Assembly (NCBI RefSeq): GCF_014268655.2
Contig: NZ_JABWQX020000001.1
Coordinates: forward strand, 124,001 to 188,000
Reading direction: 5' to 3'
Source: Pseudomonas marvdashtae
GTDB taxonomy: Bacteria > Pseudomonadota > Gammaproteobacteria > Pseudomonadales > Pseudomonadaceae
Length of the DNA stretch: 64,000 bases
Below, one piece after another: positions 1 through 64,000 of the stretch. The notes beneath the pieces were generated by a model, which saw only the letters and a program-made list of their open reading frames with translations, was not told the DNA's origin and did no database searches. The first letter of the stretch is position 1. Each line of letters opens with the position of its first letter. Position numbers and translations under genes: made by a program.

Positions 1-1
1 C

Positions 2-1156
2 AGTGCTTTCCTGGCCCAGGGCAAGGGCTTGATGGAAGCCGCCCGGGTGCTCGGCCAATCGCCATGGCAGGCGTTCTGGCGAGTGGCGCTGCCGATGGCC
101 AGGCCGGCAATCGGTGCCGGCGTGGCCCTGGCCTTGATGGAGACCCTGGCAGATTTCGGGGCGGTGTCGGTGTTCAATTTCGACACCTTTACCACGGCCA
201 TCTACAAAACCTGGTACGGCTTTTTCAGCCTCTCCAGCGCTGCCCAACTGGCCAGCCTCCTGCTGCTGGCGGTCATGGTGGTGCTTTACGGCGAACGTCG
301 CGCCCGGGGCGCCCAACGGGCCGGCAACGAGCGACCGCGGGCCAAGGCGCTGTATCATTTGCGAGGGCTCAAGGCGGTGGCGGCCAGCGGCTGGTGTCTT
401 TTGGTATTCGCCTGCGCGTTTGTCATTCCGGTGCTGCAGTTGGTGGTGTGGTTCTGGCAGCGCGGTCGTTTCGACCTGGACGAGCGTTATGCCGGCTTGA
501 TCATTCACACCCTCTACCTGGGCGCCCTCGCGGCCCTGGTCACCGTTTGTGTCGCATTATTGCTGGCTTTCGCTCGACGTCTGGCGCCAAGCCGGCCCAT
601 CCGCGCGGGTGTCGGCCTGGCGAACCTGGGCTATGCCTTGCCCGGATCGGTGCTGGCGGTGTCGATCATGCTTGCGTTCAGCTATCTGGACCGTGAGCTG
701 GTCATTCCCCTGTCGGTCCTGCTCGGCGGCGCAGGCAAGCCGTTGCTGCTGGGCAGCCTGTCAGCGCTGTTGTTGGCGTATCTGGTGCGTTTCCTGGCCG
801 TGGCCTACGGTCCTTTAGAAAGCAGCTTGGCGCGTATTCGCCCGTCATTGCCCGAAGCAGCACGTAGTCTCGGGGTCAGTGGGCCGCGACTGTTTTTCAA
901 CGTGTATCTGCCGTTGCTGCTGCCCGGCACGTTGAGCGCGGCACTGCTGGTGTTCGTCGATGTACTCAAGGAAATGCCGGCGACGCTACTGATGCGCCCG
1001 TTCGGCTGGGACACGCTGGCGGTACGGATCTTTGAAATGACCAGCGAAGGGGAATGGGCGCGGGCTGCATTGCCAGCGCTGACCCTGGTGCTGGTGGGGC
1101 TATTGCCGGTCATCGGATTGATACGGCGTTCGGCCCATCGACGCGTTCTCAACTAA
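2..1156 (+). CDS. Iron(III)-type ABC transporter permease, 5' end outside window
   Basis: Inner-membrane permease of a binding-protein-dependent ABC importer of the FbpB/SfuB (ferric iron) type. The reading frame is open from base 2, so the start lies before the window. Two permease modules are fused in one chain. Each carries an EAA loop: EAARVLGQSPWQAFWRVALP close to the visible start, and EAARSLGVSGPRLFFNVYLP about two thirds along. Several long hydrophobic segments surround each loop. This doubled architecture is typical of iron(III) and thiamine permeases. From memory, the P. aeruginosa gene in front of gcvT (PA5216) is an iron ABC permease, which fits the context here. The substrate cannot be fixed from this fragment because the binding protein and ATPase are not in view. 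Confidence 0.85.
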   Translation, partial: SAFLAQGKGLMEAARVLGQSPWQAFWRVALPMARPAIGAGVALALMETLADFGAVSVFNFDTFTTAIYKTWYGFFSLSSAAQLASLLLLAVMVVLYGERRARGAQRAGNERPRAKALYHLRGLKAVAASGWCLLVFACAFVIPVLQLVVWFWQRGRFDLDERYAGLIIHTLYLGALAALVTVCVALLLAFARRLAPSRPIRAGVGLANLGYALPGSVLAVSIMLAFSYLDRELVIPLSVLLGGAGKPLLLGSLSALLLAYLVRFLAVAYGPLESSLARIRPSLPEAARSLGVSGPRLFFNVYLPLLLPGTLSAALLVFVDVLKEMPATLLMRPFGWDTLAVRIFEMTSEGEWARAALPALTLVLVGLLPVIGLIRRSAHRRVLN

Positions 1157-1328
1157 TTGAGAGCACGCCTAGGTGTCAGTCCAACAGCATGCGGATACAA
1201 TGCGCGGCATTCGGTGCGGTCCGTCTGTCGGATCGGGTAGCTGAGGACGTCAGAAAAATCTGTTTTTCAGGCGTTCGGGCTGTGGCTGTACCCGTCCGCA
1301 CCTTCGCCAAGCCCGGAAGGAGAAACCC
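1157..1328 (+). promoter_or_regulatory. gcvT upstream region with a long-range inverted repeat
   Basis: This 172-base gap precedes gcvT. The heptamer GGTGCGG (1213-1219) is exactly complementary to CCGCACC (1296-1302). Between them lie smaller hairpins: CTGA/TCAG around 1241-1253 and CAGA/TCTG around 1251-1262. The gcvT ribosome-binding site follows at about 1317-1323. The layout could be a folded leader, but the conserved sequence blocks of the glycine riboswitch are not recognisable. A function is inference only. Confidence 0.25.
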
Positions 1329-2411
1329 ATGGGACAGCGTACGCCTCTGTATGACCTTCATCTCGCCCTTGGCGCGAAGATGGTCGATTTTGGCGGTTGG
1401 GATATGCCCTTGCACTATGGCTCGCAGGTAGAGGAGCACCATCAGGTGCGTCGTGACTGCGGCGTGTTCGATGTATCCCACATGACCGTGATCGACGTGG
1501 CTGGTCCCCAGGCCAAGGCCTGGTTGCAGCGCTTGCTCGCCAATGATGTCGATCGCTTGCAGGACACGGGCCGTGCGTTATACAGCGCCATGCTCAACGA
1601 GCGTGGCGGCATCGTCGACGACATGATCATCTACCGGGTCGAGGACGGTTACCGGCTGGTGTTCAATGCTTCCACCCGCGACCAGGACCTGGCCTGGATG
1701 CAGGCGCAACTTGGCGAGTACGCCGTGCAACTGCACGAGCGCCCCGAATTGGCGATGCTGGCCATCCAGGGGCCGCAAGCTCGCCTCAAGATTGCCGAAC
1801 TGGTCACGCAATCTCGCGGCCAGTTGATCCAGCAGCTCAAGCCCTTCGAAGGCCGCGCCGACGGTGACTGGTTCATCGCCCGTACCGGCTACACCGGTGA
1901 AGACGGTTTGGAAATCGTCCTGCCGGCCCATGAAGCCCCGAGTTTTTTCAACGACCTGGTGGGCGCCGGCATTCCGCCCATCGGACTCGGCGCCCGGGAT
2001 ACCTTGCGCCTGGAAGCCGGCATGAACCTCTACGGCCAGGACATTCACCAGGATGTTTCACCCTTGGCCTCGAACATGGCCTGGAGCATCGCCTGGGAGC
2101 CTGCAAGCCGCCAGTTCATCGGTCGCAGTGCCCTCGAAGCCGAACTCGTTGCCGGCGTGCAGGACAAATTGGTCGGATTGGTGCTCGAGGAGCGCGGCGT
2201 TCTACGCGCCCATCAGGTAGTTCGTATCGCCGATATTGGCGAAGGAGAGATCACCAGTGGTAGTTTTTCTCCTACGCTTAGCAAGTCGATTGCCCTGGCA
2301 CGTGTTCCGATGGCTACCGCCGACCGTGCCGAGGTGGAAATTCGTGGCAAGTGGTACCCGGTACGGGTGGTCAAGCCGACCTTCGTCCGCCATGGCAAAA
2401 CCCTGATCTAA
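1329..2411 (+). CDS. gcvT: Glycine cleavage system aminomethyltransferase (T protein)
   Basis: Transfers the aminomethyl carbon from the lipoylated H protein to tetrahydrofolate, releasing ammonia, in cytosolic glycine cleavage. The 360-residue length matches bacterial GcvT (about 360-370). The N-terminal HLALGAKMVDFGGWDMPLHY block, the FDVSHMT block and the GARDTLRLEAGMNLYGQDI block are the family's folate-domain landmarks. The ATG at 1329 sits behind a good AAGGAG ribosome-binding site. gcvH follows after about 50 bases, so the two probably form one transcript. gcvP, usually third in such operons, is not adjacent: a terminator comes straight after gcvH. Confidence 0.96.
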   Translation: MGQRTPLYDLHLALGAKMVDFGGWDMPLHYGSQVEEHHQVRRDCGVFDVSHMTVIDVAGPQAKAWLQRLLANDVDRLQDTGRALYSAMLNERGGIVDDMIIYRVEDGYRLVFNASTRDQDLAWMQAQLGEYAVQLHERPELAMLAIQGPQARLKIAELVTQSRGQLIQQLKPFEGRADGDWFIARTGYTGEDGLEIVLPAHEAPSFFNDLVGAGIPPIGLGARDTLRLEAGMNLYGQDIHQDVSPLASNMAWSIAWEPASRQFIGRSALEAELVAGVQDKLVGLVLEERGVLRAHQVVRIADIGEGEITSGSFSPTLSKSIALARVPMATADRAEVEIRGKWYPVRVVKPTFVRHGKTLI

Positions 2412-2462
2412 CCTTTTGCGGCGGGCCCCTGGCCGCTGACACTTCTCTTGAGGACACAGAAT

Positions 2463-2846
2463 ATGAGTGATATCCCTGCCGAACTGCGTTTTGCCGAAAG
2501 CCATGAGTGGGCGCGCCTGGAAGCCGACGGTACTGTCACCGTGGGCATCAGCGATCATGCGCAGGAAGCCTTGGGCGATGTGGTGTTTGTCGAGTTGACT
2601 GAAGTCGGTAAGGTTTTTGCTGCGGGCGATCAGGCCGGTGTGGTCGAATCGGTTAAAGCGGCTTCCGATATCTATTCCCCGGTTGCGGGCGAAGTGGTTG
2701 CAGTCAATGAAGAGCTGGGCGGAACGCCGGAATTGCTGAGCTCCGATCCCTACGGCGCCTGGATCTTCAAGCTCAAGCCAAGCGACAAGGCCGAGCTGGA
2801 CAAGTTACTCGATGCGGCAGGCTACAAGGCTGCTATCGGCGAATAA
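2463..2846 (+). CDS. gcvH: Glycine cleavage system H protein
   Basis: Lipoate-carrying shuttle protein of the glycine cleavage complex; it passes the aminomethyl group between the P, T and L proteins. The product has 127 residues, the normal size. The lipoylation site is the lysine in [20 protein letters not shown]. The flanking [22 protein letters not shown] and [19 protein letters not shown] stretches are classic for GcvH. I chose ATG 2463 because GAGGA stands about 9 bases upstream; the in-frame start 15 bases earlier lacks a good site. It is the last gene before a strong bidirectional terminator. Confidence 0.96.
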
Positions 2847-2888
2847 CCCACACAGGTTATTCAGCTCAGCCTTGGAATATCTTCAGGC

Positions 2889-2920
2889 AAAAAAATGCCG
2901 CTCAACCGAGCGGCATTTTT
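2889..2920. terminator. Bidirectional intrinsic terminator between gcvH and the DUF2388 gene
   Basis: Perfect 13-base inverted repeat (2891-2903 paired with 2908-2920) around the loop AACC. Its outer ends are A and T tracts, so both strands end in a U run. It serves gcvH from the left and the converging DUF2388 gene from the right. Confidence 0.9.
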
Positions 2921-2933
2921 CATCGACCTGGAA

Positions 2934-3251
2934 TCACTCCTGGGCGATGGCGTTTTTCGCCAGGATCGCGTTGGCCAGTTCCATGTCGGTGGCCTGCAGG
3001 CCTGGGTTGTCGGCACGGACTTTCTGCATCGCGGCTTCCAGATAAGGGCCACGAATACCGCCGTCGCTGGCGACGAAGCTGCCGGCGTCGTCCTGGGCGG
3101 CAACGATCAGCTTGTTATCCTTGAAGGTCAGGTAGGTGGAACCGGTGGTCGCACCGGACGAGATGACGTTACGCCAAAACGTGTCGGCCATTGCCGAGCC
3201 AACGGGAAGAGAAAGCAAGGCCAGGGTCGCGACAGCAAGTTTGAGACGCAT
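2934..3251 (-). CDS. DUF2388 family secreted protein
   Basis: Small exported protein of the Pseudomonas-specific DUF2388 family; function unknown. The 105 residues start MRLKLAVATLALLSLPVGSA, a clear Sec signal peptide with a cleavage site after SAMA. The mature part holds the family's short blocks TFWRNVISSGATTGSTYLTF, LIVAAQDDAGSFVASDGG and RGPYLEAAMQKVR. An in-frame start five codons earlier would place extra residues ahead of the signal peptide and is less likely. It converges on gcvH across a shared terminator and is probably monocistronic. Confidence 0.8.
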   Translation of the reverse strand: MRLKLAVATLALLSLPVGSAMADTFWRNVISSGATTGSTYLTFKDNKLIVAAQDDAGSFVASDGGIRGPYLEAAMQKVRADNPGLQATDMELANAILAKNAIAQE

Positions 3252-3319
3252 GATAGGTGACTCCACAGGGTTAACTATGACGTTGGATTACCCACGCACT
3301 GATTCAGTTCCGTGACATG

Positions 3320-3769
3320 TCAGTCCGTCCGTTCGACTGTCAATATCGCGCCTTCCTGGGCAATTACCTTGACCCGGGCGCCAACGGGCGAATCGGGCCC
3401 CTTGGCCAGCCAGACGCCGTCGGCCACCTTGATCTTGCCGCGGCCGTCGACAATCGCTTCATGCACCAGGAAGGCCTTGCCGATGAGTTCCTGGCCACGC
3501 AGGTTCAGGTGCGGCTGATCGCTTTGACGAACAGCGCTGCGCTGGCGTCGCCACCAGTACAAGGCTGTCGCGATGGCGAACAGGCCGAACAGCAGGAATT
3601 GCATTTCCCAGGGCAGCTGCGGCAGGACGAACGTGAGCACCCCGACGGCGGCGGCTGCCATGCCGATCCACAGCAGGTAACCGCCGGCGCCAAACACTTC
3701 CAGGATCAGCAGGATGACGCCCAGCGCCAGCCAGTCCCAGTACGACATTTGCTGCAGGAATACCCACAT
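3320..3769 (-). CDS. NfeD family membrane protein
   Basis: Small NfeD-like membrane protein of 149 residues, the usual partner of SPFH/band-7 proteins (compare E. coli YbbJ with QmcA). The first half is hydrophobic, with segments near residues 14-35 and 38-52 and a further one around 58-67. The C-terminal half, from about residue 90, is the soluble OB-fold domain, containing LIGKAFLVHEAIVDGRGKI and GARVKVIAQEGAILTVE. It lies 9 bases downstream of the SPFH gene on the same strand, so the pair is almost certainly co-transcribed. NfeD partners are thought to help assemble or regulate SPFH complexes in the inner membrane. Confidence 0.88.
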   Translation of the reverse strand: MWVFLQQMSYWDWLALGVILLILEVFGAGGYLLWIGMAAAAVGVLTFVLPQLPWEMQFLLFGLFAIATALYWWRRQRSAVRQSDQPHLNLRGQELIGKAFLVHEAIVDGRGKIKVADGVWLAKGPDSPVGARVKVIAQEGAILTVERTD

Positions 3770-3778
3770 ACGCGCGCC

Positions 3779-4699
3779 TCAGGCTTTCTTGCTGTCGAAA
3801 GTGGCCCTGACGATTTCGCCGATGCCGCCCACTGCGCCGATGACCTGGCTGGCTTCCAGTGGCATCAGGATCACCTTGCTGTTGTTGGCCGAGGCCAGGC
3901 GGCCCAAGGCGTCGATGTATTTTTGCGCGACGAAGTAATTCACCGCCTGGACGTTACCGTCGGCGATGGCCTGGGACACCACCTGGGTGGCCAGGGCTTC
4001 GGCTTGCGCCTGGCGTTCGCGGGCTTCCGACTCAAGGAACGCAGCCTGGCGGCTGCCCTCTGCCTCGAGGATCTGCGCCTGCTTCTTGCCTTCGGCGGTC
4101 AGAATCGCCGCCGCTCGCAAGCCCTCGGCTTCGAGGATCTGGGCGCGCTTGATCCGTTCGGCTTTCATCTGCCCGGACATGGCGGCCATCAGGTCGGCCG
4201 GTGGGCTGATGTCCTTGATCTCGATACGCGTGATCTTGATGCCCCACGGCGCCGTGGCTTCATCGACGGTGCGCAGCAGTTTTTCATTGATACCGTCGCG
4301 TTGGCTCAGCATGGCATCCAGCTCCATGGATCCGAGCACCGTGCGAATATTGGTTTGCAGCAGGTTGCGGATGGCGTGTTCGAGGTTGTTGACCTCGTAG
4401 GCGGCCTGAGCCGTATTGACCACCTGGAAAAAGCACACGGCGTCGATCTGTACCGTGGCGTTGTCGGCGGTGATGACCTCTTGTGGCGGGATGTCCAGCA
4501 CGCTTTCCATGACGTTGATCTTGCGACCGATGCGATCCATCACGGGAATGATGATGTTCAGGCCGGGCTTGAGCGTGTTGGTGTAGCGGCCGAACCGCTC
4601 GACTGTCCATTGGTAGCCTTGCGGCACGACCTTGAACCCCATGAACAGGATGGCGACCACGAGGCCGATAAAAAGTAGAAGTACGCTACCGATTTGCAT
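3779..4699 (-). CDS. qmcA: SPFH/band-7 (stomatin-like) protein, QmcA type
   Basis: Inner-membrane scaffold protein of the paraslipin/QmcA group, which forms large oligomeric cages or microdomains. Of 306 residues, the first 20 or so form the membrane anchor. The SPFH domain follows, with [40 protein letters not shown] and [18 protein letters not shown], closely matching E. coli QmcA. A long Ala/Glu-rich helical region (about 180-250) with repeated AQILEAEG motifs is the coiled-coil assembly segment. The C-terminus ([22 protein letters not shown]) is also QmcA-like. It heads a two-gene unit with the NfeD gene. Confidence 0.92.
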
Positions 4700-4823
4700 G
4701 ACTGTTCCCTGTGCGAATTAATGGACCTGCGAAGCCCCCAGTGTAGGGCAACCGGCCATTATCTTTGCCATGGTCCTTTCCGGTTTGTTTGTGGGACCTT
4801 TCCGTTCCTTCGCCGGACGGTGC

Positions 4824-6608
4824 CTACTTCTGCTCGCTCTGCGGCGTTACCCGCAACACTTCCTCGACGGTGGTCAAGCCCGCCGCGACTTTTTGCGCCC
4901 CTGAAAGTCGCAGGCTGCGCATGCCTTCCTTGAATGCCTGGCGGCGCACGGCCAGCAGGTCGGTGTCGGGGTGGATCAAACCTTTGACGCTGTCTGTCAG
5001 TTGCATGATTTCGTACACCCCGGCGCGCCCGCGATAGCCGGTGTCGCGACATTCCGAACAACCGACGGCTTGATGGGCGTTGGTGGGCAGGGGAGCCTGC
5101 CAGGGACGCGTCAGGGTTTGCCAGTCGTCTTCGTCCAGGGTCAAGGGCGACTTGCAATGCGGGCACAAGGTGCGGACCAGGCGCTGGGCCATGACCCCGA
5201 GCACCGTGGCCTTGATCAGGTAATGCGGCACGCCGAGCTCCAGCAGGCGGCTTATGGCACTCGGCGCATCGTTGGTGTGCAACGTCGATAGCACGAGGTG
5301 CCCGGTGAGTGCTGCCTGGATCGCCATTTCCGCGGTTTCGAGGTCACGAATCTCACCGATCATGATGATGTCCGGGTCTTGTCGCATCAGCGCGCGCACG
5401 CCCGCGGCAAAGGACAGCTCGATATTGTGCTGCACCTGCATCTGGTTGAAGGACGACTCGACCATTTCAATCGGATCTTCGATGGTGCAGAGGTTCACCT
5501 CCGGCGTCGCCAGTTTCTTCAGCGTGGTGTAGAGAGTGGTGGTCTTGCCGGACCCGGTGGGGCCCGTTACCAGGATGATGCCGTTGGGCTGGCGGGTCAT
5601 GTCCTGCCAGCGCCGCAGGTCGTCGGCGGAAAAACCCAACTGGTCGAAATCCTTGAGCAGCACTTCCGGATCGAAAATCCGCATGACCATTTTCTCGCCG
5701 AACGCTGTCGGCAGGGTCGACAGTCGCAACTCCACTTCACCGCCGTCCGGGGTCTTGGTCTTGACGCGGCCGTCCTGCGGCTTGCGTTTCTCAGCGACGT
5801 TCATTCGGCCCAGGCTCTTGAGTCGGCTGATGATGGCCATCGTCACCTGGGGCGGGAACTGGTAGACAGTGTGCAGCACCCCGTCGATGCGAAAGCGCAC
5901 GGTGCCTTGCTCGCGGCGCGGCTCGATGTGGATATCGCTGGCGCGTTGCTGGAAGGCGTACTGGAACAGCCAGTCGACGATGTTGACGATATGCGCGTCG
6001 TTGGCGTCCGGCTCCTGATCGCTGGCGCCCAGGTTGAGCAACTGTTCGAAATTGCTCAGGTTGCTCGGTTGCTGGTCGACCGTGGTGGCGCCGCTGACCG
6101 ATTTGGCCAGGCGATAGAACTCTACGCTCAGGCGCTGGATATCCACCGGGTTGGCGACCACCCGCTTGACCGGCAGCTTGAGCACATGGGTCAGGTCCGA
6201 TTCCCAACTGCTGACATAGGGCTGGGCACTGGCGACGGTGACGGCGTCGCGATCGACCGCCACGGCGAGGATCTTGTGACGTTGCGCAAAGGCATAGGAC
6301 ATCAGCGGCGTAACGGCCGCCACGTTGATTTTCAACGGATCGATGCGCATGTAGGGCTGGTCGGCCTGCTGGGCCAGCCACAGGGTCAGGTTTTCCAGGT
6401 CCAGGCGCTTACCGGGGCGACTGAGGTCGTCGAGGTGCTGGTTGGCAATGAATTCCAACGGGTGCAACTGGCTGTTGGCGTTATGGCGCCGGCGGGCGTT
6501 AAGCGCTGTTTCGGCTGAATCCTGGCTGATGATGCCCTGGGCGACCAGTTGGCGCAGCAGATCGTTGAGGTCCAGCCAGCGATCCTGAGTGGCGTGTTTG
6601 GTGGACAT
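4824..6608 (-). CDS. Orphan GspE/PilB-type secretion ATPase
   Basis: Hexameric ATPase of the type II secretion/type IV pilus family, 594 residues. After an N-terminal regulatory domain, the ATPase core carries the Walker A motif GPTGSGKT at about 349-356, the Asp box TIEDPIEM, the Walker B region RQDPDIIMIGEIRD and the His box LSTLHTND. The zinc-binding tetracysteine module, CPHC with CSEC, lies near the C-terminus. All catalytic motifs look intact. I start at MSTKHATQ (6608) because the 37 codons upstream do not look like family sequence. No pseudopilin, secretin or GspF-type gene is adjacent, so its partner machine is unknown. It is near, but probably not co-transcribed with, qmcA (124-base gap). 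Confidence 0.88.
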   Translation of the reverse strand: MSTKHATQDRWLDLNDLLRQLVAQGIISQDSAETALNARRRHNANSQLHPLEFIANQHLDDLSRPGKRLDLENLTLWLAQQADQPYMRIDPLKINVAAVTPLMSYAFAQRHKILAVAVDRDAVTVASAQPYVSSWESDLTHVLKLPVKRVVANPVDIQRLSVEFYRLAKSVSGATTVDQQPSNLSNFEQLLNLGASDQEPDANDAHIVNIVDWLFQYAFQQRASDIHIEPRREQGTVRFRIDGVLHTVYQFPPQVTMAIISRLKSLGRMNVAEKRKPQDGRVKTKTPDGGEVELRLSTLPTAFGEKMVMRIFDPEVLLKDFDQLGFSADDLRRWQDMTRQPNGIILVTGPTGSGKTTTLYTTLKKLATPEVNLCTIEDPIEMVESSFNQMQVQHNIELSFAAGVRALMRQDPDIIMIGEIRDLETAEMAIQAALTGHLVLSTLHTNDAPSAISRLLELGVPHYLIKATVLGVMAQRLVRTLCPHCKSPLTLDEDDWQTLTRPWQAPLPTNAHQAVGCSECRDTGYRGRAGVYEIMQLTDSVKGLIHPDTDLLAVRRQAFKEGMRSLRLSGAQKVAAGLTTVEEVLRVTPQSEQK

Positions 6609-6758
6609 GAGCGTTCGAGTTCCTATTGGACAATTGCAGCAAAGCCGCGAAGCAGACGCTTCGGCATTCCGGCTTGTTCTGCAAAAGAATAGTCCCGACC
6701 CTATGGACCGTTGGGCCACTACCCGACCAATGCGTTTCCAATTTTTGCCCCGAGGCCC

Positions 6759-7097
6759 TCAACCGACCGCTTGAACCGGTCCGCCCAGCGCAATCTCGGC
6801 GTCTTGTACGTCCACCGAACAGATGCTGATTAAGTTACGCAATTTTTCAGCCAGCACTTGGGCACGGTGCCAGCTCAGGCCGCCCAGAAGAACTTCCATG
6901 GACAGCAAGTCGTCGTGACGCTGGATCTGCGCAGCCTCAAGTGTCAGGCCCTGCAAGGCAAACAGGTTTAGCACCCGGCACGGCAAGTCCGGCTCGGCTT
7001 CGCCCTGCAGCTGAAATTGAACGCGACAATGCGCGTTGGCGGTGTGCCAGACATCGGCGCGGGTCGGGGCTGTTGCGACGGTTTCGAATGAAGGCAT
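6759..7097 (-). CDS. IlvM-like ACT-domain protein
   Basis: A 112-residue protein not firmly named. Its middle (about residues 22-100) reads like the small regulatory subunit of acetolactate synthase (IlvM type): CRVLNLFALQGLTLEAAQIQ, then SMEVLLGGLS, then LAEKLRNLISICSVDVQ. This gives the beta-alpha-beta-beta-alpha-beta rhythm of an ACT domain. ACT domains bind amino acids, so a regulatory role is plausible. The start has AGGAG about seven bases upstream. It is divergent from an Lrp/AsnC regulator, and the shared 126-base promoter region suggests that regulator controls it. No large acetolactate synthase subunit is nearby. Confidence 0.6.
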   Translation of the reverse strand: MPSFETVATAPTRADVWHTANAHCRVQFQLQGEAEPDLPCRVLNLFALQGLTLEAAQIQRHDDLLSMEVLLGGLSWHRAQVLAEKLRNLISICSVDVQDAEIALGGPVQAVG

Positions 7098-7223
7098 GTG
7101 CGATCTCCTGAAGTGCGGAAGAAATGTTTACATGCGCGGCGGGGTATTTCTTATCTAAGATGCGTAAGATTCCTAAAATTATGAATTGGCCAAGTCCATA
7201 GTTGGATAATTACGGGTTTATCT
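7098..7223. promoter_or_regulatory. Divergent promoter region between the ACT-like gene and the Lrp-type regulator
   Basis: This 126-base region between two divergent start codons is AT-rich in its right half. TAAGAT occurs twice, at 7156-7161 and 7165-7170, in a stretch that also includes TTATCT. Lrp/AsnC regulators commonly bind such regions next to their own gene; binding here is inferred. Confidence 0.35.
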
Positions 7224-7694
7224 ATGCAAATTGAGCTGGACGCCTACGACCGCAGGATATTGGCGCTGCTGCAAGAGGATGCATCCCTGTCCAGCGCGCA
7301 GATCGCCGAGCAGGTAGGTTTGTCCCAATCACCTTGTTGGCGGCGGATTCAGCGGATGAAGGAGGAGGGGGTCATACGTGGGCAAGTGACGCTTCTGGAT
7401 CGCAAGAAAATTGGCCTGAACACGCAGATTTTCGCCGAGATCAAGCTCAACGCCCATGGCCGCTCGAATTTCACCGGGTTCACCGAGGCGATCCGTGGCT
7501 TTCCCGAGGTGCTGGAATGCTACGTGCTGATGGGATCGGTGGATTTCCTGCTAAGGATTGTCACGGCGGATATCGAGGCCTATGAGCGATTCTTTTTCGA
7601 GAAACTGTCGATGGTGCCGGGGATTCAGGAAGTGAATTCGATCGTGGCGCTGTCGGAGATCAAATCGACGACGAGCTTGCCGGTTATGCGCTGA
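7224..7694 (+). CDS. Lrp/AsnC family transcriptional regulator
   Basis: DNA-binding feast/famine regulator of 156 residues, the standard size. The N-terminal helix-turn-helix is LDAYDRRILALLQEDASLSS through IAEQVGLSQSPCWRRIQRMK. The rest, from about residue 65, is the RAM ligand-binding/oligomerisation domain, with VLECYVLMGSVDFLLRIVTA and MVPGIQEVNSIVALSEIKST. The effector is probably an amino acid, as usual in the family, but which one cannot be read. Divergence from an ACT-like gene suggests an amino-acid-responsive pair. A palindrome directly after the stop codon may act as its terminator. Confidence 0.92.
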   Translation: MQIELDAYDRRILALLQEDASLSSAQIAEQVGLSQSPCWRRIQRMKEEGVIRGQVTLLDRKKIGLNTQIFAEIKLNAHGRSNFTGFTEAIRGFPEVLECYVLMGSVDFLLRIVTADIEAYERFFFEKLSMVPGIQEVNSIVALSEIKSTTSLPVMR

Positions 7695-7705
7695 CCGGCC
7701 GTTTT

Positions 7706-7737
7706 TGTGGCGAGGGAAGCAAGCTCCCTCGCCGCAG
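7706..7737. repeat. REP-like palindrome downstream of the Lrp-type gene
   Basis: Single REP-like hairpin: GGCGAGGGA pairs with TCCCTCGCC around a short AGCAAGC-type loop, 12 bases after the regulator's stop codon. The same GTGGCGAGGG core recurs at 39485 and 45794. It probably also ends or stabilises the transcripts converging here. Confidence 0.75.
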
Positions 7738-7747
7738 TTTCAGCGCA

Positions 7748-9115
7748 TCACAGGCGCAACAAAGTCTTCCAGGCCCGATTCTGATACACCGCAATAGCCT
7801 GCTGCTTGCGCGCATCCAGGGTTTCGTCGGTGATCGGCTCGTTGGCCAGTTGCGCCAATTTGTTCAGTTCGCCATAGAGGCGGTCCATTTCCGGGATTTC
7901 CAACACTTGGCGAGCATGGTGAAGCCAGGCCTGGATGCGCTCGATGCGTGGCAATTGCTCCGCGAGGTCTTCCGGTTGCTGCTGGTAACGTTGCAGTTGC
8001 AGCGACGAGGCCTCCTCGCTCAGCAGGCGTGGCAGCCAGCTGGCCAGTTGCGCGGCGCCCTGGCGATCGCCACGGGTGTTGCGGCCGGTGGTCCAGCTAC
8101 GGGCCAGCAGCCAGCGTGAAGCGTTCAGCGAAAAGAGGCCCCAACGTGGGTCTTGCAGCTCTTCGAGGAACTGTTCCGGCGCTGCCTTGCGCACGTCTTC
8201 GTCATCCAGCCCAGCCTGGACCAGCGGACGCCAATCTTCCAACAGCGCATCCAGGGCGACGCGCAAGTCGTGGGTCGATTGGCGCGGCGCGGCCTGGCCA
8301 AGGCTGCTGAGCAAGGCGCGCAGTTCGGCGAGGTTCTCCACCCAGTCCTGCAACAGTCGCCAATGGCCGTTGAAGCGATATTGCTCGGCCAGGCGCTGGC
8401 TGCTGCCGAGCAAATGCCAGCTCAACGCGGCGAAGGCGTCGTCCAGCGGTGTCTCGCCGGCCAGTTGCGGGGCAGGCAGGCTCAGGGCGTAACTGCTGGC
8501 GTCATGCAGGCGATAGCCACGTTCGGCCTTGCTGATGTCGCAAGGCATCAAGGGCAGGGTGGCGGCCAGCTCGGCGGCGAGTTCCAGCAGGGCAGCCGGC
8601 TCGCCTTCGCGCAATTCCAGCTCAAGCTCGCAGATTTCTTCCTTTTGCTTGCCGACTACGACGTGACCCAGGTCCAACGCGGCTTCGATGACGACTTTGC
8701 TTTTGCCACGGCCCCAGGCGATCTCGGCGCGTTCGCGGACGAAATCCGTGGTGAAGATCGGCTTGAGGGTCTTCTTGTCCAGTTCGGCCAGCGCCTCTGG
8801 CCAGCATTCGCCTTCCAGCTTCTTGATGTCGAGCTTGGCCTTGGCCAGGTGCCAGTCGTATTCGTTACGCTCGGACAGGCCGGCGATGCTCTGGCCGCGG
8901 GTCTTGAGGGTCTGGATCACCTCTTCGCCGTCGCGACGCAGGCGCAGGGCGACTTTGGCCCGGGCCAGGTCACGCTCCGGCGTGTCGAAGTACTGGTTCA
9001 TCAGTTCGTGGCGTTCCCAGCCACTCTTGTTGCGCTTTTTCAGCAGCGGATGCTCGCGCAGCGCTGCCAGGGTCTCGCGGCTGACGCGGAGTTTGATTTC
9101 GGTTTCTTTCTGCAT
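7748..9115 (-). CDS. CYTH (triphosphate tunnel) and CHAD domain protein
   Basis: 455-residue protein with an N-terminal CYTH domain and a C-terminal region of the CHAD type. The defining ExExK motif is at residues 4-8 (ETEIK). Further tunnel residues appear as LRLRRDGEEVIQTLKTRG, SERNEYDW and AALDLGHV. The CYTH part resembles inorganic triphosphatases such as E. coli YgiF, which hydrolyse inorganic triphosphate. The C-terminal half (about 230-455) is helical and rich in Arg, Gln and Leu, as in CHAD domains, which often bind polyphosphate. CYTH-CHAD fusions are common in Pseudomonas. It is divergent from argE and apparently monocistronic. Confidence 0.85.
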   Translation of the reverse strand: MQKETEIKLRVSRETLAALREHPLLKKRNKSGWERHELMNQYFDTPERDLARAKVALRLRRDGEEVIQTLKTRGQSIAGLSERNEYDWHLAKAKLDIKKLEGECWPEALAELDKKTLKPIFTTDFVRERAEIAWGRGKSKVVIEAALDLGHVVVGKQKEEICELELELREGEPAALLELAAELAATLPLMPCDISKAERGYRLHDASSYALSLPAPQLAGETPLDDAFAALSWHLLGSSQRLAEQYRFNGHWRLLQDWVENLAELRALLSSLGQAAPRQSTHDLRVALDALLEDWRPLVQAGLDDEDVRKAAPEQFLEELQDPRWGLFSLNASRWLLARSWTTGRNTRGDRQGAAQLASWLPRLLSEEASSLQLQRYQQQPEDLAEQLPRIERIQAWLHHARQVLEIPEMDRLYGELNKLAQLANEPITDETLDARKQQAIAVYQNRAWKTLLRL

Positions 9116-9275
9116 GGCCGGAAAATCCAGGGATCAGGTGCGCAGCCGGGGGAAGGTGTGGCTGCCAAGGTCGTGCAGTGTACAGGACTCGTCCGTCCTA
9201 CGCGCCGCGACGGTTCCTTCCTGACTCCCGATGGTTCTATGATGGACGTCAAATTGGTATGCCCCGGAGCCAGCG

Positions 9276-10433
9276 ATGCCTTTGCCATCCATGAAAGATC
9301 AGTTCGCTGCCCTGATCGCCGCGCCTTCGGTCAGCTGTACCCAGCCAGCGCTGGACCAGTCCAATGCTGCCGTGATCGAACTGTTGGCGGGCTGGCTCAC
9401 CGAGCTTGGATTTTCCTGTGATATCCAGCAGGTCAGCCCCGGCAAGTTCAATCTCCTGGCCAGTTTCGGTACCGGCCCCGGCGGGCTGGTGTTGGCCGGG
9501 CACAGCGACACGGTGCCGTTCGATGGCGCGCTGTGGCAGACCGATCCCTTGAAGCTCACCGAGGTCGATGGGCGTTGGGTGGGCCTGGGCAGTTGCGACA
9601 TGAAGGGCTTCTTTGCCTTGGCCATCGAAGCGGTCAGGCCTTTGCTGGATCAACCGTTCAAGCAACCGTTGCTGATCCTTGCCACGTGCGACGAAGAAAG
9701 CTCCATGGCCGGCGCCCGTGCCCTGGCCGACGCAGGACGCCCGCTGGGGCGCGCGGCGGTGATCGGCGAGCCCACGGGTCTCAGGCCAATCCGCCTGCAC
9801 AAGGGGGTGATGATGGAGCGCATCGACATCCTCGGGCGCAGCGGCCATTCCTCCGACCCGAGCCTGGGCCATAGCGCCCTCGAAGCGATGCACGACGCCA
9901 TGGGCGAGCTGCGCGGTTTGCGCCTGCAATGGCAGCGGGAATTCCGTAACCCTCAGTTCACCGTGCCACAGCCGACCCTGAATTTCGGCTGCATCCACGG
10001 CGGTGACAACCCCAATCGGATTTGCGGCCAGTGCTCCATGGAATTCGACCTGCGGCCCTTGCCGGGCATGGACCCGCAAGTTCTACGGGCGGCTATCCAG
10101 CAGAAGCTCGATCCGATTGCCGAGCGTCACAAGGTCAGGATCGACTATGCGCCGCTGTTTCCCGAAGTGCCGCCATTCGAGCAGGCCGAGGATGCGGAAT
10201 TGGTCCGGGTCGCCGAACGGCTCACCGGTTATCGCGCCGAAGCAGTGGCGTTCGCTACCGAAGCGCCTTATCTTCACCGTCTTGGCTGCGAAACCCTGGT
10301 GTTGGGTCCCGGCGATATTGCCTGTGCCCACCAGCCCGGCGAATACCTTGAAATGTCACGTTTGCAACCTACCGTAGAGTTGTTGCGCCAGTTGATCGGG
10401 CATTATTGCCTGACACCGGCCACGGCCGATTAA
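9276..10433 (+). CDS. argE: Acetylornithine deacetylase
   Basis: Zinc amidohydrolase of the M20 family that releases ornithine from N-acetylornithine in arginine biosynthesis. The 385 residues match ArgE. Metal-ligand motifs are visible: HSD in LVLAGHSDTVPFDG (His76, Asp78), the bridging Asp108 in GSCDMKG, and Glu140-Glu141 in CDEESSMAG. The ATG at 9276 has GGAG upstream. argA follows 139 bases downstream on the same strand. In pseudomonads the ArgJ route usually recycles the acetyl group, so ArgE-like proteins here may act on related substrates; the biochemical role is inferred from family. Confidence 0.9.
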   Translation: MPLPSMKDQFAALIAAPSVSCTQPALDQSNAAVIELLAGWLTELGFSCDIQQVSPGKFNLLASFGTGPGGLVLAGHSDTVPFDGALWQTDPLKLTEVDGRWVGLGSCDMKGFFALAIEAVRPLLDQPFKQPLLILATCDEESSMAGARALADAGRPLGRAAVIGEPTGLRPIRLHKGVMMERIDILGRSGHSSDPSLGHSALEAMHDAMGELRGLRLQWQREFRNPQFTVPQPTLNFGCIHGGDNPNRICGQCSMEFDLRPLPGMDPQVLRAAIQQKLDPIAERHKVRIDYAPLFPEVPPFEQAEDAELVRVAERLTGYRAEAVAFATEAPYLHRLGCETLVLGPGDIACAHQPGEYLEMSRLQPTVELLRQLIGHYCLTPATAD

Positions 10434-10572
10434 ATTGCCCGCCTGCGGGCCCGTATTTCATCTCATGAGGAGAGCGCGCGTGTCGCCAAGCCTGTTCCGA
10501 CGATAACCACCAGCCCGCTGTGCGTTCCGCTTCGTCTTTATTTCGGCTGTTATTTATTACAGGCCCAGGTTC

Positions 10573-11871
10573 ATGCCCGAATACGTCAATTGGCTTCGTC
10601 ACGCTTCGCCCTATATCAATGCCCACCGCGATTGCACCTTCATCGTCATGCTGCCTGGCGATGGGGTGGAGCATCCCAACTTCGGCAACATTGTCCATGA
10701 CCTGGTGCTGCTGCACAGCCTCGGCGTACGCCTGGTGCTGGTTCATGGTTCGCGCCCGCAGATCGAAACCCGCCTCGCTGCCCGGGGCCTGACACCGCAT
10801 TATCATCACGGCATGCGCATCACCGATGCCGCCACGCTGGAGTGCGTGATCGACGCGGTCGGGCAGTTGCGCATCGCCATCGAGGCGCGCCTGTCCATGG
10901 ACATGGCGTCCTCGCCGATGCAGGGCTCGCGGCTGCGGGTCGCCAGCGGCAACCTGGTCACCGCGCGGCCGATCGGCGTGCTTGAAGGGGTGGATTATCA
11001 CCACACCGGCGAGGTGCGTCGGGTCGACCGCAAGGGCATCAATCGCCTGCTGGACGAGCGCTCCATCGTGCTGCTGTCGCCGTTGGGCTATTCGCCCACC
11101 GGCGAAATCTTCAATCTGGCCTGCGAAGACGTCGCCACCCGGGCGGCCATTGATCTGGCGGCCGATAAACTGCTGCTGTTCGGTGCCGAACAGGGATTGA
11201 TCGGTGAAGATGGCCGGCTGGTTCGCGAGTTACGGCCGCAGCAGGTCCCGGCCCACATGCAGCGCCTGGGCAGCGACTACCAGGCCGAACTGCTGGACGC
11301 GGCCGCCCAGGCTTGCCGTGGCGGTGTCGCGCGCAGCCATATCGTCAGCTATGCCGAAAACGGCGCGTTGCTGGCTGAGCTGTTCACTCGGGACGGTAGC
11401 GGCACGCTGGTTGCCCAAGAGCAATTCGAAGTGGTGCGCGAAGCGGCCATCGAGGACGTCGGCGGCTTGCTCGACCTGATCAGCCCGCTGGAGGAGCAAG
11501 GAATCCTGGTGCGTCGCTCTCGCGAAGTGCTGGAGCGTGAAATCGAACAGTTCAGCGTGGTCGAGCGCGAAGGCATGATCATCGCCTGCGCGGCGCTGTA
11601 CCAGATCGCCGATTCTGACGCCGGGGAGTTGGCCTGCCTGGCGGTGAACCCGGAATACCGCCACGGTGGCCGGGGCGATGAATTGCTGGAGCGGATCGAA
11701 ACCCGGGCCCGTGCCAAGGGGCTCAAGACCCTGTTCGTACTCACGACCCGAACCGCCCACTGGTTCCGTGAGCGGGGCTTTGAACCCAGTAGCGTCGAGC
11801 GCCTGCCAGCGGCGCGAGCGTCGCTTTACAACTACCAGCGCAACTCGAAAATCTTCGAAAAAACCCTGTAG
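10573..11871 (+). CDS. argA: Amino-acid N-acetyltransferase (N-acetylglutamate synthase)
   Basis: Makes N-acetylglutamate from glutamate and acetyl-CoA, the first step of arginine synthesis and the usual point of arginine feedback inhibition. The 432 residues have the classic layout. An N-terminal amino-acid-kinase-like domain spans about 1-280, with LHSLGVRLVLVHGSRPQIE and SIVLLSPLGYSPTGEIFNLA. A C-terminal GNAT acetyltransferase domain includes ELACLAVNPEYRHGGRGDEL, whose RHGGRG loop binds acetyl-CoA. The terminal NSKIFEK block is typical of ArgA. It follows argE on the same strand. Confidence 0.96.
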   Translation: MPEYVNWLRHASPYINAHRDCTFIVMLPGDGVEHPNFGNIVHDLVLLHSLGVRLVLVHGSRPQIETRLAARGLTPHYHHGMRITDAATLECVIDAVGQLRIAIEARLSMDMASSPMQGSRLRVASGNLVTARPIGVLEGVDYHHTGEVRRVDRKGINRLLDERSIVLLSPLGYSPTGEIFNLACEDVATRAAIDLAADKLLLFGAEQGLIGEDGRLVRELRPQQVPAHMQRLGSDYQAELLDAAAQACRGGVARSHIVSYAENGALLAELFTRDGSGTLVAQEQFEVVREAAIEDVGGLLDLISPLEEQGILVRRSREVLEREIEQFSVVEREGMIIACAALYQIADSDAGELACLAVNPEYRHGGRGDELLERIETRARAKGLKTLFVLTTRTAHWFRERGFEPSSVERLPAARASLYNYQRNSKIFEKTL

Positions 11872-11942
11872 CTGATTGTTCCAAACCTTCGCGCGACCGC
11901 GATCTTCTTGATTTCAGACAATGAGCAGCTAGTCTGGAACAC

Positions 11943-12047
11943 GTCAAGATCGCGGCATGCCGAGCCGTCGTGATCCTGATCGGCGCCATTGGAGGCGTCG
12001 GAGCCTATCTCGCCGCCAGGATTCGCGGACCTCGCAAATGCCCATAA
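11943..12047 (+). pseudogene. Possible remnant of a Rossmann-fold reductase gene
   Basis: In the 470-base gap after argA, one frame reads VILIGAIGGVGAYLAARIRG before a stop at 12045. That glycine-rich pattern resembles the NAD(P)-binding N-terminus of ketopantoate-reductase-like enzymes, but no start, upstream or downstream continuation fits. It may be a decayed fragment or chance. The same gap also holds a 10-base inverted repeat, CCGCGATCTT (11897-11906) with AAGATCGCGG (11946-11955). Confidence 0.25.
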
Positions 12048-12142
12048 AACACCATTCAGTATTCCTCGACGTCGCCGATAAGCCTTGTCACGGCTTGATG
12101 ACGCTTTGATGGCATCCATATGTCGAAACGAGCTGAAAACTG

Positions 12143-12176
12143 TTGAAACAATTCTTTTTGGATTTATAAAGAATCC
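12143..12176 (+). promoter_or_regulatory. Candidate promoter of the OprD-family porin gene
   Basis: TTGAAA (12143-12148) and TATAAA (12165-12170) are separated by 16 bases, a good sigma-70 layout in an AT-rich patch of an otherwise GC-rich gap. GGATT and AATCC flank the -10 box symmetrically (12160-12164 and 12172-12176), which could be an operator. The start codon is about 165 bases downstream, leaving a long leader. Confidence 0.4.
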
Positions 12177-12341
12177 ATTATTCTTCGGGCCGGTGTCGCG
12201 GGGCTAGACCATGGTCGTAGTCCGAAAGGGTTGCGGTTGACTTGCCAGTCACGGTCTGGCGCTAATCGCGCATCCGCGGATTCCGGGCGTTCGAACCGGA
12301 ACCAACGACACACAAGAATTAGAAAACGAGAGGAGCGAAAC

Positions 12342-13670
12342 ATGAAGAAGTCCACCTTGGCCATGGCAGTGGCCGTTGGGGTATTGGCGCAGCAAGCAGG
12401 CGCCGCCGGTTTTATCGAAGACAGCAAGGCGTCTGTTAGTTCTCGTACCATGTATTTTGACAACGATAACCGTGAAGGCGCCGAAGATCAGCGTGAGGCG
12501 GCGACCGGCCTGAAGTTCGATTACAAGTCCGGCTTCACTCAAGGTGTCGTTGGTTTTGGTATCGATGCCCAAGCGTTGGTTGGTCTTCACTTGGATGGCG
12601 GTAAAGGCCAGCGCCCAGCAGACAACAACTCTTTCTCGCCTAGCGATTCCGACGGTTCGGCGGAACACAGCTGGAGCCGTGCGTCGGGCAATGTGAAGGC
12701 GCTCTTCTCCAAGACCGAGGCACACCTGGGGGGGGCTCTGCAGCCTAACCTGCCGATCCTGGTCGCCAACGATGGCCGCCTGCTGCCGCAAACCTTTGAA
12801 GGTGGCACCATCACCTCCAAGGACTTGGACAACGTGACGTTCAATGCCGGTCAACTGGAACACGCCGTTGGCCGTGCCGGGACTAACAGCACCGGCTTGG
12901 CGGTCAACGGTGGTACTGAAGAAAGTAACCAGTTCCGTTATGCCGGTGCTGATTGGAAGGTCACCAAAGACCTGACCCTGCAGTACTACTACGCCAACCT
13001 GCAGGATTACTACAAGCAACACTTCCTGGGCGCAGTACACGTGTTCCCGATCAGCGAAGGCCAGTCGTTCAAGACTGACCTGCGTTACTTCGACAGCAGC
13101 TCGGACGGCCGCAACGGCGACGCGGGCTACAGCTTCAACAACAACGGTGGCTATGCCAAGACCCCGGGCGAGGTCGATAACAAGACCTGGAGCGCCATGT
13201 TCACGTACACCCTGGGCGGTAGCGCGTTCCTGTTGGGTCACCAGCAAGTGGGCGATGACGGTGGCTTCGTCTACATGAACCAAGGCAGCCTGCTTAACGA
13301 CAACGGTCGCAACGAAGGCGCGGGTGGTTCAAGCTTCTACCTGTTCACCGACAGCATGATCCATCAGTTCGTTCGTGCAGGTGAGAACACCACGTTTGGT
13401 CAGTACTCGTACGACTTCACTGGCTTGGGCGTTCCTGGCCTGAAGGCAGCGATTGCCTATCTGCACGGCGATGACATCAAGTCCGCCACCGGCGGAAGCG
13501 AAACTTCCGAGTGGGAACGCGACATGCGTCTGGACTACGTTGTCCAGCAAGGTTCGCTCAAGGGCTTCGGCGCTACCCTGCGTCATGGCTCTTACCGTGG
13601 CAGCAGCACCGGTATTGACGACCAGGATCAGACCCGCCTGATCTTCAACTACACTTACAACTTCATGTAA
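12342..13670 (+). CDS. OprD-family outer-membrane porin (OprE-like)
   Basis: Substrate-specific outer-membrane beta-barrel channel, 442 residues. The signal peptide is MKKSTLAMAVAVGVLAQQAG ending at AGA. It is followed by GFIEDSKASVSSRTMYFDND, the family's typical mature start. The C-terminus TRLIFNYTYNFM ends in Met rather than Phe but keeps the alternating barrel-strand pattern. ATG 12342 follows GAGGAG at the right distance. The porin stands directly before lsfA and the ssu operon, an order I recall from P. putida KT2440. That raises the possibility of organosulfur or anion uptake, but the substrate is not readable from sequence. Confidence 0.88.
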   Translation: MKKSTLAMAVAVGVLAQQAGAAGFIEDSKASVSSRTMYFDNDNREGAEDQREAATGLKFDYKSGFTQGVVGFGIDAQALVGLHLDGGKGQRPADNNSFSPSDSDGSAEHSWSRASGNVKALFSKTEAHLGGALQPNLPILVANDGRLLPQTFEGGTITSKDLDNVTFNAGQLEHAVGRAGTNSTGLAVNGGTEESNQFRYAGADWKVTKDLTLQYYYANLQDYYKQHFLGAVHVFPISEGQSFKTDLRYFDSSSDGRNGDAGYSFNNNGGYAKTPGEVDNKTWSAMFTYTLGGSAFLLGHQQVGDDGGFVYMNQGSLLNDNGRNEGAGGSSFYLFTDSMIHQFVRAGENTTFGQYSYDFTGLGVPGLKAAIAYLHGDDIKSATGGSETSEWERDMRLDYVVQQGSLKGFGATLRHGSYRGSSTGIDDQDQTRLIFNYTYNFM

Positions 13671-13683
13671 GACGTAGCGAAGT

Positions 13684-13722
13684 AAAAAAGCCCCGCCCGG
13701 CATCACGCCGGGCGGGGCTTTT
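13684..13722 (+). terminator. Intrinsic terminator of the porin gene
   Basis: A 14-base perfect stem (13688-13701 with 13707-13720) around the loop ATCAC, flanked by A and T tracts, starts 14 bases after the porin stop codon. It is GC-rich with a short T run and could work in both directions. Confidence 0.9.
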
Positions 13723-13849
13723 GCGTTTCGGGTCTGGCCCACCCCTGTAGCCTTCCCCGAACCTTCTCCTCTTTTCAGCAACTCGAGGCCTTCTCGAACC
13801 TCGGGGTGATCTTCGGCTGCTATGCGCAATGACGCCAGTGAACAGTTTC

Positions 13850-13949
13850 TTATATTCGCTAAAAGTATAAAGAACTGAGTATTCATTCTTTTTCAAAAAA
13901 TCAAAACCGGTGCACAGTTGGGCTCACAAAACCAACCAGGAGCCGAACC
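13850..13949 (+). promoter_or_regulatory. AT-rich upstream region of lsfA
   Basis: The stretch before lsfA is strongly AT-rich (TATATTCGCTAAAAGTATAA around 13851-13870, then T and A tracts to 13905). A TATAAA box lies at 13866-13871. AT-rich imperfect repeats like this are typical of CysB-controlled sulfur-starvation promoters; CysB binding is an inference. Confidence 0.35.
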
Positions 13950-14588
13950 ATGAGCCTCAGACTTGGCGACATCGCCCCCGATTTCGAACAGGATTCCAGC
14001 GCCGGCACGATTCGCTTCCACGAATGGCTTGGCGACAGCTGGGGCGTGCTGTTTTCCCATCCGGCGGACTTCACGCCGGTGTGCACCACCGAACTGGGCC
14101 TGACCGCCAAGCTCAAGGACGAATTCGCCAAGCGTGGGGTCAAGGCCATCGCTCTCTCGGTAGACCCGGTGGACTCGCACCACAAGTGGATCGACGACAT
14201 CAACGAAACTCAGAATGCCGTGGTCAATTTTCCGATCCTGGCCGATGCCGACCGCAAGGTGTCGGACCTGTACGACCTGATCCACCCCAACGCCAGTGAC
14301 ACGTTGACCGTGCGTTCGCTGTTCGTGATCGACCCGAACAAGAAAATTCGGCTGACGATCACCTACCCGGCCAGCACCGGCCGCAACTTCAATGAAATCC
14401 TGCGCGTGATCGACTCCTTGCAACTGACTGACAACTACAAAGTTGCCACGCCGGCCAACTGGCAGGACGGCGACGAAGTGGTAATCGTGCCGTCGCTCAA
14501 GGATGAAGAAGAACTCAAGCGGCGCTTTCCCAAGGGCTATCGCGCTGTGAAGCCTTACCTGCGCCTCACACCGCAGCCCAACAAGTAG
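13950..14588 (+). CDS. lsfA: 1-Cys peroxiredoxin LsfA
   Basis: Thiol peroxidase of the Prx6 (1-Cys) group that reduces hydrogen peroxide and organic peroxides; in P. putida its orthologue is induced by sulfate starvation. The peroxidatic Cys45 lies in DFTPVCTTELG, and it is the only cysteine in all 212 residues. That fits a 1-Cys mechanism using an external reductant. The Prx6 C-terminal extension (GDEVVIVPSLKDEEELKRRF, KPYLRLTPQP) is complete. AGGAG precedes the ATG. It lies directly upstream of ssuE, as I recall for P. putida. Reactive oxygen produced by the flavin-dependent sulfonate monooxygenase offers a rationale for the pairing. Confidence 0.93.
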   Translation: MSLRLGDIAPDFEQDSSAGTIRFHEWLGDSWGVLFSHPADFTPVCTTELGLTAKLKDEFAKRGVKAIALSVDPVDSHHKWIDDINETQNAVVNFPILADADRKVSDLYDLIHPNASDTLTVRSLFVIDPNKKIRLTITYPASTGRNFNEILRVIDSLQLTDNYKVATPANWQDGDEVVIVPSLKDEEELKRRFPKGYRAVKPYLRLTPQPNK

Positions 14589-14609
14589 AGCTTCGGATTC
14601 CCCGATGAT

Positions 14610-14716
14610 GATCGTTCCAACGCTCTGCGTGGGAACGCCTCAACGGACGCTCCGCGTTCGGCTTTGGGACGCAGAGCGTCCCTGGCTGCATTCCCACGCA
14701 GAGTGTGGGGACGATC
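14610..14716. repeat. Palindromic intergenic element, copy 1
   Basis: A 107-base element bounded by GATCGTTCC... and its near complement ...GTGGGGACGATC. An inner inverted repeat is built from GGACGCTCCGCGTTC and GACGCAGAGCGTCC-like arms. The same element recurs nearly intact at 42964-43065 and truncated at 19631-19705. It carries no open reading frame and is probably a small non-autonomous repeat (MITE- or REPIN-like). Confidence 0.85.
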
Positions 14717-14752
14717 ACAGCAGTTTGATCTTTTCTGTGCACCAAGGGTTTT

Positions 14753-14776
14753 GGCCGTTTCTACGGCCTTTTTTTA
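14753..14776 (+). terminator. Intrinsic terminator downstream of lsfA
   Basis: GGCCGT (14753-14758) pairs with ACGGCC (14763-14768) around TTCT, followed directly by a T run. It lies 165 bases after the lsfA stop and before the ssu promoter region, insulating the two transcripts. Confidence 0.7.
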
Positions 14777-14799
14777 TTGCATCAAGGAAGTAAACCGCA

Positions 14800-14926
14800 T
14801 AGCTCAAAATCGCATAACCAAATGAATAAATATGATTTAAAGATATATAAATCCACTGTTATGGTTTGCTCCATACAGCGAGATCGCCCACCGCGAATCG
14901 CAAGTGAGATTTAAGGAAGGATTGGC
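14800..14926 (+). promoter_or_regulatory. ssu operon promoter region
   Basis: Very AT-rich (about 14805-14855) within a GC-rich genome. CATAAC (14813-14818) is mirrored by GTTATG (14858-14863) about 40 bases on. The sulfonate operon in pseudomonads is expressed under sulfate limitation through CysB-type control, and such AT-rich tracts are where CysB binds. The exact promoter boxes cannot be assigned with confidence. Confidence 0.4.
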
Positions 14927-15520
14927 ATGTTGGTTGTCTCGCTCGGTGGCAGTCCCAGCCAGCGCTCCCGTTCAGGTGTGCTGTTGGAGCGCTCGCAACG
15001 TTGGTTGCAGCAGCAGGGTGTGGAGGTGGTGAGCTACCAGGTGCGGGATTTTCCGGCCGAAGATTTGCTCCATGCCCGCTTCGACAGCCCCAAGGTGGTG
15101 GACCTGCTTGCCCAGATTGAAAACGCCGATGGGCTGTTGATCGCAACGCCGGTTTACAAGGCATCTTTTTCCGGTGCATTGAAGACGGTGCTGGACCTTC
15201 TGCCAGAACGGGCCCTGGCCCATAAGGTGGTATTGCCCATGGCCACGGGCGGTAGCATCGCCCACATGCTGGCGGTGGATTACGCCCTCAAGCCGGTGTT
15301 GTCAGCGCTCAAGGCCCAGGAAATGCTTCACGGGATTTTTGCCGAAGACAGTCAGATCGCTTACGGCGAAGGCAGTGCCCAGGCGCAATTGGCGCCGGCC
15401 CTGCAACAGCGCTTGGATGAGGCACTGGAACAGTTTTTCAGCGCCATGGCCCGTCGGCCCAGGCCGTTGGACCCGCACGTATTGAACGAACGTTTGCGGA
15501 GTGCTCACTGGAGCATTTGA
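14927..15520 (+). CDS. ssuE: NAD(P)H-dependent FMN reductase
   Basis: Supplies reduced FMN to the sulfonate monooxygenase SsuD. It is a 197-residue flavodoxin-fold protein. The N-terminus [20 protein letters not shown] has the phosphate-binding loop ([10 protein letters not shown]). [20 protein letters not shown] through TVLDLLP is the flavin and dimer segment of this NADPH-dependent reductase family. [20 protein letters not shown] is also characteristic of SsuE. A GGAAGG ribosome-binding site precedes the ATG. It is the first gene of ssuEADCBF, and the next gene follows after 91 bases. Confidence 0.95.
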
Positions 15521-15611
15521 ACCCGAAACACCCCTGATTCAACTCACCTTACTCAGCCGTCAACGGCCAAGCAGGTGCAGCCAAAACCCCACAGCAAAAA
15601 GGAGAGGCGCC

Positions 15612-16577
15612 ATGCGCACTGTCATTTTGCGTCGCGGGCTGGTCGCTCTGTTTGCTGCGGCTGTGTCCTTCGGCGCCATCACCCAGGCTCAAGCCGAAAC
15701 CTTGCGGATCGGTTATCAGAAGTACGGCACGCTGGTGCTGCTCAAGGCCAAGGGCACGTTGGAAAAACGCCTCGCAGCCCAAGGGGTGGACGTGCAATGG
15801 ACCGAGTTCCCCGGCGGCCCGCAGCTGCTTGAAGGCTTGAACGTCGGCTCCATCGATTTTGGCGTGACCGGTGAAACCCCGCCGGTGTTCGCCCAGGCCG
15901 CGGGCGCCGACCTGCTCTACGTCGCTTACGAGCCCCCGGCGCCAAACAGCGAGGCGATCCTGGTGCCAAAGGGTTCGCCCATCCAGTCGGTGCAGGACCT
16001 CAAAGGCAAGAAAGTCGCGCTGAACAAAGGCTCCAACGTGCATTACCTGCTGGTTCGTGCACTCGAAGACGCCGGCCTCAAGTACACCGATATCCAGACC
16101 GTTTTCCTGCCGCCGGCCGACGCCCGTGCCGCGTTCGAACGCGGCAGCGTGGACGCCTGGGTCATCTGGGATCCGTACCAGGCTGCCGCCGAACAACAGT
16201 TGCAAGCGCGCACCCTGCGCGACGGCAAGGGCATCGTCGACAACCACCAGTTCTACCTGGCCACCAAACTCTATGCGCAGAAAAATCCCCAGGTGATCAC
16301 GACGCTGGTGGAAGAAGTGCGCGCGGTGGGGGAGTGGTCCCAGGCCAATCCTGAAGAGGTGACCCAGCAGGTCTCGCCGCTGCTCGGCCTGCCTGCCGAC
16401 ATCACGCTCACTTCCGTCAAGCGCCAAGGCTACGGGGCGCTGTTTCTCACCCCGGAGGTGGTGGCGGCGCAACAGAAAATCGCCGACAGCTTCTACCAGC
16501 TCAAATTGATTCCCAAGCCCTTGCACATCAAGGACGTGATCTGGACGCCGCCGGCGGCCGTTGCGAACGCGCAGTAA
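15612..16577 (+). CDS. ssuA: Sulfonate ABC transporter substrate-binding protein
   Basis: Periplasmic protein that captures aliphatic sulfonates and delivers them to SsuC/SsuB. 321 residues. The signal peptide starts MRTVILRRGLVALFAAAVSF and is cleaved after AQA. The mature protein starts ETLRIGYQKYGTLVLLKAKG, with family blocks VQWTEFPGGPQLLEGLNVGS and DFGVTGETPPVFAQAAGADL around the ligand pocket. VDAWVIWDPYQAAAE is also diagnostic. I start at 15612 because AGGAG lies just upstream and the signal peptide then begins properly; a longer in-frame extension is not convincing. Confidence 0.95.
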   Translation: MRTVILRRGLVALFAAAVSFGAITQAQAETLRIGYQKYGTLVLLKAKGTLEKRLAAQGVDVQWTEFPGGPQLLEGLNVGSIDFGVTGETPPVFAQAAGADLLYVAYEPPAPNSEAILVPKGSPIQSVQDLKGKKVALNKGSNVHYLLVRALEDAGLKYTDIQTVFLPPADARAAFERGSVDAWVIWDPYQAAAEQQLQARTLRDGKGIVDNHQFYLATKLYAQKNPQVITTLVEEVRAVGEWSQANPEEVTQQVSPLLGLPADITLTSVKRQGYGALFLTPEVVAAQQKIADSFYQLKLIPKPLHIKDVIWTPPAAVANAQ

Positions 16578-16601
16578 TTCGATCCCTTAGGAGACCACTC
16601 C

Positions 16602-17750
16602 ATGAGCCTCAATATTTTCTGGTTCCTGCCCACCCACGGCGATGGCCATTACCTTGGCACCGCTGAAGGCGCTCGCGCTGTTGATCACGGTTATCTGCAA
16701 CAAATCGCCCAAGCGGCGGATCGGCTGGGTTTCGGCGGAGTATTGATCCCCACTGGTCGTTCCTGCGAAGACTCCTGGCTGGTGGCCGCTTCGTTGATCC
16801 CGGTGACCCAGCGCCTGAAGTTCCTCGTTGCCCTGCGCCCCGGGATCATTTCCCCGACGGTAGCGGCGCGGCAGGCCGCGACCCTCGACCGGTTGTCCGG
16901 CGGGCGGGCGCTGTTCAACCTGGTCACCGGTGGCGACCCGGACGAACTGGCCGGCGATGGGCTTTTCCTTGATCACGAACAGCGCTATCAGGCATCGGTG
17001 GAATTCACCCGCATCTGGCGGAGAGTGTTGGAAGGCGAGACCGTGGACTACGACGGTGAGCACATCAGTGTGAAGGGCGCCAAATTGCTCTATCCGCCGA
17101 TCCAGCAACCGCGTCCGCCGCTGTATTTTGGCGGCTCGTCCGAAGCTGCCCAGGACCTGGCCGCCGAGCAGGTGGAAATGGTCCTTACCTGGGGCGAGCC
17201 ACCGGCCGCCGTCGCGGAAAAAATTGCCCAGGTGCGAGCGAAGGCGGCGAAGCTGGGGCGCACCGTGCGCTTCGGCATCCGCCTGCATGTGATCGTGCGT
17301 GAAACCAACGCCGAAGCCTGGCAAGCGGCGGATCGGTTGATCTCTCACCTGGACGACGAAACCATCGCCCGCGCCCAAGCGTCCCTGGCGCGTTTCGACT
17401 CGGTGGGCCAGCAACGCATGGCCGCGCTGCACGGTGGCCGGCGCGACAAATTGGAAGTCAGCCCCAACCTGTGGGCCGGCGTCGGCCTGGTTCGCGGCGG
17501 TGCCGGCACGGCGCTGGTGGGCGATGGCCCGACCGTGGCCGCGCGGGTCAAGGAGTACGCGGACCTGGGCATCGACACCTTCATCTTCTCCGGTTATCCA
17601 CATCTGGAAGAATCCTATCGGGTGGCGGAGCTGCTGTTCCCGCACCTGGACGTCGAGCGTCCCGAGCTGCCAAAGAGCCAAGGCTACGTGAGCCCGTTCG
17701 GTGAAATGGTCGCCAACGACATCCTGCCCAAAGCCGCGTCCCAGAGCTGA
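16602..17750 (+). CDS. ssuD: FMNH2-dependent alkanesulfonate monooxygenase
   Basis: Desulfonates C2-C10 alkanesulfonates to aldehyde and sulfite using reduced FMN from SsuE and oxygen. 382 residues, the family length. Luciferase-like (bacterial luciferase fold) landmarks are visible: [17 protein letters not shown] at the start, [20 protein letters not shown], and [19 protein letters not shown]. The C-terminal [18 protein letters not shown] completes the barrel. It is 24 bases after ssuA behind a TAGGAG site. The sulfite produced feeds cysteine synthesis, which makes this the catalytic heart of the operon. Confidence 0.97.
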
Positions 17751-17757
17751 GGCGGCC

Positions 17758-18540
17758 ATGAAGAAAATCATCCACAACCTCGCGCCCTGGGTGGTGCCGC
17801 TATTGTTGGTGGCGGTGTGGCAATTGTCGGTATCGGCGGGCTGGTTATCCACGCGAATCCTGCCGGCGCCGTCAGCGGTGATCGAGGCCGGAGCGAGCCT
17901 GGTGCGCAGCGGCGAAATCTGGACGCACCTGGCAATCAGCGGCTGGCGAGCCGCGGTCGGCTTTTTGATTGGCGGCGGCCTCGGCTTGGCGCTGGGCTTT
18001 ATCACCGGCCTGTCGAAATGGGGCGAACGACTGTTGGACAGCTCCGTGCAGATGGTCCGGAACGTCCCGCACCTGGCGCTGATTCCACTGGTGATCCTGT
18101 GGTTCGGCATCGATGAGTCAGCGAAGATTTTCCTGGTCGCGCTGGGCACGCTGTTCCCCATCTACCTCAACACTTACCACGGCATCCGTAACGTCGATCC
18201 GGCGCTGGTGGAGATGTCGCGCAGCTACGGCTTGTCCGGCTTCAGTCTGTTTCGCCAAGTGATCCTGCCGGGCGCCTTGCCTTCGATCCTGGTGGGCGTG
18301 CGGTTTGCCCTGGGTTTCATGTGGCTGACGTTGATCGTGGCGGAAACCATCTCGGCCAGTTCCGGCATCGGCTATCTGGCGATGAATGCCCGGGAATTCC
18401 TGCAGACCGACGTGGTGGTGCTGGCGATTCTCCTGTACGCCGTACTCGGCAAATTGGCCGACCTTGCTGCCCGTGGCCTCGAACGGGTCTGGCTGCGCTG
18501 GCACCCGGCGTACCAAGTGAACAAGGGAGGTGTCGCATGA
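17758..18540 (+). CDS. ssuC: Sulfonate ABC transporter permease
   Basis: Inner-membrane channel of the SsuABC importer, 260 residues with about six hydrophobic segments. The EAA-type loop is [20 protein letters not shown] followed by [11 protein letters not shown], positioned for contact with the ATPase. The N-terminal segment [20 protein letters not shown] is the first membrane span. I chose MKKIIHNL (17758), seven bases after ssuD, since upstream codons overlap ssuD. Its TGA overlaps the ATG of ssuB (ATGA), indicating translational coupling. Confidence 0.95.
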
Positions 18541-19343
18541 CCGCCCAACAACCGCCGCGCCTGCTGCGGGGTATTCCGCTGGCGGTGCGCAATCTGCAGA
18601 AGACGTTTGGCTCGCGCCAAGTGCTGCGTGACATTGATTTGCACGTTCCGGCTGGGCAGTTCGTCGCGGTGGTCGGTCGCAGCGGCTGCGGCAAGAGTAC
18701 GTTACTGCGATTGCTGGCAGGCCTCGATCAACCAACGGGCGGCCAGCTGTTGGCCGGTTCGGCGTCGCTGGATGCTGCACGGCAGGACACGCGGCTGATG
18801 TTCCAGGAAGCGCGTCTGCTGCCGTGGAAAAAGATCATCGATAACGTTGGCCTTGGGCTCAAAGGCAACTGGCGGCCGCAAGCCTTGCAGGCGCTGGAGG
18901 CCGTAGGGTTGGCTGATCGCGCCCATGAGTGGCCGGCGGCGTTGTCCGGCGGGCAGAAGCAGCGGGTGGCCTTGGCCCGCGCGCTGATCCATCAACCGCG
19001 CCTGTTGCTGCTCGATGAGCCCTTGGGCGCGCTCGATGCGCTGACTCGGATCGAGATGCAGCAATTGATCGAACGCCTGTGGCAGCAACACGGTTTCACC
19101 GTACTGCTGGTGACTCATGACGTCAGTGAAGCGGTGGCAATTGCCGACCGGGTGATCCTGATCGAAGACGGCCAGATCGGCCTCGACTTGGCCATTGACC
19201 TGCCACGGCCACGTGCTCGCGGCTCCCATCGGCTGGCGAGCCTGGAAACCGAAGTGCTCAATCGCGTGTTGTCCTTGCCCGGCCAACCGCCGGAGCCCGA
19301 ACCCGTTTCACCCTTGCCCACGCAGTTGCGGTGGGCGCAATAA
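18537..19343 (+). CDS. ssuB: Sulfonate ABC transporter ATP-binding protein
   Basis: ATPase that drives sulfonate import, 268 residues. Walker A is GRSGCGKST (about residues 46-54). The signature is [15 protein letters not shown], Walker B is [12 protein letters not shown], and the switch histidine is in [11 protein letters not shown]. The Q-loop region appears as [13 protein letters not shown]. The extended C-terminus after the core ([20 protein letters not shown]) is usual for SsuB. The start overlaps the ssuC stop by four bases. Confidence 0.95.
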
Positions 19344-19368
19344 CTTCATCCAGACAGGAATCGACACC

Positions 19369-19584
19369 ATGACTATCAAAGCCATCAACGTACGCAACCA
19401 GTTCAAAGGCACCATCAAGGAAATCGTCGAAGGCGATGTGTTGTCGGAAATCGACGTGCAGACCGCTTCGGGCATCGTTACCTCAGTCATCACCACCCGC
19501 TCGGTCAAGGAGCTGGAACTGGCGATTGGCAGCGAAGTGATTGCCTTCGTCAAATCCACCGAGGTGTCTATCGCCAAGTTGTAA
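19369..19584 (+). CDS. ssuF: Molbindin-type TOBE-domain protein SsuF
   Basis: A 71-residue single TOBE (molybdopterin-binding) domain: INVRNQFKGTIKEIVEGDVL, then SGIVTSVITTRSVKELELAI and AFVKSTEVSIAKL. It is the last gene of ssuEADCBF. In P. putida a gene of this type and position was reported to be needed for growth on some sulfur sources, although the ligand is unclear. The start at 19369 is supported by AGGAA about 9 bases upstream and by homologue length. It lies 25 bases after ssuB, so it is clearly in the operon. Confidence 0.92.
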   Translation: MTIKAINVRNQFKGTIKEIVEGDVLSEIDVQTASGIVTSVITTRSVKELELAIGSEVIAFVKSTEVSIAKL

Positions 19585-19630
19585 GCGATGCTTCTCCCAC
19601 AGCCCCGGACGGCGTGAGCCCTTCGGGGCT

Positions 19631-19705
19631 GATCGTTCCCACGCTCTGCGTGGTAACGCCTCTACGGACGCTCCGCGTTCGGCTCTTGGGCGCGTGCTAA
19701 CGATC
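19631..19705. repeat. Palindromic intergenic element, truncated copy 2
   Basis: The left arm (GATCGTTCCCACGCTCTGCG...) and the middle (GGACGCTCCGCGTTCGGCT) match copy 1 at 14610. The right arm is cut short to CGTGCTAACGATC, where the intact copies have a long complement of the left arm. Its right end runs into the stop codon of the TetR gene (19704-19706), so the element abuts or supplies the end of that gene. Confidence 0.8.
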
Positions 19706-20336
19706 AATCAGAGCGCTTGGGCAAATACGGTGGCAGATACAGCCCCAGGTACGCATCGAACACGCGCATGCCTTCCTCGGCCATGCGCGGGGTGATCTGC
19801 CCGTGTTGCTGCACCGAGCGGGCGTAGACGCGGTCGCCCAGTTCCATCGCCAGCGCGAACACATCGACGTCGTCGGGCAGGGCCGGCAATGCGAAGTGGC
19901 GGTCGAAAAGCTTATGCATCAAGTCGCTCAGCTCGAGGTCGTGCTGACGGTCGGCCTGGGTGACTTCGGTCAGGCCATGCTGGGCCAGGATCAACTGACG
20001 CGCGGCGGCGTCGTCGCTGTAGATCATCAGCATCCGCTGCTCCACCAGCCGCGACAAGTCGTGCCAGTGGTTCAGCGCGGCGTGGTCGATCGGCGCTTGC
20101 AGGCAGGCGCGGAAGGCTGCGTGTACATCGGCGGTGAGGGCTTCGAGCAGGGCCGGGACGCTGGCGAAAAAGTGATACACGGAGGAGGGTGGGATCCCGG
20201 CGCGCTCGGCGACGCTGTAGATCGACAGGCTGGCCACGCCTTCGGCGGCGAGCAGCGTACGGGCGGCGTCGAGAATCGAGTCGATCCGGGCCTGGCTGCG
20301 GGCGCGAGGTTTGCGTGGGGTGGCGATGCGCGTCAT
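19704..20336 (-). CDS. TetR/AcrR family transcriptional regulator
   Basis: DNA-binding repressor-type protein, 210 residues. The N-terminal helix-turn-helix is RIDSILDAARTLLAAEGVAS, then SIYSVAERAGIPPSSVYHFF, preceded by a basic tail (PRKPRARSQAR). The ligand-binding domain from about residue 65 is variable, and its ligand cannot be told. GGAG precedes the ATG. It converges on ssuF and is separated from spuI by a terminator. A similar regulator follows ssuF in P. putida as I recall, but direct control of ssu is not shown. Its stop codon coincides with the edge of a repeat, so the extreme C-terminus may have been altered by that insertion. Confidence 0.88.
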   Translation of the reverse strand: MTRIATPRKPRARSQARIDSILDAARTLLAAEGVASLSIYSVAERAGIPPSSVYHFFASVPALLEALTADVHAAFRACLQAPIDHAALNHWHDLSRLVEQRMLMIYSDDAAARQLILAQHGLTEVTQADRQHDLELSDLMHKLFDRHFALPALPDDVDVFALAMELGDRVYARSVQQHGQITPRMAEEGMRVFDAYLGLYLPPYLPKRSD

Positions 20337-20422
20337 GGAGGTCTCCTGCGGGGCTGCCGGGCATTGTACGCAGAGCGGGAGGCTGGTCCATATCTTGTGC
20401 TGAAAGGATTTTCTGTGCAGCC

Positions 20423-20465
20423 AAAAAAAACGCCGCAGTCCCGAAGGCCTGCGGCGTTTCTTTTT
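20423..20465 (-). terminator. Intrinsic terminator of spuI
   Basis: AACGCCGCAG (20429-20438) pairs with CTGCGGCGTT (20449-20458). Read on the minus strand, the hairpin ends in eight T residues. It begins 12 bases beyond the spuI stop codon. Confidence 0.9.
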
Positions 20466-20476
20466 ACTGCAACCAC

Positions 20477-21853
20477 TTACACGGTATGCAGGTACCAGTT
20501 GTATTCAAGGTCGGAGATGGAGTGTTCGAATTCCTCCAGCTCGCTTTCCTTGCAGGCCACGAAGATATCGATGTATTTCGGATCGATGTACTTGGCCATG
20601 ACTTCGCTGTCGTCCAGCTCGCGCAGCGCATCGCGCAGGTTGTTCGGCAGGCTTTGCTCGTTCTGCTCGTAGCTGTTGCCTTCCACCGGCGCGCCGGGCT
20701 CGATCTTGTTGACCAGGCCATGGTGCACGCCCGCCAATACCGCCGCCATCAGCAGATAAGGGTTGGCATCGGCGCCGGCGACACGGTGTTCCAGGCGCAC
20801 GGCATCGGAAGAACCGGTGGGTACGCGCAGGGCTACGGTGCGGTTGTCCAGGCCCCAGGTCGGCGAGTTCGGCACATAGAACTGTGCACCGAAACGACGG
20901 TAGGAGTTGACGTTCGGGCAGAGGAAAGCCATCTGCGCGGGCAGGGTCTCGAGCACACCGCCGATCGCGTGACGCAGCGCGGCGTTCTGCTCGGGATCCT
21001 CGCTGGCAAAGATATTGTTGCCTTCTTTGTCCAGGATCGAGATGTGGACGTGCAGACCGTTGCCCGCCTGGCCCGGATACGGCTTGGCCATGAAGGTGGT
21101 GTCCATTTCATGGTCGTAGGCGATGTTCTTGATCAGGCGCTTGAGCAGGACCGCGTAGTCGCAGGCCTTGATCGGGTCGGCGACGTGGTGCAGGTTCACT
21201 TCGAACTGCGCCGGGGCACTTTCCTTGACGATGGCGTCGGCGGGAATGCCTTGCTCCTTGGCACCTTCGAGGATGTCCTGGAGGCAATCGACGTATTCGT
21301 CGAGGTCGTCGATCAGGTAGACCTGGGTCGAATGCGGGCGCTTGCCGGAGATCGGCGAGCGAGGCGGTTGCGGGCGGCCATTCACGTTCTCCTGGTCGAT
21401 CAGGTAGAACTCCAGCTCGAACGCCGCGCAGATGGTCAGGCCCATCTCATCGAACTTGGCCACGACCTGGCGTAGCACTTCACGCGGGTCGGCGAAGAAA
21501 GGTTCGCCTTCGAGTTCGTGCATGGTCATCAACAGTTGCGCAGTCGGGCGCTTCTGCCAAGGCTCGTTGCACAGGGTGTCAGGGATTGGATAACAGATCC
21601 GGTCGGCATCGCCGATGTCCAGGCCCAGGCCGGTGCTTTCCACCGTAGAGCCATTGATATCCAGGGCAAATAAAGAGGCCGGCAGGTTGATGCCTTTCTC
21701 GTAAACCTTGTGGAGGCTGGTGCGTTCGATGCGCTTGCCGCGCACCACACCATTCATATCCGCAATCAGAAGGTCAACGTACAGAACCTCAGGATGTTCC
21801 TTAAGGAACGCGTTCGCTTCGTTAAGCTGAACGGCACGCGGGGGTACCGACAT
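20477..21853 (-). CDS. spuI: Glutamate-polyamine ligase (glutamine-synthetase family)
   Basis: ATP-dependent gamma-glutamylation of polyamines, the entry step of the gamma-glutamyl route (PuuA-like). 458 residues with the glutamine-synthetase catalytic fold. The sequence holds AAFELEFYLIDQEN (metal-binding Glu), NGLHVHISILDKEGNN (ammonia/substrate loop), and NSYRRFGAQFYVPNSPTWG to RTVALRVP (ATP site). VEHRVAGADANPYLLMAAVL-type text near the end is typical. The synteny with spuABC and the transporter supports SpuI rather than GlnA. It is transcribed divergently from spuA over a 278-base control region. Confidence 0.9.
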   Translation of the reverse strand: MSVPPRAVQLNEANAFLKEHPEVLYVDLLIADMNGVVRGKRIERTSLHKVYEKGINLPASLFALDINGSTVESTGLGLDIGDADRICYPIPDTLCNEPWQKRPTAQLLMTMHELEGEPFFADPREVLRQVVAKFDEMGLTICAAFELEFYLIDQENVNGRPQPPRSPISGKRPHSTQVYLIDDLDEYVDCLQDILEGAKEQGIPADAIVKESAPAQFEVNLHHVADPIKACDYAVLLKRLIKNIAYDHEMDTTFMAKPYPGQAGNGLHVHISILDKEGNNIFASEDPEQNAALRHAIGGVLETLPAQMAFLCPNVNSYRRFGAQFYVPNSPTWGLDNRTVALRVPTGSSDAVRLEHRVAGADANPYLLMAAVLAGVHHGLVNKIEPGAPVEGNSYEQNEQSLPNNLRDALRELDDSEVMAKYIDPKYIDIFVACKESELEEFEHSISDLEYNWYLHTV

Positions 21854-22131
21854 GATGCAACACCTTTGTTGTTAAAAATATCAATCATTGATTGCTTTGA
21901 AAGCCAGTCAACCCGAACGGCATGCCGAAGTCAAGCGGGGCCGTTTTTGCCCTAAAAAAGCACCTGTAGGGGTTTTTTGGGGCAATTTTGGGCGTTTTTT
22001 GCCTTTCAAGCGGCTTGCCGCCCGCAGGCTTGAGCGGGCCGTGTTGTATTTTTTACGGGGGTGTTGTGTAAAAAAATGAACAAGGCTAAGCTCGATTCAA
22101 ACCCATAACAGCAATAATACCGGGGTGCTTC
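21854..22131. promoter_or_regulatory. spuI/spuA divergent control region
   Basis: 278 bases between divergent start codons. Three G runs separated by T tracts lie at 21969-21992. An odd palindrome, CAAGCGGCTTG, is at 22007-22017. GCCCGC (22020-22025) pairs with GCGGGC (22034-22039) and is followed by a T-rich stretch, a possible attenuator-like hairpin on the spuA side. The left 60 bases by spuI are AT-rich. Polyamine-responsive control is expected, but no known operator is recognisable. Confidence 0.45.
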
Positions 22132-22908
22132 ATGTCTCGCCTGCCGTTAATCGGCGTCACCACCTGTTCCAAGCAGATTGGTTTGCATGCGTATCACACC
22201 ACCGGCGACAAATATGCCCGGGCCGTGGCAACGGCCGCCAAGGGCCTGCCCGTGCTGATCCCCTCGATGGCAGACCTGTTTTCACCGTCCGATATTCTGG
22301 ACGCCCTGGACGGTATTCTCTTTACCGGCTCCCCTTCCAATGTAGAACCTTTTCACTATCAGGGCCCGGCCAGCGCGCCAGGCACTGCTCATGATCCTGC
22401 ACGGGACGCCATCACCCTGCCGCTGATCCGTGCCGCTGTCGATGCGGGCGTCCCGGTGCTCGGCATCTGCCGCGGTTTCCAGGAAATGAACGTTGCCTTT
22501 GGCGGCAGCCTGCATCAGAAAGTTCATGAAGTCGGAACCTTTATCGATCATCGTGAAGACGACACCCAGCCAGTTGAGGTCCAGTATGGTCCTGCCCATG
22601 CTGTGCATATCCAGCCCGGCGGCGTTCTCGCGGGCCTGGGCTTGCCGCCGATGATCGACGTCAACTCGATCCACAGCCAGGGCATCGAGCGTTTGGCACC
22701 GGGGCTGCGGGCCGAAGCACTGGCGCCGGATGGCCTGATCGAGGCGCTCTCGGTTGCACAAGGCAAGGCTTTTGCTTTGGGTGTGCAATGGCATCCTGAA
22801 TGGGCGGTAGGCGCTAATCCGTACTACCTTGCGATTTTCCAGGCATTTGGCGATGCCTGCCGAGCAAGGGCAACACAACGCGACGCCGATGCGTCAAACA
22901 ACGCCTGA
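22132..22908 (+). CDS. spuA: Gamma-glutamyl-polyamine/GABA hydrolase (class I amidotransferase-like)
   Basis: Hydrolyses gamma-glutamyl intermediates, as PuuD does with gamma-glutamyl-GABA. 258 residues of the peptidase C26 fold. The nucleophile is Cys113 in VLGICRGFQEMNV, and the His221/Glu223 pair is in GVQWHPEW. The opening SRLPLIGVTTCSKQIGLHAY is typical of PuuD proteins. It is the first gene of the spuABC-DEFGH run, 40 bases ahead of spuB. Confidence 0.92.
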   Translation: MSRLPLIGVTTCSKQIGLHAYHTTGDKYARAVATAAKGLPVLIPSMADLFSPSDILDALDGILFTGSPSNVEPFHYQGPASAPGTAHDPARDAITLPLIRAAVDAGVPVLGICRGFQEMNVAFGGSLHQKVHEVGTFIDHREDDTQPVEVQYGPAHAVHIQPGGVLAGLGLPPMIDVNSIHSQGIERLAPGLRAEALAPDGLIEALSVAQGKAFALGVQWHPEWAVGANPYYLAIFQAFGDACRARATQRDADASNNA

Positions 22909-22948
22909 CTACTAATAGCAGCCAGGAAACTCACGCCTAGAGGCATTT

Positions 22949-24307
22949 ATGAGTAACAACCTCGACCAGCTCACCGATTGGTTGAAAGACCACAAGATCA
23001 CAGAAGTCGAATGCATGATTGGCGACCTCACCGGCATTACCCGGGGCAAGATCTCGCCGACCAACAAGTTCATTGCCGAAAAAGGCATGCGCCTGCCCGA
23101 GAGCGTTCTGCTCCAGACCGTGACGGGCGACTATGTCGAAGACGACATCTATTACGAACTGCTCGACCCGGCCGACATCGACATGATCTGTCGCCCGGAT
23201 GAGAACGCCGTGTTCCTTGTGCCCTGGGCCATCGAGCCCACCGCCCAGGTCATCCATGACTCCTACGACAAGCAAGGCAACCCCATCGAGCTGTCGCCGC
23301 GCAACGTGCTCAAGAAGGTGCTCAAGCTCTATGCGGACAAGGGCTGGCAGCCGATTGTCGCGCCGGAAATGGAGTTCTACCTGACCAAGCGCAGCGACGA
23401 CCCCGATTTTCCTCTGCAGCCACCCATCGGCCGCTCCGGCCGGCCGGAAACGGGTCGCCAGTCGTTCTCCATCGAAGCCGCCAACGAATTCGACCCGCTG
23501 TTCGAAGACGTGTACGACTGGTGCGAATTGCAGGAACTGGACCTCGATACCTTGATCCACGAGGACGGCACCGCGCAGATGGAAATCAACTTCCGTCACG
23601 GTGACGCGCTGTCCCTGGCCGACCAGATCCTGGTGTTCAAGCGCACCATGCGCGAAGCGGCGCTCAAGCACGACGTGGCCGCCACCTTCATGGCCAAGCC
23701 CATGACTGGCGAGCCGGGCAGCGCCATGCACCTGCACCAGAGCATCATCGACAAGGACACTGGCAAGAACGTCTTTTCCAATGAAGACGGAACCATGAGC
23801 GAACTGTTCCTGAACCACATCGGTGGCTTGCAGAAGTTCATCCCCGAGTTGTTGCCGCTGTTCGCGCCGAACGTCAATTCGTTCCGCCGCTTCCTCCCCG
23901 ACACCTCGGCGCCGGTGAACGTGGAATGGGGTGAAGAGAACCGCACCGTGGGCCTGCGCGTGCCGGATGCCGGGCCGCAGAACCGCCGGGTGGAAAACCG
24001 CTTGCCGGGCGCCGACGCCAACCCGTACCTGGCGATTGCCGCCAGCCTGCTGTGCGGCTACATCGGCATGGTCGAAGGCATCAACCCGAGCGCGCCGGTG
24101 GTGGGCCGCGGCTACGAGCGCCGCAACCTGCGCCTGCCGCTGACCATTGAAGATGCCTTGGAGCGCATGGAAAACAGCACCACCATCGAGAAGTACCTGG
24201 GCAAGAAATTCATCACGGGCTACGTCGCGGTCAAGCGGGCCGAGCATGAAAACTTCAAGCGCGTCATCAGTTCGTGGGAGCGGGAATTCCTGCTCTTTGC
24301 CGTCTGA
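22949..24307 (+). CDS. spuB: Glutamate-polyamine ligase, second paralogue
   Basis: A 452-residue glutamine-synthetase-family enzyme that gamma-glutamylates putrescine or related polyamines. Landmarks are VECMIGDLTGITRGKISPTN, the metal-binding APEMEFYLTKRSDDPDFPLQ, GSAMHLHQSIIDKDTGKNVF and VENRLPGADANPYLAIAASL. It is clearly distinct from spuI (longer insert around FPLQPPIGRSGRPETGRQSF), so the two are old paralogues that probably prefer different amines. It sits between spuA and spuC in the order known for P. aeruginosa. The ATG at 22949 lies 40 bases after spuA. Confidence 0.92.
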   Translation: MSNNLDQLTDWLKDHKITEVECMIGDLTGITRGKISPTNKFIAEKGMRLPESVLLQTVTGDYVEDDIYYELLDPADIDMICRPDENAVFLVPWAIEPTAQVIHDSYDKQGNPIELSPRNVLKKVLKLYADKGWQPIVAPEMEFYLTKRSDDPDFPLQPPIGRSGRPETGRQSFSIEAANEFDPLFEDVYDWCELQELDLDTLIHEDGTAQMEINFRHGDALSLADQILVFKRTMREAALKHDVAATFMAKPMTGEPGSAMHLHQSIIDKDTGKNVFSNEDGTMSELFLNHIGGLQKFIPELLPLFAPNVNSFRRFLPDTSAPVNVEWGEENRTVGLRVPDAGPQNRRVENRLPGADANPYLAIAASLLCGYIGMVEGINPSAPVVGRGYERRNLRLPLTIEDALERMENSTTIEKYLGKKFITGYVAVKRAEHENFKRVISSWEREFLLFAV

Positions 24308-24364
24308 TGCGCCGGGCGGGGCTGCCATGGGCCCCGCCCCCAATGGAATAAAAGGAGAATTCGC

Positions 24365-25729
24365 ATGACCCGCAACAATCCGCAAACCCGTGAATGGCAG
24401 GCCCTGAGCAGCGATCATCACCTGGCACCGTTCAGCGACTTCAAGCAGCTCAAAGAGAAAGGCCCGCGCATCATCACCCACGCCAAGGGCGTGTACCTCT
24501 GGGACAGCGAAGGCAACAAGATCCTCGACGGCATGGCCGGCCTCTGGTGCGTGGCCGTCGGCTACGGTCGCGATGAACTGGCGGACGCCGCCAGCCAACA
24601 GATGCGCGAACTGCCCTATTACAACCTGTTTTTCCAGACCGCCCACCCGCCGGTACTGGAACTGTCGAAGGCCATCGCCGACATCGCCCCGGAAGGCATG
24701 AACCACGTGTTCTTCACCGGCTCCGGCTCCGAAGGCAACGACACCATGTTGCGCATGGTCCGCCACTACTGGGCGATCAAGGGCCAGCCGAACAAGAAAG
24801 TCATTATCAGCCGCAAGAATGGCTATCACGGCTCAACCGTGGCCGGCGCGAGCCTGGGCGGCATGACCTACATGCACGAGCAAGGCGACCTGCCGATCCC
24901 GGGCATCGTCCACATCGCCCAGCCATACTGGTTCGGCGAAGGCGGCGACATGAGCCCCGAATCGTTCGGAATCTGGGCCGCCAACCAACTGGAAGAAAAG
25001 ATCCTCGAGATCGGCGTGGACAACGTCGGCGCTTTTATTGCCGAGCCGATCCAGGGCGCCGGCGGCGTGATCGTGCCGCCGGACAGTTACTGGCCGCGCA
25101 TGAAGGAAATCCTCGCCAAGTACGACATCCTGTTCGTGGCCGACGAAGTGATCTGCGGTTTCGGGCGCACCGGTGAGTGGTTCGGTACCGACCATTACGG
25201 GTTGAAACCGCACATGATGACCATCGCCAAGGGCCTGACCTCGGGCTACATCCCCATGGGCGGCCTGATCGTTCGCGACGACGTGGTCGCGGTGCTCAAC
25301 GAAGGCGGCGACTTCAACCACGGGTTCACCTACTCGGGTCACCCGGTGGCCGCGGCGGTGGCCTTGGAAAACATCCGCATTCTGCGCGACGAGAAGATCA
25401 TCGAGCGTGTCCACAGCGAAACGGCACCCTATTTGCAGCAACGCTTGCGGGAACTGAACGATCATCCGTTGGTAGGTGAAGTGCGCGGCGTCGGTTTGCT
25501 GGGGGCGATCGAACTGGTCCAGGACAAGGCCACGCGCAAACGCTACGAAGGCAAGGGCGTGGGCATGATCTGCCGGCAGTTCTGCTTCGATAACGGGCTG
25601 ATCATGCGCGCGGTGGGCGACACCATGATCATTGCGCCGCCGCTGGTGATCAGCAAGGCCGAGATCGATGAGCTGGTGGCCAAGGCGCGGCAATGCCTGG
25701 ACCTGACCCTCAGTGCTTTGCAGGGCTAA
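24365..25729 (+). CDS. spuC: Polyamine:pyruvate aminotransferase
   Basis: PLP-dependent class III aminotransferase converting putrescine and similar amines to aldehydes with pyruvate as acceptor. 454 residues. The PLP lysine is Lys289 in MMTIAKGLTSGYIPMGG. The cofactor phosphate loop is FTGSGSEGNDTMLRM, and the Asp-X-Val motif appears as ILFVADEVICGFGRTG. AAGGAG precedes the ATG. Together with the gamma-glutamyl genes spuI/A/B this gives two converging polyamine degradation routes. It ends 165 bases before spuD. Confidence 0.94.
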   Translation: MTRNNPQTREWQALSSDHHLAPFSDFKQLKEKGPRIITHAKGVYLWDSEGNKILDGMAGLWCVAVGYGRDELADAASQQMRELPYYNLFFQTAHPPVLELSKAIADIAPEGMNHVFFTGSGSEGNDTMLRMVRHYWAIKGQPNKKVIISRKNGYHGSTVAGASLGGMTYMHEQGDLPIPGIVHIAQPYWFGEGGDMSPESFGIWAANQLEEKILEIGVDNVGAFIAEPIQGAGGVIVPPDSYWPRMKEILAKYDILFVADEVICGFGRTGEWFGTDHYGLKPHMMTIAKGLTSGYIPMGGLIVRDDVVAVLNEGGDFNHGFTYSGHPVAAAVALENIRILRDEKIIERVHSETAPYLQQRLRELNDHPLVGEVRGVGLLGAIELVQDKATRKRYEGKGVGMICRQFCFDNGLIMRAVGDTMIIAPPLVISKAEIDELVAKARQCLDLTLSALQG

Positions 25730-25894
25730 GTGCTAGGCTCTGAGCGAGGTGCCGGCATGGGCCTCGCCCGGTGGAAACAAAAGGCTGGGCTTTGGTTGAA
25801 AGCCTGCCCTGTAACTTGCCAGACTACCGACTGTTCAAGTTGCCCGCGAGCCGGCTACTGAACGTGGCTAAAAAGAATAACTGGAGCATCATCC

Positions 25895-27007
25895 ATGAAG
25901 GCATTAGGTATGAAGATAGCTGGCAAGACCCTCCTCGCCATGTCCCTGATGGGCATGATGGCGGGCGCCGTCCAGGCGGACGACAAAGTGCTGCACGTCT
26001 ACAACTGGTCCGACTACATTGCGCCGGACACGGTCGCCAAGTTCGAGAAGGAGACGGGGATCAAGGTCGTCTACGACGTCTTCGACAGCAACGAGACTCT
26101 CGAGGCCAAGCTGCTGGCGGGCAAGTCCGGCTATGACGTAGTGGTGCCGTCGAACAATTTCCTGGCCAAGCAGATCAAGGCCGGCGTCTATCAGGAGCTG
26201 GACAAGTCCAAGCTGCCTAACTGGAAGAACCTCGACACTGACCTGCTCAAGGCCGTTGGCGATGCCAGCGACCAGGGCAACAAGCATGCCTTCCCCTACA
26301 TGTGGGGCACCATCGGCATCGGCTACAACCCGGAGAAGGTCAAGGCTGCACTGGGTGTCGACAAGATCGATTCCTGGGACACCCTGCTCAAGCCCGAGAA
26401 CATCGCCAAGCTCAAGGGCTGCGGTGTGAGCTTCCTCGATTCGCCGACCGAAATGATTCCGGTGGCGTTGCACTACCTGGGCTACCCGACCGACAGCCAG
26501 GACAAGAAGCAACTGGCCGAGGCCGAAGCGCTGTTCCTCAAGCTGCGTCCGTCGATCGGTTACTTCCACTCGTCCAAATACATTTCGGACCTGGCCAACG
26601 GCAACATCTGCGTCGCCGTGGGCTACTCGGGTGATATCGAACAATCCAAGAGCCGTGCTGCCGAAGCGGGTGGCAAGGTGAAAGTGGCCTACACCATTCC
26701 GAAGGAAGGTGCCGGTTCGTTCTACGACATGGTCGCCATTCCCAAGGATGCCGAAAACGTCGAGGCCGCTTATAAGTGGATGAATTTCATCATGCAGCCG
26801 GAAATCATGGCGGAGATCACCGACAACGTGCGTTTCCCTAACGGCAACAAGGCCGCCACGCCTTTGGTGGACAAGGAAATTTCGGGTGACCCGAGCATTT
26901 ATCCGTCGGACGAAGTGAAGGCCAAGCTGTACGCCATCGCTGACCTGCCGTCGGCGACCCAACGGCTGCTGACCCGCAGCTGGACCAAGATCAAATCCGG
27001 TAAATAA
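25895..27007 (+). CDS. spuD: Polyamine ABC transporter substrate-binding protein (SpuD, PotF-like)
   Basis: Periplasmic binding protein for putrescine-type polyamines, 370 residues. The signal peptide runs to VQA in [10 protein letters not shown], and the mature protein begins with [20 protein letters not shown]. PotF-family blocks include [34 protein letters not shown], and [22 protein letters not shown]. The start at 25895 has CTGGAG upstream; an alternative ATG five codons in is possible. SpuD and SpuE are tandem homologues sharing many blocks. In P. aeruginosa they were reported to prefer putrescine and spermidine respectively; preference cannot be confirmed here. Confidence 0.92.
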
Positions 27008-27023
27008 GCCGGCTTGAAGCAGT

Positions 27024-27062
27024 CTCCCGTTGTCGCGGTCATCGCGACGGCGGCAACGGGAG
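27024..27062 (+). promoter_or_regulatory. Hairpin between spuD and spuE
   Basis: CTCCCGTTG (27024-27032) pairs perfectly with CAACGGGAG (27054-27062). An inner stem TCGCG/CGCGA (27033-27037 with 27043-27047) stacks on it. There is no T run, so it is more likely an mRNA-stabilising or partial-attenuation structure. This would suit high expression of the binding protein relative to the membrane genes. Confidence 0.65.
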
Positions 27063-27179
27063 CAATTAAATAACTAAAAGTTTTGCTGGATCGGTTTATC
27101 GAGGGTAAGTTGCGCGCCGGTTTTGTTGCAGGGCACATCGTGGTCCGGCAACGGGGGCAACTTGGGCCCAACTATTTAA

Positions 27180-28289
<1,110 letters not shown>

Positions 28290-28359
28290 CGTTTAGCGCT
28301 CTAACTATTCCAAGCTCGTCCGCATGGGGCGGGCTGCAAATTCTGTGGGAGTTTCGTAA

Positions 28360-29502
28360 ATGGCAGTTGCCTCCGGCGCCTATAAGAAAGCCCTCGAGGG
28401 CGACCAGACACCCAAGCAGGTGTTGGTCAAGATCGACCGGGTCACGAAGAAGTTCGACGAGACGATTGCCGTGGACGACGTGTCCCTGGAAATCAAGAAA
28501 GGTGAAATTTTCGCCTTGCTCGGCGGTTCGGGATCGGGCAAATCCACTTTGCTGCGCATGCTGGCAGGTTTCGAGCGGCCCACGGAGGGGCGAATTTTCC
28601 TCGATGGCGTAGACATCACCGACCTGCCGCCCTATGAGCGGCCGATCAACATGATGTTCCAGTCCTACGCCTTGTTTCCCCACATGACCGTGGCGCAGAA
28701 CATCGCCTTCGGTCTGCAACAGGACAAGATCTCGAAATCCGAGATCGACGCCCGCGTGGCCGAAATGCTCAAGCTGGTGCAGATGAGCCAGTATGCCAAG
28801 CGCAAGCCGCACCAGCTCTCCGGTGGCCAGCGCCAGCGCGTGGCCCTGGCCCGTTCCTTGGCCAAACGACCGAAACTTCTACTGCTCGACGAGCCGATGG
28901 GCGCCCTGGACAAGAAGCTGCGCTCGCAAATGCAGCTTGAGCTGGTGGAGATCATCGAGCGCGTGGGCGTGACCTGCGTCATGGTGACCCACGACCAGGA
29001 AGAGGCCATGACCATGGCCGAGCGCATCGCGATCATGCACCTGGGTTGGATCGCCCAGATCGGCAGCCCGATCGACATCTACGAGACCCCGACCAGCCGG
29101 CTGGTCTGCGAGTTCATCGGCAACGTCAACATCTTCGAGACCGAAGTGGTGGAAGACGCCGAGGGCCATGCGGTGCTGACCTGCAAGGACCTGGACCGCA
29201 ACATCTACGTGGGCCACGGCATCAGCACCTCGGTGCAGGACAAGTCCGTGACCTACGCCATCCGCCCGGAAAAACTCCTGGTCACCCCAGAGCAGCCGAC
29301 CTGTGAGCACAACTGGTCCAGCGGCAAGGTCCACGACATCGCCTACCTGGGCGGTCACTCAGTGTTCTACGTCGAATTGCCGAGCGGCAAACTGGTGCAG
29401 TCGTTCGTCGCCAACGCCGAGCGACGTGGCCAGCGTCCGACCTGGGGCGACCAGGTGTTCGTCTGGTGGGAAGACGACAGCGGCGTGGTGCTTCGCTCAT
29501 GA
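28360..29502 (+). CDS. spuF: Polyamine ABC transporter ATP-binding protein
   Basis: PotG-like ATPase energising polyamine import, 380 residues. Walker A is GGSGSGKST (about 55-63), the signature is LSGGQRQRVALARSL, Walker B is LLLLDEPMGALDKKL, and the switch His is in VMVTHDQEEAM. A C-terminal TOBE domain follows from about residue 290, including AIRPEKLLV. The stop codon overlaps the spuG start (ATGA at 29499-29502), implying coupled translation. Confidence 0.95.
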   Translation: MAVASGAYKKALEGDQTPKQVLVKIDRVTKKFDETIAVDDVSLEIKKGEIFALLGGSGSGKSTLLRMLAGFERPTEGRIFLDGVDITDLPPYERPINMMFQSYALFPHMTVAQNIAFGLQQDKISKSEIDARVAEMLKLVQMSQYAKRKPHQLSGGQRQRVALARSLAKRPKLLLLDEPMGALDKKLRSQMQLELVEIIERVGVTCVMVTHDQEEAMTMAERIAIMHLGWIAQIGSPIDIYETPTSRLVCEFIGNVNIFETEVVEDAEGHAVLTCKDLDRNIYVGHGISTSVQDKSVTYAIRPEKLLVTPEQPTCEHNWSSGKVHDIAYLGGHSVFYVELPSGKLVQSFVANAERRGQRPTWGDQVFVWWEDDSGVVLRS

Positions 29503-30419
29503 ACATGCGCAAACTCAAACGCCGACTCGCCCGAATAACGCCCGGTGGCCGTCAATTGGTCATCGGGGTGCCCTTCATCTGGCTGTTCCTGTTCTTCATG
29601 TTGCCGTTCTTCATCGTATTGAAGATCAGTTTCGCCGAAGCCGATGTCGCCATCCCGCCGTACACCGAGATCTACAGCTACATCGACCAGAAGCTGCAGG
29701 TGCTGCTCAACCTCGGCAACTATGTGATGCTCAGCGAGGACGAGCTGTACATCGCCGCCTACCTCGGCTCGCTGAAAATGGCCCTGATCAGCACGGTGCT
29801 GTGCCTGTTGATCGGCTACCCGATGGCCTACGCCATCGCCAACGCCCGTAAAGAGATGCAGACGGTGCTGGTGTTGCTGATCATGATGCCGACCTGGACC
29901 GCGATCCTGATCCGCGTCTACGCGTGGATGGGCATCCTCAGCAACAACGGTTTGCTCAATGGCTTCCTGATGAGCATGGGCTGGATCAGCGAACCCTTGC
30001 AGATCCTCAACACCAACCTGGCGGTGTACATAGGCGTCGTCTATTCCTATTTGCCGTTCATGATCCTGCCGTTGTACGCCAACCTGGTGAAGCATGACGC
30101 CAGCCTGTTGGAAGCCGCGTCGGACCTGGGTTCGAGTACCTTCAACAGCTTTTGGAAAATCACCGTGCCGCTGTCCAAGAACGGCATTATCGCGGGCTGC
30201 ATGCTGGTGTTCATTCCCGTGGTGGGCGAGTTCGTGATCCCGGAACTGCTGGGTGGCCCGGAAACCCTGATGATCGGCAAAGTGCTGTGGCAGGAATTCT
30301 TCAATAACCGAGACTGGCCGGTGGCGTCCGCCCTGGCGGTGGTGATGCTGGCGATCCTGATCGTGCCCATCATCTTGTTCAACCGTAGCCAGGCCAAAGA
30401 AATGGAGGGCAAGGAATGA
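29499..30419 (+). CDS. spuG: Polyamine ABC transporter permease (PotH-like)
   Basis: Inner-membrane permease, 306 residues with six main hydrophobic spans. The first is around LVIGVPFIWLFLFFMLPFFI. The EAA-type loop is LLEAASDLGSSTFNSFWKIT followed by VPLSKNGIIAG. GEFVIPELLGGPETLMIGKV is a family hallmark. I chose ATG 29499 because it forms the ATGA overlap with spuF; longer in-frame starts fall inside spuF. It overlaps spuH in the same way. Confidence 0.95.
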   Translation: MNMRKLKRRLARITPGGRQLVIGVPFIWLFLFFMLPFFIVLKISFAEADVAIPPYTEIYSYIDQKLQVLLNLGNYVMLSEDELYIAAYLGSLKMALISTVLCLLIGYPMAYAIANARKEMQTVLVLLIMMPTWTAILIRVYAWMGILSNNGLLNGFLMSMGWISEPLQILNTNLAVYIGVVYSYLPFMILPLYANLVKHDASLLEAASDLGSSTFNSFWKITVPLSKNGIIAGCMLVFIPVVGEFVIPELLGGPETLMIGKVLWQEFFNNRDWPVASALAVVMLAILIVPIILFNRSQAKEMEGKE

Positions 30420-31303
30420 AGCGCTTCCGTTTTTCAAGCCTGATGCTGGTGCTGGGTTTGCTGTTCATCTACGCACCGATGCTGATCCTGGTGATCTACT
30501 CGTTCAACGCCTCGAAGCTGGTGACGGTGTGGGGCGGCTGGTCGATCAAATGGTACGTCGGCCTGCTGGACAACAGCCAGTTGATGGGCTCGGTGATGCG
30601 CTCGCTGGAAATCGCCTGCTACACGGCGATTGCCGCGGTGGCCCTGGGGACGCTGGCGGCCTTCGTGCTGACCCGCATCACCCACTTCAAGGGGCGCACG
30701 CTGTTCGGTGGCCTGGTCACCGCGCCGCTGGTGATGCCGGAAGTGATCACCGGTCTGTCGCTGTTGCTGCTGTTCGTGGCCATGGCGCAGATGATCGGCT
30801 GGCCGCAGGAACGTGGCATCGTCACGATCTGGATCGCCCACACGACGTTCTGCGCGGCTTATGTGGCGGTGGTGGTCTCGGCGCGCTTGCGTGAGCTGGA
30901 CCTGTCCATCGAGGAAGCGGCGATGGACCTCGGGGCGCGGCCGTGGAAGGTGTTCTTCCTGATCACCATCCCGATGATCGCGCCGTCACTGGCAGCGGGC
31001 GGCATGATGTCCTTCGCCTTGTCCCTGGACGACCTGGTGCTGGCAAGCTTCGTTTCCGGTCCTGGGTCGACGACCTTGCCGATGGAAGTGTTCTCGGCGG
31101 TGCGCCTGGGTGTGAAGCCGGAAATCAACGCCGTGGCGAGCCTGATCCTGCTGGCGGTGTCGCTGGTGACCTTCCTGGTCTGGTACTTCAGCCGTCGCGC
31201 CGAAGAGAACCGCAAGCGGGCGATCCAGCAAGCCATCGAGGAAAGCGCTGCCGATTCCTGGAAACAACCGCAGGCGCGCCGGGCCGATACCGCGCCGGTC
31301 TGA
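30416..31303 (+). CDS. spuH: Polyamine ABC transporter permease (PotI-like)
   Basis: Second permease of the importer, 295 residues. The N-terminal span is SLMLVLGLLFIYAPMLILVI, with YSFNASKLVTVWGGWSIKWY following. The EAA loop is SIEEAAMDLGARPWKVFFLI, then TIPMIAPSLAAGG. LSLDDLVLASFVSGPGSTTL is a strong PotI signature. The start overlaps spuG by four bases. The C-terminal tail is long and polar. It is the last gene of the spu run; a REP-like palindrome follows within 20 bases. Confidence 0.95.
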   Translation: MKRFRFSSLMLVLGLLFIYAPMLILVIYSFNASKLVTVWGGWSIKWYVGLLDNSQLMGSVMRSLEIACYTAIAAVALGTLAAFVLTRITHFKGRTLFGGLVTAPLVMPEVITGLSLLLLFVAMAQMIGWPQERGIVTIWIAHTTFCAAYVAVVVSARLRELDLSIEEAAMDLGARPWKVFFLITIPMIAPSLAAGGMMSFALSLDDLVLASFVSGPGSTTLPMEVFSAVRLGVKPEINAVASLILLAVSLVTFLVWYFSRRAEENRKRAIQQAIEESAADSWKQPQARRADTAPV

Positions 31304-31320
31304 CCCGGCGCAGGACTTAC

Positions 31321-31348
31321 TGTGGGAGCGGACTTGCTCCCGCAGTGG
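31321..31348. repeat. REP-like palindrome after spuH
   Basis: GTGGGAGC...GCTCCCGC hairpin (TGTGGGAGCGGACTTGCTCC with its CGCAGTGG tail), the usual P. fluorescens REP core, 17 bases beyond spuH. It lies between converging genes and may stabilise or end the spu transcript. Confidence 0.75.
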
Positions 31349-31369
31349 TCTGTTCGATCATTCCCACCT

Positions 31370-31711
31370 TCACTTCTTCAGCGCGTCATGAGCCTCCAGC
31401 GCCCGCAAGGAATAGATATAGGCCGCCCCGGCGTTCAGCGAAACCGCGGTGGCCAGGGTCGCGGCAATTTCTTCGCGGGTAGCGCCGGCCTTGATGGCGG
31501 CGTCGGTGTGCACGCCAATGCAGCCGTCGCAGCGGGTGGTAATCGCGACGGCGATGGAGATCAGCTCGCGGGTCTTGGCATCGAGCACGTTGTTATCGGC
31601 GGCGGCTTCATCCAGGGCCACGTAGGCCTTGACCATTTTCGGATTGCTTTTGCCCAAGGCGCCAAACGCGCTTTTGATGGTGGGGAGCAGCTCGGACCAG
31701 TTATTGAACAT
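31370..31711 (-). CDS. AhpD-like carboxymuconolactone-decarboxylase family protein
   Basis: Small AhpD-fold protein of 113 residues, with a probable peroxidase or thiol-disulfide role. The active-site motif is CDGCIGVH (Cys61, Cys64, His68), matching the CxxCxxxH pattern of AhpD-type hydroperoxidases. ELISIAVAITTR precedes it, and the ATREEIAATLATAVSLNAGA helix follows, as in this family. I start at MFNNWSELLP; five codons further upstream are possible. It lies alone between the spu operon and hacB. Confidence 0.85.
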   Translation of the reverse strand: MFNNWSELLPTIKSAFGALGKSNPKMVKAYVALDEAAADNNVLDAKTRELISIAVAITTRCDGCIGVHTDAAIKAGATREEIAATLATAVSLNAGAAYIYSLRALEAHDALKK

Positions 31712-31798
31712 TGCGGTGGACTCCATTGCGATGAAAGGGCTTGGGCCCTCGTAGTCTTGACCATCAATGGCGAGCGAGCCGGTTGATGGTCAAAAGAT

Positions 31799-34204
31799 TC
31801 ACTGCGCCCCGGCGGGTAGCAGTTTCAAAGTGCCGCGGCTATTGGCCGTGACTTCTTCCTCGGCCAGGTGCGCCTGGTGATACAAACCCTCGATGTAGGC
31901 TTCGGCCTGGTCCTCGTAATGCTTGTCGAACGGCACGCCGCTCTGGCCGACAGGGTTGATGGTGAGGCTGTGGGTCGGGTCGCCGAAGTCGATGATGCGT
32001 CGCGTGGACGGGCCGTAGGTCACTGGCCAGGGCGCCGGGCCGATCTTGGCCGAAAGGTTGTTGGGCACTTCATGGGTGCCGGGCGCCGCGAACGGGCCGA
32101 CATTGAAGATCCGGTCCAGGGGTTTTTGCTGGCCCAATGGATGGCCGTGGGCCAGGGTGTGGGCCTTGCCCCACTGCCATTGGCTGGCGTCTTCGCCCAA
32201 TGTGGCCTTCAGGTGTACCAGGGTCTTGGTCCAGGCCTTGATCACCGTGTCGGCGCGGGTTTCGGTGCCCAATGTCGAACGGTCGTCCCACCACGGCGAA
32301 TCCTTCGCCTCAGCCAAGCGTGGCAACGCGGCGTCGATCACGCGAGTCGACAGCGCGGTTTCGAAGAAACCATCGCCCAGCTCATCGCGCAGCGCAGCGT
32401 TGGCCAGCTCGAACAGGAACTGGTTGAACAGCGTGGCGCTGATGGAGTCCAGCGGGTAATCGCCTTTCCATGCACCCAGTTGTTCAAGCCATTTACGTTC
32501 CTGCGGGTCGCTGACGGTTTCGCGCAGGATCGGCAACAATGGCGCGAGCAGGCGCGGGCCATAGGCGGTGGTGGTGCCCAGTTGCAGTTTTTGGGTGGTC
32601 TGGAGATCCCACTTGGCCTGCTTGTCGCCCAACTGCTGGTCAAGTTGCTGGCCACGGTCGGGAAGATTGTAGTAACCCGGAATCTCGATCCCGCTGGCCG
32701 GCACCGGCTGGAAATTCGCCGAGAGAACGTAGCCTCGGGCCGGATTTTCTTCCTGGGGATTGCTGCTGAAAGGATAGAAACCGTCTTTTTCCGCTTCTGC
32801 GCCGCTGCCATCGAGGATGAAACCGGGCTTCACGCCAGCCTGGCGCTTAGGCAATTGCGCCGCAGCCCACCAGCCGATATCGCCCTTGGCATTGGCCCAG
32901 ACCACATTCAGCCCCGGCGCATGGATCTTGGCCGATGCGCCGCGGGCCTTGGCGAGGGTGTCGGCGCGGTTGAGCTCGTAGAACGCTTCGAGGATCGGAT
33001 TGCGGCTTTCCAGAAATCCCCACCACATGGCAATCGGCGTCTTGCCGGCATTCGCGCCGAGGGCGTCATTGACGATCGGGCCATGGGGCGACTGGCGCAG
33101 CACCAGCGTCACCGGCGCCTGGCCCTTGACGGCGATCTGCTGTTCGCTGCGGGTCATGTCCACCCACTGGTCGCGGTACCAGACTTGCTCTGGGTTGTCG
33201 GGGTTGATCTTCTCGGCGATCAGGTCCAGGTCGTCGTTCTGGAACATGGTGATGCTCCAGCCGAAATCCTTGTTCATGCCCAACGAGGCAAACGGCATCA
33301 ACGCCTGATACTGGCCGTAGAGTTCAAAGCCCGGCGCCGACAGGTGCGCCTCGTACCACACCGACGGCGCGGAAAAGCGAATGTGCGGGTCGCCGGCCAA
33401 CAAGGGCTTGCCGCTGTGGGTGCGGCTGCCGGAGACCGCCCACGCATTGCTGCCCTCGAACTGCGGCAGCCCATTATCGGCCAAGGCCTGCTCGCTCAGG
33501 CGCGCCAGGGCGTTGAGGCCTGTCCAGTCGGAAGCGGACAACGACGGAGCGGTTTGCGCGTCAGGGGCGAGCACGCCGTTGGGCTGCCAGTCGAGGTCGA
33601 AAATATCCAGGTAGTCGGCGCCGAGCTTGTCGCGCACGTAAGTCAGCAGGGGTTCGGTGCGAAAGGCGGCGGCAAAGCTGTACGCCATGTAGCCGACGAT
33701 GCTGGCGGTATCTTCAGCGGTGAACGGGCGCTTGGGAATGCCCAGTACATCGAACTCCAGCGGCCGGGCATGGGTTTGCTGATAAGTGTTGATGCCGTCC
33801 AGGTACGCCTGGGTCGCGATCCAGGCCGGGGACTGGCGATCCTGCTCGGCAACGTAGCTGGCGGCGCGCTCACGAATGCGCAGGCTGCGCATCAGCTTGT
33901 CGGTGTCGAGCAGCTTCGGCCCGAGGATTTCCGCCAGTTCACCACGGGCGAGGCGACGCATGATTTCCATCTGGAACAGCCGGTCCTGGGCATGGACATA
34001 ACCGAGGGCGCGATACAGGTCAGTTTCGTTCTCGGCGCGGATATGCGGCACGCCGCGCTCGTCGTAGCGCACCGTCACCGAGCCCTGCAGCCCTTGCACT
34101 TGCACGGTGCCCTGGCGGGTCGGCTGCTTGCTGTAGAGGTAGCCGCCCGCGACGATGACGGCGGTGACGACCAGTGACAGGAAGGCGATGAGGGTGCGTT
34201 TCAT
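31799..34204 (-). CDS. hacB: Penicillin-acylase family Ntn-hydrolase, probable acyl-homoserine lactone acylase HacB
   Basis: Exported N-terminal-nucleophile amidohydrolase, 801 residues. A signal peptide or anchor (TLIAFLSLVVTAVIVAGGYL) leads into the alpha subunit. The beta subunit is predicted to start at the Ser of EGSNAWAVSGSRT (about residue 252), the catalytic nucleophile exposed by self-cleavage. The GVPHIRAENETDLYRALGYV block and the C-terminal GQSGVPFDKHYEDQ are family typical. In P. aeruginosa the gene next to spuH (PA0305, from memory) encodes the AHL acylase HacB, so position supports the name. Substrate range (AHLs, beta-lactams, acyl-peptides) is not readable. I prefer ATG 34204 with GGA upstream; a start four codons earlier is possible. 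Confidence 0.75.
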   Translation of the reverse strand: MKRTLIAFLSLVVTAVIVAGGYLYSKQPTRQGTVQVQGLQGSVTVRYDERGVPHIRAENETDLYRALGYVHAQDRLFQMEIMRRLARGELAEILGPKLLDTDKLMRSLRIRERAASYVAEQDRQSPAWIATQAYLDGINTYQQTHARPLEFDVLGIPKRPFTAEDTASIVGYMAYSFAAAFRTEPLLTYVRDKLGADYLDIFDLDWQPNGVLAPDAQTAPSLSASDWTGLNALARLSEQALADNGLPQFEGSNAWAVSGSRTHSGKPLLAGDPHIRFSAPSVWYEAHLSAPGFELYGQYQALMPFASLGMNKDFGWSITMFQNDDLDLIAEKINPDNPEQVWYRDQWVDMTRSEQQIAVKGQAPVTLVLRQSPHGPIVNDALGANAGKTPIAMWWGFLESRNPILEAFYELNRADTLAKARGASAKIHAPGLNVVWANAKGDIGWWAAAQLPKRQAGVKPGFILDGSGAEAEKDGFYPFSSNPQEENPARGYVLSANFQPVPASGIEIPGYYNLPDRGQQLDQQLGDKQAKWDLQTTQKLQLGTTTAYGPRLLAPLLPILRETVSDPQERKWLEQLGAWKGDYPLDSISATLFNQFLFELANAALRDELGDGFFETALSTRVIDAALPRLAEAKDSPWWDDRSTLGTETRADTVIKAWTKTLVHLKATLGEDASQWQWGKAHTLAHGHPLGQQKPLDRIFNVGPFAAPGTHEVPNNLSAKIGPAPWPVTYGPSTRRIIDFGDPTHSLTINPVGQSGVPFDKHYEDQAEAYIEGLYHQAHLAEEEVTANSRGTLKLLPAGAQ

Positions 34205-34365
34205 GAAAAATTCCATTTCCTAATTGCCGAAGGTTATCGATAAACAACGTAGAGCATTGATCTAAAACAAACAATAGCCCGTTAAGTGACTAGATTCCTA
34301 CAAGAACAAAACTTGTCTTAGGAAGCATCCCGCATGTCTATCGGAATTGCACTACAAGAATAATG

Positions 34366-34395
34366 TTGCTGGTGCTTTCATATCTAATCTATAAA
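34366..34395 (+). promoter_or_regulatory. Candidate promoter of the seryl-tRNA synthetase paralogue
   Basis: TTGCTG (34366-34371) and TATAAA (34390-34395) lie 18 bases apart in a strongly AT-rich gap, giving a leader of roughly 65 bases before the chosen start codon. The gap's composition matches the gene's, so it probably arrived with it. Confidence 0.35.
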
Positions 34396-34466
34396 AGATG
34401 AATGGTTTTTCAATGCGTTCTGGTCGGCGATTTGGGGCGCAGGTTAGTGATAGTGGTGGAAGTCAG

Positions 34467-35768
34467 ATGATAAGTGTCAAAGAGATAAGGGAAGACGTAG
34501 GAAGAATGAAGGCTAACTTATCCGCAAGGGGGCTAAGCTTTGATTTGGATCGGTTTCTCTCTTTATATGACGATGTGAAGTCGCATAAACAGAAGATCGA
34601 GGAAGTGCAGTGCAAGCTGAATGCAGTTTCTAAGATTATAAAAGATGGTCTATGGAAGGACGACTCTCAGTCGATGCTCTCCGATGCGTCAGTACTGAAG
34701 GGCTATATCCTGCGCGCCAAGGAGTCTTATAACTTGCTAATTGAGGAGTTTGATTTGCTTTCGCGGCAACTGCCCAATTGGACCTCCCCAGACGTACCTG
34801 TGGGGAAAACTGATGATGATAATTTAACCATCAAATATAAGGGGCAGATTCCAGAATTCGATTTTTCTCATAAGGACCATGTTCAGTTAGGTCAGGAATT
34901 AGATCTAATCGATTTTGATTCGGGTACGAAAGTAGCGGGTTCAAAGTTTTATTTTTTGAAGAATCAGGCTGTATTTCTCCAGCACGCACTTAAGAGTTTT
35001 ATTTTTAATAAGGCATTGAGAGCTGGATTCACGCCATTGCAAACTCCGGATGTCTCTTTTAATCACATTTTGGAAGGTGTTGGCTTCGCTCCAAAAGGTG
35101 ACGAAAGTAACACTTATGGTCTCGAGGGTCTGGATAAAAGTCTTATTGCTACTGCTGAAATATGCGTTGCCGGGATGCATGCTGGGGAGGTTATTGATGA
35201 ATCTAGATTGCCTCTGCTCTACATCGCTGAAAGTCATTGTTTTAGGCGTGAAGCTGGCGCTTCCGGGAGATCCAGTAAAGGGCTTTATAGAGTCCATCAG
35301 TTTGAGAAATTGGAGCTGTTTGTCATATGCAAGCCGGAGGACAGTGCTAAATATCATGACAAGATTCTTGAGCTGCAAGAGGAGATCTATGGTGAGTTGG
35401 GTATTCCCTATAAGGTCGTAATAAACTGCACTGGGGATTTAGGGGCGCCAGCATATAAAAAATATGATATTGAAGCGTGGATGCCAGGGAAAGGTATCGC
35501 CGGGGAGTACGGTGAGATTACTTCCGCCAGTAACTGTACCGACTATCAGGCTCGGCGACTGAATATCAAGTACAGAGATTCTGCTTCAAAAACTAATCGG
35601 TATGTTCATACTCTTAACGGTACTGCATCTGCGTTGGGCAGAACGATGGTGGCCATTTTAGAAAATTATCAGTGTGCTGATGGTTCGGTGAAAATGCCTG
35701 AAGCGCTGAAGCGTTACCTTGACTTTGACCAGATTGCGCCAGTGGTCAACGACTCCCATAGAGCATAA
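34467..35768 (+). CDS. Second-type seryl-tRNA synthetase (stand-alone, AT-rich, likely transferred)
   Basis: Complete class II seryl-tRNA synthetase homologue of 433 residues. The N-terminal tRNA-binding helical arm (about 30-105) is present. Catalytic landmarks are the Thr-Ala-Glu serine-binding motif at 229-231 (LIATAEI) and motif 2 at 259-283 (FRREAGASGRSSKGLYRVHQ...). The CTGDLGAPAYKKYDIEAWMP block sits at 321-340, with TSASNCTDYQARR after it and motif 3 at about 384-402 (NGTASALGRTMVAILENYQ). All key residues look intact, so it should be active. It is much more AT-rich than its neighbours (27/60 and 24/60 G+C in two sampled lines) and uses rare codons. Such paralogues can confer resistance to serine-analogue drugs or feed Ser-tRNA to biosynthesis; no partner genes are nearby. 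ATG 34467 has GGAAG upstream. Confidence 0.92.
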   Translation: MISVKEIREDVGRMKANLSARGLSFDLDRFLSLYDDVKSHKQKIEEVQCKLNAVSKIIKDGLWKDDSQSMLSDASVLKGYILRAKESYNLLIEEFDLLSRQLPNWTSPDVPVGKTDDDNLTIKYKGQIPEFDFSHKDHVQLGQELDLIDFDSGTKVAGSKFYFLKNQAVFLQHALKSFIFNKALRAGFTPLQTPDVSFNHILEGVGFAPKGDESNTYGLEGLDKSLIATAEICVAGMHAGEVIDESRLPLLYIAESHCFRREAGASGRSSKGLYRVHQFEKLELFVICKPEDSAKYHDKILELQEEIYGELGIPYKVVINCTGDLGAPAYKKYDIEAWMPGKGIAGEYGEITSASNCTDYQARRLNIKYRDSASKTNRYVHTLNGTASALGRTMVAILENYQCADGSVKMPEALKRYLDFDQIAPVVNDSHRA

Positions 35769-35777
35769 GCCTGGGCG

Positions 35778-35813
35778 GAGCAAACCCATCTTTTACTTGA
35801 GGTGGGTTTGCTC
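35778..35813 (+). terminator. Hairpin after the seryl-tRNA synthetase gene
   Basis: GAGCAAACCCA (35778-35788) pairs perfectly with TGGGTTTGCTC (35803-35813), 9 bases after the stop codon. The following T run is weak. The right arm touches the stop codon of the converging DUF6436 gene. Confidence 0.6.
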
Positions 35814-36390
35814 ATTTGCTCGACTCAGCCCAAGGACAATAACAACCCACCGCCATCGTGTGCGTCGCATCGACCGCCCGGCCGACGCTAAGGGCTTCGA
35901 GAATCGGTTCGATAAAGCTGTTGCTGGAGTTGCAAGTCAGGCCTTCGCTGTAAGGACCGAAATACGCCAGCTTGCCGCTGCGGTCCCAGATTGCTACGGC
36001 CGGGCTGGCGGGAATCTGGCTCGATCCGGGAAGCGCCGGGAGGGTTTTCAAGTTGCTCAACGTGGCGGGCAGCCGACCTTGGCTGCCCGTTTTTTGTACC
36101 GTATAAAACTCGACGCCTTGCGGTGCATATTTGTCGACCAGTTCGGACAGGTGTTGCTGGTTGCCGACATTGCATGGACAGGCCGGATCCCAGAAATGCA
36201 CCAGGCGGATCGCGCCCGGGCCGGCCAGGTCGGCGGGCAGGCTTAGAGGGTCACCGGAAAAGACCGCCGTATGTTGGCTGAACGCCCGCAGGAAACGTCC
36301 CTGGAACCAGTCGTAGGCGAACCACAGCATGACGGCGCACCCTAGGGCGAGGAAGCAGGCAAGCAAGGTCGGGCGGTGGGACGGGCGCAT
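35812..36390 (-). CDS. Thioredoxin-like DUF6436 protein
   Basis: 192-residue protein anchored by an N-terminal membrane segment (TLLACFLALGCAVMLWFAYD) with its bulk in the periplasm. The domain has a thioredoxin-like core: IRLVHFWDPACPCNVGNQ, with an unusual CPC motif (Cys71, Cys73) instead of CxxC, and ASPAVAIWDRSGKLAYFGPY as the cis-Pro region. Further cysteines (GLTCNSS, GCYCPW) suggest redox or metal chemistry. It matches the DUF6436 family; the function is unknown. I start at MRPSHRPTLL, since upstream codons lack a signal or a ribosome-binding site. Confidence 0.78.
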   Translation of the reverse strand: MRPSHRPTLLACFLALGCAVMLWFAYDWFQGRFLRAFSQHTAVFSGDPLSLPADLAGPGAIRLVHFWDPACPCNVGNQQHLSELVDKYAPQGVEFYTVQKTGSQGRLPATLSNLKTLPALPGSSQIPASPAVAIWDRSGKLAYFGPYSEGLTCNSSNSFIEPILEALSVGRAVDATHTMAVGCYCPWAESSK

Positions 36391-36498
36391 GGAGTCGATC
36401 CTCTGAAGCCGCGTAGCTTGCCATGCCCGGCGCGACAGATGAATATCACACACCTATAAAGCCTGTTTTCGCGCGATGCGCATTTGCCTGGACTATTG

Positions 36499-37449
36499 AT
36501 GCCCGCCTCTTTCGACCCTGATTACCTGCGCGCCAGCCTGCAACCCTTGGCGCATTGGCAGCCGTTGTCTGCACAAGCGCAGGCCTACCAGCATTTCTAT
36601 GGACTCGACTTTGCGACGCGCACCTTGCGCAGGGGCCTGGGCCGTTTCGAAATACCGGGATTCGAGCTGGTTAGCCAGGTCTGGTGGCCGGAAAAGGCCG
36701 TGGCGACGTTGTTCGTCTTTCATGGTTACTACGATCACATGGGACTGTATCGGCACCTGATCGAATGGGCGCTGGAACAGCAGTTTGTGGTGATCAGCTG
36801 CGATTTGCCAGGGCATGGCCTGTCCAGCGGCGAACGCGCCAGCATCGGCGATTTCGCTGATTACCAAGCGACGTTGCAAGGTCTGCTGAGTGAAGCCCAG
36901 ACACTGGGTTTGCCGCAACCCTGGCACCTGTGCGGACAGAGCACCGGCGGAGCCATCGTGGTGGACCATGTCCTCAACCATGGCGTGGACAGTCCGGCCC
37001 AGGGTCAGGTCATCCTGCTGTCGCCGCTGGTTCGGCCACGAGCCTGGGGCTGGTCGCGCCTGAGCTATTACTTGCTCAAGCCTTTTGTGACTGGCATCGC
37101 CCGGCGTTTCAGCGAGAACTCCAGCGATCCGGATTTCCTGCCGTTCCTGCAGGCCGATCCGCTGCAACCGCTGCGCTTGCCCACCGCGTGGGTCGGTGCG
37201 CTAGGGCAATGGATCAAGCGCATCGAGGCAGCGCCGAGCAGTTCGCGCCAACCCTTGATCGTGCAGGGGCAGGCTGACATGACGGTGGATTGGCGGCATA
37301 ACCTGCAAGTGCTGCGCGGCAAGTTTGATCGGCCACAGGTCATGATGTTGCCTGAGGGGCGGCATCACCTGGCAAATGAAACGCTGGCGATGCGCGAAGA
37401 GATGTTCGGGTTCTTGACCCAGCGGATGAGTGTGAACGGGCGAAGCTGA
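36499..37449 (+). CDS. Alpha/beta hydrolase (lysophospholipase/monoacylglycerol-lipase type)
   Basis: Serine hydrolase of the Hydrolase_4 family, 316 residues. The nucleophile elbow is HLCGQSTGGAIVV (Gly-Gln-Ser-Thr-Gly). The likely acid is in QGQADMTVDW and the His in EGRHHLAN. The oxyanion region is LFVFHGYYDHMGLYRHLIEW, and SCDLPGHGLSSGERASI is typical of monoacylglycerol lipases. I start at ATG 36499 because the longer frame opens with TTG and lacks support. No signal peptide is visible, so it is presumably cytosolic. Substrate unknown. Confidence 0.82.
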   Translation: MPASFDPDYLRASLQPLAHWQPLSAQAQAYQHFYGLDFATRTLRRGLGRFEIPGFELVSQVWWPEKAVATLFVFHGYYDHMGLYRHLIEWALEQQFVVISCDLPGHGLSSGERASIGDFADYQATLQGLLSEAQTLGLPQPWHLCGQSTGGAIVVDHVLNHGVDSPAQGQVILLSPLVRPRAWGWSRLSYYLLKPFVTGIARRFSENSSDPDFLPFLQADPLQPLRLPTAWVGALGQWIKRIEAAPSSSRQPLIVQGQADMTVDWRHNLQVLRGKFDRPQVMMLPEGRHHLANETLAMREEMFGFLTQRMSVNGRS

Positions 37450-37453
37450 AGTT

Positions 37454-38197
37454 CTACTGCCCCAGGCTTTGCCCCACCGCCAACCCCGCCCGAATCGCCT
37501 CCAGGGCCGCTTTGTAATAAGCCTGGCCCTCGGCCGATTCGGCGAACGTCGCGAACTCTTCCAGCTCGGTATCGCTCAAGTCGCGGTAGACGTACAGCAG
37601 CGTGTTGTTCAGGTCCGTGCCGATCTGGTCCATCAGGCGCTGGCGTTGGCCATTCAACATGCCTTGGGCCTGGCCGCCGCCGAGCAGGCCGGGAATCATC
37701 GAGCTCAGGCTGTCGGCCGCCACACCGGCGATGGCCAGGCTGACCTCGGCGCCGGCTTCGCGGGCGGGCAGGGCCTGGGCCAAATGGCCGATGATCAGCA
37801 AGCGATTGTCGCTGGCCTGCATCTTGGGCAGGCCCTTGGCGTTCTTCGCCAATTGATCGCGGCGGGTGGCGAGCAGTTCGGCCGCGACAACCTTGCGACC
37901 CAGCGGTGACTGGAAAAAGGTCAGGGCCGGGTTCGGGTCGGATAGGTTCTTGCGCAACTGAGCCTCGGCCCGTTGATCCATGGCCTGGGGGGCGAAACGT
38001 TGATTGCTGTTGTTCACCAGCGCCTGGAAGACGGCGGGCGGCAGGCTGCTCTGGTATCGCTGCTGCGCGGCGTTCAAGGCGTCATTGAAATGCGCCCGTT
38101 GTTCCGGCCAGCCGGCGACCTTGTACAACTGGTCGTAGCTGTCTGCCCAGGCGGGCAACACGCAGAACATCAACAGTGAGAAAAGCAAACGGCGCAT
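37454..38197 (-). CDS. DUF2059 family secreted protein
   Basis: 247-residue exported protein. The signal peptide MRRLLFSLLMFCVLPAWA is cleaved before DSYDQLYKVAGWPEQRAHFN. The C-terminal half carries the DUF2059-type helical repeat with LSDTELEEFATFAESAEGQAYYKAALEAIR, which in this family mediates an unknown periplasmic role. The start is set by the signal peptide. It converges on the alpha/beta hydrolase gene with only 4 bases between the stop codons. Confidence 0.8.
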   Translation of the reverse strand: MRRLLFSLLMFCVLPAWADSYDQLYKVAGWPEQRAHFNDALNAAQQRYQSSLPPAVFQALVNNSNQRFAPQAMDQRAEAQLRKNLSDPNPALTFFQSPLGRKVVAAELLATRRDQLAKNAKGLPKMQASDNRLLIIGHLAQALPAREAGAEVSLAIAGVAADSLSSMIPGLLGGGQAQGMLNGQRQRLMDQIGTDLNNTLLYVYRDLSDTELEEFATFAESAEGQAYYKAALEAIRAGLAVGQSLGQ

Positions 38198-38337
38198 AGG
38201 GACTCCTGTCAGCAGCCGACTATTCTCCGTGGGGGGCGGGAACTTGTCGAGAATTCGTATCAAGTTCGTACGGCGGTGCTACTTCGGTCGGCCAACCTGC
38301 TGCGCGGCGCTGTCGGTTTTTCAGGCACAGGAATACT

Positions 38338-38970
38338 ATGCGCGCCATGCAAATACCTTCTGATCATCCGTTGCTGTTACGTATCGTCGACGACCTGGCC
38401 GAGCACGGTTGGTCGCAGCAGAATATCTTCCTGCCCGATGCGCTGACGCGCGCCCTGGCGACCGAGTGCCGTCAGCGCGCCGCCGAGGGCGAACTGGCTC
38501 CAGCCGCCGTTGGGCGCGGGCCGTTTTCGCAGATCCGTGAAGGAATCCGGGGTGATCGCATCCAATGGATCGAGCCCGGCCAGGTGCAAGCCTGCGATCG
38601 TTACCTGGCGCTGATGGACAGCCTGCGCGAGGCCTTGAACCGTGGGCTGTTCCTGGGGCTGGAGGATTTTGAAAGCCACTTCGCCCTGTATCCGCCGGGA
38701 GCGTTTTATCTCAAGCACGTCGACCGCTTCCGTGACGATGATCGACGCATAGTCTCGGCGGTGCTCTATCTCAATGACGCTTGGCTGCCGGAGCATGGCG
38801 GCCAATTGCGCATGTACCTGGACGAAGGTGTGGCCCACGATGTGGTGCCCACGGGCGGATGCCTGGTGGTGTTCTTATCGGGGGAGATTCCCCATGAAGT
38901 GCTGCCGGCCACGCGTGACCGCCTGTCTTTGACCGGTTGGTTCCGACGCCGCGGCAACGAGCTGTTCTGA
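38338..38970 (+). CDS. Fe(II)/2-oxoglutarate-dependent prolyl hydroxylase (PPHD-like)
   Basis: 210-residue dioxygenase. The iron triad is visible: His127 and Asp129 in FYLKHVDRF, with His186 in GEIPHEVLP. Arg195 (RDRLSLTGWF) is placed to bind 2-oxoglutarate. The protein closely resembles the Pseudomonas prolyl hydroxylase PPHD, shown in P. aeruginosa to hydroxylate a proline of elongation factor Tu and related to animal HIF prolyl hydroxylases. The product AVLYLNDAWLPEHGGQLRMY also fits P4H folds. Oxygen-dependent EF-Tu modification is the likely role, by homology. A DUF523 gene follows with 2 bases between. Confidence 0.82.
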   Translation: MRAMQIPSDHPLLLRIVDDLAEHGWSQQNIFLPDALTRALATECRQRAAEGELAPAAVGRGPFSQIREGIRGDRIQWIEPGQVQACDRYLALMDSLREALNRGLFLGLEDFESHFALYPPGAFYLKHVDRFRDDDRRIVSAVLYLNDAWLPEHGGQLRMYLDEGVAHDVVPTGGCLVVFLSGEIPHEVLPATRDRLSLTGWFRRRGNELF

Positions 38971-38972
38971 AC

Positions 38973-39464
38973 ATGGAAAAGATTCTCGTCAGTCGCTGCC
39001 TGCTCGGCCACCGCGTGCGCTACGACGGTGGCGCCAGTGGCCCATTCGACCGGCTCCAGCAATGGCTCGACGAAGGCCGGGTCGTGGCGCTGTGCCCGGA
39101 AGTCGCCGGCGGCTTGCCTACGCCTCGGGCGGCGGCGGAGATTCCCGGCGGACAGGGCGCGCAGGTGCTTGATGGCGATGCGGCGGTGATCACGACCGAC
39201 GGCGAGGATCTCAGCGCGCAGTTTCTCTCGGGTGCGCATCAGGCGTTGGACCTGGTGCGGGAACACGGCATCCGGATCGCCGTGCTCAAGGCCAACAGCC
39301 CCTCGTGCGGCAACCTGCTGACTTATGACGGTACGTTCAGTGGTGTGAAGGTTCGTGGCGAAGGCGTGACGGCGGCTTTGCTCAAGCGCAACGGCGTCTT
39401 GGTGTTCAGCGAGTTGGAGCTGGCTGAAGCGGCGTTGGCGCTCAAGGCGCAGGGCGCAGAATAG
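38973..39464 (+). CDS. DUF523 family protein
   Basis: 163-residue protein of unknown function with conserved cysteine motifs: VSRCLLGHRVRYDGG near the start, VALCPEVAGGLPTPRAAAEI in the middle, and LKANSPSCGN later. Cys residues in these blocks suggest metal binding. It begins two bases after the hydroxylase stop codon (GAACATGG), so the two genes are co-transcribed and perhaps linked in function. A REPIN-like palindrome follows. Confidence 0.85.
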   Translation: MEKILVSRCLLGHRVRYDGGASGPFDRLQQWLDEGRVVALCPEVAGGLPTPRAAAEIPGGQGAQVLDGDAAVITTDGEDLSAQFLSGAHQALDLVREHGIRIAVLKANSPSCGNLLTYDGTFSGVKVRGEGVTAALLKRNGVLVFSELELAEAALALKAQGAE

Positions 39465-39484
39465 CAGCCCCAGATCTGCTTTTT

Positions 39485-39611
39485 TGTGGCGAGGGGATTT
39501 ATCCCCGCGGGGTCGCGAAGCGGCCCCTGCTTTTCTATCCGATAAACGCCGGCGCTCGATATTTTTTTGGGGCCGCTTCGCACCCCAGCGGGGATAAATC
39601 CCCTCGCCACA
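39485..39611. repeat. REPIN-like double palindrome (copy A)
   Basis: A 127-base element framed by TGTGGCGAGGGGATTTATCC and its complement GGATAAATCCCCTCGCCACA, with GCGAAGCGGCC and GGCCGCTTCGC forming an inner pair. It lies between converging genes (DUF523 and the GTPase) and resembles the element at 45794. Confidence 0.85.
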
Positions 39612-39623
39612 GAAGTTTGTCCC

Positions 39624-40997
39624 TTAGAGCTCCTCGGCCAATTGCTCGATCTGCTCCTGCCGTTCAGCCTGGCTCAATTTTGGCTGGGGATTGAGCGACG
39701 ACCATTGCGGATACGCCCGAGCCTTGCTCAACGCCTCGGGCAGCTTGCCTTCGCGCCAGGTCTTGTCCTGGGGCGCGTCGATGCGGATGCTGTCCATCGC
39801 CGCATGGCCGCGCTGATTGATCGCTTGCAGCAATTGCCGCTGACGCAAGGCCAGCAGGCGCAGCACGTTGTCGTCCACCGTCAACTCCCGCTGGCCCTTG
39901 AGCTTGCCCATCAATCGGTTGCCATAGCTGCGGGCCGTTTGCAGCGCGCCGCCGGCAATCGCCCCGGCCAGGGCGGCGGCGCCAAGGGTCAGGCCACCCA
40001 CCAGCAAGTCCACGCCAGCACCCGCCGCCGCGCCCGCCGCGATCCCGCCACCGACCCGCACGCCCAACTGCTTGAGCGTGTCGGGATTGAATAGATCATC
40101 GCCCCAGCGGCCGTCCAGCAGCGGTAAATCGCTGGCGGCTGCATCTTGCGGGCGGAAGGCATAGAGCTTGAGCAAGGCCTCGACGCAGCGCTGCTCCCGC
40201 TGACGCACGGCGTTGCGCAATTGACCGATGGCCTCGCGTTCCAGGTCGGCTTCGCTGGCGACGCTACGTCGGCAGGCGGCGCAGTCGATCAGCAGTTCGG
40301 CGATCAATCGCTTCGCGCTCTGCTGGCGAGCCAGGCGCTGGGCCTGTTGATCGACGATCAGGCGCTCCAAGGGTTCGCGGGCGCTTTCCAGCAGCAGCGC
40401 GAGGCTTTCATAGAGCCGGCGTTCGCCGTCCTCCGGCGGGGCTACGCTGTCGAAGCGCACCAGCGCATGCAGGCCCAACCGTGCCAGGGCTTCGCGCCAG
40501 TCGGGTTCGCGGTGGTGGGCGCTGCTGACGAAGTTGAGCACCGGCAGTAACGGTTTGCCGCAACTGGCGAGGACTTCCAATTCATCGCGATATTTGGCCA
40601 GCACAGGCTCGCGGGCATCGATCACGTAGAGCCCGGCATCGCTGGCGAGCAGTTGCCGCAGGACCTTGGCTTCCTGCTCGAAGCGCTGCCGCGCCTCGCT
40701 GCCCTCAAGGAAACGCGCCAGGCGCGCCGGGCCATCCAAGCGCTCACCCGGCCGCTCCAGGCGTTCGAGGTAATCAAGCAGGGCGATGGCGTCTTCCAGC
40801 CCCGGCGTGTCGTACAGTTCCAGCAACGCTTGGCCGTCCACTGACAAGCGAGCCCCTTCGACGTGCCGGGTCGTGCTCGGCCGGTGGGACACCTCGCCGA
40901 AGCCAACGTCCCGCGTCAAGGTTCGCAGCAGGGACGTCTTGCCGACATTGGTGTGGCCGACGACGGCGAGTTTCAATGGCTTGATGGAGTCAGTCAT
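39624..40997 (-). CDS. GTPase with DUF3482 domain
   Basis: 457-residue P-loop GTPase, apparently membrane-associated. G1 is GHTNVGKTSLL (residues 14-24). G3 is YDTPGLEDA, and the G4-like region LPVLNFVSSAH departs from NKxD. The C-terminal half has a glycine/alanine-rich hydrophobic stretch (VGGGIAAGAAAGAGVDLLVG, LAGAIAGG), suited to membrane insertion or oligomerisation. Its start overlaps the end of the DUF2868 membrane-protein gene by 8 bases, so translation is coupled. The pair recurs in Pseudomonas, but its function is unknown. Confidence 0.85.
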   Translation of the reverse strand: MTDSIKPLKLAVVGHTNVGKTSLLRTLTRDVGFGEVSHRPSTTRHVEGARLSVDGQALLELYDTPGLEDAIALLDYLERLERPGERLDGPARLARFLEGSEARQRFEQEAKVLRQLLASDAGLYVIDAREPVLAKYRDELEVLASCGKPLLPVLNFVSSAHHREPDWREALARLGLHALVRFDSVAPPEDGERRLYESLALLLESAREPLERLIVDQQAQRLARQQSAKRLIAELLIDCAACRRSVASEADLEREAIGQLRNAVRQREQRCVEALLKLYAFRPQDAAASDLPLLDGRWGDDLFNPDTLKQLGVRVGGGIAAGAAAGAGVDLLVGGLTLGAAALAGAIAGGALQTARSYGNRLMGKLKGQRELTVDDNVLRLLALRQRQLLQAINQRGHAAMDSIRIDAPQDKTWREGKLPEALSKARAYPQWSSLNPQPKLSQAERQEQIEQLAEEL

Positions 40998-42357
40998 GGC
41001 CAGTCTCCAGCCAGTTCAACGGCGCACAGTCGGCGAACGGCAATTGCAATTGTTGCAGCGCGTTGTGCCAGTCCCCCAGGCGCTCGCCATCCAGCGCTTC
41101 GCCGGGCGGCGCCTGCAGCAGCCAGACGCGGGTGGCGCTGGCGCTGCGAGCCAGTTCGGCGATCAACGCCAGGCTGCCGCGGTCAGGCGAGCGCCGGGGA
41201 TCACAGGCAATCGCCAGGCGCGCGGGGGGAAAACGCGACAGTTGTTCGAGGAGTTTGTGGCGAGACTCGCGGCTGTCGAGAATACCGGCGTTTTTCACCG
41301 AGTCGGGCAGCTTCGGCGGCCACGGGCGTTCGTCCAGCTCTATGGCCACCAGCAATGCGCCGTCGCTCTCCATCGCATCGACTGTGCGCTCGACCTGATG
41401 CAATTGCGCGGGTGCGGCGTCATTGACCCCCAGGCGTTCGCTGCTGGGCATCAGTCGCTCGCGCAACTGAGCGTAGCCCGGCAGGTTCAGGTCCAGGCGC
41501 AGCCCGGCGCGACCACAGCGCCAGCGCCACAGGCACAGCAGGGCCAGGCACAGGCGCGGCAGCACGCCGTAGACCAGCAGAATGCCGACCAGCCACGCAG
41601 CCCAGGCCTGGCGGGCGCTCTCGATGTTCAACGCGGCGTCGCCACTGGCGCGGATCATCTCGACGGTCGGCACGCTGAACCCAAGGAGGGCAGGCAGCGC
41701 TCCGAGGGACTGGGTCAGGACGATGAAGGTTTCGCCGCCCAGAAGGGTGGTTTCCCAGACGAAGCCGTAACGCCGGGTCGCCATCAACATCAAGACGATC
41801 ACCATTGCGCTGAGCATGGCCAGCAACCACAAACCGTTGACCAACACACCGAGCGCCCAGCGATTGAGTTTGTGCCGTTGCAGCAACAGCAGCAGGGCCG
41901 GTGCCAGTTGGGCAGCCTTGGCGTCGCGGGCGAGTTTTTCGCTGAGCCACAACCACAGGCGCCCCAGCGCAGCACCTTGTTCCCCCGCGAATATCAGGCC
42001 CAGCACCCAACCGATGAGCAGGATCAGATTCAATCCCAACAGACTGCCGAGGGCCCAGAACACGTTGACCGGCGCGCGTCCATCGCCAAGGGCTGCGAAC
42101 CCCAGGCCGGCGCCGCTGACCGTGGCGAGCACCGCCAGCACCACTAGGGCCAGGCGCGCGCCTTGCAGCCAGTGGCGCAAGGCTTGGGTGAGGCCATCGC
42201 GTTCGGCCAGCGAGTGGGCGCGGTGGTGGATACGGGTGGACAGATCGCCTCCCGCCGCGCGGGCCAGGCGATTGGCTTCCTGGTCCTCAAGCGGGCCGGC
42301 GTGTTCTTCACGCAGGCGTATCGTCTCGGTCAACCAGAGGTTTTGCAGTTCAGTCAC
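40990..42357 (-). CDS. DUF2868 family membrane protein
   Basis: 455-residue integral membrane protein of unknown function. Hydrophobic spans are seen near residues 69-91 (RLALVVLAVLATVSGAGLGF), 101-125 (FWALGSLLGLNLILLIGWVL), 172-192 and 287-307. The soluble C-terminal part has PWPPKLPDSVKNAGILDSRE and a possible nucleotide-binding or regulatory module. It is translated first, and its end overlaps the GTPase start. The combination looks like a membrane partner for the GTPase. It lies divergent from folA with 77 bases between. Confidence 0.8.
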   Translation of the reverse strand: MTELQNLWLTETIRLREEHAGPLEDQEANRLARAAGGDLSTRIHHRAHSLAERDGLTQALRHWLQGARLALVVLAVLATVSGAGLGFAALGDGRAPVNVFWALGSLLGLNLILLIGWVLGLIFAGEQGAALGRLWLWLSEKLARDAKAAQLAPALLLLLQRHKLNRWALGVLVNGLWLLAMLSAMVIVLMLMATRRYGFVWETTLLGGETFIVLTQSLGALPALLGFSVPTVEMIRASGDAALNIESARQAWAAWLVGILLVYGVLPRLCLALLCLWRWRCGRAGLRLDLNLPGYAQLRERLMPSSERLGVNDAAPAQLHQVERTVDAMESDGALLVAIELDERPWPPKLPDSVKNAGILDSRESRHKLLEQLSRFPPARLAIACDPRRSPDRGSLALIAELARSASATRVWLLQAPPGEALDGERLGDWHNALQQLQLPFADCAPLNWLETGHD

Positions 42358-42434
42358 GAGGGCTTCCGTTGCTCGAATGAGGAATCAGCATAACCGCTGT
42401 GGCGCTTGTCCGGGCCTCTGGTATTCTCGCCGTC

Positions 42435-42947
42435 ATGAAAAAAACTCTTCCCTTAAGCCTGATCGCAGCCCTCGGTAATAACCGGGTGATCGGCATCGAC
42501 AACAGCATGCCCTGGCACTTGCCGGGGGACTTCAAATACTTCAAGGCCACCACCTTGGGCAAGCCGATCATCATGGGACGCAAGACCTGGGATTCCCTTG
42601 GCCGACCGTTGCCGGGGCGCTTGAACATCGTAGTCAGCCGCCAGCCGGACCTGATGCTTGAGGGGGCGGAAGTGTTTTCCACGCTGGAGGCAGCGGTGGC
42701 GCGGGCCGAAGCCTGGGCGCGGGAACAGGGCGCCGATGAGCTGATGCTGATCGGCGGTGCCCAACTCTACGGGCAGGCATTGGCACAGGCGGATCGGCTT
42801 TACCTGACTCGCGTGGCGCTGAGCCCGGAAGGGGACGCATGGTTTCCGGAGTTCGATCCGAGCCAGTGGAGACTGGTCTCGAACCAGCCGAACCCGGCCG
42901 ATGGAGACAAGCCGGCCTATAGCTTTGAAGTGTGGGAAAAATTCTGA
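42435..42947 (+). CDS. folA: Dihydrofolate reductase
   Basis: Reduces dihydrofolate to tetrahydrofolate with NADPH; target of trimethoprim. 170 residues. Conserved segments are LSLIAALGNNRVIGIDNSMP, WHLPGDFKYFKATTLGKPII, MGRKTWDSLGRPLPGRLNIV and the cofactor loop LMLIGGAQLYGQAL. The catalytic acid is the Asp of LPGDF (E. coli position 27). I start at MKKTLPLSLIAAL, the position homologues share. It is chromosomal type, with no sign of acquired resistance. Confidence 0.95.
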   Translation: MKKTLPLSLIAALGNNRVIGIDNSMPWHLPGDFKYFKATTLGKPIIMGRKTWDSLGRPLPGRLNIVVSRQPDLMLEGAEVFSTLEAAVARAEAWAREQGADELMLIGGAQLYGQALAQADRLYLTRVALSPEGDAWFPEFDPSQWRLVSNQPNPADGDKPAYSFEVWEKF

Positions 42948-42963
42948 TTCAAGCGTAGATGTG

Positions 42964-43065
42964 GATCGTTCCCACGCTCTGCGTGGGAATGCAGCCCGTG
43001 ACGCTCCGCGTCACTGGACGCGGAGCGTCCCTTGAGGCATTTCCACGCAGAGCGTGGGAACGATC
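42964..43065. repeat. Palindromic intergenic element, copy 3
   Basis: A 102-base element between folA and tcyP. GATCGTTCCCACGCTCTGCG and its complement near 43041-43065 frame the inner arms GACGCTCCGCGTC and GACGCGGAGCGTC. It is the cleanest copy of the family seen at 14610 and 19631. It also sits between two converging genes and might act as a transcription end. Confidence 0.88.
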
Positions 43066-43083
43066 AATCTCCGGTGCCGCCGG

Positions 43084-44478
43084 TCAAGCGTGCACCAGCT
43101 CTCCATGCGCATCGGCGTCCAACAGCGCCTTGTCGGTCTGCTGCATCACCTGGCTGGTAATCGCCCCGGCGGTGATCGAACCGCTGACGTTCAAGGCCGT
43201 GCGGCCCATATCGATCAGCGGCTCGACTGAAATCAGCAGCGCCACCAGCGAGACCGGCAGGCCCATGGCCGGCAGCACGATCAGCGCGGCAAACGTCGCG
43301 CCGCCGCCGACACCGGCCACCCCAGCCGAGCTCAAGGTCACGATGGCAACCAGCGTCGCGATCCATACCGGGTCCAAGGGGTTGATGCCCACGGTCGGCG
43401 CGACCATCACCGCCAGCATCGCCGGATAGAGCCCGGCGCAACCGTTCTGGCCGATGGTGGCGCCGAACGATGCGCTGAAGCTGGCAATTGCCCTGGGAAT
43501 GCCGAGGCGGCTGGTCTGGGCTTCGATGCTCAGGGGAATGGTCGCGGCACTGGAGCGGCTGGTGAAGGCGAAGGTCAGCACCGGCCAGATCTTGCGGAAG
43601 AAACGCAGCGGGTTGATCCCGGCGGCGGACACCAGCAAGCCATGGACCACGAACATCAAGCCCAGTCCCAGATACGAGACCACAACGAAGCTGCCAAGCT
43701 TAATGATGTCCTGCAGGTTGGAACCGGCCACCACTTTAGTCATCAGCGCGAGCACGCCGTACGGGGTCAGCTTCATCACCAGACGCACCAGGCGCGTCAC
43801 CCAGCTTTGCAAGGTGTCGATGGCGTTGATCACTTTCTGGCCTTTCTCGGCGTCATCCTTGAGCAGTTGCAACGCCGCGACACCGAGGAACGCGGCGAAA
43901 ATCACTACGCTGATGATCGACGTCGGCTTGGCCCGAGCCAGGTCGGCAAAGGGGTTTTGCGGAATGAACGAAAGCAGCAATTGCGGGATGTTCAGGTCGG
44001 CGACCTTGCCGGCGTACTCGCTCTGGATCACTTGCAGGCGCGCCAGTTCCTGGGTGCCGGCCACCAGGCCCTCGGCGGTGAGGCCAAACAGGTTGGTCAG
44101 GCCGATGCCGATCAACGCGGCGATGGCGGTAGTGAACAGCAGCGTGCCAATGGTCAGGAAGCTGATCTTGCCCAGGGACGAAGCGTTATGCAGGCGGGCC
44201 ACGGCGCTGAGGATCGAGGCGAAGACCAGCGGGATTACGATCATTTGCAGTAACTGCACGTAGCCGTTGCCCACCAGGTCGAACCAGCCGATCGAGGCCT
44301 TGAGCACCGGGTTGCCGGCGCCATAAATCGTGTGCAGGGCGATACCGAACACCACGCCCAGCACCAGGGCCAACAGCACTTTCCTGGCCAGGCTCCAGGT
44401 GCGGTGACGGGTTTGCGCCAGGCCGAACAGCAAGGCGAGGAACACCAGCAGATTGAGGATCAGCGGCAGATTCATCAA
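43084..44478 (-). CDS. tcyP: L-cystine symporter TcyP (DAACS family)
   Basis: Sodium- or proton-coupled cystine importer of the dicarboxylate/amino-acid:cation symporter family, 464 residues. The match to E. coli TcyP is close throughout, from [20 protein letters not shown] and [20 protein letters not shown] to [20 protein letters not shown] (HP1 serine-rich loop), and [20 protein letters not shown]. About eight spans plus re-entrant loops. The 238-base gap to divergent pchP contains an AT-rich stretch (44550-44605) fitting sulfur-starvation control, inferred only. Confidence 0.93.
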
Positions 44479-44716
44479 AAGAGACTCCGATAAGACGTGC
44501 CAGTCGCCCGAAGCCGCGACTGTGAGCCGGGAAGCCTAACAGCCTGATATCTAATGAATTAATACTAAAAAGGCATGTTGATTGTCGTTTATGGAATAAG
44601 GACTTGGCGTTTGCGGGTATGCCGCTGGCGTGATCAGGACGCAAGCGGTCGCGGCTGGGCGAGGACTGTCACACGCATTTGTTAGCGTCGAGTCTTTGAA
44701 CCTGGGAGAAATGCCG
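44479..44716. promoter_or_regulatory. tcyP/pchP divergent promoter region
   Basis: 238 bases between divergent genes. The portion 44548-44605 is AT-rich (ATCTAATGAATTAATACTAAA, then TTTATGGAATAAGGAC) unlike its surroundings. This is where control of tcyP and perhaps pchP is most likely. No operator is clear. Confidence 0.35.
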
Positions 44717-45772
44717 ATGAAGCGCGCACCTCGTTTTCTCGCTGTCGTCTTGAGTCTTGGCCTCGCCGGCCAGGTCCTCGCCACCGAACTCAAGCACTGG
44801 CCGGCGGAGCAGGCCAAGGCTTTGGACGCGATGATCGCGGCCAATGCCAACAAGGGTAGCTACGCGGTGTTCGACATGGACAACACCAGCTATCGCTACG
44901 ACCTTGAAGAGTCGTTGTTGCCGTTCATGGAAAACAAGGGCCTCATCACCCGGGAGACCTTGGACCCGTCCTTGAAGTTGATGCCGTTCAAGGACACGGC
45001 CGACCACAAGGAAAGCCTGTTTAGCTATTACTACCGTTTGTGCGAAGTGGACGACATGGTCTGCTACCCGTGGGTAGCCCAAGTGTTCTCAGGCTTCACG
45101 CTCAAGGAACTCAAGGGCTATGTCGATGAGTTGATGGCCTCCGGCAAACCGGTGCCGACCACCTATTACGATGGCGACAAGGTGGTCCAGTACAACGTCA
45201 ACCCGCCGAAAATCTTCACCGGCCAGGCCGAGCTATACAACAAACTGATGGAAAACGGCATCGAGGTCTATGTCATGACCGCCGCTTCCGAGGAACTGGT
45301 GCGCATGGTCGCTTCGGATCCCAAGTATGGCTACAACCTCAAGCCGCAGAACGTGATCGGCGTGACCACGCTGCTCAAGGACCGCAAGACTGGCGAGCTG
45401 ACCACCGCCCGCAAGCAAATCACCAACGGCAAATATGACGAGAAGGCCAATCTTGGCCTGGAATACACGCCTTACCTGTGGACCCCGGCGACGTGGATGG
45501 CCGGCAAGCACGCGGCGATCCTGACCTACATCGACGAATGGAAAAAACCGGTGCTGGTGGCTGGCGACACGCCGAGCAGCGACGGCTACATGCTGTTCCA
45601 TGATGTAGACGTGGCCAAGGGTGGTATCCACTTGTGGGTCAATCGCAAGGATAAATACATGACGCAGATAAACGGCATGATGGCCAAGCACGCGGCCGCC
45701 CAGGCCAAGGAAGGGTTGCCGGTGACGGCGGACAAGAACTGGGTGATCGTCAAGCCTGAAGATATCCAGTAA
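44717..45772 (+). CDS. pchP: Phosphorylcholine phosphatase
   Basis: Periplasmic HAD-superfamily phosphatase releasing choline from phosphorylcholine, as in P. aeruginosa PchP. 351 residues. The signal peptide (MKRAPRFLAVVLSLGLAGQV) ends at VLA. HAD motif I is VFDMDNTSYRY (Asp53 nucleophile, Asp55), matching the DMDNT motif described for PchP. Motif II is in VYVMTAASEEL, and VLVAGDTPSSDGYMLFHDVD is motif IV. I chose ATG 44717, with GGAG about 8 bases upstream; ATG 44711 two codons earlier is possible. Confidence 0.88.
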   Translation: MKRAPRFLAVVLSLGLAGQVLATELKHWPAEQAKALDAMIAANANKGSYAVFDMDNTSYRYDLEESLLPFMENKGLITRETLDPSLKLMPFKDTADHKESLFSYYYRLCEVDDMVCYPWVAQVFSGFTLKELKGYVDELMASGKPVPTTYYDGDKVVQYNVNPPKIFTGQAELYNKLMENGIEVYVMTAASEELVRMVASDPKYGYNLKPQNVIGVTTLLKDRKTGELTTARKQITNGKYDEKANLGLEYTPYLWTPATWMAGKHAAILTYIDEWKKPVLVAGDTPSSDGYMLFHDVDVAKGGIHLWVNRKDKYMTQINGMMAKHAAAQAKEGLPVTADKNWVIVKPEDIQ

Positions 45773-45793
45773 ACCGGATCAGGTCGCGGCTTC

Positions 45794-45926
45794 TGTGGCG
45801 AGGGAGCTTGCTCCCGCTCGGCTGCGAAGCAGTCGTGAACCGGCGGGTGCGGTGTGTCTGATGCTCCGCATTTGGCAGGTTTTAGGGCCGCTTTGCAGCC
45901 CAGCGGGAGCAAGCTCCCTCGCCACG
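45794..45926. repeat. REPIN-like double palindrome (copy B)
   Basis: A 133-base element between converging pchP and ilvD. TGTGGCGAGGGAGCTTGCTC at the left is mirrored by GAGCAAGCTCCCTCGCCACG at the right, with GCTGCGAAGCAG and GCCGCTTTGCAGC as inner arms. It belongs to the same repeat type as 39485-39611. Confidence 0.85.
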
Positions 45927-45945
45927 GGAATATCGTTGGTCCAAT

Positions 45946-45977
45946 AAAAAATGCCCCGCACTTGGCGGGGCATTTTT
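45946..45977 (-). terminator. Intrinsic terminator of ilvD
   Basis: ATGCCCCGC (45951-45959) pairs with GCGGGGCAT (45965-45973), flanked by A and T tracts. Read on the minus strand the stem ends in TTTTTT. It starts about 20 bases after the ilvD stop. Confidence 0.9.
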
Positions 45978-45994
45978 ATTGTCGCTATCGACGC

Positions 45995-47836
45995 TTACAG
46001 CCCGTCGAGCATCGCCTTGTTGCGCACCGCGCCTTTGTCGGCGCTGGTGGCGAGCAGGGCATAGGCCTTGAGGGCGGTGGTGACTTTGCGCGGACGCACT
46101 TCCACCGGCTTCCAGCCTTTCTTGTCCTGCTCGGCCCGGCGTTCGGCCAGTTCTTCATCGCTGATTAACAGGTTGATCGAACGGTTCGGAATGTCGATCA
46201 GCACCTTGTCACCATCGCGCACGAGGCCAATGGCGCCGCCCGCAGCGGCTTCCGGCGAGGCGTGGCCGATGGACAGGCCCGACGTGCCACCGGAGAAACG
46301 GCCGTCGGTGAGCAATGCGCAGTCTTTGCCCAAGCCCTTGGACTTCAGGTAGGAGGTCGGGTAGAGCATTTCCTGCATGCCCGGGCCGCCCTTCGGGCCT
46401 TCGTAGCGGATGATCACGATATCGCCAGCCTTCACTTCATCGGCGAGGATGCCGCGCACGGCGCTGTCCTGGCTTTCAAAGATCTTGGCGTTGCCTTCGA
46501 ACACATGGATCGACTCGTCGACGCCGGCGGTCTTCACCACGCAGCCGTCCAGGGCGATGTTGCCGTACAGCACGGCCAAGCCGCCTTCCTTGGAGTACGC
46601 GTGCTCGACGCTGCGGATGCAGCCGTTTTCACGGTCGTCGTCCAGGGTCTCCCAGCGGGTCGACTGGCTGAATGCGGTTTGCGTCGGGATGCCCGCCGGG
46701 CCGGCCTTGAAGAAGTGATGCACGGCCTCGTCGGTGGTCTGCGTGATGTCCCACTTGGCGATGGCTTCGGCCATGGTCTTGCTGTGCACGGTCGGCAGGT
46801 CTGTATGCAACAGGCCGCCACGGGCCAGCGACCCGAGGATGCTGAAGATCCCGCCAGCGCGGTGCACGTCTTCCATGTGGTACTTCTGGATGTTCGGCGC
46901 GACCTTGCACAATTGCGGCACGCTGCGAGACAAGCGATCGATGTCGCGCAGGTCGAAATCGATCTCGGCTTCCTGGGCGGCGGCCAGCAGGTGCAGGATA
47001 GTGTTGGTGGAACCGCCCATGGCGATGTCCAGGGTCATGGCGTTTTCAAACGCCTTGAAATTGGCGACATTGCGCGGCAATACCGACTCATCGTTCTCGC
47101 CGTAGTAGCGCTTGCACAATTCGACGATGGTCCGGCCAGCCTGCAGGAACAACTGTTCGCGATCGCTGTGGGTGGCCAGTGTCGAACCGTTGCCCGGCAA
47201 CGCCAGGCCCAGGGCCTCGGTCAGGCAGTTCATCGAGTTGGCGGTGAACATGCCGGAGCACGAACCGCAGGTCGGGCAGGCGCTGCGCTCGTACTCGGCG
47301 ACCTTCTCGTCAGAGGCGCTGGAGTCGGCGGCGATTACCATGGCGTCGACCAGGTCCAGGCCATGGCTGGCGAGCTTGGTCTTGCCGGCTTCCATCGGGC
47401 CGCCAGAGACGAAGATCACCGGGATATTCAGGCGCAGCGCAGCCATGAGCATGCCGGGGGTGATCTTGTCGCAGTTGGAAATGCAGACAATGGCGTCGGC
47501 GCAATGGGCGTTGACCATGTATTCGACCGAGTCGGCGATGATCTCGCGGCTCGGCAACGAATACAGCATGCCGTCGTGGCCCATGGCGATGCCGTCGTCC
47601 ACGGCGATGGTGTTGAATTCCTTGGCGACACCGCCGGCGCGTTCGATTTCACGGGCGACCAGCTGTCCCAGATCCTTGAGATGCACGTGGCCCGGTACGA
47701 ACTGGGTGAAGGAGTTGGCAATGGCGATGATCGGCTTCTTGAAGTCGTCATCCTTCATCCCCGTGGCGCGCCACAAGGCACGGGCGCCGGCCATGTTGCG
47801 GCCATGGGTGGATGTTTTCGAGCGGTAATCAGGCAT
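45995..47836 (-). CDS. ilvD: Dihydroxy-acid dehydratase
   Basis: Iron-sulfur dehydratase converting dihydroxy acids to 2-keto acids in isoleucine/valine synthesis. 613 residues, IlvD size. The cluster cysteines are in [13 protein letters not shown] and in [20 protein letters not shown]. The C-terminal [20 protein letters not shown] is an active-site block. The family N-terminus [20 protein letters not shown] sets the start at 47836; the upstream codons are noncoding. It appears monocistronic. Confidence 0.97.
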
Positions 47837-48103
47837 GGAGCACTCCGGGCGGCTAATCAGGTACTTATCAGGTATCAATGGGAAGTGAGCTTCTGTTGAC
47901 GTCCGGAACACTCGGGATTGGCGGTGTGTCCGGAAGTGGCCGACAACTGTGCAGGATCGCTGCGCGCCTCAGCATGAGCTCATAAACCCGCCGGGGATGA
48001 ATGGCGATGAATGCCGTGATTCTACACCGCTGGCGCCAGGATGAAATGACGCAAAGCGCTGATCGGGCGCCAATGTCGTGCGCGGGATGACGACTGGCAG
48101 GGT

Positions 48104-49309
48104 TCAGCCAGCCAACAATCCCTTGCCATGCTGGCGGACCAGGGCATTGAGGGCCAGCCCCAGCAGGCTGAGCAGGACCAGGCAGAGGGCCAGGGTGAGC
48201 TGCAAGTCCAGCGGGGTGAGGCTGATCGCGGCGCTGGTCAGCCCGCCGACGGTGAATATCAGTACGCTGCCGGCCGAAGCGGATGTGCCGGCCTGCCCGG
48301 GAAATCGATTCATGGCTTGGGTATGGGCGGCGGCGCGGGCAATGGTCGTTCCGGTGGTGCAGACGATCATGGGCACTAACAGCGTGGTGACTGACAAGCC
48401 CAGGGAGTGGGTGAGCCCCAGCATCAGCAGGCCTGCGCCGAGAATCAGGCCCAGGCCCGTAATGATTTGTGCCTGTGGATCGATTCGATGGCTCAGCACG
48501 GTCGCGACGGCGCCGCCGCCGATATAGGCCAGCCCATAGCCCAGCAGGGCCAACGAAAAAGCCTCGGGAGAGAGGTGCAACTGGTCGATCAGGACCAGCG
48601 GTGAAATGACGATGAACGAGAAATGACAGGAAAACGCCAGGGCCGAGGTTAGCCAATAGGCCATGAAACGGAAGTCGCCGCAGACCTTTCGATAGGCGGC
48701 GATGAAATCCAGGCGCCTGGGTTGGCTGCCCGCCGCGCCGTGGTGAAGTAGACGACTGGCGCCGATGAATGCACCAATTGCCAGGGCGATGAACACCAGG
48801 AAACTGCCACGCCAGCCCATCCAGCTTTGCAACCCGGTGCCGGCCAGTGGCGAAACGGAAATGAAAATCCCCCCGCAGGTGACCAGGAAGATCCGCAGTC
48901 GCTGCTGTTCCTGACCGGTGAACAGGTCCTGGATCAGCGCTTGGGACAGCACGAAAAAGCCACACCCCAAGGCCTGGACAATACGCGACAGCAAAAAAGA
49001 CCAGTAACCGTCGGCAAGCACGCAACCTGTTGCTCCAACGGCTGAAACGGTAATCCCGATCAGCAGCAGGTTTTTTCGCCCCATGACGTCGGAAAGCGGC
49101 CCGACCAGCAGTTGCGAAAGGGCGATACCCACCGCGAACAGGCTGACGGACAGGGCAATGTCCGATGATGGACGTTCGAAATGCCCGGACAGGGCGGGGA
49201 ACGAGGGCAGCACGACATCGATTGGAAAGACACCGAGCAGCGTCAGCGTCAGCAACAAGCCGACGGTGGCCGGTTTGCGGGCCGCCAGGCGGTTTTGCGG
49301 ATCAGTCAT
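48104..49309 (-). CDS. MFS drug-resistance transporter (Bcr/CflA-type)
   Basis: Twelve-span exporter of the Bcr/CflA subfamily of the major facilitator superfamily, 401 residues. The first span is LTLLGVFPIDVVLPSFPALS. Motif A, LVGPLSDVMGRKNLLLIGIT, lies in the cytoplasmic loop between spans 2 and 3, and SRIVQALGCGFFVLSQALIQ is in the fourth and fifth span region. Substrate unknown. I start at MTDPQNRLA (49309), with GGAA about 7 bases upstream, rather than four codons earlier. The gap to ilvD (267 bases) holds nothing recognisable. Confidence 0.85.
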   Translation of the reverse strand: MTDPQNRLAARKPATVGLLLTLTLLGVFPIDVVLPSFPALSGHFERPSSDIALSVSLFAVGIALSQLLVGPLSDVMGRKNLLLIGITVSAVGATGCVLADGYWSFLLSRIVQALGCGFFVLSQALIQDLFTGQEQQRLRIFLVTCGGIFISVSPLAGTGLQSWMGWRGSFLVFIALAIGAFIGASRLLHHGAAGSQPRRLDFIAAYRKVCGDFRFMAYWLTSALAFSCHFSFIVISPLVLIDQLHLSPEAFSLALLGYGLAYIGGGAVATVLSHRIDPQAQIITGLGLILGAGLLMLGLTHSLGLSVTTLLVPMIVCTTGTTIARAAAHTQAMNRFPGQAGTSASAGSVLIFTVGGLTSAAISLTPLDLQLTLALCLVLLSLLGLALNALVRQHGKGLLAG

Positions 49310-49446
49310 GAGGCGTTCCAAGGGCGTACCTGAGGGTCGCTTTCAATCCTAATGCGTCATGGCCGCCAGTTACGGGGAGATTGAGTAGGACGGTTCTGAT
49401 AATCGCGTGGGGGCGTTCCTACACACTTGTTCAGACGCGCAAAAAA

Positions 49447-49466
49447 ATCGCAGCCAAGGCTGCGAT
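49447..49466 (-). terminator. Intrinsic terminator of rlmI
   Basis: ATCGCAGCC (49447-49455) pairs with GGCTGCGAT (49458-49466). On the minus strand the hairpin is followed by seven T residues, about 50 bases after the rlmI stop. Confidence 0.85.
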
Positions 49467-49515
49467 CTGGTTGCCAGTCGGGGGCACAGCGCTACGGCAC
49501 TGGCCCCGCCCGGCC

Positions 49516-50712
49516 TCAGCTGTTAGGCAACAACCGGCAAGTGATGCTCTTGATGTAGCGGGTTTCGGCGATTGCCGGGTGCACCGGATGGTCTGGTCCC
49601 TGGCCGCCGCGTTCGAGCAGTTGGATGTTGCGGTCCAGGTGACGGGCGCTGGTCAGCAGGATGTTCTGCAGATCATCTTCGGGGAGGTGCATCGAGCACG
49701 ACGCGCTGACCAGGATGCCGTCCTTGCTGAGCAGGCGCATGGCCTGCTCGTTGAGGCGGCGGTAGGCGCCTTCGCCGTTCTTCAGGTCTTTCTTGCGCTT
49801 GATGAAGGCGGGTGGGTCGGCAACGATGACATCGAAACGTTCTTCGCTGGCCTTGAGTTCCTTCAGGGCCTCGAACACGTCGCCTTCGATGCAGGTCAGC
49901 TTCTCGGCGAAGCCGTTCAACGCGGCGTTGCGCTCAACGCCGTCGAGGGCGAAGGCTGAAGCATCGACACAGAATACTTCACTGGCACCGAATGCCGCGG
50001 CTTGCACGCCCCAGCCGCCGATGTAGCTGAACAGATCCAGTACGCGCTTGCCCTTGGCATACGGCGCCAGGCGTGCGCGGTTCATGCGGTGATCGTAGAA
50101 CCAGCCGGTCTTCTGGCCTTCCATGACCGGCGCTTCGAATTTCACCCCGTTCTCTTCCAGCGCCACCCACTCCGGCACGAGGCCGAACACGGTCTCGACG
50201 TAGCGGTTCAGGCCTTCGGCGTCACGGGCAGCGGAGTCGTTCTTGAACAGGATGCCGCTGGGTTTCAGCACCTGGGTGAGGGCGGCGATCACGTCGTCCT
50301 TATGGGCTTCCATGGTCGCGGAGGCGATCTGCACGACCAGGATGTCGCCGAAACGGTCGACCACCAGGCCCGGCAGCAGGTCGGAATCACCATAGACCAG
50401 GCGATAGAATGGCTTGTCGAACAGCCGCTCGCGCAGGGACAACGCTACGTTGATACGATGCACCAGCAGCGACTTGTCCAGTGGCAGCTTCACATCGCGT
50501 GACAGCAGGCGCGCGCAGATCAGGTTGTTGGGGCTCATCGCAACGATGCCCAGCGGCTTGCCGCCTGCGGCCTCGAGGATTGCCTGGTCGCCGGCCTTGA
50601 AGCCGTGCAGCGGGGTGGCGGCCACGTCGATTTCGTTACTGTAGACCCACAGGTGGCCGGCGCGCAGGCGACGGTCGGCGTTGGCTTTGAGGCGCAGGCT
50701 AGGCAGGGACAT
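49516..50712 (-). CDS. rlmI: 23S rRNA (cytosine1962-C5)-methyltransferase RlmI
   Basis: SAM-dependent rRNA methyltransferase, 398 residues. The N-terminal PUA domain spans about 1-75 (LRLKANADRRLRAGHLWVYS). The central domain has VYGDSDLLPGLVVDRFGDIL, and the Rossmann domain carries VLDLFSYIGGWGVQAAAFGA (SAM loop) and VIVADPPAFIKRK (active-site DPP). SASCSMHLPEDDL holds the catalytic cysteine region. It matches the RlmI/YccW family. It diverges from the HDOD gene by 137 bases. Confidence 0.92.
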   Translation of the reverse strand: MSLPSLRLKANADRRLRAGHLWVYSNEIDVAATPLHGFKAGDQAILEAAGGKPLGIVAMSPNNLICARLLSRDVKLPLDKSLLVHRINVALSLRERLFDKPFYRLVYGDSDLLPGLVVDRFGDILVVQIASATMEAHKDDVIAALTQVLKPSGILFKNDSAARDAEGLNRYVETVFGLVPEWVALEENGVKFEAPVMEGQKTGWFYDHRMNRARLAPYAKGKRVLDLFSYIGGWGVQAAAFGASEVFCVDASAFALDGVERNAALNGFAEKLTCIEGDVFEALKELKASEERFDVIVADPPAFIKRKKDLKNGEGAYRRLNEQAMRLLSKDGILVSASCSMHLPEDDLQNILLTSARHLDRNIQLLERGGQGPDHPVHPAIAETRYIKSITCRLLPNS

Positions 50713-50849
50713 GACGTCGCTCCGGAAAAAAGAGCGGGAGTATACCGTGTTGCGGGGATTGGCGGGCTTAGAGGACGATCGGTGGCCTGGCGGTGTATCG
50801 GATCCATCTTTAAGGGTTAGAATCCCTGCCTGGCCCAGAGTGCGTACCC

Positions 50850-51719
50850 ATGTCCAAAGAGCTTACCGCCGAACAGATCCAACAGTCCCTTCAAGGCATC
50901 AGTGTGCCGCCCCAGCCGCAAATCATGGTGGATTTGCAAATGGAGCAGTACATGCCCGATCCGGACCTGGAGACCATCGCCAAGCTGATTTCCCAGGACC
51001 CGGGACTCTCGGGTGCCTTGCTCAAGATCGTCAATTCACCCTATTACGGCTTGAGCAACAAGATCACCTCGATCCAGCGCGCCGTGAACCTGCTGGGCAG
51101 CCGCTCGATCATCAACCTGATCAACGCGCAATCGATCAAGGGCGCGTTGCACGATGACGCGATCGTGGTCCTGAATCGCTTTTGGGACACCGCCCAGGAC
51201 GTGGCCATGACCTGCCTGACCCTCGCCAAGCGCGTCGGTCTGCAGAACGGTGACGAAGCCTACGCGCTGGGGTTGTTCCACGATTGCGGCGTGCCACTGA
51301 TGCTCAAGCAGTTCCCCACGTACATGGGCGTGCTGGAGGAGGCCTATGCCAACGCCAGCGCCGAATGCCGCGTGGTGGATACCGAAAACCGTGTGTTCAA
51401 CACCAACCATGCGGTGGTCGGCTATTACACATCCAAGTCCTGGCGCCTGCCGGATCATGTCAGCCAGGCCATCGCCAATCATCACAATGCGCTGGCGATT
51501 TTCAGTGACGAGTCTTCGCGCAATAACAGCCCGCTGAAGAACCTCTTGGCGATCCTGAAGATGTCCGAAAACATCTGCGCGTCCCATCGGGTATTGGGCA
51601 ATCAGGCCGAAGACCGCGAGTGGCAGTGCGTCGGGCCGCTGGTGCTCGATTACATAGGGTTGTCGGAGTACGACTTCCAGACCCAGAAACAGGAAATTCG
51701 CGACCTGGCCACTCGTTGA
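50850..51719 (+). CDS. HDOD-domain signalling protein
   Basis: 289-residue cytosolic protein made almost entirely of an HDOD domain (about 15-220), a degenerate HD fold without phosphohydrolase activity, often linked to regulation of motility, biofilm or stress. Landmarks are GISVPPQPQIMVDLQMEQYM, LISQDPGLSGALLKIVNSPY and IQRAVNLLGSRSIINLINAQ. GLFHDCGVPLMLKQFPTY keeps a His-Asp pair. No effector domain is fused, so its partner is unknown. mutM starts 26 bases downstream, possibly in one transcript. Confidence 0.87.
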   Translation: MSKELTAEQIQQSLQGISVPPQPQIMVDLQMEQYMPDPDLETIAKLISQDPGLSGALLKIVNSPYYGLSNKITSIQRAVNLLGSRSIINLINAQSIKGALHDDAIVVLNRFWDTAQDVAMTCLTLAKRVGLQNGDEAYALGLFHDCGVPLMLKQFPTYMGVLEEAYANASAECRVVDTENRVFNTNHAVVGYYTSKSWRLPDHVSQAIANHHNALAIFSDESSRNNSPLKNLLAILKMSENICASHRVLGNQAEDREWQCVGPLVLDYIGLSEYDFQTQKQEIRDLATR

Positions 51720-51745
51720 GTGCCGTCGCCTGATTCGAGAACCCC

Positions 51746-52558
51746 ATGCCAGAACTGCCGGAAGTCGAAACCACCCGTCGCGGAATTGCACCGCACCTTG
51801 AGGGGCAGCGGGTCAGCCGCGTGCTGGTGCGCGACGGCCGCTTGCGCTGGCCTATTCCGGAAGATCTCGACGTGCGGCTTTCGGGGCAGTGCATCGTTCA
51901 GGTGGAGCGGCGCGCGAAGTACCTGTTGATCAATGCCGAGGTCGGCACGCTGATCAGTCACCTGGGCATGTCCGGCAACCTTCGGCTGGTTGAAATCGGC
52001 ATGCCCGCCGCCAAGCATGAGCATGTCGACATCGAGTTGGAGTCCGGCCTGGCCTTGCGCTACACCGACCCTCGGCGCTTTGGGGCGATGCTCTGGAGCC
52101 TCGATCCGCTCAATCACCAATTGCTGATTCGCCTGGGGCCGGAGCCGCTGACCGATCTTTTTGACGGCGAACGGCTTTTCCAACTCTCCCGTGGGCGTTC
52201 GATGGCGGTCAAGCCGTTCATCATGGACAACGCGGTGGTGGTTGGCGTCGGCAACATCTATGCGACAGAAGCGCTGTTTGCTGCCGGGATCGACCCGCGT
52301 CGCGAGGCGGGCGGCATCTCTCGGGCGCGTTACCTGAAGTTGGCGATCGAGATCAAACGCATCCTCGCCCATGCCATCGAGCGTGGCGGGACCACGTTGC
52401 GGGACTTCATTGGCGGCGATGGCCAGCCCGGTTATTTCCAGCAGGAATTGTTCGTGTACGGGCGGGGCGGACAATCGTGCAAGGTTTGCGGCACGGGGCT
52501 GCGGGAAATCCGCCTGGGCCAGCGTGCGAGCGTCTGGTGCCCACGCTGCCAGAGCTGA
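51746..52558 (+). CDS. mutM: Formamidopyrimidine-DNA glycosylase
   Basis: Bifunctional glycosylase/AP lyase that removes 8-oxoguanine and formamidopyrimidines. 270 residues. The catalytic N-terminus [13 protein letters not shown] has Pro2 and Glu3. The conserved [20 protein letters not shown] and [18 protein letters not shown] blocks are present. The C-terminal zinc finger [20 protein letters not shown] then CPRC completes the protein. It lies between the HDOD gene and a small exported-protein gene. Confidence 0.97.
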
Positions 52559-52613
52559 TTCGTCCTACGGTCTATAGTCAGTAGTCATACTGCCTAGCCG
52601 AAGGATCGCCCCC

Positions 52614-52934
52614 ATGAATCAGCTTCGACCTTTTGTTCTGGCACTCTCGCTGAGTGTCGGTTTGCCTGTCCTGGCAAACACTGAGAGCGGTGACCCGCGC
52701 TATACCATCCAGAATCCGCCTGCCTTCGCCATGATCGGCGACTTGCTGATTGCCCGTCCGTTGCTACTCGCGGCCACCGTGATCGGTGCCGGGGCGTTCG
52801 TCGTATCGTTGCCGTTCACCGCGTTGGGGGGCGGTGTAGGCGACGCGGGGAAGGCGTTGGTGGTCGACCCGGCGAAAGCCACCTTCGTGCGCTGCCTGGG
52901 GTGTATTGGGGAAGGGTTTGAGCGGCAGGAGTGA
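52614..52934 (+). CDS. Small exported hypothetical protein
   Basis: 106-residue protein with signal peptide [17 protein letters not shown] cleaved before NTESGDPRY. The mature part has a hydrophobic stretch [20 protein letters not shown] around 45-65 and Gly-rich [11 protein letters not shown]. It is then membrane-linked. A cysteine pair CLGC occurs near the end. I do not recognise a domain; similar small genes follow mutM in other pseudomonads, as I recall. Confidence 0.65.
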
Positions 52935-52957
52935 GGCCTGGAGGCTCGCCCGAAAAC

Positions 52958-53921
<964 letters not shown>

Positions 53922-53949
53922 CTATAGACGTTGCGAATATTCGATATTT

Positions 53950-55545
53950 TCATGTTTTTCCCAAACGTTCGGCCAGGGCAGTCGCCAGTTGCGCGGTCAA
54001 TCCATAGACCGACAACTGCGGATTGGCGCCAATGCTGGTGGGGAACAGCGAGCCGTCGTGGATCGAAAGATTGTCCAGTTGATGATGACGTCCGAGGCTG
54101 TCGGTCACAGCGGTCTTTGGATCTTCGCCCATTGCGCACCCGCCCATGACATGGGCGCTGCCCAGGCGGGTGCGGTACAAGGCAAGGTCGAGTTGGTCGA
54201 TCTGCGTGCGAGCTTCGGCCAGGGTTTTCACATACCGCGCGTCGCTGTGCATTGGCATGACTGCCCGGGCCCCGCCGGCGAACTGGATCTCGGCCATGCT
54301 GTGGAATGCCCGGCGCAAGCCGTCCCAGGCATACGGCGAAACGTGGTAGTCGAGCACAGGCGTGCCGTCGCTGCGCAATTCGACGCTGCCGCCAGTGCTG
54401 TCCGGATGAAAACCATCGCGCAGCAGCGCCAGCATGGCATGGGTATGAGGCAGTTGCGCCATGTGCAGGGCGCTCTCGCCGCCGAACCCGCCCAGCAGCG
54501 TGGCGGCAAGGGCCGGGTGCAGGGGTGGGACTTCGAGCTTGTAGGACATTTTGCCGGAGACGCCGTCCTGCCATTGGAAATGATCCGAGTAAATCGACTG
54601 TGGCGCGCCGTAGAACGGGTTGATGACTTCGTCGAATTGCCCGGCGGACATGTTCACCAGATGCAGGAAGGTGCGCTTGCCAAGGCGTTTGTGCGGGTCC
54701 GGCGCATCGGAGCGCAGCAGCAGGGCCGGGCTGTTGATGCCACCGCCGGCCAGTACGTAATGCCTGGCCCTGACGGTGATGCGCCGCCCGGTGGGCGCTA
54801 CACAGCGCTCGTCCATGGCTTGGCACTCCAGGCTGGCGACCGCATTGTTCTTGATGACGACGCGCTCAGCCCGCGCCAGGTAAAGCAGCGCGCCGCCCTT
54901 GTCCAGCGTGGCGGGTATGGTGGTGACAAGCATTGATTGCTTGGCGTTGGTCGGGCAGCCCATGCCGCAGTAACCCAGGTTCCAGCAGCCGCGCACGTTG
55001 CGCGGGATGACGTGCCAGCTGTAGCCCAAGCGTTCGCAGCCTTTGCGGATCACGTCGTTGTTGGCGTTGGGTGGGATCAACCACGGCGCCACGCCGAGGC
55101 GCTGTTCCATCCGCTCGAACCAGGGCGCCATCTGGGCCGGGTCGTGCCCCTTGACGTTGTGCTCGGCCGCCCAGTGGTCGAGGGTTTGCGCCGGCGTGCG
55201 AAAGCTGGAAGTCCAGTTGATCAACGTCGTGCCGCCCACCGCCCGGCCCTGGAGAATGGTAATGGCGCCGTCCTTGCTCATGCGCCCGAGGCCTTCTTGG
55301 TACAGGCTGGTATAGGCCTGGTCTTCGAGCAGCGTGAAGTCATGGCTGGTCTTGAGCGGGCCTTCCTCGATCAGCAAAACGTTGAAGCCGGCGGCGCTGA
55401 GAATTTCCGCCGTGGTGCCACCGCCGGCGCCGCTGCCGATAATTGCCACGTCCGCTTCCAGCGTCAGGTCCTCGGACAATTGCGCGCCGTTGTAGGTGGT
55501 CCAGCCACGGGCGAGGCCTTCGCGGAACGGGTCGAGTACGGGCAT
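53950..55545 (-). CDS. laoA: GMC-type FAD-dependent alcohol dehydrogenase LaoA
   Basis: FAD oxidoreductase of the glucose-methanol-choline family oxidising long-chain alcohols, 531 residues. The dinucleotide-binding motif is VAIIGSGAGGGTTAEILSAA (around 34-53). The GMC signatures GRAVGGTTLINWTSSFRTPA and VLAGGGINSPALLLRS appear, with HVMGGCAMGEDPKTAVTDSL and DGSLFPTSIGANPQLSVYGL at the end. The name follows the lao system of P. aeruginosa (PA0364-PA0367, from memory). It is last in laoC-laoB-laoA, all on the minus strand. Confidence 0.88.
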   Translation of the reverse strand: MPVLDPFREGLARGWTTYNGAQLSEDLTLEADVAIIGSGAGGGTTAEILSAAGFNVLLIEEGPLKTSHDFTLLEDQAYTSLYQEGLGRMSKDGAITILQGRAVGGTTLINWTSSFRTPAQTLDHWAAEHNVKGHDPAQMAPWFERMEQRLGVAPWLIPPNANNDVIRKGCERLGYSWHVIPRNVRGCWNLGYCGMGCPTNAKQSMLVTTIPATLDKGGALLYLARAERVVIKNNAVASLECQAMDERCVAPTGRRITVRARHYVLAGGGINSPALLLRSDAPDPHKRLGKRTFLHLVNMSAGQFDEVINPFYGAPQSIYSDHFQWQDGVSGKMSYKLEVPPLHPALAATLLGGFGGESALHMAQLPHTHAMLALLRDGFHPDSTGGSVELRSDGTPVLDYHVSPYAWDGLRRAFHSMAEIQFAGGARAVMPMHSDARYVKTLAEARTQIDQLDLALYRTRLGSAHVMGGCAMGEDPKTAVTDSLGRHHQLDNLSIHDGSLFPTSIGANPQLSVYGLTAQLATALAERLGKT

Positions 55546-55608
55546 GCTCGGGCTCTCTTAGTGGCATGGGGTTGCGATGGGGCATTTTCAGGAGGGGCGT
55601 GCCTGGCT

Positions 55609-56154
55609 TCAGATCGCTGGCGGCCCCGGATACCCGCAATGGGCCCAGGACTCGGGCCGGCTGTACCAGGCCATCATGACCATTTGCAGCAACGAGCTGT
55701 GGCCTTGGCGCAGCAGACTCAGCGAGCTGTTTTCCCAGCGCGACAGAAACTCTTGGATGTCATGGACGCTGGCGTTTTCCCACGCGCCCCAGACTCCAGT
55801 CAGCGGTCCGCGGGTTACTCCCAGCGTGAGCACGTCGAACAACTGGCGCGTGAGCTTGAGCATGGACGGCGACAGATGCGCCAGTCCACGATCCAGGCTT
55901 TGCAGCGTGGCACCAGCGGCGGCGGGGATTGTTTCACCCGCCACGGCGGCGTTCAGCATCACCGGAATGACGGCGTGCAAAAATGGCAGGTCGCTATCGC
56001 GTAGCGCCAACAATCCATTGGCCGGTTGACTGGACGAGCAACCGCTCAGGCTGGCGCCCACACCAACGGTTGCCAAAAAAACGCTGGCGCCCAGGCTCAA
56101 TTGCAGCAGGCCGCGTCGTGACAGGGCGGGCGTATCGGTCAGGCTTGGGTTCAT
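55609..56154 (-). CDS. laoB: LaoB, Tat-exported lipoprotein-like protein
   Basis: 181-residue protein with a twin-arginine export signal: LSRRGLLQLSLGASVFLATV, then a lipobox-like LSGC. The mature chain holds PVMLNAAVAGETIPAAAGAT and is otherwise unrecognised. It sits between the aldehyde dehydrogenase and the GMC enzyme, so it may act as an accessory subunit or membrane carrier. The start is either MNPSLTD (chosen) or eight codons earlier, and neither has a strong ribosome-binding site. Confidence 0.75.
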   Translation of the reverse strand: MNPSLTDTPALSRRGLLQLSLGASVFLATVGVGASLSGCSSSQPANGLLALRDSDLPFLHAVIPVMLNAAVAGETIPAAAGATLQSLDRGLAHLSPSMLKLTRQLFDVLTLGVTRGPLTGVWGAWENASVHDIQEFLSRWENSSLSLLRQGHSSLLQMVMMAWYSRPESWAHCGYPGPPAI

Positions 56155-56180
56155 TATTGTTATTACCCGGGAGACCATCG

Positions 56181-57611
56181 TTAGCGGATAAACAGCTTTT
56201 GGATCAGCGTCTGCAGCGGCTTGCCATAGGGCGGATAAATCAGCTTTGCGGCGTTGAATCGTTGTTTGGTCAGCACGCTCTTGGCCTTGCTGAAGGTCAG
56301 GAATCCCTCGTGGCCGTGATAGTGCCCCATCCCCGAGGCGCCAATGCCGCCAAACGGCATGTCGTCCTGGGCCACGTGCAACAAGGTGTCATTCAGGCAT
56401 ACGCCGCCGGAATGGGTTTGTTCGAGCACGCGATTCTGTTCAGCCTTGTTGTAGCCGAAGTAATAGAGCGCCAGCGGACGTGGCCGCTGGTTAATGTAGG
56501 CAAACGCCTGGTCGAGGTGCTCGTAAGGCACGATGGGTAGCAGTGGCCCGAAGATTTCGTCCTGCATGACGGTCATGTCATCGGTGACGTTAAGCAAAAG
56601 GCTGTGGGCCATGCGTCGGCCCTGGCCCTGGTCGAACAACTCGATCAACAGCGCGCCCTTGCTGGTGGCATCGCTGATATAGCCGTTGAGTCGCGCCAGT
56701 TGTCGTTCATTGATAATCGCGGTGTAGTCCGGATTGTCGCTCAGCGTCGGATAGAACCCGCGCACGGCCTCGCGATATGCCTCGACGAACGCCCCGACCC
56801 GATTCTGGGGGACCAGCACATAATCCGGCGCCACACAGGTTTGCCCGGCATTGAGGGTCTTGCCGAAGGCGATGCGCTCGGCGGCGTCCTTGAGTGGTAC
56901 GTCGTCTGAAACGATGGCGGGAGATTTGCCGCCGAGCTCAAGGGTGACGGGGGTCAGGTTTTCAGCGGCGGCACGCATCACGTGCTTGCCGATGCTGGTG
57001 GCGCCGGTGAACAGCAGGTGATCGAACGGCAACCTGGAGAACGCGACGCCGACATCCGCCTCGCCAAGCACGACGCACACCAGATCCTGAGGAAAGATCC
57101 GCGCCAGCAATTGCTTGAGCAACAAACCAGTGGTGGGGGTCGATTCGCTGAGTTTGAGCATCACCCGGTTACCCGCCGACAACGCCCCCACCAAGGGACC
57201 GATGGCCAGGAAAAGCGGATAGTTCCACGGCACGATGACCCCGACCACGCCCAGCGGCTGATAGACCACTTTCGCCGACGCCGGCTGGAAGGCGATGCCG
57301 ACCTTGCGCCGGGAAGGCTTCATCCAACCCTTGAGGTGTCGGCTGGCGTAATGAATGCCGTGCAGGCTCGGCATCAGCTCGGCCAGCAACGTTTCGTCTG
57401 CGCTGCGGTGGCTGAAATCGTCGCTGATGGCATTGATCAGCGCCTGTCGTTCGTTGCTCAACAGTTCACGCAATGCCTTGAGCCATTGCAGGCGCTGTTC
57501 GGCCGGCGGCATCGGGTGAGCGGCGTAGGCTTGGCGCTGGGCGGCAAAGAGTGCCTGGAGTTCGTCCAGCTGCTGTTGGGACTCGTGCAAATAAGCAACG
57601 TCGGCAGGCAT
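56181..57611 (-). CDS. laoC: Aldehyde dehydrogenase LaoC (coniferyl-aldehyde-dehydrogenase type)
   Basis: NAD(P)-dependent aldehyde dehydrogenase, 476 residues, oxidising the aldehyde formed by LaoA. Conserved blocks are the cofactor-site VIVPWNYPLFLAIGPLVGAL, the catalytic Glu in VTLELGGKSPAIV and the nucleophile Cys in NAGQTCVAPDYVLVP. The distal Glu lies in QDEIFGPLLPIVPY. It is the first gene of the operon, with start codon 57609-57611, about 36 bases from a palindrome that is a likely LaoR operator. Confidence 0.93.
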   Translation of the reverse strand: MPADVAYLHESQQQLDELQALFAAQRQAYAAHPMPPAEQRLQWLKALRELLSNERQALINAISDDFSHRSADETLLAELMPSLHGIHYASRHLKGWMKPSRRKVGIAFQPASAKVVYQPLGVVGVIVPWNYPLFLAIGPLVGALSAGNRVMLKLSESTPTTGLLLKQLLARIFPQDLVCVVLGEADVGVAFSRLPFDHLLFTGATSIGKHVMRAAAENLTPVTLELGGKSPAIVSDDVPLKDAAERIAFGKTLNAGQTCVAPDYVLVPQNRVGAFVEAYREAVRGFYPTLSDNPDYTAIINERQLARLNGYISDATSKGALLIELFDQGQGRRMAHSLLLNVTDDMTVMQDEIFGPLLPIVPYEHLDQAFAYINQRPRPLALYYFGYNKAEQNRVLEQTHSGGVCLNDTLLHVAQDDMPFGGIGASGMGHYHGHEGFLTFSKAKSVLTKQRFNAAKLIYPPYGKPLQTLIQKLFIR

Positions 57612-57646
57612 GGCGGCACCGGATAATTGTTATAGTCGATGCTTTC

Positions 57647-57662
57647 TAGAGCTTATGCTCTA
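57647..57662. promoter_or_regulatory. Candidate LaoR operator
   Basis: A perfect 6-4-6 palindrome, TAGAGC-TTAT-GCTCTA, lies in the divergent promoter region between laoC and laoR. It has the size and symmetry of a TetR-family operator. The flanks are near-symmetric (TTTC and AAAA). Confidence 0.6.
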
Positions 57663-57759
57663 AAAAGTCAAATGAGCGGTGGAAAATGGCTTGGGTTTTA
57701 TCCTGTGACCGATAGGTCGTAAGATGCCCTTCAATTACTTTTTCATTAAAGCCCAAGCC

Positions 57760-58431
57760 ATGGCCCCACGAATAAAAACCAGCGAGCGCATCGTGCAGAA
57801 CAGCCTGGAGTTGTTCAACCGGCAGGGCGAGCGCAGCATCAGCACCAATCACATCGCCGCCCACATGGACATGTCCCCGGGGAATCTCTATTACCACTTC
57901 CCCAACAAGCAGGCGATTATCGCCGTGCTGTTCAGTGAATACGAAAACCTGGTGGACAGCTTCCTGCGCCCGCCTCAGGGGCGGCCAGCCACGGTGGACG
58001 ACAAGCGTTTCTACCTGCAGGAGTTGCTATCGGCAATGTGGCGCTACCGCTTCCTGCATCGAGATCTGGAACATCTGCTCGACAGTGACCCGGAACTTGC
58101 GGCGCGCTACCGACGGTTTTCCCAGCGCTGCCTGATCCATGGCACCGCTATCTATGAGGGCTTTGTTGCCGCCGGCATCCTGGAGATGGACCGTGTGCAG
58201 ATCGAGTCGCTGACGCTCAACGCCTGGATCATCCTGACCTCCTGGGTACGGTTCCTCTGCACTACGCGGGAAAACTCCAGCCATCTGAGCGAACAGGCCA
58301 TCAAGCGTGGCGTGTATCAAGTGCTCGTGCTGGAGGCGGGCTTCGTCACCGATCAAGCCCGCGAAGCGGTGAATGCACTGTTCAAAGAATATTATGTCCC
58401 CCTGGCCCAGACTCTGGAGGAAGGGCAGTAG
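57760..58431 (+). CDS. laoR: TetR-family repressor LaoR
   Basis: 223-residue DNA-binding regulator divergent from the lao operon. The helix-turn-helix is RIVQNSLELFNRQGERSIST, then NHIAAHMDMSPGNLYYHFPN. The C-terminal ligand domain starts near residue 60 and probably binds a long-chain acyl or alcohol ligand, as expected for lao. The start is ambiguous: I use ATG 57760 (MAPRIKTSER, the common family beginning), but ATG 57724, in frame and preceded by AGGT, would add 12 residues. Confidence 0.85.
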   Translation: MAPRIKTSERIVQNSLELFNRQGERSISTNHIAAHMDMSPGNLYYHFPNKQAIIAVLFSEYENLVDSFLRPPQGRPATVDDKRFYLQELLSAMWRYRFLHRDLEHLLDSDPELAARYRRFSQRCLIHGTAIYEGFVAAGILEMDRVQIESLTLNAWIILTSWVRFLCTTRENSSHLSEQAIKRGVYQVLVLEAGFVTDQAREAVNALFKEYYVPLAQTLEEGQ

Positions 58432-58466
58432 GATCGGACCCCCTGAACCCGTTACAGGAGCTCACC

Positions 58467-59321
58467 ATGCCCATCGCTCAACTCATCAGTCCCCAAGGCC
58501 TTGAACAGAGGCGAACAGATCCCGGGCTGGTGATTCTTGATTGTCGTTTTGCCTTGGAGGATCCGGACTACGGCCAACGCAGCTACGCCGAAGGCCATAT
58601 TGCCGGAGCGTCGTTCGCGGACCTTGAGCGGGATCTGAGCGGGCCGGTGATCAAGGGTGTGACCGGGCGCCATCCGCTGCCCGATCCTGAAGCCTTGATC
58701 GCGCGCCTGCGTGCCTGGGGCATCGGCAACGACAGCACCATCGTGCTGTACGACGATGGTCCCGGCGCCTATGCCGCCCGGGCTTGGTGGCTGCTGGTGT
58801 GGCTGGGCAAGCGTGACGGTGTCTACATCCTGGATGGTGGTCTCAAGGCCTGGCACTCGGCGGGCTTGCCGCTGAGTCTCGATCCACCTGCAAATCAGCC
58901 TGGGACGTTCAGCGGTTCGGCGGACGCGAATCTGCTGCTCGACGCCGAAACGTTGCAACAGCGCCTCGGCCAGTCGGACATGACGTTGCTGGATGCGCGG
59001 GCATTGCCCCGTTTCAAGGGCGATGTCGAGCCGATCGACCCGGTGGCCGGGCACATCCCTGGCGCGCAGTGCGCAGCTTTCACCGACAACCTGGGCGCCG
59101 ATGGACGATTCCTGCCTGCAGGCCAGCTCAAGCTGCGCTTCGCTGAAAAGTTGGGCGATCGCCCGCCGAGCGGGCTGGTGGCCTATTGCGGCTCCGGCGT
59201 GACGGCCTGCCATAACCTGTTTGCCTTGTGCTTGGCGGGGCATCCGTTGGGCAAGTTATATGCGGGATCCTGGAGCGAGTGGATCAATGATCCGCAGCGG
59301 GGCGTGGCGAAGGGCGAGTAA
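58467..59321 (+). CDS. 3-mercaptopyruvate sulfurtransferase (double rhodanese)
   Basis: 284-residue sulfurtransferase with two rhodanese domains, moving sulfur from mercaptopyruvate (or thiosulfate) to acceptors. The C-terminal domain has the active Cys241 in LVAYCGSGVTACHNLF; the CGSGVT loop is characteristic of mercaptopyruvate enzymes (SseA type). The N-terminal domain lacks the cysteine, as usual. GAG in front of the ATG (GAGCTCACC) is a ribosome-binding candidate. Its 3' end overlaps the converging YheT-type gene by 38 bases. Confidence 0.9.
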   Translation: MPIAQLISPQGLEQRRTDPGLVILDCRFALEDPDYGQRSYAEGHIAGASFADLERDLSGPVIKGVTGRHPLPDPEALIARLRAWGIGNDSTIVLYDDGPGAYAARAWWLLVWLGKRDGVYILDGGLKAWHSAGLPLSLDPPANQPGTFSGSADANLLLDAETLQQRLGQSDMTLLDARALPRFKGDVEPIDPVAGHIPGAQCAAFTDNLGADGRFLPAGQLKLRFAEKLGDRPPSGLVAYCGSGVTACHNLFALCLAGHPLGKLYAGSWSEWINDPQRGVAKGE

Positions 59322-60315
59322 TGCCATGCGAGGCCAAGCTGGCCAGCCATTCGGGTACGCGTCGTTCGAGATAGTAGCCCGGGCGCCGCAATGTTCCGTC
59401 GACAAACCCGACATGGCCGCCCTGGGCATGCAATTCGAGTTGGGTGGAGCCTGACAGCTCCGCCGGTTCGGGCAAGCTGTGGGGAAACACGAACGGATCG
59501 TCGGCGGCCTGGATAAGCAGGGTTGGGGTTCTTATCCCGGTGATGAAATAGCGGCTGGAGGCGCGACGATAATAATCGGCCGCATCCGAGTAACCGTGCA
59601 GCGGCGCGGTCACCCGGCCATCGAAATCCCAGAACGTGCGCATGTTGTCCAGCGAGCCCAGCGCGGCCAGGGCGGCAAGCCCGTCATGACGCCCGTCATG
59701 CTGGAATTGACGCTGTTTGTTGCGCACATAGGCGAGCATTTCGCGCATGAAATGGGCCTGGTAGAACCTGGAGAACCCTTGCCCGATGCGGTCGGCGCAT
59801 TGATCCAGGCGGAACGGCACTGAAACCGCCACTGCTCCCTGCAATTGGCTGTCGCTGCCGGTTTCCCCCAAGTGCTTGAGCAACACGTTGCCGCCGAGTG
59901 AATAACCCACCGCGAACAACGGTGCCAACGGCCGCCGGGCCCGAAGGTGAGCGATAGCGGCGGCCAGGTCTTCGCTGACGCCCGAATGATAGCTACGGGG
60001 CAACAGGTTGGGTTCTCCCGAGCACCCGCGCCAGTTCAAGGCGACGCTGGCCCAACCCTTAGCGTCGAGCGCTCGCTGCAGGCCGGCCACATAGGGTGAG
60101 TTGGAAGAGCCGGTCAGCCCATGCAGTACCAACACTAATGGTGCATCGGCACTGTGCGGGCCGTGCCAGTCGAGATCCAGGAAGTCACCGTCTTCGAGCC
60201 ACAGCCGTTCGCGCTCGCGTTCGATGTGGACAGTCTTGCGCCAAAGCGGTCCCCATAGCGTCTGCAGGTGTGGATTAGCCAGGCCGAAGGCCGGTGTAAA
60301 TCGTTGGCTGGACAT
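59284..60315 (-). CDS. YheT-type alpha/beta hydrolase
   Basis: 343-residue serine hydrolase of the YheT/YbaC-like family. The nucleophile elbow is FAVGYSLGGNVLLKHLG (Ser in GYSLGG). A conserved N-terminal block is FGLANPHLQTLWGPLWR. LVLHGLTGSSNSPYVAGLQR is the oxyanion region, and the C-terminal His is in HAQGGHVGFVDG. No signal peptide is seen; substrates are unknown. I chose MSSQRFTPAF (60315), which matches the usual family beginning; more upstream codons are open. Its stop codon lies inside the sulfurtransferase end. Confidence 0.82.
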   Translation of the reverse strand: MSSQRFTPAFGLANPHLQTLWGPLWRKTVHIERERERLWLEDGDFLDLDWHGPHSADAPLVLVLHGLTGSSNSPYVAGLQRALDAKGWASVALNWRGCSGEPNLLPRSYHSGVSEDLAAAIAHLRARRPLAPLFAVGYSLGGNVLLKHLGETGSDSQLQGAVAVSVPFRLDQCADRIGQGFSRFYQAHFMREMLAYVRNKQRQFQHDGRHDGLAALAALGSLDNMRTFWDFDGRVTAPLHGYSDAADYYRRASSRYFITGIRTPTLLIQAADDPFVFPHSLPEPAELSGSTQLELHAQGGHVGFVDGTLRRPGYYLERRVPEWLASLASHGITRPSPRPAADH

Positions 60316-60394
60316 AGGGGAGTCTACAGGCACGTCGGGTCTCGTCATTTCAAGCATAGGCGCCAGGCGTGGAGGTGCGCCTGGCGCGGCAGCT

Positions 60395-61861
60395 TTAAAT
60401 TGCCATAAAGGCCTGCGCGGCGCGACATCTGTCCTGTGCAAGGGCATCGGCCGACGGTGCCACTGGCGCTGGCAAGGGTTGCTGCTCGACCGTGGGACCC
60501 ACCGTCACAACGTGCCAGGCGTCGGCTGCGAAATGGCGGTTCAGTGTGTCCTTTATTTGCCTGGGGGTCAGTGCCTGCATCTGTTGGACGGTGTAGTCCA
60601 GGTCAAGCGGCAGGTCATCTCGATTTATCCTGACCAATTGATCGAGAATCTGTGCATTGTTGGCGCTGTCATGAGCAATCGAACTCCGCATCCGGCCTTT
60701 CAGTTGGTCAACTTCCTGTTGCGTCGGCCCGTCGCGCAGATAGTCGGTGAACATTGAGCGCACCAACGCCTGAGTGCCTTGGTTGAAGTGTGGACTGGTC
60801 CGAAGCGAGATGATCGCCAGGGCGCCATCGGCCCAGTCCCAGTGCAGGATCCTGGTGCCATACACCAGGCCGCGCTTTTCCCTCAGCTCCGTCATTAACC
60901 GGTTCTTGAAAATCCGGTTCGCCGCATCCAGCGCAAGATAGTCGGCATGCGTGCGCGGCACGCTGGGCTGGGCGAGCAGAAGTTGGGTTTGTTGCTGCGC
61001 CCGTTCCAGATGGCTGTTCGTTGGCGTGCCAACCGAGGAGGGGTCGTCGGGACGAGCGGCCTGGTTGGTGCCGGGCAAGGCACTGCTGATCTGTTGGCTG
61101 ATCAGTTGGGCCTGTTCGAGCGTGAGGTCGCCGACCAAGGTGATCTGCGCCTTCACCGCCGAGTAGGCTTGCCGATGGAAGTCCTGTACCGCTTGGCGTG
61201 TCAGAGCGTCCAGCGCCTCGTTCGTGCCGAACATCGGTTGGGCATAAGGGTGCTTGGGCGCCAGTTGTTCCTTGAGGTGTTGGTGCGCGATGTCCGTCGG
61301 GTTCTGTCGGTCACGCAGAAGTATGTCTTTCGCCTCGTTTTTCACCCTTGCCAATGCTTCATCACTGAGCAATGGGTTGCCCAATATTTGCGAAAACAAC
61401 CGTAGGGCTGGGGTGCGCTTTTCCATTTCGCTCAAACTGCGCAAGGAAAATGCGCTGCGTTGCGGATCTATCCCCATGCCGAGCCTTGCCCCCAGGCTCT
61501 GAAAGGTGTCGATGATCGCTTGATGGCTTTCCATGCCTGGCACGCCTTCGTTGAGCATGCTGTAGGTTACGCCGGCGAGGCCGGGGATATTGCTCCGGGC
61601 GCTTCCCGCCTCGAAGCTGACATGGACATCGAACATCGGCGATGCCGTCGTACGGACGAACAAGACCTTGCTGCCAGCTGTTGTCTTCCAGCCCTTGACG
61701 GCCAGGGGGCGCGGCTTTGGTGCGACGATGTCTGGCTCAAGCAGCGATTGCAGGCGCACCGTGGAGCCATTCGAAACGGTATCGGCCAAGGCTTGCGCGC
61801 AGCAACCCAACAGTGCGATCCCCAACATCGCAAGACAGCCAGCCTGAGCTGATTTATTCAT
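60395..61861 (-). CDS. M16 peptidase homologue, inactive subunit
   Basis: 488-residue exported M16 (pitrilysin/processing-peptidase) homologue lacking the zinc motif: the position usually HxxEH reads GVTYSMLNEG. It is thus a non-catalytic partner. The signal peptide begins MNKSAQAGCLAMLGIALLGC and may be lipoprotein-type (LLGC) or cleaved after ALA. The C-terminal RMRSSIAHDSANNAQILDQL and QALTPRQIKDTLNRHF fit the second M16 half. It overlaps the active gene by 8 bases, consistent with a heterodimer of the M16B type. Confidence 0.87.
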   Translation of the reverse strand: MNKSAQAGCLAMLGIALLGCCAQALADTVSNGSTVRLQSLLEPDIVAPKPRPLAVKGWKTTAGSKVLFVRTTASPMFDVHVSFEAGSARSNIPGLAGVTYSMLNEGVPGMESHQAIIDTFQSLGARLGMGIDPQRSAFSLRSLSEMEKRTPALRLFSQILGNPLLSDEALARVKNEAKDILLRDRQNPTDIAHQHLKEQLAPKHPYAQPMFGTNEALDALTRQAVQDFHRQAYSAVKAQITLVGDLTLEQAQLISQQISSALPGTNQAARPDDPSSVGTPTNSHLERAQQQTQLLLAQPSVPRTHADYLALDAANRIFKNRLMTELREKRGLVYGTRILHWDWADGALAIISLRTSPHFNQGTQALVRSMFTDYLRDGPTQQEVDQLKGRMRSSIAHDSANNAQILDQLVRINRDDLPLDLDYTVQQMQALTPRQIKDTLNRHFAADAWHVVTVGPTVEQQPLPAPVAPSADALAQDRCRAAQAFMAI

Positions 61862-63191
61862 GGGTTTGCTCCCCTTGGATGTGCGCTATGGTCAGGCGAT
61901 CACGGGTCAGATAGGTCGCGGCGGCTTGTCGGATGTCATCCGGGGTTACTTTTTTCAGCTCGGCAATTTCGTCGTTCATCAATCGCCAGGACAGCCCGTT
62001 GCTCACCAAGGAGCCGAGGAAATGGCCCTGGCCCTCTATTGAGTCCTGGCCGTAAATGTTTTGTGCGATCAGTTGCGTGCGAGCACGTTCCAGCTCATCA
62101 GGCGCGGGGGGATCGGTTCGTAGCTTGTCAAGTTCTTGCCACACGCGCGCCTCGACGTCATTGAGCGAGCCGGTGTAGGCATTGGAGATACGGCCGTCGA
62201 TCAACAGAAGAGCGTCGCCACGTCCCAGCCAGTTGTAATCGGAGGATAGGGCGGAGAACAGCGGCGTCTTGAATTGAAGCTGCGATTGCAGTCGGGCGCT
62301 GCTTGAGCCTGCCAGTAGCATTTGGAGCAAGCGCAAGGCATACACGGTCCGAGGAGGCTCGGCGGTCACCAGCACCGGGACATTGAATGCCATGAGAAAT
62401 TGCGTAGCGGAGTCGGGTACGTCAAGGATGAGCCTGCGTTCGCCGGGTCGGTCCAACTCCAGCGGTGCCCGCGACGCGGTGAAAGGACGGGCGGCTACCG
62501 CCCCAAAGTAAGTTTTTGCCAGCAGCTTGACCTGCTCAAGCGTGACATCGCCAACCACGACCAACACGGCATTGCCGGGCGCATAGCGGGTTTGATACCA
62601 GTCGCGCAAGTCAGCAATGTCGAGTCGCTGCAGGTCGTGCATCCAGCCGATGGTGGGCGTGCGGTAGCCACTTGAAAGATGGGCCAGGCTAAGAAAGCGT
62701 TCCAGGGCCAGCTCTCCGGGGTGGTCCTGGTTCTCGCGCCGTTCCTCCTGGATGACGGCAATTTCCGGCAACCAGTCTTCGGCGCGCAGGTGAGCGGTCG
62801 ACATGAGGTCTGCCATCAGTTCGAACGCGACACCCAAGTGACGAGGCTCAAGGGTTTGATGATGTACGGTGAAATCTTCCCCGGTAAAGGCATTGTATTG
62901 GGCGCCCAGGGTATCCAGGGTCTTCATGGCCTCGCCCGCACAACTCTTGTGGCTACCTTTGTAAACCATATGTTCCAGCGCGTGAGACAGTCCTGAGCGG
63001 CTCGGCGCCTCGTCGGCCGAGCCGACTTTGAACCAGAGTTGCGAGCTGACCAGTGGGGCACGATGATCTTCGCGCACGACCACTTTCAGGCCATTGTCCA
63101 GCGTGAACTCGTGGGTGGGGGGAGAATCGGCTACCGCCACTAGCGGTGCCAACCAGAAGAAAAGCAGCATCCTGCTGCGAAAAACGTCCAT
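61854..63191 (-). CDS. M16 zinc peptidase, active subunit
   Basis: 445-residue exported zinc metallopeptidase. The zinc motif is HALEH (His70, Glu73, His74) in RSGLSHALEHMVYKG, with Glu149/Glu150 (IAVIQEERRENQD) as the third ligand region. The signal peptide runs DVFRSRMLLFFWLAPLVAVA. The start is set at MDVFRSRML; upstream codons are not signal-like. It pairs with the inactive M16 gene directly downstream (8-base overlap). The family processes small peptides or proteins in the periplasm, target unknown. Confidence 0.9.
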   Translation of the reverse strand: MDVFRSRMLLFFWLAPLVAVADSPPTHEFTLDNGLKVVVREDHRAPLVSSQLWFKVGSADEAPSRSGLSHALEHMVYKGSHKSCAGEAMKTLDTLGAQYNAFTGEDFTVHHQTLEPRHLGVAFELMADLMSTAHLRAEDWLPEIAVIQEERRENQDHPGELALERFLSLAHLSSGYRTPTIGWMHDLQRLDIADLRDWYQTRYAPGNAVLVVVGDVTLEQVKLLAKTYFGAVAARPFTASRAPLELDRPGERRLILDVPDSATQFLMAFNVPVLVTAEPPRTVYALRLLQMLLAGSSSARLQSQLQFKTPLFSALSSDYNWLGRGDALLLIDGRISNAYTGSLNDVEARVWQELDKLRTDPPAPDELERARTQLIAQNIYGQDSIEGQGHFLGSLVSNGLSWRLMNDEIAELKKVTPDDIRQAAATYLTRDRLTIAHIQGEQTHE

Positions 63192-63298
63192 GGGTAAAAT
63201 CGTCCTCAGTGGTTCACAAAATTGTGTCACTCACTGTGGCGTTTCCAGGATGGCGGCGTGCGGTAAATAAGTACCGCACCTTCCAAGCGTTTTTCGGT

Positions 63299-63916
63299 TC
63301 ACGCAGGTGCGACTGCTCCAGCGGTGCGTTGCCAGAGCGCGTAGAAGACCCGGCCGGATTTCTGCTCGCGATGCAGGCGCCAGTTGCTCGGCATACCGAG
63401 TGTCGAGGGCGCTGTTTCGCTTTCGGTGTAGACCCATGCGTCGTCCGCCAGCCATTGTCGGTCTTCAAGCAAGGCGCACACGGCAGGCAACAGATTCTGA
63501 TTGAAGGGCGGATCGAGGAAGACGAGGTCGAAGGGCGTCGACGGTTGACCTTCCAGATAGCGCAGCGCATCGGCCGTCTGCACTTGGCCGACGGTGCAAC
63601 GCAGGGTACCCAGGTGTTCTTTCAGGCTGGAGACCGCCAGGCTGCTGGCATCCAGCGCCTGCCCCATGGCGGCGCCACGGGACAGCGCCTCGAGGAACAG
63701 CGCGCCGCTACCGGCGAATGGGTCGAGCACCCTGGCACCTGCTACGTAGGGCGCGAGCCAGTTGAACAAGGTTTCGCGAACCCGGTCCGGGGTCGGGCGC
63801 AAGCCTGGGGCATCCGGGAAGCTCAAGCGTCGGCTGCGCCATTCGCCGCCGATGATGCGCAGTTGGTTCACACCGTTGTGCACGGGTTTCTTGCTGGAAT
63901 TGGATGGACGGGCCAT
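63299..63916 (-). CDS. rsmD: 16S rRNA (guanine966-N2)-methyltransferase
   Basis: SAM-dependent rRNA methyltransferase, 205 residues. The SAM loop is VLDPFAGSGALFLEALSRG (65-81), and the catalytic motif DPPF (135-138) lies in LVFLDPPFNQ. The N-terminal LRIIGGEWRSRRLSFPDAPG through RPTPDRVRETLFNWL is family typical. It is upstream of the M16 pair on the same strand with a 107-base gap. Its ATG overlaps the stop codon of the preceding gene (TAATG). Confidence 0.95.
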   Translation of the reverse strand: MARPSNSSKKPVHNGVNQLRIIGGEWRSRRLSFPDAPGLRPTPDRVRETLFNWLAPYVAGARVLDPFAGSGALFLEALSRGAAMGQALDASSLAVSSLKEHLGTLRCTVGQVQTADALRYLEGQPSTPFDLVFLDPPFNQNLLPAVCALLEDRQWLADDAWVYTESETAPSTLGMPSNWRLHREQKSGRVFYALWQRTAGAVAPA

Positions 63917-64000
63917 TAGTGCTCCGGGACCCCGAGCGGCTGCTCGGCAGGTTTGTCAGTGGGGGCCGGCAACGGCTCTTGCGGCACGGTCGGGCCAGCG
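63916..64000 (-). CDS. Partial gene, C-terminal end only
   Basis: The last 27 codons of a minus-strand gene enter from the right edge, reading a proline/glutamate-rich tail ...PTVPQEPLPAPTDKPAEQPL... and ending at TAA (63916-63918), which overlaps the rsmD ATG by one base. The tight overlap implies an operon with rsmD. Too little is visible to name it; the tail looks like a disordered extension. Confidence 0.5.
   Translation of the reverse strand, partial: AGPTVPQEPLPAPTDKPAEQPLGVPEH

Follow-up and report, generated by a model that had tools for sequence, protein, structure and literature searches.

The closest described systems are synthetases from antibiotic clusters. AbmK (SerS2) is the albomycin self-resistance seryl-tRNA synthetase (SerRS) of Streptomyces, which is located in a complete producing cluster and for which resistance has been shown, whereas VlmL, the valanimycin SerRS, feeds seryl transfer within its cluster; in Pseudomonas fluorescens, mupirocin immunity is conferred by IleRS2, a synthetase of distinct lineage beside the housekeeping one (sections of PMC9032320 on these enzymes). 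Immunity genes serve as guides to new antibiotics. The mupirocin-immunity IleRS2 is named MupM and is part of an intact cluster. Here, we analyzed a window of 64,000 nucleotides from Pseudomonas marvdashtae that harbors a second SerRS gene, referred to as SerRS2. The genome of the strain contains two SerRS genes, whereby SerRS2 shows 35% identity to the housekeeping serS (G000:C1:2020206-2021468) and is thus not the only SerRS of the strain. In this respect it resembles AbmK as described, which is likewise a strongly divergent second SerRS alongside a normal one. Unlike AbmK, it stands alone, occurs in Pseudomonas outside any inhibitor cluster, and its resistance function is predicted. With VlmL it shares the enzyme family and the presence as a second SerRS in a bacterium, but no seryl-transfer partner was seen near SerRS2 in positions 28000-42000; among the window neighbours in this region there is neither a biosynthetic partner nor an enzyme that would use Ser-tRNA or seryl-adenylate. 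Like MupM, it is a synthetase of separate lineage that a Pseudomonas retains in addition to its housekeeping enzyme, but differs from it in the amino acid and the drug concerned and in that the MupM cluster is intact. SerRS2 is therefore not located inside a cluster for an inhibitor of its own synthetase type, since the window has no biosynthetic neighbour and the relatives have either remnants or three accessory genes.

The reading frame of SerRS2 corresponds to the ORF 34398-35768 (+), for which the ATG at 34467 is the likeliest start, in agreement with the homologue lengths; the alternative ATG at 34398 falls inside a promoter-like element. The gene (34467..35768, +) is intact, has a G+C content of 44.1%, and encodes 433 aa. 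The product scored 456 bits with the NCBIfam serS model TIGR00414 (cut-off 302) and carries both PF02403 (tRNA-binding arm) and PF00587 (class II core). The coiled-coil arm is encoded by 34467..34781 (+), the PF02403 region, with long helices predicted for residues 27-59 and 67-101. Furthermore, the TAE serine-binding motif (T229-E231; 35151..35159, +), motif 2 with the sequence FRREAG (F259-G264; 35241..35258, +), and motif 3 with the sequence NGTASALGR (N384-R392; 35616..35642, +) are intact, and their columns are unbroken in an alignment of all four Pseudomonas SerRS2 copies. The residues of the three motifs presumably have the catalytic roles of their counterparts in the T. thermophilus SerRS, after which we assigned them. 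By model score, arm, class II core, and catalytic columns, the predicted protein is a type 1 (bacterial) SerRS, which bears out the initial annotation of a full-length SerRS with intact arm, TAE motif, and motifs 2 and 3. The same applies to its description as an AT-rich gene among GC-rich neighbours, since the two 500-bp bins fully within SerRS2 have 42.4 and 44.4% G+C, compared to 52.6 to 68.4% for the window bins outside 34001-36000. No tRNA gene is present in the window and no Rfam feature was found at the SerRS2 locus at gathering thresholds. Away from SerRS2, the Pseudomonas sRNA P1 (RF00623, 172 bits) is located at 21947-22126 (-).

In a quick tree of 99 rows, the 18 Pseudomonas-type SerRS2 rows formed one clade (SH-aLRT 99), and the SerRS2 lineage was 3.4 changes per column apart from Pseudomonas serS. 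This tree has long branches, above all that of the second SerRS of the alphaproteobacterial MAG L011, and leaves out P0073-P0120 (except P0076, P0098, P0100, and P0101), most spirochaete loci (7 used), and sequences of up to 330 aa. SerRS2 and the serS of the strain itself did not cluster together; by sequence, it belongs to a foreign SerRS lineage distinct from this gene. Among the best 120 of 8000 scored homologues, the first 15 showed 72-100% identity, whereby the organism-named ones are from Pseudomonas, followed mostly by metagenome proteins at 55-65% and by spirochaete-type SerRSs at about 51%. Within the genus, SerRS2 was detected at 1e-100 in two of 398 sampled genomes, the strain's own and RGM2987, and a second, apparently largely overlapping draw of 368 genomes yielded the same two. 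In a scan of GTDB species genomes, which may leave out the window's own record, 510 loci were confirmed, and the 80 best of these include three from Pseudomonas. A limited literature search yielded no publication on a second SerRS of Pseudomonas. A phage origin was considered and rejected, as a viral-contig scan gave 29 matching stretches, none of which encodes a relative. Of the phage records (E limit 1e-20), 23 matched SerRS2, all at less than 60% identity with the best near 38%, and 11 plasmid records (E limit 1e-80) matched at 38-39%.

In twelve genomes with members of the lineage, SerRS genes were counted at a search threshold of 1e-10. Two copies each are present in three Pseudomonas and in a Legionella MAG, an alphaproteobacterial MAG has three, and in the other seven the lineage SerRS is the only one detected, which includes all three spirochaetes checked. 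Thus, the lineage apparently serves as housekeeping SerRS in some groups and as an extra copy in others, and resistance does not follow from belonging to it alone. In the motif 2 column, R is present in all 15 spirochaete-group rows and is more frequent than any other letter in the 74 other rows of the lineage, which include them. FRREAG is therefore the ordinary motif 2 of the SerRS2 lineage, also in spirochaetes with no other detected SerRS, and the proposal that it marks altered substrate recognition had to be abandoned.

SerRS2 is flanked on its left side by a gene for a penicillin-amidase family acylase (31799..34216, -; PF01804, 702 bits) and on its right side by a DUF6436 gene (35812..36453, -; 150 bits). 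The initial annotation had placed it between hacB and a DUF6436 gene; the latter neighbour was recovered, whereas the name hacB was not, because the sole NCBIfam match of the acylase is PvdQ with 64 bits at a cut-off of 950. DUF6436 is present in 34 of 57 relatives (own genome included), from which 30 loci were fetched, 29 of them from other genomes. In none of these 29 is SerRS2 found within 1.5 kb of DUF6436, nor elsewhere in the genomes at 1e-100, so that its presence at this site is not common to all relatives. The acylase start lies at most 220 bp from the DUF6436 stop in 15 of the 29; the gap is larger in eight (among these L107 and L120, whose gaps are unreliable due to an in-frame stop before the aligned end), and six have no acylase start within 1.5 kb. 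Seven of the loci were read further, whereby the acylase was found beyond cargo in five and no acylase occurred in the stretch in two. The cargo comprises transposases, AraC-type regulators, and a chemotaxis-like protein, as well as type III secretion genes beside DUF6436 in G035 (by eye from translations). SerRS2 adjoins the same acylase in the window, P. zanjanensis (L007), RGM2987 (L005/L008), and QTF5 (L009). On its other side, DUF6436 is present in the window, P. zanjanensis, and QTF5, and type III secretion-like genes are present in RGM2987, where a read of 35 kb gave no DUF6436; of the two flanks, RGM2987 shares just that of the acylase. Type III secretion genes together with effector/chaperone-like genes adjoin SerRS2 and the acylase in RGM2987 (L005, L135), and genes of the same type adjoin DUF6436 in G035 (L129), where no acylase is present in about 10 kb read.

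Upstream of SerRS2 there is a promoter-like element, TTGCTG-N18-TATAAAAGATG (34366..34400, +), with similar counterparts in the three relatives. In P. zanjanensis and RGM2987, near-identical hexamers with a spacing of 17-18 nt are found ahead of SerRS2 or its operon, and the QTF5 counterpart is the most diverged of the four loci. The pattern, which was derived from the window itself, has one window match with up to two mismatches, where 0.02 are expected; its strict form occurs in seven of 141 loci, each of which is a copy of the SerRS2 locus of either the window or RGM2987. The element is followed by a short leader of 66 bp with GGTGGAAG upstream of the ATG (34401..34466, +). SerRS2 and the DUF6436 gene converge on a perfect 11-bp inverted repeat at 35778..35813, for which a folding energy of -31 kcal/mol (66-nt stretch, z -5.1) was calculated, but which lacks a T tract. 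A consensus scan of 34100-35950 yielded neither a plus-strand promoter nor an intrinsic terminator. Of the own promoter-like sequence and terminator-like hairpin ascribed to the gene earlier, the promoter-like element with its counterparts and the strong hairpin are thus retained, but not a true intrinsic terminator. A further imperfect hairpin upstream of SerRS2 (34293-34325) is no stabler than shuffles (53-nt stretch, z -0.8).

The distance from the promoter-like element to SerRS2, 66 bp in the window, is filled by 2.9 kb of genes in P. zanjanensis and by about 0.45-0.57 kb with gene remnants in RGM2987 and QTF5; blastn left window positions 34373-34490 facing L007 7122-10024. The P. zanjanensis region contains three intact, co-oriented, AT-rich genes (42-47% G+C) encoding a 242-aa protein without Pfam match, a KpsF/KdsD-like isomerase, and an AEC-type permease. 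The predicted fold of the 242-aa protein, encoded by the first gene, is closest to PolD and PasI, 2-oxoglutarate oxygenases of nucleoside pathways, at 15-18% identity. No homologue of this putative oxygenase was found in the window strain's genome at 1e-15, nor in 398 genus genomes in a search run without a positive control. Homologues of the family do occur in other Pseudomonas, whereby their longest contigs match none of the listed SerRS2 contigs in size, so the link to SerRS2 may be a shared address only. In RGM2987 and QTF5, the region upstream of SerRS2 contains decayed remnants of an ArgE/DapE-type M20 deacylase; a 46-aa remnant piece in RGM2987 has no family match. Since deacylase remnants occur in both SerRS2 subclades, the deacylase-SerRS2 pair is probably ancestral.

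Between the window and P. zanjanensis, SerRS2 has a dN of 0.088 and a dS of 1.03, which results in a dN/dS of about 0.09 (0.085) and indicates constraint by purifying selection. For the acylase, dS is 0.58 and dN/dS 0.11, and for serS dS is 0.29; the values are near saturation for RGM2987 and saturated for QTF5. None of the four Pseudomonas genomes has an interrupted SerRS2 frame, whereas neighbouring genes are decayed in two of them. As dS of SerRS2 exceeds that of its flanks (1.03 versus 0.58), separate acquisitions at one site are possible rather than one inherited operon; the high value might also be due to synonymous sites changing faster in an AT-rich gene or to replacement by recombination.

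Outside Pseudomonas, the MAG L011 carries a lineage SerRS with 53% identity amid an albomycin-like gene set (L011:1449-13985), which consists of genes for an M20 deacylase, a PhyH oxygenase, an aldo/keto reductase, a second SerRS-like protein, a PALP enzyme, a methyltransferase, a NodU-type carbamoyltransferase, and an SHMT-fold protein. The latter scored 155 bits with the fluorothreonine transaldolase model (cut-off 650) and 158 bits with the SHMT model (cut-off 335) and is thus below both. The albomycin nucleoside requires AbmH (transaldolase), AbmD (PLP epimerase), AbmF and AbmK (synthetases), AbmJ (radical SAM), AbmE (carbamoyltransferase), and AbmI (methyltransferase), according to the pathway sections of PMC9032320. 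An AbmJ-like radical SAM protein was not seen in L011, and its deacylase gave no tblastn match to the QTF5 remnant at E 1. The L011 transaldolase-like protein is matched by a protein of Streptomyces globisporus, a species with albomycin producers, at 44% over 85%; it has no homologue in the genome of the window strain at 1e-55. The set would extend seryl-nucleoside chemistry beyond Streptomyces. An integrase-like gene is located nearby (17918-19222, by eye). Moreover, the lineage SerRSs P0051, P0058, and P0061 lie on contigs whose sizes equal those of transaldolase-like homologues (7199, 18662, and 116549), in a comparison of 69 of the 120 listed SerRSs with 120 of 248 transaldolase-like homologues. 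For contigs over 7 kb, 0.066 coincidences are expected and three were reached in none of 2000 draws, a control written after the matches had been spotted by eye; the three SerRSs thus appear to share contigs with transaldolase-like genes. A fourth coincidence (3291 bp, Pseudomonas-type SerRS P0014) was not counted, since 0.35 are expected over all lengths. A search for the transaldolase-like gene in 350 genomes of the class led to one locus (L143), with no lineage SerRS in the 19 kb read. In this small-genome gammaproteobacterium (G480), the gene is located near one for a protein that resembles, by eye, the 238-aa cupin-like protein of L011. In the Legionella MAG (L082:106-2647), the extra lineage SerRS gene follows an AlaRS-like gene (PF01411, 47 bits) after 28 bp and lies beside a MATE-type gene; the two might possibly constitute an aminoacyl-ligase and immunity pair. 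The survey of neighbourhoods proposed in the initial annotation thus adds support for a nucleoside-antibiotic link, namely by the deacylase remnants, the PolD/PasI-fold gene, and the L011 set.

On balance we lean, with somewhat better than even confidence, toward SerRS2 being a drug-insensitive replacement target that provides immunity against seryl-nucleoside antibiotics and is probably all that remains of a nucleoside-antibiotic operon. The housekeeping SerRS would be inhibited by a seryl-adenylate mimic, while SerRS2, for which tRNA charging is predicted from the intact active site, would be insensitive to the drug, be expressed from the promoter-like element, and keep charging tRNA-Ser. 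The biosynthetic genes would have been lost and the immunity gene retained, presumably since the drug is still produced by kin or neighbours. The earlier suggestion of a possible immunity gene is supported in part: SerRS2 is a non-housekeeping, foreign, and rare paralogue whose neighbourhoods in relatives favour a nucleoside-antibiotic link, but the window offers no biosynthetic partner. Alternatively, SerRS2 could be a horizontally acquired backup or condition-specific SerRS whose retention has to do with translation under stress rather than with any antibiotic. Its intact catalytic site, the purifying selection, and the seven of 12 genomes in which no SerRS besides the lineage enzyme was detected would suit this role; its rarity in the genus (2/398), the same acylase next to it in all four Pseudomonas genomes read, the biosynthesis- and transport-like neighbours in relatives, and the contigs apparently shared with transaldolase-like genes make it unlikely in our estimation.

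It could also be that SerRS2 is itself biosynthetic and that a tailoring enzyme, whose gene would lie in another part of the genome, uses the Ser-tRNA or seryl-adenylate it supplies; PMC9032320 describes AbmK and VlmL in this role. The pairing of the lineage SerRS with a second SerRS-like protein in L011 and with an AlaRS-like protein in the Legionella MAG is in line with such a function. We regard it as quite improbable, given that SerRS2 stayed conserved even though its adjacent partners are missing from the window and have degenerated in RGM2987 and QTF5, and that the strain lacks homologues of the P. zanjanensis oxygenase and the L011 transaldolase-like protein at the thresholds given above. 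Least of all do we expect SerRS2 to be mere cargo of a variable insertion site that decays with no selected role: IS elements, regulators, or type III secretion genes do lie near the site in other strains, but a dN/dS close to that of the acylase and a frame without interruption in any of the four Pseudomonas genomes, despite neighbour decay in two, speak against this.

Returning to the immunity reading, a more specific version is tentative and in our view rather doubtful. It holds that an undescribed operon (PolD/PasI-like oxygenase, KpsF-like isomerase, AEC permease, and SerRS2) makes or tailors a SerRS-poisoning seryl high-carbon-sugar nucleoside, and that Pseudomonas strains lost the synthesis genes on several occasions while retaining SerRS2 with the original promoter, which would have left resistant non-producers, the window strain among them. 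Should SerRS2 indeed confer immunity, a lone resistant synthetase that stays at one site in a few Pseudomonas, together with the broken neighbours in relatives, would be a pointer to an unknown family of SerRS-directed nucleosides in Gram-negative bacteria and a clear-cut example from nature of how producers degenerate into resistant bystanders. As to the wider lineage, the neighbours of the SerRS locus in a MAG labelled Williamsia (L010) resemble Bacteroidota proteins by eye, so that this label may be wrong.
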